Part shown: positions 1 through 64,000 of the stretch, piece after piece
How the letters are laid out: every line of letters starts with the position of its first letter
How positions within the stretch are numbered: position 1 is the first letter of the stretch
From: Craterostigma plantagineum
Lineage: Eukaryota; Streptophyta; Magnoliopsida; Lamiales; Linderniaceae
DNA: 64,000 nucleotides
Assembly (NCBI GenBank): GCA_027422505.1
Contig: JAPQWV010000689.1
Location: 1-64,000, forward strand
Direction: 5' to 3'
The notes under the pieces: generated by a model
What the model saw: the letters and a program-made list of their open reading frames with translations, nothing else
The model's database searches: none
Told to the model about the DNA's origin: nothing
Program-made: the position numbers and the translations under genes

Positions 1-813
1 CATAAATGGGTATTATGTGTAAAGATCCCTAACAATAATAACCTTTTCAAGGATTTTATTTGTAGAGGAAAATGAAATAGTGCTATAATATCTTTCTGTT
101 TATTAGGGCCTAGGACCTCATAGAAATGCTTTAATTTAAAATGATAATTATCATTATACCTCTCTATGTTATCTTGTTACATTAGTTTTCTTTCTTCCCT
201 ACTTAAATACAATAGAAAAATAACTCATGATGTTTTGATAATTAAACATAAAATAATAGTAAAATTATTATGCAAAACTATTCACTATATAAGTTGAGTG
301 AACTGTTTTTTTCTTCAAAATTATATTAACTGCACATACATAGAGTGTGCAAGGATGGCTATTACTTCTTACGGGATGATCCTTGTCAAAAATTCCAACT
401 TTGCATTTTGCCTGTTTTTTTTCCTGAATATTTAAGATAAAAGCTATCTAATAACTCTAATTAATTCAAATATAAAACAATGGGAATATCATCGCACGAA
501 GAAGAGAATGCTAAAATCGCATTTATTTTATTTCATGAAGCAAAGAAAACATTGAGACCATCATCAGAATCTAAAGTCTTTCTTCCCAAGTAAGTACGTA
601 CATATAGAAGCTATAGAGACACTAAATGCTGACAACAGCTCAGTCTAACAGAAAGCAAACCTAAGGTGCTTAAACCAGATTATTACCAACACAAAACATC
701 GTCTAAAGGCGTGATGCCGTAGTATCAAGAAATTATACTAATCGTAGTAGTAATAATAGTATGATAAAAAAAGCCACGGAAAAAATAGCAGGCGATCGAA
801 GCTCTTCATTTGT

Positions 814-1189
814 TCATCCCTGTCGGTTCTTCACAGCGTCCGCAGCTCCTTGTGCCTTCTCTTGAATCTGCTGTCCAGCCTAAAGCCAAGAATATCCGCA
901 AAATAAAATCATATATATATAATTCAAAGAAATGTGAAAACTGATTAAGCTTGACGATTCATTCGTAGCAATTAAATTACATTCTGAGCTGATTCTTTGG
1001 CGGACTGGCAGCCTGGCTTGCCTTGTCCATCATCTGATTGCCTTTTTTCCTAAATCCAACAGAAAAAGAAAGAACTTCGATATGATTGTAAATGTTCATG
1101 AAATTAATTGCTGGGAAAGATGTGATTTTTCTTACCTGGGCTTGTCCCTTGGCTTGGCCAGCTTGGTAGCTCATGTTGTTGGAATCCAT
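814..1189 (-). pseudogene. Damaged copy of KIN/COR6.6-like stress gene
   Basis: Three exons equivalent to the intact gene at 53771-54156 are visible on the minus strand: 1136-1189, 981-1048 region, and 814-879. Exon 1 is unchanged (18 codons). Exon 2 has one extra A near its start and one lost T about 40 bases later, so the frame is shifted between them and then restored. Exon 3 has lost one base, giving an early stop at 814-816 in place of the normal C-terminus. The TATA box has also lost one A (1293-1302). The splice GT/AG pairs remain. It is probably non-functional, unless the indels are assembly errors. Confidence 0.85.
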
Positions 1190-1647
1190 CTTACTTGTAT
1201 AAAAACCAAAATTGAGAGACTTCAAAACAAGAGAATGTATAGAAAGCTTTGTAATTTTGCTGGTGAAGATGATAGAACACAAGGAGTTTGCTGGTATTAT
1301 AGCAGTTTGAGGCCCTTTTGAAGCATGCAATGTGGATTCTCAGCTGTCCAAACATAGCATTAAGACATGAGATAGATCCAAAAACAAGGCACTGCATATT
1401 TTTTGTGGACAGAAAGATAGAACTAGTCAAAGGCATTGTTCTTACAAAGATGTTTGAGGTCATCGTGCGTGCTAGATCCAAGAAAACCTGATACGAGACG
1501 CCATTATATAACAGTGAAATTCTGGTTAGACGCTGTTAAATAAGATGCCAGAATTAGACTCCTTATATATAGACACACACACACACACACACACTGTATT
1601 TGGTCGAAATCATAAGAAAAGGAACCAAGAATTAACCTTTTGTACAA

Positions 1648-2333
1648 TTACAGCTTCATTTGCTGGATTTGGTTGAAACAAGCTCTGGAAATCAAGCTCT
1701 TCTTATGCAAATATCCCACAACACGACTAAATTTTCGCTGTCATTCGAATAAGAAGCACAGATACTTCTGTATATCCTCAGATTTATCACCATACATCTC
1801 TTATACATCTCATCGAACAAAGCCAAAGCAGATCCGACATCATTAGCTCTTAGAAAAGCATAAGCCAAACAAACATATATAATGGATCTCCCAAAATCCC
1901 CCTTCTCTGCATCATTTCAAACAGTTTCTTGGCACACCCTATTCGATCTTTCTTAAACAATCTCCTCACAATAGCCCTATAAACGCTGACGTCAGCAACA
2001 AAACCCTGCTGGACACCTCGTTGGGTAACCTCACCGCGTCTTCATCGTCATGCTGCAATAGAAATCCACAAACCATTGCGTAGTGCAAGAGCTTGGAGAA
2101 AATCCCGCCCCAAGCATCTCAAACAGCACACTTTTAGCTCTAGTGACATCTTGTCCCTTGCAAAACCCATGAAATTAGTGCCTTGTAAGTAAACTGATCA
2201 AGCTAAGCCCGGCCTCTAACATCTTACCCTCCCCACCTTCAAAGCAGATTCATATCTCAACCTTGCAATAAGCGTTGATCAGCGTGTTGCAAGTGACATT
2301 ATCGGGCTCGATTTTCCTCTCGCCCATTAAATT
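1648..2333 (-). pseudogene. 3' fragment of PPR gene (duplicate)
   Basis: The minus strand reproduces the last roughly 228 codons of the PPR gene at 51571-53316, from about codon 353 to the stop (TAA at 1648-1650). Several single-base deletions break the frame and no 5' part exists. The fragment stops abruptly at about 2333, where retroelement-like sequence begins. It cannot encode a working protein. Confidence 0.9.
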
Positions 2334-2639
2334 TCGACAGAGAAAAAATAACCTTCAACGAAGACCAAAATTTACGATCTAAAACCGGCTCAATCTTGAT
2401 GTAATGATGAATAGGTAAATCAATGATAATTCTCATGGGTGTCAATAATCAATGAAAATTTTTGAAGTTTATATTGAAATGATGTATTAAAAGTAGTTCG
2501 AAAATCTCGTTGAAACAAGGGAATTTAGGACTTTAATGCTGAATAAGGTGAAAATTGGTCGTGTGTTAATAATCAATGAAAATATTGACGTTAATCGCGA
2601 AATTTGACGCGGCCATGATTGAAGCTTTTGCTAATAAAA

Positions 2640-4026
2640 CGCTCGCTATGTAACAATTATGCATACTGGGTAACATTTAGCATCACGGGTAACAATTTAC
2701 GCATTCTGGTGATAAGTTAGGAAATTATATTATTATACACCGTAAAAGCGTGTTTTCGATCGTTATTTACCTAAAATTTCCTCGATATCCAATATTTATT
2801 TTCAGATTTATTCGACAATGTCCGAGCAAAAAGATCACTTGTGGAACTATTTGAATCTTCGGGAATCTTCTTGCAATCTTCTATATTACTTGGGCAAAAC
2901 CATGCAATTTACCTGATTTTTCTAATTTCTTGGCAGATATAACGTGAAGAGCAAGGATAGGCTGAAGAATAAGTCAAATAATTCACTATGTGTGCCACGT
3001 GCGATATTTAAGGAGATGGAAAGTCAAATCATATCTATGCCTAGTAAAGATTCGAATATTGTAAGATATCAGACTTGGTTGCTTAAGTCGGCTGAGATTA
3101 TTCAATATAAAGGGGACAGCGTAATATAAAGAGCAGACCTAAAGTTTTGCACAGCGAAGGAGAAAAGGAGAACGACGGCTGAGAACGAAGCATACCTGCG
3201 ACCAAAATAAAAGAGCTGCGAGGAAAAGAGAGGTTCCTTCCGTGATAAGCATATTATCATGACATTGAAATTTTGGTTTTTATTTATTAATATGCTAGCT
3301 TAGATTCTTTTGCGATTAAGGCCATGGTAGGCCGAATAATGACTACGTATTAATATTTTTCTTATCTTATTTGATCGTGTGAATCGAGTCACGTGTTCCT
3401 TATTTGCGGTTAATGCTTGTGTATGCCTGATCAACATATGCATGTTTATTTGATTGGTTTGTGAGACGGACAAAGTGATTAGACCGGTTAGAACAATAAA
3501 CATCGAACATCACTACGTAAAACCGACCAGAGATGGAATTCGGTTTCGTACGTGTGGTTTCTGAATCCTTAAGCGCCGAAAGCGTTTAAGCTCGGGGAAT
3601 TCATAGAGATTTAATGCGTGCGTAGAAACTACAATCCTATAGACATATACGGGTTGGTTCTCTATCGCATAGGATCGCTATTGCGGGACAAACGAGTAGC
3701 GATTGTCTTAGAAAATTTTACCTTGATTCATGATGGTTAGATAGGATAGATTTTATGAAGACGTAGGAATTATTTGTGCTGAACATGTGCCTTGGTCACT
3801 CGTCGTTAATTGATCTCTATCTCATCTATTTTATTTGCGTCTATTTTATTATTTGCGCTTTTATCTCGTTTAATTAAATCATTAAAAAGTAAAAAAAAAA
3901 ATCTCTTAGTCTAAATAGGATTAATATCTTAGAATTAATCAAGCTGTCTTCGTGGATCGATACTCGGACTTCGTCCGTTTTACTACTTGCACGACCTAGT
4001 ACACTTGCTAGTATTTGAGCGTGTCA
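2640..4026 (+). repeat. 5' LTR-like region of gypsy element
   Basis: It contains GCATNCTGGGTAAC-like motifs at about 2660-2720 that recur in the 3' LTR-like region. It ends in CA at 4025-4026, five bases before the primer site. The start is an estimate. Downstream of the motifs little similarity to the 3' copy is seen. Confidence 0.55.
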
Positions 4027-4031
4027 AGTTT

Positions 4032-4050
4032 TGGCGCCGTTGCCGGGGAT
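4032..4050 (+). other. Primer binding site complementary to tRNA-Asp
   Basis: TGGCGCCGTTGCCGGGGAT is complementary over 19 bases to the 3' end of tRNA-Asp(GUC) including the added CCA. The tRNA-Asp gene at 17286-17357 in this same window has exactly the matching 3' sequence. Confidence 0.93.
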
Positions 4051-4208
4051 AGCTATGTTATTAATTTTAGGGTTTATTCTGAGTTTAGTTTAGACGTTTA
4101 TTTCACGTTTATTATTATTATTATTATATTATTATTATTATTATTTACTATTTTTGTCAATTCGCTTACGCTGATTTTTCATCTTTCGCAGATAATTCCT
4201 ATTAGTGC

Positions 4209-5850
4209 ATGACACGAAGCTCGAGGAACGTACCATTGCTATTTGATGCAGAAATGAAGTGACGTGTCGGCGAAACAATCGAAATCGTAGACTGAGAAGG
4301 ACAATCAAGAAGACGAGGAAGAACAGATGGTTCCTCCACGGCCTACTTACTAAGTCGAGCACTCCAGGAATTTCAATGATAGCGACCCGATCTCCGGACC
4401 AAATAATCATTTCGAGATTAAACCTGTTACTATACAGATGGTGACAGGTTCAGCACAGTTTCATGGGCTTACAAACGAGGATGCAAATTCAATATTTTGA
4501 AATTCACTCAAATTTGCAGGACTATAAGTATCCTGGCGTCTCTACAGAAGTGATAAAACTGACATTTTTCCTTTTCTTTGACAGGTAAGGCTTCTGAATG
4601 GTTCCCGTCATTGCCACATGCATCTATCACTAGTTGGGAGCAAAGTGGAATGCTTTCTGGGCAAATATTACCCACTGTCAAGGACCAGCGAGATTAGGAG
4701 CCAGCTAGTAAACTTCAAACAAGAAGGTGGCGAATCTCTGAGCGATGCATGGAGTAGGTACAAGAGCCTTCTCAGACTATGTCCAAACCACAGCATACCT
4801 GTGAGCGTTCAGATGCAGTCATTCTTCTTAGGGCTGAGCACACCAAATAAAAGGATCGTCGACGACGGATGCACACGAAATTTCATGGAGTTAGGCGATG
4901 AGGAAGCACTCCAAGCCATCGAGCGAATTGCAGCCTATCCTGCAAGATATACTGAGGCATGATCTGGACCGACGGACGGCTGGATTACATGAGATAAGTA
5001 GCTCGTTGGAGGCGCAGCTCGAAGCCATACATAAAAAGGTTAGACCAGATACACTCCCAGGACCCTGAGACGGTCAATCACATCCACAATAGGCAGAGGA
5101 ATGCATACTCCAACACATACGATCCAACTGGAGAAGCCATCCTAATTTGTCGTATGGCAACTCGCACTACTTGAAGCCTCCAGGAGTTCAGAATCAACAA
5201 ATTGAGCCACCAAAAAAGCAAAAGGCCCACTGGGAGATAGCCTTGCAAAAATGGCGGCGGTTCAAGGCGATCAAAATCGCAAGACGGATGAGAGACTCCA
5301 GGTCTAGAAGGGAGAGTTCAGGAAGGTTTCCATGATATACGGGCTGCAATAAAGGACTTAACAATGCAAATGGGACAGCTCTCACATACAGTGTCAGATC
5401 GCAAACCAGGCACACTCCCAAGCGACACCGAAAAGAACCCTCGAGAGTACGTCAAGGCCATTAAGCTGAGGAGTGGGAAGACGCTAGAATCAACTCAGGA
5501 AGCCGAGGAAGTGGAGGAAGCAAAAGAAAGGGGAAACGACGATGGGAGCAAAATCACGGTCACTGACACAGCTCATCACGACCAAAGGAAGGATCAGCGA
5601 GCCGAAGAAGTCGAGGACGAGCAGGATCCTCATGCGATGGAAAAGAAGGTCGACCCACTCCCACCAGTCAACATTCGACCTCCATATCCCGCTGCATTAC
5701 GAAGGGGAAAACCGGATAAGCACTTCGAGCGCTTTATTAATACTTTTAGGAACTTAGAAATTAACATTCCTTTTTGTGAAGCTCTTTTGCAGATTCCGAA
5801 GTACGCCAAATTTTTCAAGGAGTTGCTATCAAACCGAACAAGCTAGAGCA
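4209..5850 (+). pseudogene. gypsy gag remnant (Athila type)
   Basis: A start at 4209 gives MTRSSRNVPLLFDAEMK and then a stop. Further pieces in other frames are recognisable: a matrix-like FEIKP segment near 4410, the retrotransposon gag domain at 4618-4962 (ESLSDAWSRYKSLLRLCP), and the LPSDTEKNPREYVKAIKLRSGK stretch at about 5415-5480. The PPYPAALRRGKPDK...FCEALLQIPKYAKF block lies at 5680-5815. These match the order in Athila-type Gag proteins. At least four frame breaks make it non-coding. Confidence 0.85.
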
Positions 5851-5939
5851 ATATGGCATGATAGCCCTTAACGAAGAATGCTCTGCAGTGCTGCAAAAGA
5901 AGCTACCACCAAAGCTCAAAGATAGGGGAGTTTTTCTAT

Positions 5940-6674
5940 TCCTTGCTCTATAGGCTCATTATCATTTACTAATGTTCTTTGTGATTTAGGAGCGAGTATT
6001 AACTTGTTACCTTTTTCACTTGTGAAAAAGCTAGGGATGGTGAGCCAAAGCCGACATCTACAATCCTCCAACTAGCATATAGATCGATCACATACCCACG
6101 AGGAGTATTGGAGGACGTGTTAGTGAAGATTGGAGAGTACTACCTCCCAGCCGATTTCGTGGTCTAGACATGGAAGAGGACACCGACATGCCCTTATTTT
6201 AGGAAGACCGTTTCTGAATACGGCAAGAGCCCTTATTGATGTTGGTAATGGTAAGCTCATCCTACAGGTTGGGGATGAGAAAGTTATATTTGATGTTTAT
6301 AAAGCAATGAAGCACCCTCCTAATGATGATTCTTGTTCCTTTATTGATAGTATTGATACATGTGCTCTGGAGTATCTTAAAATTTTCAGGAATAAGGAAA
6401 AATTGGAAGCATGCCTAGTCGGAGACGAGTCCGAGGAAATGGCCGATATTGTAGCAAGCTTAGAAGCGAACCCACCTCATCGGAGGTCGGTCAAGCCCAA
6501 AGTAGAGCGTCTCGATCGATCATCAGCCACGCAACCTCGACCATCAATCGAGGACCCTCCAATTCTAGAACTTAAACCTTTACCTAGTCGTCTTAAATAT
6601 GTTTACCTTGGTGCCCTTGATACTTTACCAGTGATTATTTCTTCCACTTTGACAGATCTAATGAAGAAAAACTA
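5940..6674 (+). pseudogene. gypsy aspartic protease remnant
   Basis: The active-site motif DLGAS is read at about 5986-6000, followed in shifted frames by the typical YPRGVLEDVLVKI and HALILGRPFLNTARALIDV segments (to about 6240). The aspartate motif and the LGRPFL flap-side motif identify a retroelement protease. The frame is broken between them, near 6040 and near 6165. Confidence 0.8.
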
Positions 6675-7700
6675 GTGAGGGTGCTAAGAGAACACAAACG
6701 AGCATTCGCGTGGAAGGTTGCTGACATCAAGGGGGTAAGCCCGACCGTTTGCATGCACAAGATTCTGATGGAAAATTCTTATAAGCCGGTCGCACAACCA
6801 CAGAGACTTCTAAACCCAGTGATGCAAGAAGTGGTGAAAAAGGAGGTAATTAAACTTTTGGACGCAGGTATTATCTACCCTATCTCTGATAGCGCGTGGG
6901 TTAGTTCGACCCAGGTTGTTCCTAAAAAGGAATGTATGACCTTTATAAAGAATGCCTCTAATGAGTTGATTCCCACGAGAACTGCTACGGGGTGGCGTGT
7001 ATGCATAGATTATAGAAAATTGAATGATGCCACCGTTAAGGATCATTTCCCCCTCCCCTTTATTGATCAAATGTTAGAAAGACTAGCTGGACATGAGTTT
7101 TACTGCTTTTTAGATGGCTACTCAGGTTATAATCAGATTTCTATAGCGCCTGAGGATCAGGAAAAGACGACTTTTACTTGTCCTTACGGTACTTTTGCAT
7201 ATAGACGCATGCCATTTGGATTATGCAATGCACCAGCTACTTTTCAGAGATGCATGCTCGCTATTTTTCATGACATAGTTGGGAAATTTATGGAAATATT
7301 TATGGATGATTTTTCAGTATTTGGGTCTACATTTGATACATGTCTTGATAATTTAGCATATATTCTATCACCATGCGAAGAGACTAACCTTGTCTTAAAT
7401 TGGGAGAAGTGTCATTATATGGTACAGGAAGGTATAGTTCTCGGGCACAAGGTATCGCACAAAGGAATTGAGGTGGATCGAGCCAAGGTTGACGCGATTG
7501 AGCAGTTGCCACACCTATGTCAGTGAAGGGGGTTCGAAGCTTCTTGGGACATGCAGTATTCTACCGACGCTTCATAAAGGATTTTTCAAAAATAGCTAAG
7601 CCTTTATCTAATTTACTTGTTAACGATGCTATTTTTAACTTCACTGATGATTGTTTGCAGGCTTTTCGAACTTTAAAGGAGAAACTCACCAGGCCCAAGT
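6675..7700 (+). pseudogene. gypsy reverse transcriptase
   Basis: The open segment 6675-7526 holds the palm and fingers of a Ty3/gypsy reverse transcriptase: WRVCIDYRKLN, FCFLDGYSGYNQI-type catalytic motif, TTFTCPYGTFAYRRMPFGL, and FMDDFSVFG with the catalytic DD pair. A frame change at about 7520 leads into SFLGHAVFYRRFIKDFSKIAKPL at 7540-7600, the connection region. The catalytic residues are intact, but flanking breaks prevent a complete polyprotein. Confidence 0.92.
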
Positions 7701-8158
7701 GATGGTCGCACCAGACTGGACACTCCATTTATATTGATGTGCGATGCTAGCGATGGTTTGTAGGTGCGGTTCTAGGACAACGCAAGGATAAGGTATTTCA
7801 TGTCATTTACTATGCTAGTAAAACTCTGGATGATGCACAGAGGAATTATGCTACTACTGAGAAAGAGTTACTAGCCGTGGTATTTGCAGTAGATAAATTT
7901 CATTCTTACCTAGTGTTGAATAAGGTAATCATCTACACTGATCATGCTGCACTTAGATACTTATTTGCTAAAAAAGATGCTAAGCATAGGTTGATTCGCT
8001 GGATTTTACTACTTCAGGAGTATGACTTAGAGATTCGTGATAAAAAATGTGTTGAGAATGTGATAGCTGATCACTTATCTAGATTAGATAATTCGCATGA
8101 GCAGGATAAAGAGCTACCTATTGACGAATATTTTCTGATGAACAATTATATGCTTTAA
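7700..8158 (+). pseudogene. gypsy RNase H remnant
   Basis: The sequence after about 7790 reads [17 protein letters not shown], then [25 protein letters not shown] and VIADHLSRL up to 8095. This is the usual RNase H order in gypsy Pol. The beginning of the domain (7700-7790) is frameshifted. Confidence 0.85.
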
Positions 8159-8226
8159 TCGATACATCATTACCTTGGTACGCGGATTTTGCGAACTATG
8201 CTGCTACAGGTGAGATTCCCTCGGGC

Positions 8227-9575
8227 TTGAGTTTTCATCAGAAGAAGAAATTTCTCTCTGATGCGAAACACTACCTGTGTGACGATCCATTCCAATACAA
8301 GATCTGCTCTGATCAGGTAATCCGGCGATGTATACCCGTCGAAGAGGTGAGCTCGATTTTATCTCATTGTCATGGCGGGGTTGACGGGTGGACACCATGG
8401 ACCCACTAGGATTGCATTTAAAGTATTACAATCGGGTTTGTTTTGGCCTACTTTGTTTAAGGATGTGCATGCTTATGTGGCCTCATGTGATCGTTGTCAG
8501 CGTACTGGTGCTATGTCTCGAAAGCATGAAATGCCATTGAATATCATGTTAGAAATTGAACTGTTTGATGTATGGGCCATTGATTTTATGGGGCCATTTC
8601 CTAGTTCTTGTTCAAATAAGTATATATTGGTAGCAGTAGATTATGTGTCTAAATGGGTAGAGGCAGAAGCATGTAGGACCAATGATGCACACGTAGTCAT
8701 TCGATTTCTTAAGAAGCATGTTTTTACTCGTTTTGGTACACCTAGGGCAATAATTAGCGATGGCGGTACTCACTTCTGCAATAAGTTATTTGCTAATTTG
8801 TTGTCTAAGTGTGGTGTGTAGCATAAAGTGTCTACCCCATACCATCCTCAGACTAGTGGACAGGTAGAGATTTCGAATAGGGAGCTGAAGCAGATCTTGG
8901 AAAAGACGGTGAACGCCTCAAGGAAAGATTGGTCGCTCAAGCTAGATGACGCGCTATGGCGTACCGCACTGCATACAAAACTCCGATAGGGACTTCGCCG
9001 TTTCGTCTTGTTTTTAGAAAAGCATGCCATTTACCTGTAGAATTAGAACACCGTGCATATTGGGCTATAAAAAGCTAAATTTTGATTTGTCTGAAGCAGG
9101 TAAAAATAGGTTGCTCCAGGTGAACGAGATGGACGAGTTTCGTCAACAATCGTACGAGAATGCCAAGTTATATAAAGAGCGAACAAAGAAGTGGCATGAC
9201 AAGAAGATCATAAAAAGGGAGTTCAAAGTCGGCGATCGCGTCTTGCTATTCAACTCAAGGCTACGTCTCTTTCCAGGGAAGTTAAAGAGTAAGTGGGTTG
9301 GCCCCTATATAGTGCAGAAAGTATTTCCATCTGGGTCGTACAAATCCTCATCGATGGAAAGGACGAACACACAGTTAATGGACAGCGCTTGAAACTCTAC
9401 GACGATGGGGAAATTGGCAAAGCGAACTTGGTATTCCTTGAAGAACCTAGTGCTACTAATATTCCTGCTTTACGTTGTTTTGTGCCTTTCAGGGACACCT
9501 CGTCTGGAGAGAATACCAGCGAGCTGAAGGACCTCCAGAACACCAAAGCAAGCCTAGACACCAAGCCACCATGAT
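8227..9575 (+). pseudogene. gypsy integrase remnant
   Basis: The HHCC zinc domain is near 8350-8500 ([17 protein letters not shown]). The catalytic core starts at [10 protein letters not shown] and includes [12 protein letters not shown]. An in-frame TAG at 8819-8821 splits the core just before [14 protein letters not shown]. The C-terminal part (WHDKKIIKREFKVGDRVLLF) lies at 9190-9250. A further frameshift near 9345 separates it from the HTVNGQRLKLY end. D, D and E context is recognisable but the gene is dead. Confidence 0.88.
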
Positions 9576-11275
9576 CGTCTCGACAGTCGAGCTAACGACT
9601 TTAAAAACAGCGCTTCTTGGAGGCAACCCAAGTATTATCGATGCATATATTTTAGTCTTATTATTCTAAGTATTATTTTTTCTAATAAAACTCGCTTTCA
9701 CGGTGCGCCTAGTCATGTTTGTTTCGCAGGCTCATAACTAGTTTGGGGGTTGCCCGTTCGCGATGGTTGCTTGCTTACTATGAATCAACAAAGTCTTCTA
9801 CATCGATCGACGTAAAATTCAGGGCAGTGTCACTTCTACTCTTTCTTTGCTTTTAATTTACACATTGAGGACAATGTGCTATTTAGTTTGGGGGTGGGAT
9901 GTGACACATGATAGATTAATATGCTTACATATTTAGGTATCGATGTACTTCGGTCTTTTAGTGGAGTCTCCTGTCAATGATGAAATTTTTGAAATTTTAC
10001 CATGTCGCGATATGATTCGATGAATTGAGTGTGATAGTCTCACATGTTGTATTGTTGTAATATTAGCATGAATATTTGGCTATATTGACTGCTTTAGGAG
10101 AGTATTGCGTATCATGAAGCACAAATCCAGTTATATATGTGAGTTCTTGAGCCTTCAGAGATAAATTCAGAGCAACTCATTATGCTCGGTGTTTATTCTT
10201 GTGTGGCACGCATGGACTGAATATTTTCGAACTTGCTCTGTTATGCATGTCAGTTACTAAGTGGATTTTTATGTGCGAAAATGAGAAGGGCACTAGGATT
10301 GAGTCATTAGCCTAAATATTTCCCTACCTTACGTATTTACCACTTAGTGAGCCCCTTTAAGCCTAATTTGACCTATTTGTTGATTTGGAGCCCAGATATT
10401 TGGCTGATTACCTCAAATTTAGCCTATACGACCCGTATCAACGTGTTAATTTATCGATATCGTGAATAGTGACTTGTTGGTTGAGAAGGAGTTAATCGTC
10501 GATGCATGTTAGTTGTGAACTCGTCCTATGATATAGATCTCTCGTCGTAATATTGCAGCGGACTAAAAACCTCTCTCCTCGATAAGACGTACAAAAAAAA
10601 GATAGGAGGGGCTGGTTCGGAAAAAAAAAAGAAAACAAAAAAAAAAGAGGAAAAAAAAACAAAAAAAAAGAGAAGAAAGAAAAAAAAGAGAGAAAAAATA
10701 GGCGGGCGAGAAGAGCTATAAAAGAAAAAAGGACGAATCGAGTGAAAAATAGACACGGCGTTAGAAGAGAGAATAAGCGATTAGAAGAGCGATTCGATGA
10801 TTGACACATTTGATACCTTTAGCTCACTTTCCTATATGACGCACCTTTCAAAACCCGAGGCCCATTACAACCCTTGATGAAAGACCCTTTGATTCGTGCA
10901 TGACTTCTACTTTGTGACTATGATATGATATATTTGCAAGCATAGAGTAAATTCTTTTCATGTCGTGAATTGAGCGTTTTATACAGATCCCTTTGAAAAA
11001 CACTTCGAGCGACTTGAGCGATCCTTGTGCGAGTTGTGGATTGATGCGTGGTATAATTCTAGGAATGTCATCCATGCTATGATAAGATTGCGACTTATTA
11101 CCTCATGCCTCGTGTTTTGATTAGATCGTTCATTAGTTGATGATTATCTTGACTTTATATGCTTTTACGTTTTCTGAGATACAACATGTTTCATTGATAG
11201 ATGTTCTATAATCCTAACTTGATTTGGTTTTATTTCGCTTTTATGATCGAGAACGATCGAAGCTAGTTTGGGGGT
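9576..11275 (+). other. 3' non-coding region of gypsy element with polypurine tract
   Basis: No env-like frame is visible. The phrase AGTTTGGGGGT occurs three times (about 9741, 9891 and 11264). The last sits directly before the 3' LTR-like start at 11276 and is the likely plus-strand primer. An A-rich low-complexity block fills about 10590-10700 and gives spurious Phe-rich frames on the other strand. Confidence 0.7.
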
Positions 11276-12400
11276 TGTGCATTCTGGGTAACGCTTTATG
11301 CATTCTCGGTAACAGTTCATGCATTCTGGGTAACAATTTATGCATTATGGGTAACACTGTGCACCCTGCATTGCCCGAAAATGGCAACCTGCACCTTTTG
11401 GATTATAACTTTCGACCAGAATTCAAATGACCTTGATTCAAGCTCCGTTGATTAGCCAAATTAATGTATAACTTTTACTCTTTACGTTATTTCTGATTCG
11501 AATTCCATTGACCCAAAAATATGCCCGAAAAAGATTTACAGGTGCTTAGGGATGTTGTCCGAAAATGGCATTGCCTGAAAATGGCAACCTGCACCTTTTT
11601 TAGTATAACTTTCGATCTAAAATTCCAACGACTTTGATTCAAACCCCTGTGAATATCATCTTAATTATGTATAACTTTTATTATTTAAGTTTTCTGATTC
11701 GCTAATACCAAATCGATAACCCCTAAATTAATCGAAGTAATCGAAGACGAGTCCAACGGCCACGAGCAGCGACGACGAGGATGCTACAATTTGGTGCTAT
11801 GTGTATCTGATACTTATGTGTATGATGTTTCTGTTGAACAAACTTTGCTTCTTTTGAACACATGGTAACAATTATTTACAGTTTAATAACGATTTTGATA
11901 CTCCAAATAACAGATTGCATAATCGAAGTAACAGTGTTGGCACAGTAAAAATGTACCCTAATTATTGGGGTCGATCGTATTTCCGCGAAAACGTCGGACG
12001 AACGAGCAACCGAGCTGCCCATACTATGGGCACTTCGAATTTATCCATATTAGATGTAATCGTTGCCAAAAACGGCTTTGATTTCATCTTATTTTCGCGA
12101 AATTAGAACCCTAAATAGAAAGATAAAACTCATACAAATCTTACATCTTGCTTCGTCAATACACAATACATCCTACCTTACATGCCGAAATTGGTTGGTT
12201 AATGGACATTCGAAATTTTGGAGCTCGATTCACTGTACAAGCGAGATTCGTAAAATAAATATTCTCTGTCGATAACAATTTCTGCATCATAGTAACAGAT
12301 AAGGGATGGAAAATAACAGTCCACCGGACATTCATAACAATATAATCTAACGGAATAACAGAAAGTCGCCGAATAATAACTCTTAGTTCAGTATGTTAGG
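11276..12400 (+). repeat. 3' LTR-like region with internal tandem duplication
   Basis: It begins TGTGCATTCTGGGTAAC after the polypurine tract and repeats that motif four times up to about 11360. A roughly 200-base unit starting GCCCGAAAATGGCAACCTG (about 11370) is repeated imperfectly at about 11570. The end lacks the U5-like sequence and the CA border seen at 4026, so this copy seems truncated or belongs to a different subfamily. The right border is a guess. Confidence 0.55.
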
Positions 12401-12841
12401 AAGGGTATTTTCGTCATTACATATTCTTATCCCTTGTCTCTGCCATTTTGAAGAAACTGGTCCTTTAAACTATTGGGAGATCTGACAGGCCTGAACAAAC
12501 TTGATGAGTAGGGTCTGACTACAAATTTCCCCTAAATGTATGCTACGTCAGACAGAAAATTCATTTATGTACAAAGCAATTTACAGAGCCCCACAGCTGT
12601 AATCATAAAATATGCACGACGAGAAAAATCCCATCTCAACAAGGGACAAAAAAACGTGAACATCGAAAAGAAGAACAACGATAAATTATTACAGTAAGCC
12701 CAACACGTTATTACGTACCCCAAAAGGTTAGGAAACCTAGGAAACCTTAAAGCAAAGAGGTACAAAAACAAATCCAACCCAAATCAAATACGACATATAC
12801 AAATACAAATTTTACATTTAAATAAAAAACAACCGAGGAGA

Positions 12842-13162
12842 TTAAACCCTTTCTGTTCCAAAATCTCCGTACACGGAGATTTTTCCCATAAGCATCTTAA
12901 CGTGTTCTATGTACTCCCTAGCACGGCCGACTGCTTCAGCCTCAAGCTCGCCGAGCTGAACGCTGAGCCTCTCCTCAGCCTCCTCGGCGACGGCGACGCG
13001 CCGCCATGCTAGCTCGAGCTCCCTCTTCACTGCTTCTTCTCTCTGTAAGCTGTTCTTCAGCTCTCTTTCGAGTTCTTGGTTCCTCTTTCGGAGATGGGCT
13101 AGTGATGTGCTTTCATCGCTGTTTGTTTTGTTTCTCTGTAATAGAAACGTTGACGAAGCCAT
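12842..13162 (-). CDS. LSU (response to low sulfur) small coiled-coil protein
   Basis: This is a single-exon frame of 106 residues starting MASSTFLLQ; an upstream in-frame ATG at 13207 is less likely. The body is a heptad-rich coiled coil (LRKRNQELERELKNSLQREE). It is followed by the family signature VAEEAEERLSVQLGELEAEAV and an AREY segment, as in Arabidopsis LSU1-LSU4. LSU proteins are about 95-105 residues, intronless and cytosolic or nuclear. They are induced by sulfur starvation and other stresses and act as interaction hubs, so length and structure fit. The N-terminal 20 residues are not conserved. A TATA box lies 121 bases upstream of the start. Confidence 0.86.
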   Translation of the reverse strand: MASSTFLLQRNKTNSDESTSLAHLRKRNQELERELKNSLQREEAVKRELELAWRRVAVAEEAEERLSVQLGELEAEAVGRAREYIEHVKMLMGKISVYGDFGTERV

Positions 13163-13282
13163 AGTATGTATGTAAGAGATTATTAAGGTTGTTTTGTTTC
13201 TGGGCAATACGTTATACCATCAAAAAGGGAAATGGATTGATGATTATAGTGTGTGATTGCCGATGGAAGCTAAAGCATGGGG

Positions 13283-13291
13283 GTTTTATAG
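13283..13291 (-). promoter_or_regulatory. TATA box of LSU gene
   Basis: CTATAAAAC on the minus strand, about 120 bases before the chosen start codon, is well placed for a transcript start near 13255. Confidence 0.6.
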
Positions 13292-13299
13292 CTGTAGTT

Positions 13300-15540
13300 A
13301 GTAGACTTTTACGTTACTAAATGTATTTTCTCTTTTATGCGCGAAAGAACAGTTCCTAATTTATGGCAATTTTCACGAGGACACGCCACTTACATCATCG
13401 TCCTTGACTTTTATCAGAAAGATTGATTCCCTCTCCCATGGATCAATTACTTTAGACAAACGCAAGTACGTCTCCAATTAGGCGATCTTTATTCATTGAT
13501 TAACATAAAATATTAATTAGAAATCCCGTCGAATGATCAAACATGAAACGCTGTAAATATAGAAATAAATCTTCAGTGGTAAATTATTGTTATCATTATT
13601 ATTATCTTTTTCGAACGTACTATATATATATATATATATATATAGGTTATTTGACTTTGATCCCTAAAAAGGGAGTGTAAAAAACCTGTCTAGGTTCAAT
13701 GCATTTTGTGTTCTCAAGCCAAACGTGGAGTATTGTATTTCTTCCCCTGTAGAAGGGGCCGTGTATCTGATAGAGAGACACGCCCCTTCACGCCAACAAA
13801 AATATATGAACTAATAAAATATAATTATCCAAATAAAGATAATCAGCTAAACATACAAAGAAATTGTAACAATAACATATATTAAGAACAATATTAGAAA
13901 TGTCGCATCAGCTCAAACAGGCCAAGAATGTCTTTTTCTAACGTGAAATTTTTAAGCTGATAAGAAGATAACTTTATCACGATGTGGATGTGTACTAGTT
14001 ATAAAACCGAGGACCTAAATGTTGACTCTAATATTGAGGTAACACTAAACCCAAAACAGAATGCACAGCGGACTTAAACCTCACATAGTTTCGCACATCG
14101 GAAATAACTAATAACTAGTAATGAAAGACGATCGACACACGAGATCTAAATTGTGCAGCAGGTTGTAATACAAGCTGGGATCCTCATGGCAAAATTCCAC
14201 TAATGAAAATGAATTACAAAAAGAACACGCCTAGAAAAACGAATCTTACGATCCTACCAAAACTACAAAGTCTTACGACTTTTGCAAAGACAAAGTAGGC
14301 TAAAAAAGATGAACGCTCTCTCGTTCTTTTCAGATCTCGTTCGCTCAAAGTCTCTCGTGTGTTTCGCTCGTTGTCGCTCAAAAGTTACTACGTAAAAAGC
14401 TCTTCCAAGTTCCTCGTGCCGAGCTCTTTTTGGCAGCTCGAAATCTCCTTTTTATTTATAGGTCTTGACTCCCTATTGAATTGATAAAAGATCTCTTGAG
14501 AATCTCCTAAAATATCTCCTTGAAGATCTCTTCAAATATAGTAAATATTTAGTTTGAATCTTCTCATATAATCGGTTGATCCCATATCTTACATCTTGGT
14601 AGATGTAATCTCCTATTTTGGGCATGTAACACAACGATCTTTGTATCTTCTATTGTTGGTAAGTGCATTCACTTATTTTGGGCAAGAAAGACAAAAAATT
14701 TCCATATCTTCCACATTAACAATTTACGCGTTTAATTTATAACATACAACGTGCATCTCTAGTTAAATATCAAATTGTCTAGTGGACGAAATCAAAGAAG
14801 GAACAAGCATTTTTTGCCCAACTAGAACTAAGAACCGTGTAATCCAAAGAGAGAGACTTAAGGATGCATTTGGATTCATGTATTTAAACGAGAATAGCGT
14901 GATTTTAAATTACAAATTCCAAATTTATTCGATAACATTGGGATTTCAAAATCTATATTTTGGGAACACGATTCGTCTTCTTCAAGTGGACCAAGATTAC
15001 AGAACATTCTGGCCGAAACTCAAATCACAGGTGAATATGACTACTATTATCCCAATCGATTGGAGCATTAAAAATCAGAAAGACATAAACAGAGCTAAGC
15101 TTGATATATAAGCCTCGTACTTCCCAACCCAACCAAGTCTTACCTTCTGAAGAAACTTCAATGCGATATACATATGATGGTACGATAAAGTAGGTCGTAG
15201 GCATAAACTAAGCTAATAAGCCTTTGCTATCATTCAATACGCACGTTTCTTCTTACGTTAACCATTATTTGCAGAAAATTCTAATATATAAAAATATTAC
15301 ACACGCACCAAAGATCGTCCTCGCAGCAGAACAGTCACAGTTTTATGAAAAATTAGCATCAACGAAACAATTCATCTGCCATATATTAACTCAGCTTTGA
15401 TCGAAGAACAGAACATTCTTACCAGCTAAACATACCAAGAATTAAAGTCATTGTCTTTTTTACTCTTCTGACATTGTGCAAGCAGTATGTATCCTCACAC
15501 AGAGACAACAATAATAATCAGAGACTAAATAAGATATCCG
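13300..15540. other. Intergenic, no supported gene; LTR-like remnant
   Basis: A TA-dinucleotide run lies at 13621-13644. From about 14200 to 14720 the minus strand looks like a plant retrotransposon LTR: it starts TGTTAATGTGGAAGATATGG near 14720, with repeated GAGATC/TATCT stretches and a GA-rich transcript-leader-like part. No partner LTR or coding domain was found. The 109-codon frame at 14782-15111 resembles nothing known and is probably chance. Confidence 0.35.
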
Positions 15541-15544
15541 ATCA

Positions 15545-16765
15545 TCAAGAGAACATACCAATGTGGTCCTGATTCGAAACGTTACTACTACTAGGATAGT
15601 TGATAATCTTCCTCAAGATCAATGTCCTAGCCATCCTTGTCTCCTGAGAACACTTATCTGCATACTTGCTCAAATCCCTCACTTTCTTCACAAACCCTTC
15701 GACCTTCGCCTTGATTTCTTCCACCGAGAATGCTATCATTGCCTCGTCATCGCCCGTAATAGCAAACTCAGCGTCCCTAACAAACCCTTCGATCTCGACC
15801 CTCAATCTCTCCACAAGAGCCCTAATTCCATCCAAGTCCTTCACCACAACGTAAGTCCCAAGCTGCATGGCTCCAACGACCTCCTTCTGGCCCTTCAAAT
15901 CAACTTCGTACTTCTTCCAAATGGAATTCATCCACCGACCCATGGAGCCCAAAGGCACAGCCGCGGCGGCGGCCATGGCCGCCACCAAGGGAGGTGCAGA
16001 GACGGCGGCGGCCACCACTGAGCATATAAGCACGGTGGCAAAGGCCACCACGAAGATGACGTTGCTGACCCTTCTCCAGCCCTTCAATTTCCCTAGTTTG
16101 GCGTCGAGCTTCTTCTTTTTCGCGTGTAGTCTTGCCAGCATCTTCGTCTGATGGTCGTAGACTGAGTTGAAGGCTTTGGAGAATTCTTCCCCAAATGGGT
16201 CGGCGACGAGGCTCAAACCCTTCAACTCTTCTAGGGTTTTGGCGTACTTGCCTTCGATTGCGGCGGCGGCGGACCCAATTTGGGAATCTTCGGAGCGTTC
16301 CTCTTCGAACTTGTTGACCACGACGTTGATCAAGGACTCTATGTGCCCGGCGCGCCTGAGGCAGGAATCGAGGGAAGTGCAGAAATCTAGGGTTAGTAGG
16401 CTGTTGTGGAAGTAGTCGTCGACCAGATCGGACAATTCGGGGTTTTTCCAGACGTCCCTTTTGTTCTGTAGGATCATCTTCACCACCTCTTGGTTCATTT
16501 CGAACAGAGACTCGGCGACTTGAGAGAGGGACTCCAGCGAAAGCGCGCGCACGTCTAAGCCGACGGCGATGGAGTTTATGGCCTGGGAAGTGCGGAGCTG
16601 TACGGACGAGTCGAAGCTGCGGAGGGTTGGGTCGGCTTGGCACGCGGCTTCGTAGGAGCTGAGATCGGCTGAGGATGAGGTCAGGTTTGGAGGAATCGCC
16701 GGCGGATGGGTTTCGGGTCGGTCCGACGAATCGGGTCGTGTGGGTCGGCTCGTTCGGCTGCCCAT
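15545..16765 (-). CDS. UPF0496 (DUF677, At14a-like) membrane protein
   Basis: The frame has 406 residues and starts MGSRTSRPTR. The N-terminal 35 residues are Pro/Ser-rich. The helical DUF677 body follows, with SYEAACQADPTLRSFD, LSQVAESLFEMNQEVV, DYFHNSLLTLDFCTSLD and FGEEFSKAF motifs typical of UPF0496 proteins. Two adjacent hydrophobic helices at about residues 233-258 and 260-275 form the family's membrane hairpin after a Lys-rich AKKKKLDAKLGKLKGWRR segment. Family members are plant plasma-membrane or cytoskeleton-linked proteins of 370-400 residues with poorly known function. The last codons (about IGMFS) include a GTATGT splice-donor-like sequence, so a spliced C-terminus is possible. 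The 5' leader is GA/CA-rich (16900-16960). Confidence 0.88.
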   Translation of the reverse strand: MGSRTSRPTRPDSSDRPETHPPAIPPNLTSSSADLSSYEAACQADPTLRSFDSSVQLRTSQAINSIAVGLDVRALSLESLSQVAESLFEMNQEVVKMILQNKRDVWKNPELSDLVDDYFHNSLLTLDFCTSLDSCLRRAGHIESLINVVVNKFEEERSEDSQIGSAAAAIEGKYAKTLEELKGLSLVADPFGEEFSKAFNSVYDHQTKMLARLHAKKKKLDAKLGKLKGWRRVSNVIFVVAFATVLICSVVAAAVSAPPLVAAMAAAAAVPLGSMGRWMNSIWKKYEVDLKGQKEVVGAMQLGTYVVVKDLDGIRALVERLRVEIEGFVRDAEFAITGDDEAMIAFSVEEIKAKVEGFVKKVRDLSKYADKCSQETRMARTLILRKIINYPSSSNVSNQDHIGMFS

Positions 16766-17285
16766 CTTGGGATAATCTGCTCACTGATCTGAGTGTTTTT
16801 TGAGGATTTGTTTTCGCTGATTGTTTTTTCTGCAATTTGGTTTATCTTGCGCGCTGAATCTTCTTCGGCGCTGTTGACTGTACAAGGAAGAAAAAGAACG
16901 CGGAGGAAGAAGTGAGAGAGAGCAGTGTGTATGTGTTGTGTGTGTGTGTGTGTGTTTTCTTTTTGTTGGTTTGTGAATGCTTTTCAATAATTAATTAAAA
17001 AATAAAATGGTCGAAGGAAAGTGTGCGTTGACTTGAATGTTGTTGAATTGTGGGAATCTTCTTGGGACTTTCCGAATGATGCAATAGCTTTCCTGGTAAT
17101 TAGGTAGTTGGATGGGTTGAGTAATGAGTTGGATTACTTTCTCTATTTAAAAAAAAAAAATATTGTATTTTGTTGATTCATTAATGATAACTCGGATGAA
17201 ATTTGGGTGTCGTTTTGCCATCTAACTGGCATTTTATTACATATGAACCGTTATAAATATTAGTCCAGGCTTTGTAGTTCATGAA

Positions 17286-17357
17286 GTCGTTGTAGTATAG
17301 TGGTAAGTATTCCCGCCTGTCACGCGGGTGACCCGGGTTCGATCCCCGGCAACGGCG
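17286..17357 (+). tRNA. tRNA-Asp (GUC)
   Basis: The 72-base cloverleaf has acceptor GTCGTTG/CAACGGC with discriminator G, A box TAGTATAGTGG, anticodon GTC at 17319-17321 in a CCTGTCACG loop, and B box GGTTCGATCC. There is no intron, and a T-rich stretch follows for termination. Its 3' end is the exact complement of the primer site of the gypsy element at 4032-4050. Confidence 0.98.
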
Positions 17358-17369
17358 ATTAAATTTTAT

Positions 17370-18204
17370 TTTTTATTAATTCACATCGGCCAATTCTCAT
17401 AAATGGGCTACAAGCTCATCCAAACTAATTTTAGCCCATTAACTAAAAAATATTCAATTTTTTTAAAATATACTAAAGATAAGCGCATGTTTTAAGCCCA
17501 TTAACTAATTTTAGCCCATTAACTAAAAATATTCACTTCGGCTCCTCCGTTACACAATTAGCGCATGTTTTAATCGATGCTATAATATATAAATGCAGTT
17601 TATTTAGGGCAACTTAATATAGTAAATAGCGAGCCAACCAACTTCAATAGAATGTCATAAAAAACGGTTAGTATGTTTTTTTTTATATATTTTAAGAGAC
17701 AATATTTAATATATACTTCCTATCTAACTTGAAAATTACTACTTATATAGTAAGAAATCGGTAGGAAAATTTGGTGAAGACAACACAATTAAAACTATTT
17801 TACCCGAAAAAATGAAACTGGAAAGAATGACGGGTAAGATGAACAGTGGAGATGTTATGGTTATTAGAAGATATATAACGGAGGAGCATGTATTCTTTAC
17901 AAGCATGATATATAGTGAAAGGTCGAATTACTCTAATATTCTGCTTATAACAAGGTTGGTTTGTAATTTCGATGAAAGCTTTTTCCGCTTAGTTAGACAT
18001 GCATGGAGGTATGTAATATAGGTTGGAGACGATATATATATATATATATATATAGATATGATTAAAATGATTTTTGTGCTATTATGCATTGAACAGAAAT
18101 AATGATATATTTTTACTCACTAAATTTTAACAATCAACTGCACTGAGAATACATATTTTTTAAAACAATACATAACAGCTTTTGTTATCTGTACCTCCAC
18201 TTTT
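17370..18204. other. AT-rich intergenic, no gene seen
   Basis: Short duplicated phrases (TTAGCCCATTAACTAA at about 17430 and 17510) and a TA run at 18029-18052 are present. The 69-codon frame at 17812-18021 has no recognisable features. Confidence 0.5.
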
Positions 18205-18251
18205 ATTTATTATCTATTTAAAGATAAATTTGTGGAAGTTACAGCTTGAAC

Positions 18252-18262
18252 GTCCCACATCG
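18252..18262 (+). promoter_or_regulatory. Upstream sequence element (USE) of small-RNA gene, copy A
   Basis: GTCCCACATCG matches the plant snRNA USE consensus RTCCCACATCG exactly. It lies 21 bases before the TATA box. That short spacing marks RNA polymerase III genes such as U6, whereas Pol II snRNA genes use about 33 bases. Confidence 0.88.
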
Positions 18263-18283
18263 ATTCGTAATATGATGCTTTTG

Positions 18284-18291
18284 TTTATATA
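18284..18291 (+). promoter_or_regulatory. TATA box of small-RNA gene, copy A
   Basis: TTTATATA lies 21 bases after the USE and 23 bases before the predicted transcript start at about 18315, as in plant U6-type promoters. Confidence 0.85.
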
Positions 18292-18314
18292 TTACATTAT
18301 CAAATATACGGGCC

Positions 18315-18536
18315 ACTGGCGAGGGCTGAGGTTGCCACGAATAGTTGAACCCTAAACCTTCTCTCTGCTTATCAGAGACCATGTAATAAAAGATGGTTAT
18401 TTCGCCCGAGATTTTCCCTCACTAAATGAAAAATAATCTCCGATGCCGCGCGTGTGGTTCCAACCTCAGTGTTGTCTGTGTCTGACTCGTAGGTGGTGGG
18501 CCCGCTTGGCGCGTGATTTAGCGTCCCTCACCTTTT
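18315..18536 (+). ncRNA. Telomerase RNA-like gene, copy A
   Basis: The roughly 222-nt transcript is predicted between a Pol III USE/TATA promoter and a TTTT terminator (18533-18536). Near the 5' side is AACCCTAAACC (18348-18358), one and a half complements of the plant telomere repeat TTTAGGG, as expected for a telomerase template. The template is enclosed by CTGAGGTT (18326-18333) pairing with AACCTCAG (18462-18469). The ends pair as GGCGAGGG (18318-18325) with CCCTCACC (18525-18532), with one mismatch. A hairpin TCTCTG/CAGAGA follows the template. GAGATT (18408-18413) pairs with AATCTC (18435-18440) around a loop with U-rich and A-rich runs, as in the pseudoknot region. Known plant telomerase RNAs are about 260-270 nt and Pol III made. 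The identification is by inference; this copy is shorter than copy B at 62538-62799. Confidence 0.78.
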
Positions 18537-19254
18537 ACTTTTTCGTCTTTCTTATTGGGTAAATTCCTTATCAGTCTCCATTCAAGTTTAAACTTCCTCT
18601 TAAATATCCTTCGAATTTTTTCTTCCTGATCAGTGTCCATTTGCGAAAAGTTTCCTGCTTAATACCCAAAATGCGTGAAAAGACGAGAATAACCCTTCCT
18701 TAAGGATTTAAAAAACTTTCAGATTATTGCATCACATGTAGCAAGTATTATACCATGAAAACAACTAATTATACCCAAAATCGAACATATAATTTTACCA
18801 ATAAAAATAGATATTATACCAATTGTTTCAATTTTATACCAAGTCAAATTTAAAATTATTATACCGATTGTTATTATTATTATACCAACAAATAGTGTTA
18901 TTATAATTTTTATGTATGAAATAATCTTTGCACATCATACTACGAACGGCAATATTATATCAACAAAAGGGAATATTATACCAACAAATGTTCAAATAAT
19001 TATACCAATAAATTCAATTATTATACCAATAAATAAACTAATTTTTATATTATTATTTTTTCACTCAATTTCTGACTATTATACCAACAAAAGATCGCAT
19101 TATACCAACTGTTTTAGCTATTCTACCCGAATTACTTTGCATAACATCGTACCAAAAAACTTGTCTATTATACCACCAATTTCTGGTATAATAGCAAAAT
19201 TAGTTGGTATAATCTCCGATTTTGCTGCATAAAATTAATATGACTACATTAATT

Positions 19255-20540
19255 GGTATAATAACGAAGAAAGATGGTATAATAACGAAAATATATGGTA
19301 TAATTTTCACAATTTCTGGTATAATTGCAACAATTAGTTGGTATATAATTCAATTTCGCTGTATAAAATTAAAATAACAATATTTATTGGTATAATAACG
19401 AAAATAGATGGTATAATCTCCTCAATTTCTGGTATAATAGCAAAATTAGTTGGTATAATCTCCAATTTTACTGTATAAAATTAATATAACTATATTAATT
19501 GGTATAATAACGAAGAAAGATGGTATCACAACGAAAATATATGGTATAATTTTCACAATTTCTGGTATAATTGCAAAACTTAGTTGCTATATAATTCAAT
19601 TTCGCTGTATAAAATTAAAATAACAATATTTATTGGTATAATAACGAAAATAGATGGTATAATCTCCTCAATTTCTGGTATAATAGCAAAATTAGTTGGT
19701 ATAATCTCCAATTTTGCTGTATATAATTAATATAACTATATTAATTGGTATAATAACGAAGAAAGATGGTATCATAACGAAAATATGTGGTATAATTTTC
19801 ACAATTTTTGGTATAATTGCAAAAATGAGTTGCTATATAATTCAATTTCGCTGTATAAAATTAAAATAACAATATTTTTTGGTATAATAACGAAAATAGA
19901 TGGTATAATCTCCTCAATTTCTGGTATAATAGCAAAATTAGTTGGTATAATCTCCAATTTTGCTGTATAAATTAATATAACTATATTAATTGGTATAATA
20001 ACGAAGAAAGATGGTATCATAACGAAAATATATGGTATAATTTTCACCATTTCTGGTATAATTGCAACAATTAGTTGCTATATAACTCAATTTCGCTGTA
20101 TAAAATTAAAATAACAATATTTGTTGGTATAATAACGAAAATAGATGGTGTAATCTCCTCAATTTATGGTATAATAGCAAAATTAGTTGGTATAATCTCC
20201 AATTTTGCTGTATAAAATTAATATAACTATATTTATTTGTATAATAACGAATAAAGATGGTATAATAACGAAAACATATTGTATAATTTTCACAAATTCT
20301 GGTATAATTGCAAAAATTAGTTGCTATATAATTCAATTTCGCTGTATAAAATCAAAACAACAATATTATTGGTATAATAACGAAAATAGATGGTATAATC
20401 TCCTCAATTTCTGGTATAATAGCAAAATTAGTTGGTATAATCTCCAATTTTGCTGTATAAAATTAATATAACTATATTTATTTGTATAATAACGAATAAA
20501 GATGGTATAATAACGAAAACATATGGTATAATTCAATTTT
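19255..20540 (+). repeat. 246-bp tandem repeats inside MULE
   Basis: The unit beginning GGTATAATAACGAAGAAAG starts at 19255, 19501, 19747, 19992, about 20238 and about 20483, a period of 245-246 bases. Each unit is itself made of 25-35 base sub-units around GGTATAAT. At about 20545 the orientation flips. Confidence 0.9.
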
Positions 20541-20544
20541 GTTG

Positions 20545-21130
20545 TATATTAATTTTATACAGCAAAATTAGAGATTATACCAACTAATTTTGCTATTATA
20601 CCAGAAATTGAGAATATTATACCATCTATTTTCGTTATTATATCAATAAATATTGTTATTTTAATTTTATACAGCGAAATTGAATTATATACCAACTAAT
20701 TTTTGCAATTATCCAGAAATTGTGAAAATTATACCGTACGTTTTCGTTATTATACCATCTTTCTTCGTTATTATACAAATAAATATAGTTATATTAATTT
20801 TATACCGCAAAATTAAAGATTATACCAATTAATTTTTGTTACTATACAAATAAATATTGTTATTTTAATTTTATACAGCGAAATTGAATTATATAGCAAC
20901 TAATTTTTGCAATTATACCAGAAATTGTGAAATGTATACCATATATTTTCGTTATTATACCATCTTTCTTCGTTACTATACCAATAAATATAGTTATATT
21001 AATCTTCTACAGCAAAATTGGAGATTATACCAACTAATTTTGCTATTATACCAGAAATTGAGGAGATTATACCATCTATTTTCGTTACTATACCAATAAA
21101 TATTTGTTATTTTAATTTTATACAGCGAAA
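20545..21130 (-). repeat. Inverted block of the same 246-bp repeat
   Basis: The reverse complement of the repeat unit runs for a little over two units here, so 20000-21130 forms a near-perfect palindrome centred at about 20545. Outside it, 18740-19190 has the repeat word in TATACC orientation and 21170-21740 in GGTATA orientation. Confidence 0.85.
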
Positions 21131-21917
21131 TTGAATTAGTTGACTTAATGTTGATGCTGTGAGTATAATTCCATATATAGTGTTTTTAAGTACAATATTT
21201 GAAACAGTTGGTATAATATCAACTTCTGTTAGTATAATTGTCAGAAATTGGATTGAAACATCATAATGTAATAAATTGGTTTGTTGGTATAATATTATGC
21301 TCTGCTGGTATAATTTTCAGAATACTTTTATGGTTAAATTTTCGTAGTTGTTGGTATAAGTGTCGGTCTGTGTGGTATAATTTGAGTATTTCAGATTTAA
21401 CAATAACTTAAAATTACATTATTTACTGGTATAATGTTGATATCATATGTTATAATTAATTATTTTTAGGTACTTTTTGAATATTTTGTTGGTGAAATTT
21501 TGGATTTTGATGGTATAATTTTCGTCTTTGTGGGTATAATGTAGAAAGATCAATTCGTATGATAACTCTTATTTCTTAGTATAATTTTGACATCTATTGG
21601 TATAATACTCTTAAATTTAACTAGATATGATAATGTCAGCTGTTGGTATAATAACTATGTCTATTAGCAAAATAGTATATTTCTTCTGTGGTATAATAAC
21701 ATCTTTTGTTGGTAGAATAATCGCATCTCATGGTATAATATTCTGAAAATTGTTTTGCAATTGTAAAGAAAGGTTATTTCCGTCATTTCAATGTTTGGGG
21801 TATTAAATAGAAAACTTTTCGCAGATGGGTACTGATCAGGAAGAAAAAATTCGAAGGGTATTTAAGAGGAAGTTTATAGTTGAAAGGTGATTGATAGGGA
21901 ATTTACCCTTTCTTATT

Positions 21918-23576
21918 TTACTTACCCCTCCAAAAGTTCATTTAATATAAAACAGAAAGAACAGTCAATTAACAACAGGATACGAACATTAATCATCCTT
22001 TAGATGATAGATCACGAATTGGAAATCTCTTAAATGCTGAAATTCTTTTTTAAAAGATAATTCAGTTCAATTATTTCTCAATGTGTCACATTGACAGTGA
22101 AAAAAAGAATTCCAAAAGGAAAACAAATTGTTAGGAAAATAAATAAACACATTTTTTTGTAGAGAATTGGAACCAAGAATCTGTGCAGTCTCGATGAACT
22201 TGATAGATGTGCTTAATATGGAAAAAAAAATGTTAAACGCGAGTTTTAAATTATCTCAAACATTACATTTACAATTTAAAAGCGGTAGGGTATAATATAT
22301 TTTATGCTACGCTAGCTGTTTATATAGGATTTACTAGAATATTAAAGAAAAAATACTAGGGAATATTTGAAAATCTTCCAATTTAATATGACAATTACTA
22401 CTACTAGTACTTTTGTTCACTCAAATGTGTGTACTACAATATATACGAAAAACATAGTGGTACATTGAATATACAATAGAAAATATAGTGGGTGATTTTT
22501 TTATTTTTAAAAATATTATTTTTAATTAATTGACTTGGCAGACTAGAATTTGACAATTTACACCAGCCTTAGATTTAATAACAGAGTATAAATGTATAAA
22601 TTAGAGTAAAATATAGGTAGAAAATGAAATATCACGTTTAGCTGTCTGCCGTTCACAATTTGAGGTGACAAAATAACTATAAACAAAATTAAGTGGAAAA
22701 TCTCCTCTATGAAAATTGTGAGTTTCCAAATGAATCCAATTTAAGTCGCAGAAAAGTAATTGCAAGGCCATTATATATTGATATAGTGTATTAGCAAATT
22801 TCAATTTAAACAAATTTGGAGAGAGAAATACACTGCCAATGCAATAAAAATATCGACGGTCGGACCCCATCGGGTCTTTTAGCTTACGAAAACTAATTTC
22901 TAATTCACCCAATATCGGTTTTGAGTGAATCAATATAAGTTAGATTACCCTCGAAACGTAATTCGTAATCTTTCAACGAATTCTCGTTTCGGTATTTAAT
23001 AAAATCGTTTCAGCTCATCTCTTACTGTGTTAATTACCCACACTTGGGCTCAATGCCTATTTAGGCTAAAACTCTAAATTGTTTCATGTAAATAAACTAG
23101 AAAACTTAAATAATAAGATATTAAAGATATCTAGCGGTGTTTTTTTAATAGTTAAAATAAATTGTATTGCAATTTTAAAGTTCAAACTCATCTATTGCTT
23201 TCATACCGTATATGCCTATAAAACATGAGAGGGAAATTAAAGACTCAGAGTTTGATTTCAGTTGGAGTAAATATAGATTACTTTCTTTTGTTTTACAGAC
23301 GGTCCTAATTAGGGTAAGAAATATGTATAGTTTAAAGTTTAAACCTTAATCTAGATCAGATTCTGATATGGGACACCAGACAATCACGTTGTTTCGCTCT
23401 GCTCTTTACTCACTAAAAGGGTAAGAAATTTGATAATGAAATCAGTCCAGTCCGGCTTGTCATAATTGTATCGAATATATATTATAATTGCTTAAGTATT
23501 TACTTATATTACTATGTTTCTAAAGAAAGTGGTTTATATTATAAATAGAAATGTAGTGTCCACAATCTTTTTATTA
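21918..23576. other. AT-rich intergenic, no gene seen
   Basis: The first part (21918-21998) continues the flank shared with the copy B locus (TTTAATATAAAACAGAAAG...). The rest is AT-rich without coding features; the 110-codon minus frame at 22601-22933 has no family resemblance. Confidence 0.5.
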
Positions 23577-23579
23577 ATA

Positions 23580-24145
23580 AATAAATTATTTGTGTTATTT
23601 TTAAAATATTTACAGTTAATATTAATTGATCAATTTATTATCATTCACTTACCCAAATTAATAGTTTCATCTTTTCTTCCTCACACTATATATCATACAT
23701 ATGGGTGTTTAAATGGGTGAATTATCGGTTTGTTATTCAGGTTGGGTTATTCGGGTTTTTAACACTTGTGACAACCACCCGCAAACCGAACCAAAACCAC
23801 TTTTAACTAGTTTGGTTCTCGGGTTATTCAGTTCTCTGGTTAATTGGTTGGTATTCTTAAAACCAATTATTTTGTGTTATTTTTGAAATAGTTAACAGTT
23901 AATATTAATTGATCAATTTATTATCATTCACTTACCCAAATTTATAGTTTCATATTTTCTTCCTCACACCATATATCATACATATGGGTGTTTAAATGGG
24001 TGAATTATCAGTTTTCAGGTTATTCAGGTTGGGTTATTCGGGTTTTCAACACTTGTGACAACCACCCGCAAACCGAACCAAAACCACTTAACTAGTTTGG
24101 TTCTCGGGTTATTCGGTTCTCTGGTTAATTGGTTTGGCTTTCTTA
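23580..24145 (+). repeat. Tandem direct duplication, 283-bp unit
   Basis: Two copies with a period of 283 bases (for example TCATACATATGGGTGTTT at 23693 and 23976) join about 120 bases of flank to about 155 bases of the 5' end of the outer hAT element. The duplication therefore arose after that element inserted. Confidence 0.88.
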
Positions 24146-24869
24146 AAACCAATTACCAAGCTCCTCTTTTTCTTAAAACCAATTACTAAATGTACTAGCT
24201 CAACTCATCCATTTTTTAATGTTTAATGTAATAAAATGCTACATTAAACGGACTCCAAAAACGTATTAAGCAATACTCAATCAGGAAATGATATTTCATC
24301 TTCTTCTCAAGATAAAAAATGAAGGTTGAGATACTACAACTCAGACAAAAAAAAATAGTTTGGCTACGATCAAAGCCCCAAATGATCAAGTTCCAAATAT
24401 ATTAAGAACACCATTCTTCACTAGATAAAGATTAAGCTCAAATATAATATTTTTCAAGTCTATTTCCTTGTCCCGAAATCTTGAGTTCTGATATTCTCTA
24501 TGATGCAATTGTCCACGGTAATAGTAAAGAGGGAAGGAGAGAGAGATTTAATTTTTCTCTGGTCGAAACTTTTGAATCGAGTTGTATGGTGGAAATGAAA
24601 ATGGAGAAGAAAGGTTTGCCTCTTCACATGCTGAATGCGACTTCTTTCTTTCCAAACTAGGGGTGAAAACGAGCCGAACTCGAGCAGGGCCCGAGCCGGC
24701 TTGATAATTTTGTATTTTGTATTGATTTTATTTTATAGAAATATTGCTAAAATATCTGTTTTTTATTTTTCAGTCCCACGCCATTACATAATTTGGAATG
24801 ATCAGTCTTCTGTGCCACTTACTACTGGAAGTGGTGTTGCTGAAAGTAATAATGACTTGCAAAGATAAA

Positions 24870-27282
24870 ATGAAGCAATGAAAATAATGAAATTGCATTC
24901 CACTGGAGCAAACACTACACAGAACACAGAAGAAGACAAGAAAGGTTTCAGACAAATAAAAGAAAAAAAAACAGATTTTTGGAACGATTTTGAGAGTGTG
25001 ACGGTGAATGGGATTAAGAAGGGTAACTGTAATCATTGTCACACTCTTTGCTTTGACTAAATCAGGAGATACAACAAGCGTTCTTAGGCATCGGAAAACA
25101 TGTGCAAAGAGGATAATTGCATTGCGGGAGAGTCCACAAACTTCGAAGTTGAACTTCAAGCCGGTCGATTCTCCATCTCAACGCCTTCCTATCGTGCATT
25201 CGGGAAAATTTGCATGGAGCGAATGGGGGAGGCAGTGGCTCATTGGGTTATGATGCACGGACATCCATTTACTATTTCGGATGAGGAGGGATTCAATTTG
25301 ATGATTAAGACGGGAATGCCCGAATGGAAAAGAGTTAGTAGAATCACGTGCAAATATGATTGTGTGAAAGTTTATGAAGTTGAAAAGAAGGTGTTGAAAA
25401 AGAGTCTCGAGGCCGTTGATCGGATGACGATCGATTGTTGGAAATCAAAAAAATCAAAAGATCGAATACATGGTGGTGACGGGACATTAGGTTGATTCTA
25501 ATTGAAAGCTTCAAAAGATAGTTCCAAGCTTCATTAATATTCCACCGCCTCGAGGAGGTCTTCAAATTTCGGATGCAATCTTCCAATGTATGAAAAGTGG
25601 GGCATTGAAAACGAGGTCTTTACGATTACGGTTGATAATGCTTCCAGCAACAACGTGGTTGTTCACAATATGAAAGATACAATAAAAAAATGGTATATTT
25701 GAATTCATGCCCCGTCAGAAGTTTAATTTAAGATTTAGGCCCTCTCAGGAAAAAAACTTTAGTTTAAAGGACCAATTCTGTAAATTTAGAGATAAGGACC
25801 TAACTTTAAAAAGTGGTATAAGAGTTATATGAACTGGTATAGGATGATCGTTTTGTATTACAAACTTTCAACATATTGTTATTTCAAAACAATAAAGTGG
25901 TACTGCATATATGAACTGGTATCGGATGATCATTAACTGTATCGGATGATCGTTTTGTGTTACAAAATTTCAACATATTGTTATTTTTAGAGCAATGAAG
26001 TGGTATTGCAGAAATCGTGTCCTTAAAACTAATTCTTTCCTGACATGGCCTGAATCCTAAATGAAACTTCTGACAATGCTAGTGCCTGAAATGAAAGTCC
26101 CCATAAAAAAAAACCAAATCATTATCATGCGGAGGAAGTTTGTTTCATGTTGTGCCAATGTTTGAACCTTTGTGTTCAAGATGGACTTGGAGCAATTGAA
26201 GGCATCACTAATATACGAGAGAGTGTCGAGTATGTGAACCGCTCAGAAGCAAGACAGATGCAATTTACGGAATGCGTGCAACAATGGCAATAGACCGGAA
26301 CTTATTTCGTGATTGTAAGACCCTATGGAATTCTATGTTCGAAATGTTGACTTGTGCCTTGAAGTTCAAAGACGCGTTCTCTATGTTCAAAGAGCGTGTG
26401 ATCTATATTATGATTGTTGCCCACAAGAGGAAGAATGGGAGAAAGTTCAAAAGATTTGCTTGCTTCTAGAGGGATTTTGGACAACCACACATATCACTTT
26501 AGGTAGCGAATATCCTAATTCAATTTTGTTTCTTCAAGAAGTTCAAAAAATTAAGTCGACATTGGATAATAATGTGAATGCTGAAGACTTTTTGTTCGTG
26601 AATTGTTTGGGAAAAGGAAAGCAAAATTTGGCAAATATTGGAGTGACTGTAATTTGTTGATGGCTGTCGGCGCTATGCTTGATCCCACAAAGAAAACGCT
26701 TACACTTGAGAGAATAGGAAAAAAAGAAAGAAGACCGGAATCTATACATTGATTTTTTTTTTTTGCAATTTTTTTGGACCGTATGCATCCCTTTCTGCTT
26801 TATCCTCATAACGACGCACAACACAATATTTTTAAAGTGAAGGAACTTCTCAATAGCTTGTATGATGAATATGTTGTGGAATATGCTAGTAAATGGTTCA
26901 TCTAGCGAGGCGAATAGTGGCCAACAAAATATGTATAAATGGGACGACTTTGATGCATATTGTGCGAAAGTGGACGGCTGAGATTAAAAAATTCGATTTG
27001 GTGGACTACTTGGAAAAGAATCGTTTGAGGGAGGACGAGCATCCCAAAGGTTTCTCTTGTTTAGATTGGCGGAAGATGAATCGAATTCAATATCCAATAT
27101 TGTCTAGGATGGCCGCTGATATCATAGCCATACCTGTGAGCACGGTGGCTTCAGAAGCAACATTCAGTGCTGGAACAGGAGTAATAGATCGTGCATCACT
27201 CTCCCCGGACACCGTACAAGTTTTACTTTGTGGAGGTGATTGGCTTCGACATATGCATGGCGTGAAGAAAAAAATGAAATAA
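24870..27282 (+). pseudogene. hAT transposase pseudogene (BED finger, hATC)
   Basis: A BED zinc-finger-like part (FWNDFESVTVNG, CNHCH..., LRHRKTC) lies at 24975-25115. A catalytic N-terminal segment of the RICESLEEPER type (HPFTISDEEGFN) is at 25100-25495. The middle part is at 26272-26660. The C-terminal dimerisation domain (YPILSRMAADIIAIPVSTVA, then SEATFS and LSPDTVQVLL) is at 26893-27282. The frame changes several times, stops occur, and a MITE interrupts it at 25691-26102. Confidence 0.85.
25691..26102. mobile_element. MITE with imperfect inverted ends inside hAT transposase
   Basis: The 412-base insertion has inverted ends containing GTCAGAAGTTT...GGCC...TCAGGAAA in both directions, flanked by ATAAAAAAA (25682-25690 and 26103-26111). 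A 9-base duplication would suggest a MULE-type MITE, but the A-rich target makes it uncertain. The interior repeats TCGGATGATCGTTTTGT. Confidence 0.65.
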
Positions 27283-27739
27283 GTTGAATTAGTAATACAT
27301 ATTAGTTCTCTAGCATATTAATCATGACTTCATTCTTTTATCACTTTTTATTGCAGGTGAAAGAACATACCAAGTGATTAATATTCAGCCCTCCACCTAA
27401 TGATGAGGTGTGTATTCATTCTTATATTTTTATTCATTCTTAAATTTTTAAATGTTGGAAAGTCGCGTTTAATTGTTTGTGAATAGCGCAGATTAATGAA
27501 GAATATAATCAAGAGTTGTTGATCAAGATTGAAGTTTGAACTTTTCAATTTATGGAAGTGCTTTTGGTTGCCTATCTATGTTTGAATTTGGAGATATTAT
27601 TTTTGAATTTGGTTGAATTGTGCTTGAATTGTGTATTATCTTTTATTTTCTTTTTCAGAAAAAAATTTAAATAACTAGGAGATAATCAAAGTCGAGCTCC
27701 AAAGTTTGATCAAATCCGAGCATCTCAAGCCGAGCTCGA

Positions 27740-28187
27740 TGTAACTCCCGAGGCCGAAGAGGGCAGGGAGTGATCGCCGGTGCCAGGGTGCACGGACAAT
27801 GAGCGGCTCCTGACAGGCTTCTAGGCGAAGGGGTACATGAACGAACTCCGACACCCGAATTAGAGGGGATCCTGAGACTGGCAATGTATGGGCGTGTCAG
27901 GCTAATAATCATATAAGAGAATTGATAGTGCTACTCATATCCTACCTTTTCGGGAGTCCATCTATAGAAACTCCGAAGTTAAGCGTGCTTTACTTGGGAC
28001 AATCTAGGGATGAGTGACCCCCTTGGAAGTTTCACAGGGTGCGTGTGAGCGTGGACAAAGCACGCTGAAAGATTAAATGGTGGTACAGTGGGGCTAGACT
28101 AGCAGTCGGAGTGTGGTGGGCCGAATCCCACTGATCCCGGTAGGGACCGATGCTACAGTGACACTTGGTATGGGACGGGACGTTACA
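27740..28187. mobile_element. Solo LTR with 5S rRNA-derived core (Cassandra TRIM type)
   Basis: The 448-base sequence runs from TGTAACTCCCGAGG to GGGACGTTACA with inverted tips and a 5-base target duplication CTCGA (27735-27739 and 28188-28192). The centre (about 27945-28065) resembles plant 5S rRNA: AACTCCGAAGTTAAGCGTGC at 27969-27988 and the C-box-like GGGATGAGTGACCC at 28007-28020. Cassandra TRIMs are known to carry 5S promoters in their LTRs. No internal domain or second LTR remains. Confidence 0.82.
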
Positions 28188-28637
28188 CTCGAGCAGCTCG
28201 ATACTTTCATGAGCCGAGCTCGATCAGTATGTTTTGATGTTTGATCGACCTCGAGTATAATTTTTCGAGCCGAGCTCGAGCTGGGTCATGCTCGGGCTCG
28301 GCTCGGCTAGTTTTAAACCCAATATTCCAAACCTAAGTTATTTTGTATTATATATTATTAAGTATAAGAATATAAAATTTTAAACTAATAAGTGGGACCT
28401 ATATATTATTTAAATATAAGAAATAAAATTAGTTAAATTAATATGTGGCTAATTCGGTTTTCAAGCAGAACCCGGAATATTTGACCAGGACCAATCCCGA
28501 AACCATTCACCCACTTATTTAATTCGGTTACCCCAAACCTATCATTCACCCGAAAACCAACCCGAGTAACCCGAAGTCAAAACGGTTTGGGCGGGTTAAG
28601 CGGGTCACCCATATAATGAATACCCCTAATCATACAT

Positions 28638-29032
28638 TTTCTCTTACAAATTAATTATCTTATTAACTCATATTAACTATGACACGCATTGCAAGGAAAA
28701 AACCAGTTTTTTATAACAAGCTTGTTAAAGCGAGAGGTAAACACAGCATTTTATTATTTTTTTCTTATGTAGTATCGCCGCACAATACCACGCACGTTCA
28801 TCTGTCTCATTTCAATCAAATTCACTCTCTGTCAACTACGAAAAATTCATGATCTCCAATTGGGCTAATCTCTTGTCCCAGTTGTACCGTCTTATGTCCA
28901 CACGTACTTATGATAATACAGGAGTTTAAGCAAATTCGAACTCATATTTTGAAATGGTTTTGGCTTGCCCGCTCACTTGGATACAACCCAAGTCAACTTA
29001 TTATGTGATATGTGTCAATCTTACACATTTAC
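28638..29032. other. Intergenic, nothing recognised
   Basis: AT-rich sequence between the outer hAT element and the copia element, without open frames or repeats of note. Confidence 0.5.
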
Positions 29033-29503
29033 TGTTAAAAGAGTTTATGATTTGAACCATTCTTTGGGCTCAATGTGAAGGTTGGGTTGCTAGCCATGCC
29101 CATGCTCTAGAAACTACTGAATCTGAGCTAAAGTGAGGAACGGGAAAAGTCGGAGGACCAAAATGCAAAATTAAGATGGATCCAAGGGCTGCGAAGGATT
29201 TCAAGCATATTAAAAGGAAAAAAGAAGCAAACAGTCATTGAGTCATTTTCATTGTTTTCTCTACTATACAAAGTTCTATCTGATCTTTAGGGTTATTTTG
29301 CCCTGCTAAGAAAATAAGAGTTTTCTCAACTAGAGTTTGAGTAGTTCTTCCCCAGTGAGTCTATTGGTTAAAAGAGCATCAGCGATTTGTACACAGCTTG
29401 TGTATAGCTCTGTATCGTTCGGTCGTCTGTTCTTAGCTTATGTACCGAAGAGTTTTTAATATTACTGTAATCTGTTAACCTGCTATGCTTTAAGCTTTTA
29501 ACA
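29033..29503 (+). repeat. 5' LTR of copia element
   Basis: 471 bases, TGTTAAAAGAG to TTTTAACA. The following bases, TGGTGTCAGAG, are the primer site complementary to initiator tRNA-Met with one change. Confidence 0.93.
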
Positions 29504-29981
29504 TGGTGTCAGAGAACTAGATCATTGGATCCGTGTATATCTGGGCTAGAAACCCTAGCACATGTTAAGATTTCGTATTTTAAGATTTTCGTTGATTTTT
29601 TTCTCAGATCTTGCGCTGTTGATCCTGAAGTATTGTTGTTAAGCTTTTCTTCGTGACTAAATCGTTCATAGACTTCACTTTTCAGATCTCGTATTTTGGA
29701 GGTCCTTTTTTCCTTCACCCTTCTAGATCTTGCAGTGATCTTATACCATAATAGTTTGTAGATCGATAGCTTTCTTCACAGATCTGGTAAGTTTTACCTC
29801 CTTGAACAGATACATCATGACTTGTAACTGAAGGGATCTCGAGTTGTTGCACTCGCGTAGACAACATCTCTGCCAAAACATTTCAGTCTTATATTGACCT
29901 TCGGTGATATTACTATTGACTTTATTACTACGCATTATTCCGTTGTGTGTTTTCTAATACTTGTGTGGTTATCAAATTTGT

Positions 29982-30871
29982 GTTATGGCATCCACAAATA
30001 ATTCACCTTCCGCTGGTCAGGTTACTGTTATCACCAAGAAGAGCCCGCTTTTCTTGAATACTTCAGACCTAGCAGTGACTAATATAACTATATTAGTCTT
30101 ACTGGGGCTGAAAATTATGCAGCATGGTCAAACTCAGTTCTACTAGTTCTCACGAGCAAGAATAAAACTGAATTTGTGTTAGGTACATTAGAAAAGCCTA
30201 AGGATTCGGAATTTGGTTTAGAATGGGAACGTTGTAATGCTATTGTCTTATCCTGGCTGTTGAACTCGTAGTCCCCTAAACTTGGTAACAGATTCATTTA
30301 TGCAAAACTTGCTTCTAAAGTTTGGGAGTCACTTGAGAAAACCTTTAAGAAAATAGATGGATCTTGGAAATACTTGTTGAGACAAAAAATTGCTAGTGCA
30401 CGTCAAGATAGTGATTCTGTGTCTGTGTATTACTCTAAGCTGCAACATTTATGGGACGAATTTGATGCTCTTGTTTGTAGTAAAATATGTTCTTGTGAGG
30501 CCTCTACACACAACTCTAAGATAGTAGATGAATCTAGACTTATCGAGTTTTTAATGGGTTTAAATGATTCTTATCATATGGTTAGAAGTAATATACTCAT
30601 GTCTGATCCATTGCCTGATGTTATGCATGCATTTAATATCATATGTAGGGAGGAATCTTATCGTAGCATTGCTCATCATGGTGACTCTGTGCCTGTATTT
30701 TTTAATAAGTCCGTAAATAAGGTCAATAATCCTAGTCTTGTATGCAAGAATTGTGAGGGTAGAGGACATTTGATGGAAAGATGCTTTAAGCTAATAGGTT
30801 TTCCTGATTGGGGTAATCAAAATAGTACATATGCTAAGAATAATATTAAGTATAACAAGAAAGGTCATTAA
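29982..30871 (+). pseudogene. copia gag remnant
   Basis: It begins MASTNNSPSAGQV and continues in another frame from 30374 with the UBN2/gag domain (SVSVYYSKLQHLWDEFDAL). The zinc knuckle CKNCEGRGHLMERCFKLIGFP follows near 30740-30800 and is complete (CX2CX4HX4C). A stop near 30146 and a frameshift precede 30374. Confidence 0.85.
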
Positions 30872-31049
30872 TAATTGGAATAGAAACTCGAGTAAAACCA
30901 CTAATCATGTGGAAGCTGAAGGTTCTGTCTCCAACTCTATTGTTCCTAACCTTTCAGTACAGCAAGCTATTAAAATTGTTGGACTGCTCAGAAACACATG
31001 GAATCACCCCAGGCGTAATGGCAGGTGTGTGTATCAGTTCGCTTAGAAA

Positions 31050-34000
31050 TTTCAAAATTGGGTGGATATTAGACTCGGGTGCCACATATCATGTTGCTTG
31101 TTCGTTTGATCATTTGGAAAATGTGTCTGAAATTTCTGATAGACAACTGAAATTAAACTTCCCAATGGGCATCAAATTAGTGTGAATTATATAGGAGAGA
31201 TGCCCTTGGCTGATGGCTTAATTCTGAAAGCTGTTTTGGTAATTCCTGAATTTAATTGTAACTTGATTTCTGTTTCTCGAATTATACATGATAATAATTG
31301 TGATGTTGTTTTTAAAGGTTCGGTGTTTTACTTTCAGGACCCACCGACAAAAAGGTTGCTGGGGACTGGTAATCTGATCAATGGACTCTACTTGTTTAAA
31401 AAATATCCAGATCAGAAAGGTAAATGCGCTAAACTTGTAAATATTGCATCTTCCTCTCTGTGGCCTAAAAGATTAGGGCATCCATCAGAAAATATTTTAA
31501 AAATTTTATCTACAGATTTGAAATGTTCTGATTTTAAAACATTTGATCCATGTGATGCACGTCATAAGGCAAAACAAACTAGAGATGCATTTTCTTTAAG
31601 TGAGACAAAAACTTCAGCTGTGTTTGACTTAGTCCACTTGGATATTTGGGACCAGTTAAAGTACAAGGTGATGAGAAAAAATATTTTCTAACTATTGTTG
31701 ATGATTTTTCTAGAGGATGTTGGGTATTTTTCAAAATTTTAAAGCTGAGATTTCTTTAATTTTCGAATTTTTTTCAAATTAATAAAGAATCAATTTTCAA
31801 AAAGAATCAAAGTTATCAGGTCGGATAATGGCTGTGAATTTAATTCTGATTTTGCTGATTTTGCTAGTCCACCAAAACTAGTTGCGCCTATACGCCGCAG
31901 CAGAATGGTGTCGTTGAACGTAAGCATAGGCATTTATTGAACATAGCTAGAGCATTGTATTTTCAATATGGCGTTCCTTTTTTTTTGGAAAGAGTGCATA
32001 ATGACTTCTGTTTATTTGATAATAGAATTCCTTCGCCTATTCTAAAAGGTAAATCTCCTTTTGAAGTTCTCTTTGATTGCAAACCTACTTATGATCATCT
32101 AAAGGTTTTTGGTTCGCTTTGTTATGCTACTAATTTGACCAAGGAAAATAAGTTTGATCAAAGAGCCATTAAATCTGTCATGCTTGGGTATTTTGAAAAT
32201 AAAAAGGCTTATAAACTTTGTGATTTGGAAAACAAGAAATTTTTTTCTTCTAGGATGTTAAATTTTATGAAACAGTCTTCCCTTTTAAAATTTTTAATAA
32301 AACTTTTTCGGAAGACTTGTTTCAAGAAAACGGTTTGTCTTTCGTTCGCCAGATACTAATCAGTCTAATTTTGTGGTCGATGATGACAATTTGTCTTCTG
32401 TCCGAGAAAATTTTGATCAGTACGGTCCCCAATTGGGAACTAACAGTGGATCTGAGACCCCAATTGTGTCTGAACCCTCAAGTACAGGTCCAGAACACCT
32501 TAGTCAAGGTCTGCAGATAACTTATCAGAATCATAACGTGCATGTTGAAGTCCCTCAGGGCAGACCCAAAAGATTGGTAAAATTCCCTTCACATCTTAAG
32601 GATTATGTTTGTGATATTTCTAAGTGTTCAGCTAAATATCCTTTGCATGAATTTGTTAATAATTCGGTTCTAAATATGGATGATCGCATATTTGTTAGTA
32701 ATGTTGATAATACTCATTCATGTGTGCCTGATTCTATCGATGAAGCTGTTAATGATAAAAACTGTAAATCTGCTATGGATAGTGAAATGCATGCTTTAGA
32801 ACAAAATGATACTTGGGAAGTTGTGGATTTAATAGAAAACCAATAGGGTGTAAATGGATCTTTAAAATTAAATGCAATTCTGATGGAACGTTAGAAAGGT
32901 ACAAAGCACGTCTAGTCGCCAAAGCTTATAATAAAAAAGAAGGGATCGACGTTCATGAAACGTTTGCCTCAGCAGTTAAAATGGTGACTGCAAGAGTGTT
33001 ATTATCTGTTGCAATTTATAATGATTGCAATGTTTTTCAGTTAGACGTAAATAATGCTTTTTTACATGGTGACCTTTCTGAAGAAGTTTACATGAGTTTA
33101 CCTGAAGGCTATTTTGATAGAACTGATTCTCGGGTATGTCGTCTGAAAAAATCGTTGTATGGCCTTCGGCAAGCTCCACGACAATGGAATGAAAAATTGA
33201 CCAAGTTCTTGAAAGAAAATAATTTTGTGCAAAGCATGCATGATTATCATTCTATTTGAAAGTTGCTGATGATAAATGTGTTTATTTGTTGGTTTATGTG
33301 GATGATATTATTATAAGTGGCAATGACGTGCGTGAAATTGATTGTCTTAAAGCAAAAATGAATAATGTTTTTGGTATTAAAGATTTGGGTCATTTGAAGT
33401 TTTTCTTAAGTATAGAAGTTATTAGAAATTCAGATTCATTTATATCAAAGAAAGTATCCGTTGGAATTACTTAATGAGTTTGGTATGACAAGTTGTAAAC
33501 CTAAATTTACACCTATGCAGCAGAACCTCAAACTAAGCATAGAACCAACTTCTGAGGATAGATCCTTCACCAACGTTAGTAGATTTCAAAGGCTGTTAGG
33601 TCGATTGATTTATTTATGTAACACAAGAGCAGATATATCATTTGTTGTGCAGTCCTTAAGTCAGTTTATGCATTCACCAAAAGACTCTCACTTTGCTGCC
33701 GCATGTAGGGTTTTGAGATATTTGAAAAATAGTCCTGGATGTGGATTTTTGATTTCAAAGTCGAATGGTTTTAACGTTAGTGCTTATTGTGATTCACATT
33801 GGGCGTCCTGCCCAATTACTCGGAAATCTGTCACAGGCTTCTGCATATTTTCTGGGAACTCCTTGCTGTCATGGAAAAGTAAGAAACATGTTACTTTTCG
33901 AAATCTTCTGCTGAAGCAGAATATAGAGCAATGGTGCAAACTTGCTGTGAAATCATTTGGGTTCTAGGGCTGTTTAAGGATTTTCGAATTAATGATATTA

Positions 34001-34257
34001 CTCCTGTTAATCTTTTTTGTGATAATAAGGCTGCTTTGCAAATAGCAGAAAATCCTGTGTTTCATGAAAGAACCAAACATATAGAAATAGATTGTCATCT
34101 TGTTCGGCAATATATCACTAATAAGATTATTTCGACACAGTTTGTCTGTTCTAAGGATCAGCTGGCTGATATGCTAACCAAAGCCCTTGGCAAAGAGGCG
34201 CATTCAAATTTTTACAGGAAATTAGGATTGATCGATGTTTTCCGCCCAAAGAAGTGA
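31050..34257 (+). pseudogene. copia pol remnant (PR, INT, RT, RNase H)
   Basis: The protease motif WILDSGATYHVAC is near 31060. The GAG_pre-integrase segment is at 31182-31691 and ends in the integrase core start HLDIW. Integrase pieces with PQQNGV-like context lie at 31810-32300. Reverse transcriptase is split over 32813-33259, 33256-33474 and 33461-33967, with the catalytic YVDDII at about 33295. RNase H runs to 34257 ([11 protein letters not shown]). At least six frame breaks are seen. Confidence 0.9.
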
Positions 34258-34264
34258 GGGCGGG

Positions 34265-34747
34265 TGTTAAAAGGGTTTATGATTTGAACCATTCTTTGGG
34301 CTCAATGTGAAGGTTGGGCTGCTACCCAGGCCCATGCTCTAGAAACTACTGAATCTGAGCTAAAGTGAGGAGCGGGAAAAGTCAGAGGACCAAAATGCAA
34401 ATTTAAGATGGATCCAACGGCTGCGAAGGATTTCAAGCATATTACAAGGAAAAAAGAAGCAATCAGTCATTGAGTCTTTTTCATTGTTTACTCTACTATA
34501 CAAAGTTCTCTCTGATCTTTAGAGTTATTTTCCACTGCTAAGAATATAAGAGTTTTCTCAACTAGAGTTTGAGTAGTTCTTCCCCAGTGAGTCTATTGGT
34601 TGAAAGAGCATCAGCGATTTGTACACAACTTGTGTATAGCTCTGTATCCTTCGGTGTTCTTTTATATTTTCGTCTCTTCTTAGCTTATGTACCGAATAGT
34701 TTTTAATATCCAAACACTGTAATCTGCCATGCTTTAAGTTTTTAACA
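34265..34747 (+). repeat. 3' LTR of copia element
   Basis: 483 bases, the partner of 29033-29503, with a small insertion (TTCTTTTATATTTTCGTC region near 34660) and several substitutions. Confidence 0.93.
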
Positions 34748-35360
34748 TTTATACACTATCCTACCATGTTTGTATACCAACCGGCTTATTAACGCGCAAT
34801 TTTATTTATAAGACGAACGCACGTCACATGAGTGGAATTGAGTTATATTGAAGTGGATAGACAAGCCTAAGACTTGAAAAATGCCATCCCGGAAAAAAAA
34901 AATTCTTGCTTATGAACCTTTTTTTATTAAAATCAATGAGATGAAAGTATTATCTCGCTTAAGAAATAATATGTCGATCGCCATAAACAATTAAATTACT
35001 AATTTTAAAGCAATCACCCTACTTTATAATGTTCTAAAACAAGTTATGAAGTAGAGATTGAGAATCTATTTATAATATCAATAACATAAAGTACACAAAG
35101 TAACGGAAACTCCATAGCCACCGTTACTTATGTAAAAGGAAAATATACAAGTAAAAAGAAAGAAAAAGAAAAAGGAAACATGGAAACTGTGAGCTGAGTT
35201 GGGAATCTCAGTTAAAGGATAAATCCTCAGCAAAAAAAAAATAAAAAAATTCAAAAGAATAAAACCAAACCTCAGCTCACCAGAAAAGGAATACACGCAC
35301 AAAACACACACCGCAGCTCACCGAACAAATTCCCTTCACAGCCCTAAAAACGAACCAAAA
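34748..35360. other. Intergenic and probable 5' region of eIF2B delta
   Basis: AT-rich sequence; the last 50 bases before 35361 are a CA/AC-rich leader. No other gene is seen. Confidence 0.45.
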
Positions 35361-36985
35361 ATGGACCCTCGGCGCGTCCCTAGGACCGTGAGCGACCCTA
35401 AGGTCCGTCAAGTCGGTTTCTTTGCTCCGCCGGACCGGTCTCAGTCGGGGCCGCCGGTCACAAACCCCGCCGCTTCGTCTCCGTCCGACGTGTCACCATC
35501 CGGGAACTCGCTGTCGCCGGTTATGATCCCACCGGCGCGTCATCACTATACTCACGCGGCACCGCAGCCCATCACCCCTCTGCGCGCCAACGCGGCGGGG
35601 CCTGATTCTCCGATCCCCGCCGGAAGCTACAACCCTACCGAGTTTGAGCAGCAGCCCTTCATTGGAAGTTTCGGAAAATTCGCTTCTTCCATGCCATCTG
35701 TCGGGCTCGATGCCGGCGCGAAGCGTGTGGTTGGGGGCACAGCTCATGGAATCGCAGGTGGGAAAATGGATTAGTTGATTACTTGAGTTTGTTTTAGATT
35801 TTATGCAATTTAATCGGCTGTGAATAATTGGATCTTGGTAGAATTAACAGCTGTTGGAGGGACAGTGGAAGTAAGGAATGATGGGAAGGTGGAGAAGACG
35901 ACATTGAAGGGCAAGACAACAAAGGCAGAGAGGAGGGCGATGCAAGAGGCGCAGCGTGCAGCTAAGGCTGCCTCAAAAGGTAAGATTTTAGATTAAATTG
36001 TTTTAGCATATTATGTTGTGCATGTTGTTGATTAGATTGTTTCAAGTTAGATTGAGTGAGCCGTTGAAATTTTTCTTGAATATGGCAATGGTGTTCCGTA
36101 TGCATATCTGTCTGTTGATTGGTTGATTCGATGTTTAGAATTGAGATTTGTTGATCGTGTGGGAACCTAATCGAAGAAAACAAATTTAATATTGTGCTAC
36201 GTTAGGAAGTGATAAAGCTTCTGTTGCATTCGTGTATCTCGGGTGCAATGTGTTTCTCATTTTTCTTTGGGTTGGTTGGATTATAACGACTATGATTTCA
36301 ACCGTTTACCGGTAATTTTAGTTGTCTGTTTGTCGTATAGAAATCATAAATAATTTGCCCAGAAAATTAGATTTTTACCATCCAAGGTTATCTCCTGCAA
36401 GTTTGGGTTTGGTAATCATTTAACAGCTTACAAGTTAGTTTTTTGCATTTGTAGATCTAATTTCATTCAAAAGGATCATTAGTTCAATAGATGAAATTTG
36501 TTTCGTTTATATTTTCGATGCATTTGTTAACTTCTTACATCTAAGTGAACTGTTGGATAATGATGTTCTTTTTATCGTTTTCCTCCCTCTCAGCACCTAT
36601 AATTTTCATATTTTGATGGGTAAAATTTTTTTTGGATATGTCCAGGAGAAGGAACAAGTGGTCCTGGGTATGCAAATGCTGGTAAGCCTTCAAAGCCCAC
36701 TTCACATAAGAAAGATAGCTTGTCCATTGCAGCTTCTGAGAAGAGATCCGGCGATCGCCCTCCTGAAAAAGATAGGAAAAAAGAGGTTCCTCATCCTCGT
36801 TTGCAGTTCGACGATGCAAGCAAAGTTGAGAAGGCAAAGAAACGATCAGTCGTGAAGCAAACTGAGGTCAAGAATCGCGTCGAAGTGTTCAGGCACTTAC
36901 CCCAATATGAGCACGGGACCCGCATTACCGATTTGGAATCAAAATTTTTCCAAGTTGACTCAGTTCATTCTGCTGTTTACAAGGT

Positions 36986-37030
<45 letters not shown>

Positions 37031-38574
37031 ACTTGATAATAATGATTTGTTCATGACAGGTCGGGCTGAGGTACTTACATGGAGATATATCTGGTGGAAA
37101 TGCCCGTTGTGTTGCGATGCTTGAAGCCTTCAAAGAGTCAATCATGGACTACACGCCGCCCGAGAAGTCACTTATTAGAGATTTGACCTCAAAAATAAAC
37201 GGCTACATCTCCTTTCTGATCGAATGCAGGCCCCTCTCCATAAGCATGGGCAACGCTATAAGGTTTCTCAAAACCCGAATTGCTCAGCTCCCTTTGCACC
37301 TGTCTGAGGCTGAGGCAAAATCCACCCTTATCTCTGATATTGATCGGTTCATAAATGAGAAGATCATATTAGCCGATAAGGTTATAGTGAAGCACGCCGT
37401 GACCAAGATTAGAGACGGCGATGTCCTCCTTACATACTCTTCCTCATCAGCTGTCGAAATGATATTCTCCCATGCCCATGACCTTGGAAAGAATTTCCGG
37501 GTCGTTGTAGTTGATTCGAGGCCAAAGCTCGAAGGGCAGAAGCTTCTTAGGAGGCTTGTTTCCAAGGGCATTCATTGCACTTACACTCACATCAATGCTG
37601 TCTCCTATGTCATGCGTGAAGTTACGAGGGTTTTCTTGGGAGCTTCTTCTGTTTTTGCCAATGGGACTGTGTATTCGAGGGTTGGCACTGCTTGTGTTGC
37701 GATGGTTGCGAACCAATTTCGCGTCCCAGTTTTGGTATGCTGCGAGGCGTACAAGTTTCATGAAAGGGTTCAGCTTGATTCAATCTGCTCCAACGAGCTT
37801 GGTATGAACTTTTGATGATAGACTCGAAGATTTATGGTTTAATAGACGATTTCTAACCATGGGATTTGCATTTTTGATATATTTAGGCAACCCAGATGAT
37901 ATTTCGAAAGTTTCTGGCAGAGAAGAGATCGACGCGTTGGATGGTTTGGCGAATGTCGAGCATCTACAGCTTTTGAACCTTATGTGAGTGGGATCATTAG
38001 TGTTTTTATTTTTCACTTTTTAAGTTTTTCCAGCTGATTCATATCTGTTTTTCACCTGAAAGCTTAAGCTTGAAGGGAGTGTATGTTTATTTTATCTTTG
38101 TTTTCACCTGAAAGCTTAAGCTTGAAGGGAGTGTAACATATGTTAATTTTATATATATTTTATTTCAGTACGCCACCTCACATCTGGTTATTTCATTATT
38201 TGCTGATTGCCACTCGATACTTTTATTTAATTTTGCAGTTACGATGCGACGCCGTCAGACTATGTATCGATGATCATAACCGACTATGGCATGGTAAGTG
38301 CTTGATATATTCAAGTGCTTGATACCCAATATACGGTTCCATCTTTATTTGTATTTTATTTCAAGATGGTACCATCGAAATCATCAAACGTAGTTGTCCT
38401 TCTGATTTCAGTTCATGGTGTTTCATGTGTTGGTATGTTTGTCTATCTTAAAGAAAAAGACGTGTCAAAAATCATTCTTTTTTATTTTTATTAATTTGTT
38501 TTTCTCAGATCCCGCCAACTAGCGTCCCCGTCATAGTTCGAGAGTATCGCAGGGAACAGCTGTGGGTACAGTGA
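35361..38574 (+). CDS. Translation initiation factor eIF2B subunit delta
   Basis: Seven coding exons: 35361-35757, 35851-35979, 36646-36983, 37060-37801, 37887-37983, 38239-38293 and 38509-38574. All have GT/AG borders and consistent phase, and give 607 residues. The N-terminal third is Pro/Ser-rich and then Lys-rich (EKRSGDRPPEKDRKKEVPHPR). The C-terminal Rossmann-like eIF2B domain starts at about residue 270 with YLHGDISGGNARCVAMLEAF. It includes ADKVIVKHAVTKIRDGDVLL, VVDSRPKLEG, GASSVFANGTVYSRVGTACV, FHERVQLDSICSNELG and the end SDYVSMIITDYGMIPPTSVP. eIF2B is the cytosolic GDP/GTP exchange factor for eIF2; delta is one of its regulatory subunits. Intron 3 is filled by a CT repeat. Confidence 0.96.
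36988..37029 (+). repeat. (CT)n microsatellite in eIF2B delta intron 3
   Basis: About 21 CT units begin five bases after the splice donor at 36984 and end about 30 bases before the acceptor at 37059, making up most of this 76-base intron. Confidence 0.95.
38045..38135 (+). repeat. Short tandem duplication in eIF2B delta intron 5
   Basis: A unit containing TTTTCACCTGAAAGCTTAAG and GAAGGGAGTGTA occurs twice with a spacing of about 52 bases. The duplicate lies wholly in the intron 37984-38238. Confidence 0.85.
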
Positions 38575-39689
38575 CGTAGCAGTGAAGGCTATTGAAGAAT
38601 TGGCTCGGTTTATTACAGGTTAAGTCCAGTCCGTCTTCTGGGATCAGATTTACGTCTACAAAAATCATCCGATTTTTGCAATAAGCTGTGTATTATCTTG
38701 CGTTGGAAAGTTCGATTTTTTAAATTCCAACCCGACCTGGCTGCGAAGAGCGCGAAATAGTCCCAACCCGCCTCTCCGGGCAGATTTTGCATGTTGTTGA
38801 TGTGATTTGATGTCATGGGAGTTTGGATTGTACCCAGAAAATTTCTTGCTTTTTTTTTTATCTGTAGAGTTGCAATTATGATTATTTCTGGTACCTTTTG
38901 AACACACCATTTCCAGGAATAATAACAGAACCAGCTCTTAAAAGGTTTCAAAATCAGCCAAGAACACTATAAAACAAGAATTGTAAAACTCGGTATGGTC
39001 TTGGCGGAGAAAATGGGGGGAAGAAAACTCGGTGGGTGTTTTTGTAAGAAAATCCCAATCATCTTAAAGATATCTTTCCGAGTCACAGCAAGCAAATGGC
39101 AACCATTCGAAGTATTGTGTGATCTATAGACGTGTATATTACTCTAATCAATCCACGTCTAATGTTTTTATGTGAGCCAACGCATCCAAATTTCGTCCCA
39201 CCTAGTTATTAGACATGTGAACTATCCAATAAATAAATTATTGTGGTCTAGAAGTTAAAGTTGTGGGTTAATGAGTTTGGGTACGAATCAATCCAATATC
39301 CTAAATTTATATTTTATATAAACTTATTAGTCACTATTTTATTTTTATTTTAATTTGATCCCAAACCATAGAATACTTGACAAAGTTGGCATACGATTAA
39401 TTTATAAAAACCCATGCAATTTTCTTTTATTTCATTTTACGCCTTAATTTATATAATTATAGTCTCAAGAAAGTTCATAAAAACATGTATATTTTCTTTT
39501 TGATTCATATATAAAATATATATAGTTATTATATTTAAGATACCGGTTTTAGTCCGGTTTGATTTCGGTATTTTACCAGTTAAACCAATAAACCTTAAAC
39601 CACTAAAATTTTCGATCCGGTTCGAAAACTCGGTTTCAGAACCTTGTACCATATATTAAATGCAATAACGGTTACACGGCGTCGCTCGT
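38575..39689. other. 3' region of eIF2B delta and intergenic DNA with repeat
   Basis: No gene is seen. The part from about 39225 to 39646 is a truncated copy, in opposite orientation, of the hAT-like element at 63014-63551. Shared pieces include the GGTCTAGAAGTTAAAG tRNA-like A box region, GGGTACGAATC, and the terminal GAACCTTG. Confidence 0.7.
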
Positions 39690-39939
39690 TAGGTTGATCA
39701 TTCACACAAGTCTCTCTCTCTCTCGAATAGAAACCTCATTTAAGTTCTCTTCTTGAACCCTGTAATAAAAAAAACTCTTCCTTTTACTCTTCAAGGTGTG
39801 CTTGTATGTGTGTTCATTAGTCCTCTTTCTTGCCCTATCATGGCAATCTACGTTGTTTTTAGCATGTTTTTCTTTATTCCTTATAGAGGGATATTATATT
39901 AATGGCATCTTTTTTCTATTATAGGAAATTCAAATAGCT

Positions 39940-40143
39940 ATGGAGATGATGGGATTGGAGAGGCTGGTCAGTAGCTTAAAGTCAAAGCTGAAGAGGAGTA
40001 TGAAGAAGCCATTATTTTACGACAAGATAGAGAAGAGCGAAAGCATGAGAGTGGAAATCAGAAGCAGAAAGGCTCGTAAGCTCATCGAACACAATCTCAA
40101 GTTTGCTGATTCTCCAAAAACCAGCACAAGCTATGCCTTCTAG
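39940..40143 (+). CDS. Small basic protein of unknown function (67 aa)
   Basis: The frame MEMMGLERLVSSLKSKLKRS... is Lys/Arg-rich and has a central KIEKSESMRVEIRSRKARKLIE segment. It resembles small conserved plant proteins of this size, but no name can be given. The context supports a real gene: a CT-rich leader at 39705-39725, a probable leader intron from GTGTGC (39797) to a TATAG acceptor at about 39924, and the ATG 15 bases after it. No signal peptide or membrane segment is visible. A long A run follows at 40217-40238. Confidence 0.5.
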   Translation: MEMMGLERLVSSLKSKLKRSMKKPLFYDKIEKSESMRVEIRSRKARKLIEHNLKFADSPKTSTSYAF

Positions 40144-40636
40144 TTCTGAAGCGAAGCAAAAAATTATTTCCTTTGTTTCGTTTACAGTTAGTTCATGCGT
40201 AGAATTAAAAATAAATAAAAAAAAAAAAAAAAAAAAACAGGAAAAGAAAAGAATAAACTGTTATAACAGTTATTACCGTATTGAAATCATTCGGAAGGAT
40301 GATAAAATGCCTAGCCTTAGCTTTCTTTGTTGAAGTAGTAATTAAGAAGGTTAATTAGAAACATAATGTCTTCACGCTATTTACTATCATCACGAAGGAT
40401 TGTATTGTAGAATACTGATTACTTTACTAGTATATATTATATATATGCATATATATAATTAAATGGTAAGCTAACATTCCACAAGCAAAGTAGCATACAA
40501 CACAATCTTCACCACCACCCCCACAGAGTCGCAAGTGACAGCTCAAAAACAGATTGGGACATTCATCTTTCTTAAAAGAAATCCCTTTTAAATGCACAAA
40601 CCGATTGAACGAAAAAGAAAGAACTCATTTTTAAAA
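40144..40636. other. Intergenic between convergent genes
   Basis: It holds a poly-A tract (40217-40238) and short TATA-rich stretches near 40430-40460; nothing coding is seen. Confidence 0.5.
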
Positions 40637-43393
40637 CTAGCGGTTGTGATAGTAAAGCATTTGCAGATCCTTACAGTGAGTACAAGTCCAGGGCAACAAT
40701 GGAGGATCGAGGCAATAAGTATGAACGCATCGAACGCTGCAGAAATTGCACCTAACGAGGAGATCCTCGGGCTCTCTGCTGTAGCATCTAAAACAAACTT
40801 GCTCTGCTCTCTGCAACCACGAAAACGACGTACTAAGGAAAAAAAAAGATTAAACCGTAAAAACTGAGATAATGTAACGATGTAAGAATATCATGAGTGT
40901 TCAGTTCACTGACGGTGGTGGGAGGCTCGTGGTTTTCGTCGGGCACAACATACAGATCAGTCTTCGAACCGTTGAAGGCGATGGTTTGGGAATATATCTT
41001 CTGGTCCGAAGATGCGGCATCTTCGAACTTCGTGATGCACATGAAAGTGGCTTTGCACAATGGGCACGTCGATGGCTTCTTTCTAGAAGCCTACGAAACA
41101 TAAAACATGAGAGAAGCAAAGCAATATATCATTATAAAGTTACGGAATTTGTACGACATACCATGTGATCTGCCCAGTTCTGTATGCAAGAGAAGCAAAA
41201 CCTATGGCCACACTGCAGTACTCCCCTCGTAGAACTATAGTCCGTCCAGCATATTACGCATGACAGGTCATTTGATGATGTTTGTTTATTACGTAGTTCA
41301 TCGTCGGTTGGATCCTGGGGCACAGCTTCGGGCGGCTCTGACGAAGGTGATGAGGGAGATTGACCGATGTGAACTTCACCGCTCTGTTTTTTGTCTTCAG
41401 TGTTCTCAATCTCTTCAACTTGTAAAGCAGCTTGGTTGCTACTAAGGCGTTTGCTCATAAAGCGTCTGATATCATGTTTCGTCCTAGGAATTGGAAGATG
41501 AGTCTGATTACTAGTCTCGGATAACACTTCCACGTCATCAGTTTCTTCGTTGGAATATGAAACTGATGGAAAATCATTTTGGCCTCCATGTTTCTTAATT
41601 AGTCGGCGAGATCTTGGCTGAGTTTCTGAAGGATTGGAGTTCCTCTTTCTCGGTCTGTCATGTGCCAGCCGCGAAGAGCTTGGTTCCTCAGGCTATTTAG
41701 TCAACATGAAGGGAAATGAAAATAAGAATTTTCAATAGCATGTGAAAGGTTGATCCTATTGATGTATAAGAAGGCAAGAATTATAAAAAGTGAAACGAAA
41801 CTGGGATAGCCATCTTGAGCTAGTTATAATCACTGAAAATACAACTCGGGAAACATCTACAACAAATAGATCAACTAAAATGCAGCTTGGTTTTTAGCTT
41901 TACAGATATGTCATATGGATGGTAGGGACTTTCATTTTCGCCATAAATACAATTAGTTGGCAATTGTGAAGTTAAGAAAATGAATTAAGTATTTTATTGA
42001 TAACATGTTCAAGGGAGCACTTGCAAGTTTATTATCATGATGGCAATGACCTAAAGTTAGAAACTCCCATTACCTCCAGGATTCTTAACCTGGATAGATC
42101 ATTGTGGCTAGATCTACTGCAAAAAGCAAGATCTTTCCCCATGTTTCTTTTGATTGGTTTTCTACGTAATCCGTAAGAACGACTAGTCTTCTGCCTCTTT
42201 TACCAAGAAAAAGAAACTGTTAAGCCGCAAAATTACTGAATGATCCGAAAACAGGAATGTAAACTCAAGAAAATAGCAGGACCATTAGAAGGTTGGAACA
42301 TAAGAAATAAACAACAGAAAATAACAACTAAAACTTCTACAAAGTTCGAAGGGCAGCGACAACTATGCAGCAGCATCAGGATTATAAGTCATTAGATAAT
42401 CAAATCACTCGTTCTAACAAAAAAAAAAAAGATAAGATTAACATTTTCCTACTCCAGCAGAATTATACTTGGAACATATGCCTGTCTCCTGGTCTAGGAA
42501 AAGAATATTAAGTAAAAACGTTGCTAAGTATGTTCATACATAATATATATATATATATATATATGTGTATTTATCTATTTATATATACCACACATTTCAG
42601 CACACATACGGAGAACATATGCAGTCATTCCAACTCAATCATTACACTGCAAACTGAATTTTAACAGGAACAATATAATTTAGATGTAGCACTACCTCGT
42701 CTAAAGGAATCAAATCATTCCACAAAGAATCATGGGCATCTTCACATTCAACATCGATAGTCGATTCTTTATCGCTCTTGAATGTTTTAGGCTGAGAAAC
42801 AACCTGTTTTGTCCCCAAGATGACGTCAAAACACAAAGGCCCCATTTCTTCTCCACTACAAACATGATAAAACAGACAGAAAACTGATTTGGAGCAACTG
42901 AGCACTAAGCAGAACAGCGACAATATAGAATGGACACCAACTATGAGCCAACACTTTGAACTTCATAAGAAACAATAAGAACACGATTATTCCATCAATT
43001 GTCCACTCAAGTTCCTAACACTCACCATACCTCTGCAAGGTGAAGGCTTCCTCTGGAATGCGCTTTCCCTGTCTCAAACACTCTTCAATCCAGCAATGAT
43101 TTACAATTGTTATCTTAAACTTTTTAGCAAACTCATATTTCCGTCCGTCAAACCTCCAACAAACCTAAAAGAAGAGAAAGACATTCAACCTACGCTGTCA
43201 CAAGAAACAAAAAGTACCTGAAATTTCCAACATCACACATAAAACAACATAAGCACGCAGTTTCGCCTACCAAATGTGTGATTGATTTGTTCATATTCCC
43301 AACATAACTAGCGCCGGAACGAGATATCAATTTGATGAGATTAAATCTCTCGATTCCACTGTATCCGCTGACCGTGGCGACAACCGAATCCAT
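40637..43393 (-). CDS. BRCT-RING-PHD-like protein (At1g67180 type)
   Basis: Seven exons are read on the minus strand: 43271-43393, 43031-43164, 42696-42855, 42074-42196, 41162-41692, 40914-41090 and 40637-40810, giving 473 residues. A BRCT domain opens the protein ([20 protein letters not shown], then [21 protein letters not shown]). A long polar linker follows, with RPRKRNS and Ser/Pro/Glu-rich parts. A C3HC4 RING finger ([18 protein letters not shown]) is split by the intron between exons 5 and 6. The last exon encodes a PHD-like finger (CFRC, CNFC, HTYC, CTHC). Such proteins are putative nuclear E3 ligases linked to DNA repair or chromatin; that role is inferred. The exon 6 donor (GTCAGT) is weak, so that junction is the least sure. 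Confidence 0.88.
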
Positions 43394-44236
43394 AGATTTT
43401 ACCGTCAAATGCCTCAATTCTGCATGAAAAATCATAAAATAAAATTCTCCACCGTGGAAACCAAAAATTAACGGAGCAAAACATTCGATCAGAAGTATCT
43501 ATTAGGTTGCTTCACTTTTCTTTTACCATTGCGCCGATTATCTTGTAGAGACCCGCCTTTAATCGTCTTCGTGCTTGCGACTTTGAGAGTCTGGGTGTGT
43601 GTGCTTCTGTCTCTGTGAAGGAAGATGTAACGCTGGAGGGAAAACGAAAATTTGAACTCTTGTTTGAATGGGCCGCCAGAAGAACTTCAGTTGGATTTCG
43701 GCCCATTTTACTTAAATTGGGCCTTTATCGATTTGTTTTTTCACAAGCCCTCAAGCCCAATGATGACCCACTCTCACAAGTGTTAAATTAGCACAGGGTA
43801 AGCACCACATGGTAACCGTTAATTCAATTTCATCTTATCAATTGTCATTAAAAATAATTTTTTTTAATCAAAAAATCATAATTATTTAAAAACTTAATTT
43901 AATACTTTTTTACAACATGCTATATATAAAAGATGTGTCAAACCACTAGCTTACATGCAAATGTTATGTTCACAATACAGTCCATGCTAATTAATGCACG
44001 ACATACAAGCTTATCGAGCACAATCATGCATCAAACAGAAAAAAATCGTGACATGCAACAACCTTATTAGCTATTTCGTCCGTTGACAATTGGTTTTAGA
44101 GTACTCTAAAAGTCTAACATAGAATACAACTTATATGCTGAGCTTTTCGAGATATGATTCGTTCATAGGTTAACAGAAAAACCAGTAATTAGCATCCTTG
44201 TTTTGACCGGATATTTCCAGAGGGCCAATACGTGGA
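43394..44236. other. 5' region of BRCT-RING gene and AT-rich intergenic DNA
   Basis: A transcript leader probably covers about 43500-43640, where a 64-codon minus frame (43512-43706) is also present and judged to be chance. The remainder is AT-rich with no gene. Confidence 0.4.
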
Positions 44237-44884
44237 GAGCATCTCCAACGGTCCCTCAAATATGGAGTTGGACACCATAGATGAGGGTGGAGGAGCTCCA
44301 ATGACCCCTCAAACCCTACTTCAAAATTGGGGATTTGAACAGTGTCCCGCGATCTGTAGCGGGGCACTGTTCACCCTCTATCCCTATAATTTTTTTTTTT
44401 TAATTTCCTTTATTTGATTTTTGTGTTGATTATTTGCGTAACAATGGTGGTGATGGAATGAAGAAGACGATGTAGAAGAGAGAGATGATGGTGACGTGGA
44501 GGTGAAATTAATAAATAAATAATTTATTTTAAAAGTGAGAGAGGACGTCAGTGAGAAGAGGAGAAATTAATATCTACAATTTATTTTCTTGACTGTGTTT
44601 TGAAAAATTATACTTACGAATTATTTCATTTGGTACAAAATAAATTAATGAATAGTTTAGATCTTTTAATTATATTAAAATAGTATTCAGTAAATTATTT
44701 TAAAATCCAAATTATGACGAAAATGCATACTATAAATTAAAATAATAGATTATAGTGTGATTAATTCGTATAGAGGAAAATATAGAGGAGATTGTTGGAG
44801 TTCACTAGTACTGTTCAAACTCTATAGTTGGAGGAAATGTACTGTTGCAACTTTATAGATAGAGGAACTGTTGGAGATGATCTT
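44237..44884. mobile_element. MITE-like element with AGCATCTCCAAC ends
   Basis: The left end GAGCATCTCCAACGGTCCCTC and the reverse complement of the right end (GATCATCTCCAACAGTTCCTC) form an inverted pair of about 20-30 bases around roughly 600 bases of non-coding AT-rich DNA. Such GAGATG/CATCTCC-ended elements are common plant Harbinger-type MITEs. The target duplication was not resolved. Confidence 0.6.
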
Positions 44885-45222
44885 AGCCACTTGCAACCCC
44901 TACCCTACATAGACCACAAATAGTTTAGTAAATTTGTAAAATACTAATCCAGAAAACACGAAAATAAAAATAATAAGGAAGATTATTCCATACGTGTCGT
45001 TCGTTATCCACTAACCTGTAAACTCGGACAAAGGTCTACGTTGTCCCTATCCAAAACTACGTATGACCAGTTGGTTGTATTTGCACTATATATAACACCA
45101 TTTTCTGTGTGTTTTCAGTCTTATTTAAAGCACACGTTTTCAAAAGCCGATTCACAAGCGCCGATCAGATCACAGCACATTTATTTCTTTCTAAACTACG
45201 GAAGATTAGAGAAAGAAAATTG
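44885..45222. promoter_or_regulatory. Promoter and leader region of ProDH
   Basis: A TATA box (CTATATATAA) lies at 45087-45096, about 130 bases before the start codon. No clear ACTCAT proline-response motif was seen in the 200 bases upstream. Confidence 0.55.
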
Positions 45223-46984
45223 ATGGCAAGAGCCCTCCTCAACGGCCGAGCAAAGCACCTCCTCCACCGCAACTCCCGCCTCCACTTTGCCGAAGCGAAC
45301 ACCGTCGGCGCCGCCATCGGACGACGGCAATCGTCGCCGATCATCGCCGTCGCGCCGCAGAAGGAAGAAGACCCACCGATCGTCAACCTTGACGACACCA
45401 AGCGCCTATTCGCATCCCTAACGACGCCTCAGCTTCTGAAATCTTGGGCGATGCTAAGGGCAGTTTCCATGGATTCCACGGTGAGGCTGGGCGGAGCCAT
45501 CATGGAGAAATTCATCGAGCGCGAAAACGTGATGAAGATAGCCGCCGTGAAAGCCGTCGAGCACACCGTGTACGGCCATTTCTGCGCCGGCACCGACCTA
45601 GAAAAGGCGGCCAAGACCGTCGAGAAACTATCGAGAAGTGGGCTGAGGTCCATGCTCGATTACGGCGTCGAGCGCGCCGATCAAAGCCATAAGTGCGACG
45701 AAAACATGAAAGAATTCATCAGAACCGTCCGTTTCACTGACAGATTTCTGGGTTCTCAGGTGAGATTTAATATAAAAAAAAAAAAGAAGAAATTGAGATT
45801 TTGATCGTCTCTTTTAGGGCTAATAAGATTTGATCAAACGCAGGTGAGCTCAGTGGTGGTGAAAATGACTGCAATCGTTCCCCAGGCGTTGCTTAGAAGG
45901 CAAAGCGATCTCTTGAGATGGGCACACAAGGACGAATCCTTCAACCTCCCATGGAAGCTCGAAACCCTTCCGATTTTTGCGGGCTCGAGCCCGTTCTACC
46001 ACACGAAGGAAAAGCCCGACCCGTTAACTCCCGAAGAAGAAAGCAACCTCCAATCGGGCCTGAGAAGGTTTTCGGCGATCGTCGAGGAAAGCCTAACCTC
46101 GAACGTACCTTTGGTGATCGACGCAGAGGAGACGTGGATTCAGCCCGCAATAGACTACATCGTCTATTCAACTATGGTTAGTTGTAAGAAAAAGGGAAAG
46201 GAGCCGACGATTTTCAACACCATACAGACGTACTTAAAGGACTCGAAGGAGAGATTAGTGGCCGCAAAACGGGCCGCCGACGGGCTGGGCTTGCGGGTCG
46301 GGTTTAAGCTGGTGCGGGGCGCGTACATGGCCCATGAGGAGAAGGTGGCTCGGGAATTAGGGGCCGAGTCTCCGATCAACGATGGCATAGAAAAGACTCA
46401 CGCTTGCTTCGACGGGTGCGCCGAGTTTATGCTTGAGGAGGCTTCGGAAGGCCGAGGCTCCGTCATATTAGCCACTCACAACGTCCAATCAGGTTTCGAA
46501 ATTATATTCGAAGTTTAGTACGAATGACCACTCCATTTAAAAAGCTTAAACTTTTTTCAATTATATATATATACTTATAGGTGGCTTAAATTCGATTTTT
46601 TTTGCTATTAAGGTAAGAGGGCGGCTAAGAAGGCGATCGATTTGGGCATGAAGAAAGACGGGCCGAACGTGCAATTTGCGCAGCTTTATGGGATGGCGGA
46701 CGCTCTATCTTGCGGGCTGAGGAACGAGGGCTTTGCGGTGAGTAAGTACCTGCCTTTCGGGCCCGTGGAGGCTATTATGCCCTACTTGATAAGAAGGGCA
46801 GAGGAAAACAGAGGTTTAATGGCTAACTCATCCCTTGACAGGGAACTTATGAGGTAATACATTTTCGAATATCTTGGAGGAATTGTGTTTTTTTTTTTAA
46901 AAAAAAATTTTATGAATGTTGAGCGCTATTTTTATGTTTGTGGGCAGAAAGGAGCTTTGGAGGAGACTAATATCGCCTTGTTGA
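45223..46984 (+). CDS. Proline dehydrogenase, mitochondrial
   Basis: Four exons (45223-45759, 45844-46492, 46613-46853 and 46948-46984) with phase-consistent GT/AG introns give 487 residues, the usual plant size. The N-terminus is Arg/Ala/His-rich without acidic residues for about 20 positions, as for a mitochondrial presequence. The catalytic FAD-binding barrel includes PLVIDAEETWIQPAIDY, FNTIQTYLKDSKERL, GFKLVRGAYM, SVILATHNVQS and AQLYGMADALSCGL. It also carries the substrate-binding arginine signature YLIRRAEENRG near the end. The enzyme oxidises proline to pyrroline-5-carboxylate and passes electrons to the respiratory chain. In other plants it is repressed by osmotic stress and induced by proline on rehydration. 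Confidence 0.97.
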
Positions 46985-48219
46985 TCGTAGTTAGATTTGG
47001 ATAAGGACAATCTATTGTTTGTAGGTTGTATTGTTTGTAGCTCTCTCAAGCCATTAATACAAGGAACTTGGGTTTTTTTTTTAGATTGTTTTTGTAGATA
47101 AATGGGGTTTATGTGCATAATTAATTATACATGCCGCTATCACGTGTAACAATAATATAATTGAAACAAATGGAAAGTTGGAATCTTTCCATTGTCTTGT
47201 AGTGAAGATTCCTCATATGTGGTTCTTAACATGGTCATTAGTTGTTTGTCCAAATCAATCCCACTTGGTCGTCTCTATCTAATCTATAGCACAAGTAGAG
47301 TACTTGCTCATCACGAAATAAAATTAGAAAGAAACATTGGAGTGGACACGAAAAGGGGATGACTGAGTGGCGTGTTCTACTTGTCTTGAATTCCTTTGAG
47401 ATTCGTTGTTCACATAATGGAATTGGGATGAAATACATATACCACTAAATTCGTTCCACACTAAAAGCTGAGATCATCATAAGTTAGTGGGCCTCATCGG
47501 AAGTTGAGGATGAGGTTCAATCTCTTCAGACTAAGAAGTCACGTGTTTGATTCAATTTGGACTTTTTATAATGGATCGGGAAGATTAGTTGAAATGGGAA
47601 GGTTGGGAGATTAGTTGAAATGGAAGCAAATTCGATTCGGAGCGAACTTCGTAATAAGTGTAGATAAAATTTAGGTTACAAGTTCACGAGATCATCACTT
47701 TTGTATTCTATCATTGCAACATCCTATTAACAACTCATGGGTCAATGCAAGAAAACAGTTTTTAATCTCAACATGTTCAAAGAAAGTTGTGGGCCCCTCT
47801 GTCATTCATAAATCATAATCGCTAGAATCGTAAAATTAAAAAAACCAAGAAAATGAGTTTAATCACAAGATGCCACGATGATCAAAACATAACGTAAACA
47901 TTCATTTTCTCGGCAGGCAACCATTAAAGATTCAAAGACAGCAAATGACAGCGGTAGCAACTAACATCTCACAATCAAAGTTGTGTTCTTTGGGGCCCAT
48001 ATACTACTACAATGTCATCATGACGTGGAAACCAATTGAATAAGCACAAAAATAGAGCAAAATGGCTTCACAATACGCTCCTTACAAAAGATAGCAGCAT
48101 GCCCATCGAGGGCAGCCCACAGCAGAACTATATGCCTTCCATTTTTAACTTAATGCTTCAGGCCAACCAAACATCAACACAGCGAAAAGAAAAGAAAAGA
48201 AAAAACGTACGATCGAATA
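46985..48219. other. Intergenic between ProDH and FTSHI3 3' ends
   Basis: The genes converge here. It is AT-rich with no coding or RNA features. A duplicated GGAAGATTAGTTGAAATGG phrase occurs near 47577 and 47606. Confidence 0.5.
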
Positions 48220-51167
48220 TTAGCTGAGAGTTTGATAGCCCAAAAGCCCTTGTGATCCTCCTCCCCCCTTTCCACCATCGCTTCTGTTCGTAAGTGAAGG
48301 CATCCAAGGAAACAACTTTCCCAATTCTCTGCCTATCGTGTTGGGCCTCGTTTGCCTCTCGTTTATCCCAAACTTTGCCCTCTCTATAGCTTCCATTATA
48401 TCATCCCTCGACACACTCTCACCGCCTGCCAAAAAGCCAGCAAAACGTCACAAAAAACTTGCAAGAAAATGGATAATCCATTGATTTTCTTTCCCAAAAA
48501 AAAAAAAGAAATCATAGAACCTCTGCGAGCGGCGAGGAGAGCAGATTCGTTTACGATATTTGCGAGATCGGCCCCTACGAGGCCTTGCGTGAGGGAAGCA
48601 ACGAGGTCGCAGATTAGGTCCAAGTCTTCTTCGAGGGGTACGTTTTTCAAATGGATGGCTAAGATCTTTCTCCTTCCATCTTCGTCAGGTTCGCCCACGT
48701 AAACTTTTCTTGAGAATCGACCGGGTCGGCATAGGGCCGGGTCTAGGGCTTCGGGTCGATTCGTTGCAGCGACGACTACTATGTTGATATCGGACTCAAA
48801 ACCATCCATTTCCGTCAGCAACTGGCAAATAAAGATTTGTTAAGGAGGTCTATTACACCAAGAAAGGATCTATATTGCAGTATTATATGAAGGGTTAATT
48901 ATTCTTTCAGTAATTTAAATATTAGGGGATGGCATTATAAGAATAACTTTCAAAATTAAGCAACTTAGGACATTATACGCTGGAACCGTATATTTTGTCT
49001 CATAATTGCTTAATTTTGTAAGTTATTGTTTGTATAATGTCACCCCGAAATTCGTCGATGCTAGAACCCTAGAATTTGAGTCAAAATCAAGAATTTCGAC
49101 GTATAACTCAACTCCATAAATTTGTTGTCCATATAATTTCACCCCCTAAATTACCGGACTAAAAAAGTAATTAAGCCTTATATATGTGTGAAAGGTTTCA
49201 AGAATGCCGATTAACAACTATCCTACTAGACACCTAAAATGTAAGCGTAAGTCTAACACCATTCATACGAACCGTTAGTCCAGCTAAATGTAATAAATCT
49301 CATCGCCTGGACTGCATCATTATAAGCACCATATTATCGTAACACATAAGGGGAAAAAAAGGGAAAAAGAGACAATATACAAACCTGGTTCAGAGTTTGG
49401 TCTCTTTCGTCATTGAAGCTTCGCCCTCGCTTGCCGCCAACTGCGTCGAGTTCGTCGATAAAGATGATAGAAGGAGCATTTTTACGGGCAACTTTGAAAA
49501 GGTCTCTGATGCGCGCAGCTCCTCGTCCTACAAATAGCTCCACAAATTCGCTAGCAGAGACCGAAAAGAATGGAACTCCAGCCTCTCCAGCCACTGCGCG
49601 GGCCAGCAATGTCTTTCCCGTCCCTGGCGGGCCCACGAGCAACACTCCTCTAGGCAGTTTGGCACCTAGCTTGTTGTAGTTGATCGATCCTCGGAGGCAA
49701 CACACTATCTATTAAGATGTAAATCGTATAAGAGAATCACGAGCCATTTCCTTTTTAGTTGTATACAAGGAAATAAGGACGAAAAAATAGCCAACATAGA
49801 ATGGATGCAAATTTCTCTGATCAAAGTTGCTAATTGCTTGATACAAAATTGTAGCAGTGAAGACCTCGAAGCTGGTTGGAGATTAACATTATTATTCCCT
49901 CACAAGGCAGTAATAAACCCAAAGATCTAGTGAACACTATATGGTATTTGATTCATATGTAAGGTTTCAAAGCAATAATCCTTTCTGAAGAAACTATTTC
50001 AAAACACTCGAAATCAAGCAAAATTGCTAGAAAATATCACGAAATTGTGTAATGCAGAAAGATAAATTCTGCCAATTATCATTCATACACAAAATCTTTC
50101 ACTAAATAACTCGACAGAATGTAGTTTACCTCCATGAGCTCCACTTTTGCAGAATCGACACCCTCCACGTCTTCAAAGCACACCAATTGATTGCTCGGCC
50201 TCTTTTTTCTTGCCGGGCTATTAGCAGCAGAGAGTTGACGATAAAGAAGCCACATTAACGGAATCAAAGGGATCCACAATGTGAGCACCGTGATCAGCAT
50301 GCTTCTCATGGACATTAAAACGGACTGAGGTGCCGAACTGTAAGAGATACCTCTTTCCCTCATTAAGGTAAGAAGATAACCCTCATCGTGATCAATCTTT
50401 CTAGTCGAAAACTCCCAAGTAGGAGATGATTTCTTAGACTTAGCCAGCTTCCCTAACACATTATCCTTCCCTGTATTGCTCTGTGCAGTGCTAGTAACCA
50501 CATTACTATCCAAGAGAGTCTCGGTCTGAGAATTTGACCTATCTTCTTCCATAGTTTCGCCATCTTTTCCGCTTAAAAGCTTCGTACTGTAGTATATTCG
50601 TCGAGTTCCCTCCTCGAACAAGACCTTTGCCACATTCCCATTCTGAAGACTCATTATAAGGTCTGAGTATGGAACGAGCTTTGGAGTGGGCATGGCAGTC
50701 ATCTTAAGAAACAAAAAGCAGATGCCAAAAACAATCGACACAGAAGCAGAAAATGTCACTCTCCTCGCATTTTTCCGCACGAAAGACGAAATCCCATTTA
50801 GCATAGACCTAACTGAAGCGTTTCGTCTCAGCTTACTTGAAAATAAACGTAATCTAGGTCGTAATCTGAACGAGAACTTCCTTCGCAACCCATTACTGCC
50901 TCCTTTAACAGAAGTAGTATCAAATCTTGTCCTCTCATTAACAACTAAAGTAAACTTACTGCTGCACATCAACCTATTTTGCGGTGTGTAGCTATTGTAC
51001 TTCAACGAAATAGGCTTCGCTGCAGCAGAAAAGCCATAATTTGCAATTGAACAAGACAGAGTCCGACGTTTCCCCAGAAGATCAGAATATCTAATCAAGG
51101 GCTTCAATCTTTTCTCATGGTCGATCAATAGAACGTCGTGTGAAGCTAAAGGAAACGAAGACATCAT
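48220..51167 (-). CDS. Inactive FtsH-like AAA ATPase FTSHI3, chloroplastic
   Basis: Four exons (50130-51167, 49385-49708, 48521-48821 and 48220-48425) give 622 residues. The N-terminal region is Ser/Arg/Lys-rich, as for a plastid transit peptide. Two membrane segments lie at about residues 137-154 and 290-309. The AAA module has Walker A GPPGTGKT (372-379), Walker [11 protein letters not shown], second-region LTEMDGF, and sensor/Arg-finger [21 protein letters not shown]. The protein ends with [15 protein letters not shown] and LGYQTLS, without the HEXXH zinc-protease domain. That is the defining trait of FTSHI proteins; the C-terminus recalls Arabidopsis At3g02450. The family acts in plastid envelope complexes linked to protein import and chloroplast development. 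Its start lies 403 bases from the divergent PPR gene. Confidence 0.92.
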
Positions 51168-51570
51168 TCTATGAATAGCAAACGCAAAATCCCATCAAGC
51201 CGCAACAAAATTCTGCACGATAAACGTGGAAAGTGAACGGCGGATGGCTTCGAAGAGCTGAAGTACCACAAATCGGCCGATAGAATATCGAATCTGCAGA
51301 TTAAATGCCTCTGAGGTTGAAAAGGTAGTTCTCTTTAGGATAAGAAGCAAGTTCGGGGAATTTAGAAAGATATTTCCTTTTTCCTGTTATTGATCTTTTA
51401 TTCGATAAAACATCGATTGAAGTAGATTTATTTAGACTTTTGACCCCAGAAATTAATCCAAAATTGAAAATTACACCAAAAGAATTGCGATTTGAACTTT
51501 TGACCCCAACATCCCCTCCCTGCTCTCCCACACACAGAGGGAGGAGCTTGTGCTTCCATAGCTGCTGAGG
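51168..51570. promoter_or_regulatory. Shared divergent promoter region, FTSHI3 / PPR
   Basis: The two start codons face away from each other across 403 bases. No strong TATA box is seen for either gene, as is common for housekeeping plastid and organelle genes. Minus-strand frame 51301-51585 has no likely function. Confidence 0.6.
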
Positions 51571-53316
51571 ATGAAGAATGATCAAATAGTTAAAACCCTA
51601 TGCGCCATCTTAATAAAAGGACAAAGGGACAACCTATTGAGGCCAAAGATCGTTCCTTTATTCACCTCATCCGTGGTTCATCAGACTCTATTAGCTCTAA
51701 ATCGCCATGGGTTTTCCGTCGCCTGGTCATTTTTCAAGTGGGTCGAAACCGTTCCTCAGTACGAGCACTCTTTGCAGTGTTCCTGGACGATGATCTGCAT
51801 TCTCACCAAGCAAAGGCATTTTAGGGCTGCCCAGAATTTGCTGCACAAAGTTGCCAGGAAGGATTTCATCTCATCTCCGACCGTTTTGAATGTCCTAGTG
51901 AGTAGCTTCGATGATTCCGATGTAAATTCCCACGTTTTGAGCTGGCTAGTCATTCATTACGCTCGTATGAAGGCAAATGCCGATGCATTGCAAGTGTTTG
52001 AACACATGAGGGTTTGTGGGTACGCCCCTCATTTGCACGCTTGTACTGTTCTTCTCAGCTCTTTGGTGAAGGAAGGACTCGTCGATTCCATGTGGAAGAC
52101 TTACAAAAAGATGGCAAAAATCGGGGTTGTTGCTAACTTACACGTTTATAACGTATTGATTCATGCTTGCTGTAGGTCGAGGGACGTAGAGAGAGCTGAG
52201 GAATTGTTGGGGGAAATGGAGTCGAGCAACATATTCCCCGATCATTTCACGTACAACACGTTGATTTCCTTGTACTGTAAGAAGGGTATGCATTACGAGG
52301 CCTTAGCTGTCCAAGATCGAATGGAGAGGTGTAATATACCCCCAGATATCGTGACGTATAATGCACTGATATATAGTTACTGTAGAGAAGGCAGAATGAG
52401 AGAAGCCTTTAGGATGTTTAAGGAGATTAAAGGCGCTTCGCCTAATCACGTGACATATACGACTTTAATCGATGGTTTCTGCAGAGTTGGTGAGTTAGAT
52501 GAAGCTTTAAGCTTACGCAGTGCAATGGAGGCCGAGGGGTTGTACTTAGGGGTGGTTACTTACAATGCTATCTTGAGGAAATTATGCGAAGATGGTAGGA
52601 TACAAGATTCTAATAGGCTCTTGAACGAAATGGGCGAGAGGAAAATCGAGCCCGATAATGTCACTTGCAACACGCTGATCAACGCTTACTGCAAGGTTGG
52701 AGATACGAAATCTGCTTTGAAGGTGAAGGGTAAGATGTTAGAGGCCGGGCTTAAGCTTGATCAGTTTACTTACAAGGCACTAATTCATGGGTTTTGCAAG
52801 GGACAAGATGTCACTAGAGCTAAAAGTGTGCTGTTTGAGATGCTTGGGGCGGGATTTTCTCCAAGCTCTTGCACTTACGCATGGTTTGTGGATTTCTATT
52901 GCAGCCATGACGATGAAGACGCCGTGCTGAGGTTACCCAACGAGGTTGTCCAGCAGGGTTTTGTTGCTGACGTCAGCGTTTATAGGGCTATTGTGAGGAG
53001 ATTGTGTAAGAAAGATCGAATAGGGTGTGCCAAGAAACTGTTTGAAATGATGCAGAGAAGGGGGATTTTGGGAGATTCCATTATATATGGTTGTTTGGCT
53101 TATGCTTTTCTAAGAGCTAATGATGTCGGATCTGCTTTGGCTTTGTTCGATGAGATGTATAAGAGGCGTATGGTGATAAATCTGAGGATATACAGAAGTA
53201 TCTGTGCTTCTTATTCGAATGACAGCGAAAATTTAGTCGTGTTGTGGGATTATTTGCATAAGAAGAGCTTGATTTCCAGAGCTTGTTTCAACCAAATCCA
53301 GCAAATGAAGCTGTAA
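51571..53316 (+). CDS. Pentatricopeptide repeat protein (At5g38730 type)
   Basis: The intronless frame of 581 residues starts MKNDQIVKTLCAILIKG. From about residue 150 to 560 it consists of consecutive 35-residue P-type PPR motifs. Examples are HVYNVLIHACCRSRDVERAE, FTYNTLISLYCKKGMHYEA, VTYTTLIDGFCRVGELDEA and VTCNTLINAYCKVGDTKSA. No E, DYW or PLS modules are present, so it is a P-class protein, which usually stabilises, splices or helps translate organelle RNA. Residue order and the N-terminal FSVAWSFFKWVETVPQYEHS segment fit the Arabidopsis At5g38730 family. A broken copy of its last 228 codons is at 1648-2333. Confidence 0.94.
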   Translation: MKNDQIVKTLCAILIKGQRDNLLRPKIVPLFTSSVVHQTLLALNRHGFSVAWSFFKWVETVPQYEHSLQCSWTMICILTKQRHFRAAQNLLHKVARKDFISSPTVLNVLVSSFDDSDVNSHVLSWLVIHYARMKANADALQVFEHMRVCGYAPHLHACTVLLSSLVKEGLVDSMWKTYKKMAKIGVVANLHVYNVLIHACCRSRDVERAEELLGEMESSNIFPDHFTYNTLISLYCKKGMHYEALAVQDRMERCNIPPDIVTYNALIYSYCREGRMREAFRMFKEIKGASPNHVTYTTLIDGFCRVGELDEALSLRSAMEAEGLYLGVVTYNAILRKLCEDGRIQDSNRLLNEMGERKIEPDNVTCNTLINAYCKVGDTKSALKVKGKMLEAGLKLDQFTYKALIHGFCKGQDVTRAKSVLFEMLGAGFSPSSCTYAWFVDFYCSHDDEDAVLRLPNEVVQQGFVADVSVYRAIVRRLCKKDRIGCAKKLFEMMQRRGILGDSIIYGCLAYAFLRANDVGSALALFDEMYKRRMVINLRIYRSICASYSNDSENLVVLWDYLHKKSLISRACFNQIQQMKL

Positions 53317-53656
53317 TTGTACAAAAGGTTAATTCTTGGTTCTTTTTCTTATGATTTCGACCAAATACAGTGTGTGTGTGTGTGTCTATATATAAGGAGT
53401 CTAATTCTGGCATCTTATTTAACAGCGTCTAACCAGAATTTCACTGTTATATAACGGCGTCTCGTATCAGGTTTTCTTGGATCTAGCACGCACGATGACC
53501 TCAAACATCTTTGTAAGAACAATGCCTTTGACTAGTTCTATCTTTCTGTCCACAAAAAATATGCAGTGCCTTTGTTTTTGGATCTCTCTCATGTCTCAAT
53601 ACTATGTTTGGACAGCTGAGATCCACATTGCATGCTTCAAAAAGGGCCTCAAACTG

Positions 53657-53665
53657 CTATAAATA
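53657..53665 (+). promoter_or_regulatory. TATA box of KIN gene
   Basis: CTATAAATA lies about 106 bases before the start codon at 53771. The equivalent site in the left arm has lost one A. Confidence 0.7.
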
Positions 53666-53770
53666 CCAGCAACTCCTTGTGTTCTATCATCTTCACCAGC
53701 AAAATTACAAAGCTTTTCGATACATTCTCTTGTTTGAAGTCTCTCGATTTTGGTTGTTTATACAAGTAAG

Positions 53771-54156
53771 ATGGATTCCAACAACATGAGCTACCAAGCT
53801 GGCCAAGCCAAGGGACAAGCCCAGGTAAGAAAAATCACATCTTTCCCAGCAAATTAATTTTCATGAGCATTTACAATCATATCGAAGTTCTTTCTTTTTC
53901 TGTTGGATTTAGGAAAAAGGCAATCAGATGATGGACAAGGCAAGCCAGGCTGCTCAGTCCGCCAAAGAATCAGCTCAGAATGTAATTTTAACTGCTACGA
54001 ATGAATCGTCAAGCTTAATCAGTTTTCATATTTCTTTGAATTATATATATGATTTTATTTTGCGGATATTCTTGGCTTTAGGCTGGACAGCAGATTCAAG
54101 AGAAGGCACAAGGAGCTGCCGACGCTGTGAAGAACGCGACAGGGATGAACAAATGA
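53771..54156 (+). CDS. KIN/COR6.6-like small stress protein
   Basis: Three exons (53771-53824, 53913-53981 and 54082-54156), all phase 0, give 65 residues. The protein is hydrophilic and rich in Ala, Gln, Lys and Asn, without Cys or Trp. It matches the KIN1/KIN2/COR6.6 layout: SYQAGQAKGQAQEKGNQMMD, then QAAQSAKESAQ and an end AADAVKNATGMNK. The Arabidopsis relatives are 66 residues with the same three-exon structure and are induced by cold, drought and abscisic acid; pollen forms also exist. It follows the PPR gene by about 450 bases in the same direction. Confidence 0.92.
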
Positions 54157-55589
54157 AGAGCTTCGATCGCCTGCTATTTTTCCGTGGCTTTTTTATCATA
54201 CTATTATTACTACTACGATTAGTATAATTTCTTGATACTACGGCATCACGCCTTTAGACGATGTTTTGTGTTGGTAATAATCTGGTTTAAGCAACCTTAG
54301 GTTTGCTTTCTGTTAGACTGAGCTGTTGTCTTGTCAGCATTTAGTGTCTCTATAGCTTCTATATGTACGTACTTACTTGGGAAGAAAGACTAGAGATTCT
54401 GATGATGGTCTCAATGTTTTCTTTGCTTCATGAAATAAAATAAATGCGATTTTTAGCATTCTCTTCTTCGTGCGATGATATTCCCATTGTTTTATATTTG
54501 AATTAAAAAGAGTTATTAGATAGCTTTTATCTTAAATATTCAGCGAAAAAAAAACAGGCAAAAATGCAAATGTTGGAATTTTTGACAAGGATCATCCCGT
54601 AAGAAGTAATAGCCATCCTTGCACACTCTATGTATGTGCAGTTAATATAATTTTGAAGAAAAAAACAGTTTACTCAACTTATGTAGTGAATAGTTTTGCA
54701 TAATAATTTTACTATTTATTTTATGTTTTAATTATCAAAACATCATGAGTTATTTTTCTATTGTATTTAAGTAGGGAAGAAAGAAAACTAATGTAACAAG
54801 ATAACATAGAGAGGTATAATGATAATTATCATTTTAAAATTAAAGCATTTTCTATGAGGTCCTAGGCCCTAATAAAACAGAAAGATATTATAGCACTATT
54901 TCATTTTCCCTCTACAAATAAAATCCTTGAAAATGTTATTATTATTAGGGATCTTTACACATAAATACCCATTTATGTAAAAGTTTCGCAAATCAGACCC
55001 CTGTCAGATTTTTTTTATATGCAGGTACCTGTCAAGATAAAATCCGGGTTTGGACCCGCCCCATTGCCATGCCTAGCAACAACCAACCCTATATTTCGAT
55101 TAAATCAACTTTTGTTGAGAAAGAAATAAATTTTATTCCCACGAGAACTATTACAAACTATCGCATTTCCATGACATACTTGGCATTCCTACCAACCATC
55201 GGTTATTGCATGTCAGGTTTGGAGATGTATGAGTCAATACATAACATACTCAACTTGTTCACCACCGCCGATTTATTAATTTTTTTTACTGTTCACCACA
55301 TCCCATATCGGCTTCCAATGCTCGCAACATTCCATTTTTCACATTGAGACCACCTTGTCTTCTTCATAGTGGAGATACTCTATCCCAATTGGTCAACTTT
55401 TTTCACCACATACTTTGGCATAAGGAATCACGAAAAAACAGATAATATGAAAACCACGTCGTTTGATCTATATATGTCGATTATTTGACCACTTTTCACC
55501 GCCTTTAGATTTTACAAGCATTGAACTCTCTTCACCTTGAAAGTCCAATGCATCCGTACTACGTACACTCGGTGATGACATAAACAATT
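54157..55589. other. Intergenic; dispersed repeat phrase, no gene
   Basis: 54157-54973 is the 3' flank inside the inverted duplication. At 54946-55035 lies a phrase (AGGGATCTTTACACATAAAT ... GCAGGTACCTGTCA) that recurs at 63671-63755 and, inverted, at the window start. The 92-codon frame at 55069-55347 shows no known domain. Confidence 0.5.
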
Positions 55590-56210
55590 TGTTGGGGAAT
55601 CAGCTGCTATAGGTTCGTGATTGAATGTACTTTCCTCTATGATTGATTACCAGTCCAAGAATTTGGATCTTGAACTCGAACGGATCGAAAAACAGACGAA
55701 AAACAGAAAATAGAGAATACGCAGATTTACGTGGTTCGGCCCCTCTTTTGGCCTACTCCACGGATCAAACAGAGCACTTTTATTCAATCTAAGAGAAGGG
55801 ATTACAAGATACGTACTTACTCTCCAACTCTTACGTTTACAAGTCACTCAGAAACTCACTCTATGAAAAGATACGAACGCTCCAAGATCACTAGTCGACC
55901 CCTGAAATCTGATAAAGAATCTGCTTATAAAGCTTCAGGTGGAAACTATCCGTTGGATGACGTCAGCAACTTATCCCAACTGCCTTATGAGTATTACTTA
56001 TAGAATCGTTCTTGCTAGTAGCAATTCTTCAGGACTCCCACTTACTAAATTGCTTTTAACACCAACGACTTCTTCTCGTGAATAGATCGCTGAAGAACTT
56101 TTCATCAGCATGCAACTTATTCCTAGAGCTCAGACCATTTATCATCGCAGTTAAAAAAAAATCAGATCGCATGCCTTCATCAGCGAAGTTTAGGCTCACA
56201 AAACCCAACA
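55590..56210 (-). repeat. 3' LTR of non-autonomous copia element
   Basis: The 621-base LTR is read on the minus strand from TGTTGGGTTTTGTGAGCC (ending at 56210) to GATTCCCCAACA (55590). The outer 270 bases match 58208-58486 nearly perfectly. Confidence 0.85.
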
Positions 56211-56429
56211 AATCTCCACCTGAGACTAGAACTTCCAACTCCTCTACCCATTCGCACTTTTACAGCCCAAACGAATCCATAGGACCCGCTTGAAAGTCAT
56301 ACCAGAACCAGATTTTTCCAGGTTCCATTTTCAGTTTCTGACCATTGCAGTCCATCTTTATGTCCCTGCAATTCCAATCAAGGCTCCACCTTGATTCATA
56401 ATCCGTGCTCTGTTGATCTTCCAGCTTGC

Positions 56430-58190
56430 TTAACAGCTGCGAGCCTCAAAAGTAACCTTGCCAACTCCAAGTGAGATTGAAATCTCCCACTTAGAGCTAA
56501 CTTGGTACTTTGAGGTCTCCACCTTCATCTCTGAAGAACCATTCTCATTCCCAGCTTCATGAACTTCAGTACAAGTCCATTTACTGCCATTTTCAGCGGG
56601 CGTCTTGGTCTTCCTTGCAGACACGACCTCAGCCAATCCCAGCGATTCCTCAGATTCGATGTCAGCTTCTAGCAACTCTTTTTCAGGTGTTTGAGCCTCA
56701 CCATCTTCACTTCCAGCCACTTCGGATGCTAACTTCGAACATGGCATGTGAATACTTCTTCTCCTTGGTGGATTCTTGACCTTATCTTGATCAGATTGCT
56801 CATTTTCGGAGCAACTATCACCTAAGTCGCTTTCAGCCATTTCTGCAAAATCAGAAATTTCAGACTTGAGCAAAGGTTTTGCACTTGCTTTCTCCACCTC
56901 GAGAAGAGGTCTCTTGGACCTGCCCTTGACAATATTCAAACCACCACATTTCCTAGTTTTCGTGGTTTTGAATTTCTTCACCTGGCATCCATCCATCACG
57001 TAGATACCATTCCTTCGAGACCCACTCAAAACCAGCTTTCCCTGTTTCATAATTTTGAGTTTACCAGCTGCAGTTTGGGTGGAATATCCCTCTTTATCCA
57101 AGGCTCCAATGGAAATGAGATTCCTCCTTATCTCAGGCACATACTTGACATTCTTGAGGACCATCTCATCTCCATTCTTGAGCCTTAAGCGTACGTCGCC
57201 AGCTCCAAATATTTGACAGCTTTTATCATTTCCCAGCCACACCATTTCCTTCTTTGATACTCTGAAATTTTCGATGCTTTCCTTGTCACATGTAATATGA
57301 AATGAGCTCCCCGAATCAAGGATCCATTCCTTGTTCATTTCTTTCCCAGAAGCGGTGAGAATTTCTGCAAATTCAAGATCATCATTAGAGAGAAAATCAG
57401 TGGCAGAATTCACTTTACCATGGTTTGAGTTTGAGCCATTTCTTTTCGGGCAGCTCCTTATGTGGCCCTCTTCTTGACAGTAGTAGCATCTCACGGACTT
57501 TCTTGGCTCGAACTTCTCCTTTCCCGTGCCTTTCTTTCTCCAAGAATTCCCCTTTTCCTTAGCATACAACAGTTGGGCAGATTCTTGACTCTCATATTCA
57601 TTTCTCGTGTTCAGCTGCCGGGAATTCAACGCTGAAAGTACGTCATCAAGCTTGAGCTTTTCCCTTCCATACAAGATCGCCTCTTTGAAATGGTTGTGAC
57701 TTCTTGGCAGTGCACAAAGGAGTAAGAGCGCTTTATCCTCATCCTTCATTTCTTCGCCAACGTTTTCAAGATCAAGAATAAGCTTGCTAAACTGATTCAA
57801 CTGCTCATCTATCGGCTTCTCTTCTTCCATCTTGAACTTGTAAAGCGCTTGCTTCAAGTACAACCTCTTGGCCAATGATCTTGTCATGTAAAGCTCTTCC
57901 AATTTCTTCCATACGCCTTCAGCAGAGGTCTCTTTTGCCACATTTCTCAACACTTGATCTGAAAGACAGAGTATCAACGTCGAATAGGCTCGCTCTCGGA
58001 TCTTCTTCTTGTTCGCTTCCGTCATATCTTTCGGCTCCATTTCTTTCTCAGGCTTCAGCGCCTCCTCGAGCCCTTTCTCTGTTAACAGCGCTTTCATCTT
58101 CATCTTCCACAGGCCAAAATCGTTTTGGCCATTAAAGATCTCCATCTCGAACCTCGTCGCAGCCATCGTCTTCGTCACGCTTCGTTCCAA
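56430..58190 (-). CDS. Intact copia gag-protease ORF (586 aa), non-autonomous
   Basis: The ORF opens MERSVTKTMAATRFEMEIFN. A UBN2/gag domain covers about residues 15-210 (ERAYSTLILCLSDQVLRNVA, YLKQALYKFKMEEEKPI, LLCALPRSHNHFKEAIL). The zinc knuckle is at 235-247 (CYYCQEEGHIRSC), with three instead of four residues between H and the last C. The aspartic protease motif WILDSGSSFHITC is at 289-301. A pre-integrase-like stretch (LVLSGSRRNGIYVMDG) ends at about 405. The last 180 residues are Glu/Ser-rich and unlike integrase. The frame is uninterrupted, unlike the other elements here, which suggests recent activity in trans. The start is only 18 bases from the 5' LTR. Confidence 0.88.
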   Translation of the reverse strand: MERSVTKTMAATRFEMEIFNGQNDFGLWKMKMKALLTEKGLEEALKPEKEMEPKDMTEANKKKIRERAYSTLILCLSDQVLRNVAKETSAEGVWKKLEELYMTRSLAKRLYLKQALYKFKMEEEKPIDEQLNQFSKLILDLENVGEEMKDEDKALLLLCALPRSHNHFKEAILYGREKLKLDDVLSALNSRQLNTRNEYESQESAQLLYAKEKGNSWRKKGTGKEKFEPRKSVRCYYCQEEGHIRSCPKRNGSNSNHGKVNSATDFLSNDDLEFAEILTASGKEMNKEWILDSGSSFHITCDKESIENFRVSKKEMVWLGNDKSCQIFGAGDVRLRLKNGDEMVLKNVKYVPEIRRNLISIGALDKEGYSTQTAAGKLKIMKQGKLVLSGSRRNGIYVMDGCQVKKFKTTKTRKCGGLNIVKGRSKRPLLEVEKASAKPLLKSEISDFAEMAESDLGDSCSENEQSDQDKVKNPPRRRSIHMPCSKLASEVAGSEDGEAQTPEKELLEADIESEESLGLAEVVSARKTKTPAENGSKWTCTEVHEAGNENGSSEMKVETSKYQVSSKWEISISLGVGKVTFEARSC

Positions 58191-58207
58191 CGACTCGCCG
58201 CACCACT

Positions 58208-58486
58208 TGTTGGGGAATCAGCTGCTATAGGTTCGTGATTGAATGTACTTTCCTCTATGATTGATTACCAGTCCAAGAATTTGGATCTTGAACTCGAACG
58301 GATCGAAAAACAGACGAAAAACAGAAAATAGAGAATACGCAGATTTACGTGGTTCGGCCCCTCTTTTGGCCTACTCCACGGATCAAACAGAGCACTTTTA
58401 TTCAATCTAAGAGAAGGGATTACAAGATACGTACTTACTCTCCAACTCTTACGTTTACAAGTCACTCAGAAACTCAGAAACTCACT
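58208..58486 (-). repeat. Truncated 5' LTR of non-autonomous copia element
   Basis: Starting TGTTGGGGAATCAGC at 58208 on the plus strand, it equals 55590-55868 except for a duplicated CAGAAACT near 58468. It then stops at GAGGGGAGGAT, the purine tract of a different LTR. Confidence 0.85.
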
Positions 58487-58500
58487 CTTGAGGGGAGGAT

Positions 58501-58690
58501 TGTTGGGTGAGTCAAAACCCAATCCCACACCGAAATAATGAAAGAAAAATTAGTGGTTTATAAGCTTGTGGGTTCACTCCCTCTATTGCCAATTGGTTTT
58601 AGAGAGGAACCCCACAAGCTTATACGGACCTGGAATTGGGTCTGAAAAATCCCTACACAATTAAAACAACAGCCCAAGTTAGGAAAAAAA
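58501..58690 (+). mobile_element. LTR fragment of another copia element
   Basis: A purine tract (TTGAGGGGAGGAT) is followed by TGTTGGGTGAGTCAAAACCC, a typical copia LTR start with CCCACACCG and an inverted CCACAAGCTTATA/TATAAGCTTGTGG pair. The right end is uncertain and no coding part is attached. Confidence 0.55.
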
Positions 58691-58887
58691 ACATTGCATT
58701 AGTGGTACTTTCAAAGCTTTACTTGGTTTCAGTGCTTTCACATGAATTTAACAAAAAGAAACAAGCATATATAGATATGGTATGGAGCCGACATATGTAT
58801 ATATAATACTTTCATGGTCGCTCTCATCTCAAGGACAAACCACTTGTAGTAGCACGGTTGATCGACTAATTCAAACTAATTGAGCCA

Positions 58888-58934
<47 letters not shown>

Positions 58935-59449
58935 AGATGATTTCTCCTCCTACTACCAATTGGTTTTAGGATGGACTGCTCGATTCCAATAAGCACTAGT
59001 ATTACTACTCCTTATCAATCATGAATTAAACCGAAGATATTTTTACGAGGAATCGTCGTCATTTAGGGTTGAAAATAACTTTGGAATTTGTAAAACTTAT
59101 TTATATTAATTCTTTTTCTTACATTTTATTCAACAATAATAAATTTAGTAAATTTTTTCCATTAACTCGTTGAATTCATAGTAATTGTGCTAATGCCATT
59201 AAATGCTTCCGGTGGGACCCACTCGTTAATATTACCATAAATTAATTTACATTAACTATAAAATATTAATATACAATATTACTCAATATTAATAAAATAT
59301 TTTATAAAACTATAGTATAATATTTCTTATAACCATAAAACCAATGAACTTGAATAAATACAGAAATAATAGCTATCAGGTTTTGAAAGTAGAAGAAATA
59401 AGGTTTAATAATAAATTGAGTGTGATAATAAATAAGCGGTGTAATAAAT
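58691..59449. other. Intergenic with (TA)n run
   Basis: A TA repeat of about 19 units lies at 58892-58928. The rest is AT-rich with no gene seen. Confidence 0.6.
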
Positions 59450-59877
59450 AGTGGGCGACAAATGAGCCGAGCTGGTTCGTGAGCTCGAGCCGGCTCGGCA
59501 AAAGCTCGGCTCGAGCTCGATATAAATGAGCTCGAGCTCATTTAAGTTGAGCTCGAGCTCATTTATGTCGAGCCCGAGCATGAGTCTGGATATAGTGGCC
59601 CGAAAGCTCCCAAACAGGCTCGCGAGCTTTTTTATTTATTTATTTTTTTTAATTTTATATTAATTTATACTATTTTTTCTAATTTATTTAAATATTTTTA
59701 TTAAAAGCTCGATTTTTTTTAAATTTTTTTAATATTTTATATTTTTATATTAATTTATATTATTTTTATTAAAAGCTCGAGCTTCGTGAGCTCGAGCTTA
59801 TCTGGCTGTAAACGAGCTTGAGCTCGAGCGAGCCCAGAAAATGAGCCGAGCTCGGCTCTTTAACAGCCTTAAAATAA
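59450..59877. mobile_element. Small hAT-type element rich in GAGCTCG words
   Basis: Both sides carry GAGCCGAGCT/AGCTCGGCTC palindromic sequence around an AT-rich centre (59630-59770). The right end reads GGCTCTTTAACAGCC, typical of plant hAT MITEs. The left end (GCGACAAATGAGCCGAG) is less typical and may be truncated. Its word content is like that of the inner hAT element at 24658-28324. Confidence 0.6.
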
Positions 59878-60079
59878 GGGAGTCTAAATAGAATTTTAGG
59901 GGGCTATTTTTACGATGAATCATAGTCACTTTAAAGAATATTTTGTAATGCGTATTGATTTTCCCAAAAAATTGTTTGTGAAATTAAGGAGACAGGGTGA
60001 AATTTATCCCCACTAGCCCACGTTCTTCAAGCTCTTCATTTGATGCGTATGTTTTATTAGCTTTTTAAATATATTCTTG

Positions 60080-60110
<31 letters not shown>

Positions 60111-60780
60111 TTAGCATACGTGTCCGTCCATATGTGTATGTATTGCATGCATGAATATACATATTATATGTATACATATATATATATATATATATATATA
60201 TCATGAATGCGTTGCAGCTCGAGAGACTAGAAAGAATAATAACCCAAGATTAAACAAAACAGTGCATAATAAGTTGTTTGAAGATCAAGTAAAGGCATCC
60301 GAAGTTATGTAATAGAATATATAGTTAATCAAGGCTGGTCAAAACGAATCTCTGCATTGCTTTGACTAATTGGGTTCTAACAGCAGCTTTATGGTAATTT
60401 ATTTTATTAACCACAAGGTGATTACAGCTCATGGGTTGCAAGTTAACATGCATATATCATATACGTATGCCACATAATATGATATACTCTCTCCCTCCAG
60501 TACTCTCTCTGGGCCTTTATATTTTAATTATATTATCGGTTATTTAAACTCTTCGAGCTTCCCTAAACACAGAAACCATTTAACAAATACACTATATTAA
60601 AAAAGAAGAATAATAGCTAGCTGTCCCTTTGACTGTATTTTAAACTTTTGTATAAAATGGCAACTATATAGCTCACTGCTAGTTCCTCGATCTCCTCACT
60701 TGTTTGAACTGAAGACGAAAAAAATAACTTTTTCATGTTCAATATTTTTCAAGAGAAGAAATAGAAGAGAAATCACATTA
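59878..60780. other. Intergenic and promoter of peptide gene
   Basis: TA runs lie at 60089-60110 and 60177-60200. AT-rich sequence leads to the start at 60781; a TATATAG is near 60663. No other gene is seen. Confidence 0.5.
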
Positions 60781-61558
60781 ATGGCGTCTATAAGTAACGG
60801 AGGAATATCATTCTTTTATTTCATGATGATTCTGCTTGCTCTAGAAATCACAGTTGCGAATGGGCATGAAGGTATGTATGTGTATTTATTTATCTGTTAG
60901 TGTGCGTCTGTGAGTGCTGTATATATTTGTATATATATGATGAATGTCCTTATTTCTCATCTAAGTTACCGCGCGCTCATGAAATGGAATACTACGATGT
61001 AACGCCACTTTCTTTTTCTTTTTTGCTCACAGGTAAACTGGGAACCAGTAAAGAGTGGAAAAGAGAAGATGATGATGATAAGAGCTTTCTCCCTCAAAGG
61101 GTAATTATAATAAGCTGATGATTAATAATTACATAAGAAACCATTTCTTAAACTATACTTTGCTCTAGGATTTAGTGTAATATAACTAATTTCTCTCAAA
61201 AGCAGGCTTTCTTCGATGGTACTATCGATGTAATGAGTTTAAGAAACCCTCTTCATGGAAGGAAATTGTTGCAAGAAGCAACTAACAAAAGATCATCATC
61301 ATACACTCCAGGTTCAGGTACGACAATATAATTATATATATGTATTATTTTCAATCTTGGCCCGTGGGTCGGGTCAACGGGTGGGTCGTGGGGCTTTGAC
61401 AAACGTTGATTGCGATAAAATTTCGTGCAGACGCTGATGATTCTAAAGCGCTTCTCGAGGCAGTCGATGAAGTTGCAAATTTGATGGGCAAAGACTATGG
61501 AGGAAAAGTTAAGGCTAAACGAAAACCACCCATCAACAACAAAGAGCCCATCAATTAA
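60781..61558 (+). CDS. Secreted peptide precursor, RGF/GOLVEN/CLEL-like
   Basis: Four exons (60781-60871, 61033-61100, 61206-61317 and 61431-61558) with consistent phase give 132 residues. The N-terminus (MASISNGGISFFYFMMILLA) is a signal peptide ending near ANGHE. The middle is variable and charged (KREDDDDK). The C-terminus LMGKDYGGKVKAKRKPPINN resembles the RGF/GOLVEN hormone motif: a DY tyrosine-sulfation site, then basic residues and PPINN/PPIHN. The family controls root meristem maintenance and gravitropism through RGI receptor kinases. The spacing from DY to PP is nine residues rather than the usual six, and a short KEPIN tail follows. Assignment to this family is therefore probable but not certain. 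Confidence 0.62.
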
Positions 61559-62444
61559 TTAGAGACGCAATACTACTAATAATATATATATATATATGTA
61601 TATGTAATGCAGTTTTTTGCTAATACTGTTAGAAATATGCATATATGGATATCATAGGACGAACAATACAAAAGAAGGGCTTCACAATTTTGTACTAGTT
61701 AGAGTGAAGTCTTATTCAGCTTCGTGGTAATTGCTTTTTTAGGGTTAGAAGAAAAGGGTTGTTTCCTTGATGATAAATGCATATGTATACATTTTGATGC
61801 CATCTTTCACTGATACAGAATAGTCGTATAGTTTCATGTTTGTGTCTAAGTTTCCACATGTTGCTTTAAAGGTTGTAATAGGAGGTTACGTTCAGGAAGA
61901 TGATTGAAGGAAAAAAAACAAAACCCTAACTCAGATGCATGTATAGTCTTTTTTTTTCCCTTCTCCCAACGGGGCGGCGGGATTTTTCTACGAGTATTAT
62001 GAAAATAACCAATAACCCTCTGGTTCTTTCTTATATAGGGCTCTTCCTCTATTGATCCTCGTTTTTAATATGATCGCGCTCAACATCTTGGCTTCGAATC
62101 CCTCTTAAATACAAGATGGGAGATTTTTTTGGAATATTTCCTATTATTTTCACTTCAATATCATATGTAAGTTGCGCGCAAATATTATTGAACTGCTTAT
62201 AAAAATTGATAAATATATTTCTCTGCATAGATGAATATAAATTATAATGCGCTTTAGCTTGTAAGTTGTAATTTGTTCAAGAATAATGTAATAAGGAATT
62301 GAGACTGAGCAGCGCAGCGCAGCATCGACGCGCCAAATTATTAATCACGTGTTTATTTATTTTATTTTTTTGGAAAACCTGCATTTCTATTGTAAATAAC
62401 GGAGACGGTAATATTTTGTTTCATCATTTGGAGAAACATTTCAA
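61559..62444. other. Intergenic, no gene seen
   Basis: AT-rich sequence downstream of the peptide gene, with a short TA run near 61585-61597. Similarity to the flank of the copy A small-RNA locus starts at about 62445. Confidence 0.5.
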
Positions 62445-62537
62445 CCGATGATTAATGTCTGTATCCTGTTGTTAATTGGCTGTTCTTTCTGTTTTATATT
62501 AAATTAATTTTTTATGGGGTAAATAAGAACAAAAAGG

Positions 62538-62799
62538 AAAAAGGTGAGGGCGACTGACGAGGACATACTAGTGAACCCACAAAGCGACGTTAAGTCACGC
62601 GCCAAGCGGGCCACCACCTACGAGCCAGACACAAAGCTGAGGTTTGAATACACGCGCGGCATCGGAGATTTTTTTTTTGGTTTGGAGAAGGGAAAATCTC
62701 CGGCGAAATAACCCTCTTTTATAACTTGGACTCTGATAAGCAAAGAAGGTTTAGGGTTTAACAAACCGTGGGCCCACCTCAGACCCTCACCGACGTGGT
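62538..62799 (-). ncRNA. Telomerase RNA-like gene, copy B
   Basis: The 262-nt transcript is predicted on the minus strand from a start 23 bases after the TATA box to a T5 terminator (62538-62542). The size fits the 260-270 nt of known plant telomerase RNAs. The template AAACCCTAAACC is at 62748-62759 (two partial complements of TTTAGGG). The ends pair perfectly as GGTGAGGG (62784-62791) with CCCTCACC (62543-62550), directly before the terminator. CTGAGGT (62776-62782) pairs with ACCTCAG (62637-62643). A GGAGATTTT/AAAATCTCC stem with U- and A-rich strands matches the pseudoknot region. The post-template hairpin keeps pairing through a G-U change. It aligns along its whole length with copy A but has about 40 extra bases near the 3' end. 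Identification is by structure and context. Confidence 0.83.
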
Positions 62800-62822
62800 G
62801 GCAGAAAAGGATCATAATGTAA

Positions 62823-62830
62823 TATATAAA
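62823..62830 (-). promoter_or_regulatory. TATA box of small-RNA gene, copy B
   Basis: TTTATATA on the minus strand, 24 bases after the USE and 23 bases before the predicted start. Confidence 0.82.
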
Positions 62831-62854
62831 CAATAGCGAAATCGTATACCTAGT

Positions 62855-62865
62855 CGGTGTGGGAC
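62855..62865 (-). promoter_or_regulatory. USE of small-RNA gene, copy B
   Basis: GTCCCACACCG on the minus strand differs from the RTCCCACATCG consensus at one base. The spacing to the TATA box (24) is of the Pol III class. Confidence 0.82.
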
Positions 62866-63013
62866 TTTGAAGCTGTAACTTTCAACAAATTTCCCTTTAA
62901 ATAGACAATAAATAAAGTTGAGGTACAACACGTGCTCAAGCTTACATTACATCATTTACTGCTTTCTTGGCTCCGTTAGTTATATATGTTAGAAAATTTT
63001 ATGTACTCTCGGT

Positions 63014-63551
63014 CAAGGTTCTGAAACCGGGTTTTCGAATCGGACCGAATATTTTAGTCATTTAAGGTTTAATGATTTAACCGGTATAGAACCGGAATCA
63101 AAACGGAGTAAAACCGGTATCTTAAATATAATAAATATATAGTTTATCTATGAATTAATCAAATAATATGAAAACTTACATGTTTTTATGAACTTTTTTC
63201 AAATTATAGTTACTTAAATTAAGGGATAAAATCAAATAAACGTAAATTGTGTGGATTATTATAAATTAATTGTATGCCAAGTATTAAATCTATGAGTTGT
63301 GGTCAAATTTAAATAAAAATAAAATACTGAACTAATAGGTTAATTATAAAATATAAAAATAGGGTGTTGGGTAGATTCGAACCCAAAATCATTAAGTAAA
63401 ATACCCACAACTTAACCACTAGAGCAAACTAATTTATTAGTTTTTCTATTTTGTGTAATTTATTTAAGCCAAAAATTTTTATTTAAAAAAAATGACCGGA
63501 CCGGAACCGGACTGGATTTTTGACCGGTCCGGTCCGGTCATGACAACCACG
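63014..63551. mobile_element. Small hAT-like element with tRNA-like internal boxes
   Basis: It is flanked by the 8-base duplication CTCTCGGT (63006-63013 and 63552-63559). The ends CAAGGTTCTGAAACCGGG and, inverted, CGTGGTTGTCATGACCGG are similar. On the minus strand the inside contains GCTCTAGTGGTTAAG and GGGTTCGAATC, resembling tRNA A and B boxes. A second, truncated and inverted copy lies at about 39225-39646. Confidence 0.78.
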
Positions 63552-63654
63552 CTCTCGGTGCGGCTGATTATTAAAAAAATTACGCTATTTGCGAAAGTTG
63601 GAATTTTTTAGCTTTTTTATATATCTTTTTATGTATTTTTTTGGGGTGTTTTGA

Positions 63655-64000
63655 GGGAGGCATGGGAGGGATCTTTACATATAAATATCTATTTGGATAA
63701 AAACTTGTAATTTAGTACCCTGTCAGGATTTTTTTATATGTAGGTACCTAAAAGAATAAATTTTTTGCACATAGATACCCGATCACCGAAAGTACACCAT
63801 ATAACACATTTGGGTACCCTAAATCAACACATTTGGATACCCTATATAACAGAAAATGGTACGACGTATGCTATATTTTGGTACGCCCTATGTAACACAC
63901 ATGTATGCCGTGGGTACGACGTACGCTATAGTTAGGTACCCTATATCAACGTGTTATGGTACGCAATATACACACAGGAAGGTACGACATGACTAAAGAA
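63655..64000. repeat. Dispersed repeat with GGTACC-rich short repeats
   Basis: The phrase AGGGATCTTTACATATAAAT (63671) and the GTCAGGATTTTTTTATATGT stretch after it also occur at 54946-55035. From 63780 to the end the words GGTACCCTATATAACACA and GGTACGAC recur irregularly. No coding sequence is seen. Confidence 0.6.

Follow-up and report, generated by a model that had tools for sequence, protein, structure and literature searches.

The locus at 62538-62865 of the window, by which we mean the whole stretch of 64,000 nucleotides from Craterostigma plantagineum analysed here, raises the question of whether its minus strand carries a genuine telomerase RNA (TR) gene, and what a second, related locus in the same window has to do with it. 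The window is plant nuclear DNA, with tRNA-Asp, PPR, proline dehydrogenase (ProDH), AAA/FtsH-like, IF-2B, DUF677 and retroelement genes. Judged from its sequence, the locus (copy B) is very probably a genuine plant telomerase RNA gene that looks intact, and its kind is already known.

Anatomy of copy B and of copy A

The predicted telomerase RNA transcript of copy B runs on the minus strand from 62799 (nt 1) to 62538 (262 nt), and the segment from USE through T-run covers 62538-62865, as the sequence-only reading had placed it. Counting from the first T of TTTATATA, +1 was placed 31 nt further on in both copies; this start geometry and the 24-bp USE-TATA yardstick are those of Arabidopsis U6-26. 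The TATA box TTTATATA (62823-62830, minus) follows 24 bp after the USE GTCCCACACCG (62855-62865, minus), which is type-3 Pol III spacing, the one departure from the USE consensus being a C for T at position 8 of TCCCACATCG (T8C). The USE consensus is given as RTCCCACATCG (PMC9845283, PMC12268498). A Pol III terminator T5 is found at 62538-62542 (minus). The length of 262 nt to T5 compares with 262 or 268 nt for AtTR, which is handled as nt 1-262 with P4 at 179-187/241-249 in PMC11093817, so the claimed closeness to known plant TRs holds. The template region TAAACCCTAAACC (62748-62760, minus, nt 40-52), with the template UAAACCCUAAACC, is a permuted telomere repeat of more than one unit and predicts TTTAGGG repeats; CCCTAAA arrays occur in the genome. 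These 13 nt equal the template region printed for wild-type NsTR (PMC6765143). Copy B resembles AtTR/AtR8 and NsTR in its type-3 Pol III promoter, length of about 262 nt, template, T-run terminator, pseudoknot candidate and a P4 near the AtTR P4 coordinates. By analogy with this family, it would belong to the type-3 Pol III class, with transcription by Pol III from 62799 to a stop in the T-run (62538); the RNA of 262 nt would bind TERT via the pseudoknot and P4 region, and UAAACCCUAAACC would direct the synthesis of TTTAGGG repeats.

Copy B has a stable fold (z -4.12), equalled by none of 200 shuffles; its antisense strand gives z -1.50, with 13 of 200 shuffles as stable. The closing stem, two inner stems, the post-template hairpin and the pseudoknot candidate are all complete. 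The closing (terminal) stem joins GGUGAGGG (62784-62791, minus, nt 9-16) to CCCUCACC (62543-62550, minus, nt 250-257); its 8 bp are perfect in copy B and include one C x A mismatch in copy A, just as had been noted earlier. A P1b-like stem pairs CUGAGGU (62776-62782, minus, nt 18-24) with ACCUCAG (62637-62643, minus, nt 157-163), and the post-template hairpin is CUUUG-CUUAU-CAGAG (62731-62745, minus, nt 55-69). The pseudoknot candidate (62663-62716, minus) consists of P2 (nt 84-88/108-112) and P3 (nt 98-105/130-137). The P4/P5/P6 region (62550-62632, minus) was obtained with RNAalifold and has the hairpin P5-P6 inside P4; in copy B, P4 is nt 168-176/242-250, with one U x U mismatch, and nt 250 belongs both to its outermost pair and to the closing stem. 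The free fold of copy B gives a probability near zero for the pairs of P1b, P1c and the hairpin, and forcing the closing stem and P1b gives -85.2 vs -91.4, a cost of 6.2 kcal/mol.

Among the copies, 139 of 144 cells are paired in the closing stem (18 distinct copies), 122 of 126 in the P1b-like stem and 89 of 90 in the hairpin, all three without covariation. For P4, counted over seven pairs, the figure is 116 of 119. P3 and P4 are the only stems whose pairing few column shuffles reach (30 of 500 and 33 of 500). All 500 shuffles pair equally well for the closing stem, P1b, P1c, the hairpin, P2 (whose counts are affected by alignment gaps), P5 and P6, though the pairs of P5, P6 and the closing stem are largely kept outside the A-clade described below. 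An earlier P4, AGGUGGUGG/CCCUCACCU (nt 181-189/250-258), chosen by eye on AtTR P4-like coordinates, was replaced by GUGUCUGGC/GUCAGUCGC, the choice of RNAalifold on 14 copies (116/119 vs 141/162 cells paired for the former), and the terminal stem was then dropped as a competitor of P4. With the by-eye criteria, including the P4 later replaced, 2000 shuffles gave a P4-like stem in 1085, P1-like pairs in 852, pseudoknot-like pairs similar to the P2/P3 pairs present in copy B in 401, and all three in 85. The stems by themselves prove little.

Copy A (18315-18536, plus, 222 nt) is a decayed TR paralogue. The alignment of the two copies claimed earlier was recovered at 18190-18528 (plus), with 281 of 354 columns identical (79%, E 1e-76). 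Copy A has the template region TGAACCCTAAACC (18346-18358, plus) and a perfect USE GTCCCACATCG (18252-18262, plus), which stands 21 bp before TTTATATA. A deletion leaves it 36 nt shorter than copy B in the 3' part and takes away the P4 3' strand (0 of 7 pairs); P2, P3 and the closing stem each contain mismatches, and the fold gives z -1.34, with 24 of 200 shuffles as stable. Four relatives (L027-L030) show the same stem mismatches and spacer fault without the deletion, and L031 has a separate deletion. The sequence-only reading had held that the differences between A and B preserve pairing. This is so in the hairpin (C-G in A, U-G in B), but the differences in P2/P3 break pairing in A, which has also lost the 36 nt, so the statement is true of the hairpin only. 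One C/U change that keeps pairing is, moreover, weak evidence for a selected structure.

The telomerase RNA family and a retrocopy

Copy B, as a query of 291 bases, gave 33 matches in the genome (1.71 Gb, 6262 contigs). Manual grouping reduced these to 25 loci, namely A, B and 23 others (L010-L032). Nineteen of them are unsplit and six are split by insertions. In a tree of the unsplit copies, one lineage contains B, L010-L016 and L019, and the other contains A, L017, L018, L023, L024 and the A-clade (L027-L031). Contigs C28 and C376 show the same order as the window, namely DUF677, A-lineage TR, IF-2B, ProDH, AAA/FtsH, PPR, RGF and B-lineage TR, which suggests that the inverted A/B pair probably predates the divergence of these segments; DUF677 also lies beside an A-lineage copy on C1, C17 and C1243. 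Copy B is one of about 25 TR-like loci and forms, with copy A, an inverted pair, probably old, around the IF2B-ProDH-FtsH-PPR-RGF block. In number this one assembly differs from land plants of the AtTR/NsTR type, as according to PMC12133305 a single copy of TR is usual in most other plants. The same paper presents a proposal in which telomere sequence change passes through a duplicated-TR stage. Such a stage is apparently present here many times over in one genome, with intact-looking, decayed, transposon-split and retrocopied TRs.

Among the split copies, the insert of L020, L025 and L026 starts with TAGGGGTGTTCA, with CTCATCAG on either side; we presume from the duplication length that it is hAT-like. 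L021, L022 and L032 are also split by insertions.

Conservation was assessed in 17 aligned pairs, eight of which were tested together with the B-A pair of the window, with flank lengths that differ by pair and uncorrected p values. Between copy B and L013, mismatches number 13 of 260 (5.0%) in the transcript vs 30 of 181 (16.6%) in the 200 bp downstream (p 7e-5), or 34 of 241 (14.1%, p 6e-4) when 60 bp upstream are added to the flank. The transcript is also closer than the flanks in L017-L018 (p 0.004), L018-L023 (p 0.02), L013-L017 (p 0.02) and L013-L023 (p 0.006). There was no significant excess conservation between B and L010 (p 0.15), L017 and L023 (p 0.46) or B and L017 (p 0.16), nor any extra conservation of the transcript between B and A (180/213 vs 131/152 in the flanks, p 0.77). 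Fold z is -3.08 or lower in every one of the 13 unsplit copies that lie outside the A-clade, and between -1.44 and -2.36 in all six A-clade copies. Covariation, a check proposed with the sequence-only reading, was sought among the paralogues: from 14 copies RNAalifold derived 57 pairs, of which a single one, in P3 of L013, is changed on both sides (G-C to A-U). Apart from this compensatory change the signal is thin. A both-sided P4 change in L014/L016 was rejected as covariation, two CpG deaminations within what would be a dead retrocopy being the better reading.

Three loci (L014, L015 and L016) carry a promoterless TR that is 95.8-96.6% identical to copy B. Its first base corresponds to 62799, the predicted +1, and its last to T5; one further matching C may be due to chance. 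The arrangement on C431 (L034, 1276-1536) is GACTCTCTAGGTCCG, TR, 5'-truncated LINE, A-rich tail and then an identical 15 bp. The LINE part has a zf-RVT match (Pfam, E 8e-12). On this arrangement, the TR-LINE unit can be recognized as a chimeric LINE retrocopy with a 15-bp target-site duplication. It is tandemly duplicated on C911 (L014 and L016), and since the flanks are common to all three copies, these stem from one event. As the retrocopied part extends from the predicted +1 of B to the T-run, a B-like RNA was at one time transcribed in the germ line, and the retrocopy maps both ends of this past RNA. Chimeric LINE retrocopies are already a known kind (PMC4476161, PMC2104539). The TR-LINE is like the U6-L1 type in joining a small RNA to a 5'-truncated LINE, with a target-site duplication and an A-rich tail, but here the small RNA is telomerase RNA and the genome is that of a plant. 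Among the papers listed by our literature search, none combined 'telomerase RNA' and 'chimeric retrogene'.

These data bear on whether copy B is active. A dicot U6 promoter depends critically on position 8 of its USE, where T8G was causal for the loss of activity (PMC12268498). A C at this position is common to copy B, L010, L011, L012, L018, L019 and all six split copies, and a perfect USE with a 24-bp spacer is found in L013, L017 and L023. Copy B may be silent though intact, kept off by T8C while another locus, such as L013, L017 or L023, supplies the telomerase RNA. We regard this as possible but as the less probable case, since T8C is not known to be inactive and the retrocopy shows past transcription of a B-like RNA. 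The locus from which the retrocopy came probably had T8C as well, L013 being the sole promoter-bearing copy of the B lineage without it. It is somewhat more probable than not that copy B is expressed at present. An unrelated Pol III gene, or a resemblance to TR by chance, seems very improbable. No Rfam family exceeded its cut-off at copy A or B, and covariation is thin as described, but template, promoter, length and terminator occur together, there are about 25 relatives in most of which the template core is kept, and the fold of copy B is far from that of shuffled sequences. Searches with conserved 19- to 24-mers found no match in IMG/VR and, among GTDB genomes, a single match in a MAG of Burkholderiales that is put down to chance. 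For two AtR8 primers given in PMC7151572, the alignments with B and A did not exceed those of shuffles (195 to 774 of 1000). The description of copy B as a full-length telomerase RNA-like gene is therefore favored by anatomy, fold, conservation, the P3 change and the retrocopy, whereas the pair first described turns out to be two of about 25 loci.

Template base and telomere repeats

One difference between A and B, at the 5' base of the template, was absent from the sequence-only reading and may be the most important of all. The base before AACCCTAAACC is A, as in copy B, at nine of the 25 loci (including L011, which lacks one C), G, as in copy A, at 12, and T at one (L017), the template being altered or partly lost at the remaining three. 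Both main types have intact-looking paralogues, copy B and L010 for the A-type and L013, L018 and L023 for the G-type. Exact genome matches to five units of CCCTAAA number 1497, some of them short stretches within other sequence (L058-L060); with four units there are 167 for CCCTGAA, 0 for CCCTTAA and 1 for CCCTCAA. Reversed-pattern controls gave 0 matches. As overlapping matches were each counted, these are numbers of matches, not of arrays. Among the matches listed, CCCTGAA was found on C10 (one match, at 50-77, near the contig start), C40, C80 and C255.

Our reading is that the TR family would specify two telomere repeats, TTTAGGG (copy B) and TTCAGGG. A G-type RNA copied to its 5' end would give a product ending in GGGTTCA, and TTCAGGG would result after a one-mismatch realignment, which would be needed in every round because the 5' half of the template alone carries the G. 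That the G-type paralogues (UGAACCCUAAACC) make TTCAGGG repeats is plausible, though we hold it at slightly below an even chance. TTCAGGG is a telomere variant in Capsicum, where telomere reads were sought with TTTAGGG or TTCAGGG (PMC11106260), and is named for Genlisea hispidula (PMC12133305). Capsicum and Vestia (PMC12133305) and Mimulus lewisii (PMC12169523) are reported to have TR paralogues that make two types of repeat. The present genome resembles these three in having TR paralogues that differ in template and two repeat types, but the two copies of M. lewisii are on different chromosomes (PMC12169523), while here an inverted pair surrounds a conserved gene block.

The TTCAGGG arrays may instead be internal satellite variants unrelated to the G-type templates, the variable base lying outside the copied template and all working TRs making TTTAGGG. 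This we consider a serious possibility, if one that we lean against. It would explain why the base may be A, G or T while AACCCTAAACC is kept in most copies, and it agrees with the pericentromeric TTCAGGG blocks of Cycas (PMC9827991) and with the absence of exact four-unit genome matches to TTAAGGG, the repeat expected from the T-type template of L017. Yet of the three alternative units CCCTGAA alone has many matches, G is the commonest template base, and one exact four-unit CCCTGAA match lies at bases 50-77 of C10. Returning to two repeats specified by the TR family, we tentatively suggest, without giving it even odds, an old inverted TR pair present on several homologous segments, with intact members of A- and G-type and mixed TTTAGGG/TTCAGGG telomeres, the decaying member depending on the segment. 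The interest of the system lies in how large the family is, in its conserved inverted pairs and in two main template types that match two abundant repeat types, so that the link between template base and telomere repeat is testable within one plant.

Surroundings of the two copies

A 3352-bp element with long inverted ends lies at 18557-21908, 20 bp behind the T-run of copy A, between 9-bp direct repeats TTTCTTATT; from the length of this duplication we take it to be Mutator-like. It contains a 246-bp tandem repeat whose copy number seems to vary between contigs (C1243, C376). An inverted duplication (1-2328 vs 52629-54977, 96%) involves the end of the PPR gene together with the region downstream of it; it is either young or an artefact of assembly where the contig starts. 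Identity with other contigs shifts around 54.7-58.6 kb: to the left most long C376 matches are 98-99.7% identical, to the right 87-93%, and those of C28 there are 95-97%. A haplotype switch, an exchange between homologous segments or an assembly join may each account for this shift. At 55589-58476, two identical 270-bp direct repeats flank a copia-type gag ORF, which looks like a young LTR retrotransposon. A third USE-like sequence, ATCCCACACCG, is found at 58522-58564, with TTTATAAG 24 bp later and a possible hairpin behind, without a template. Finally, the plus-strand gene at 60781-61558 has, near the end of its last-exon product as read by eye, DYGGKVKAKRKPPINN, which in our view resembles an RGF/GOLVEN root growth factor peptide.
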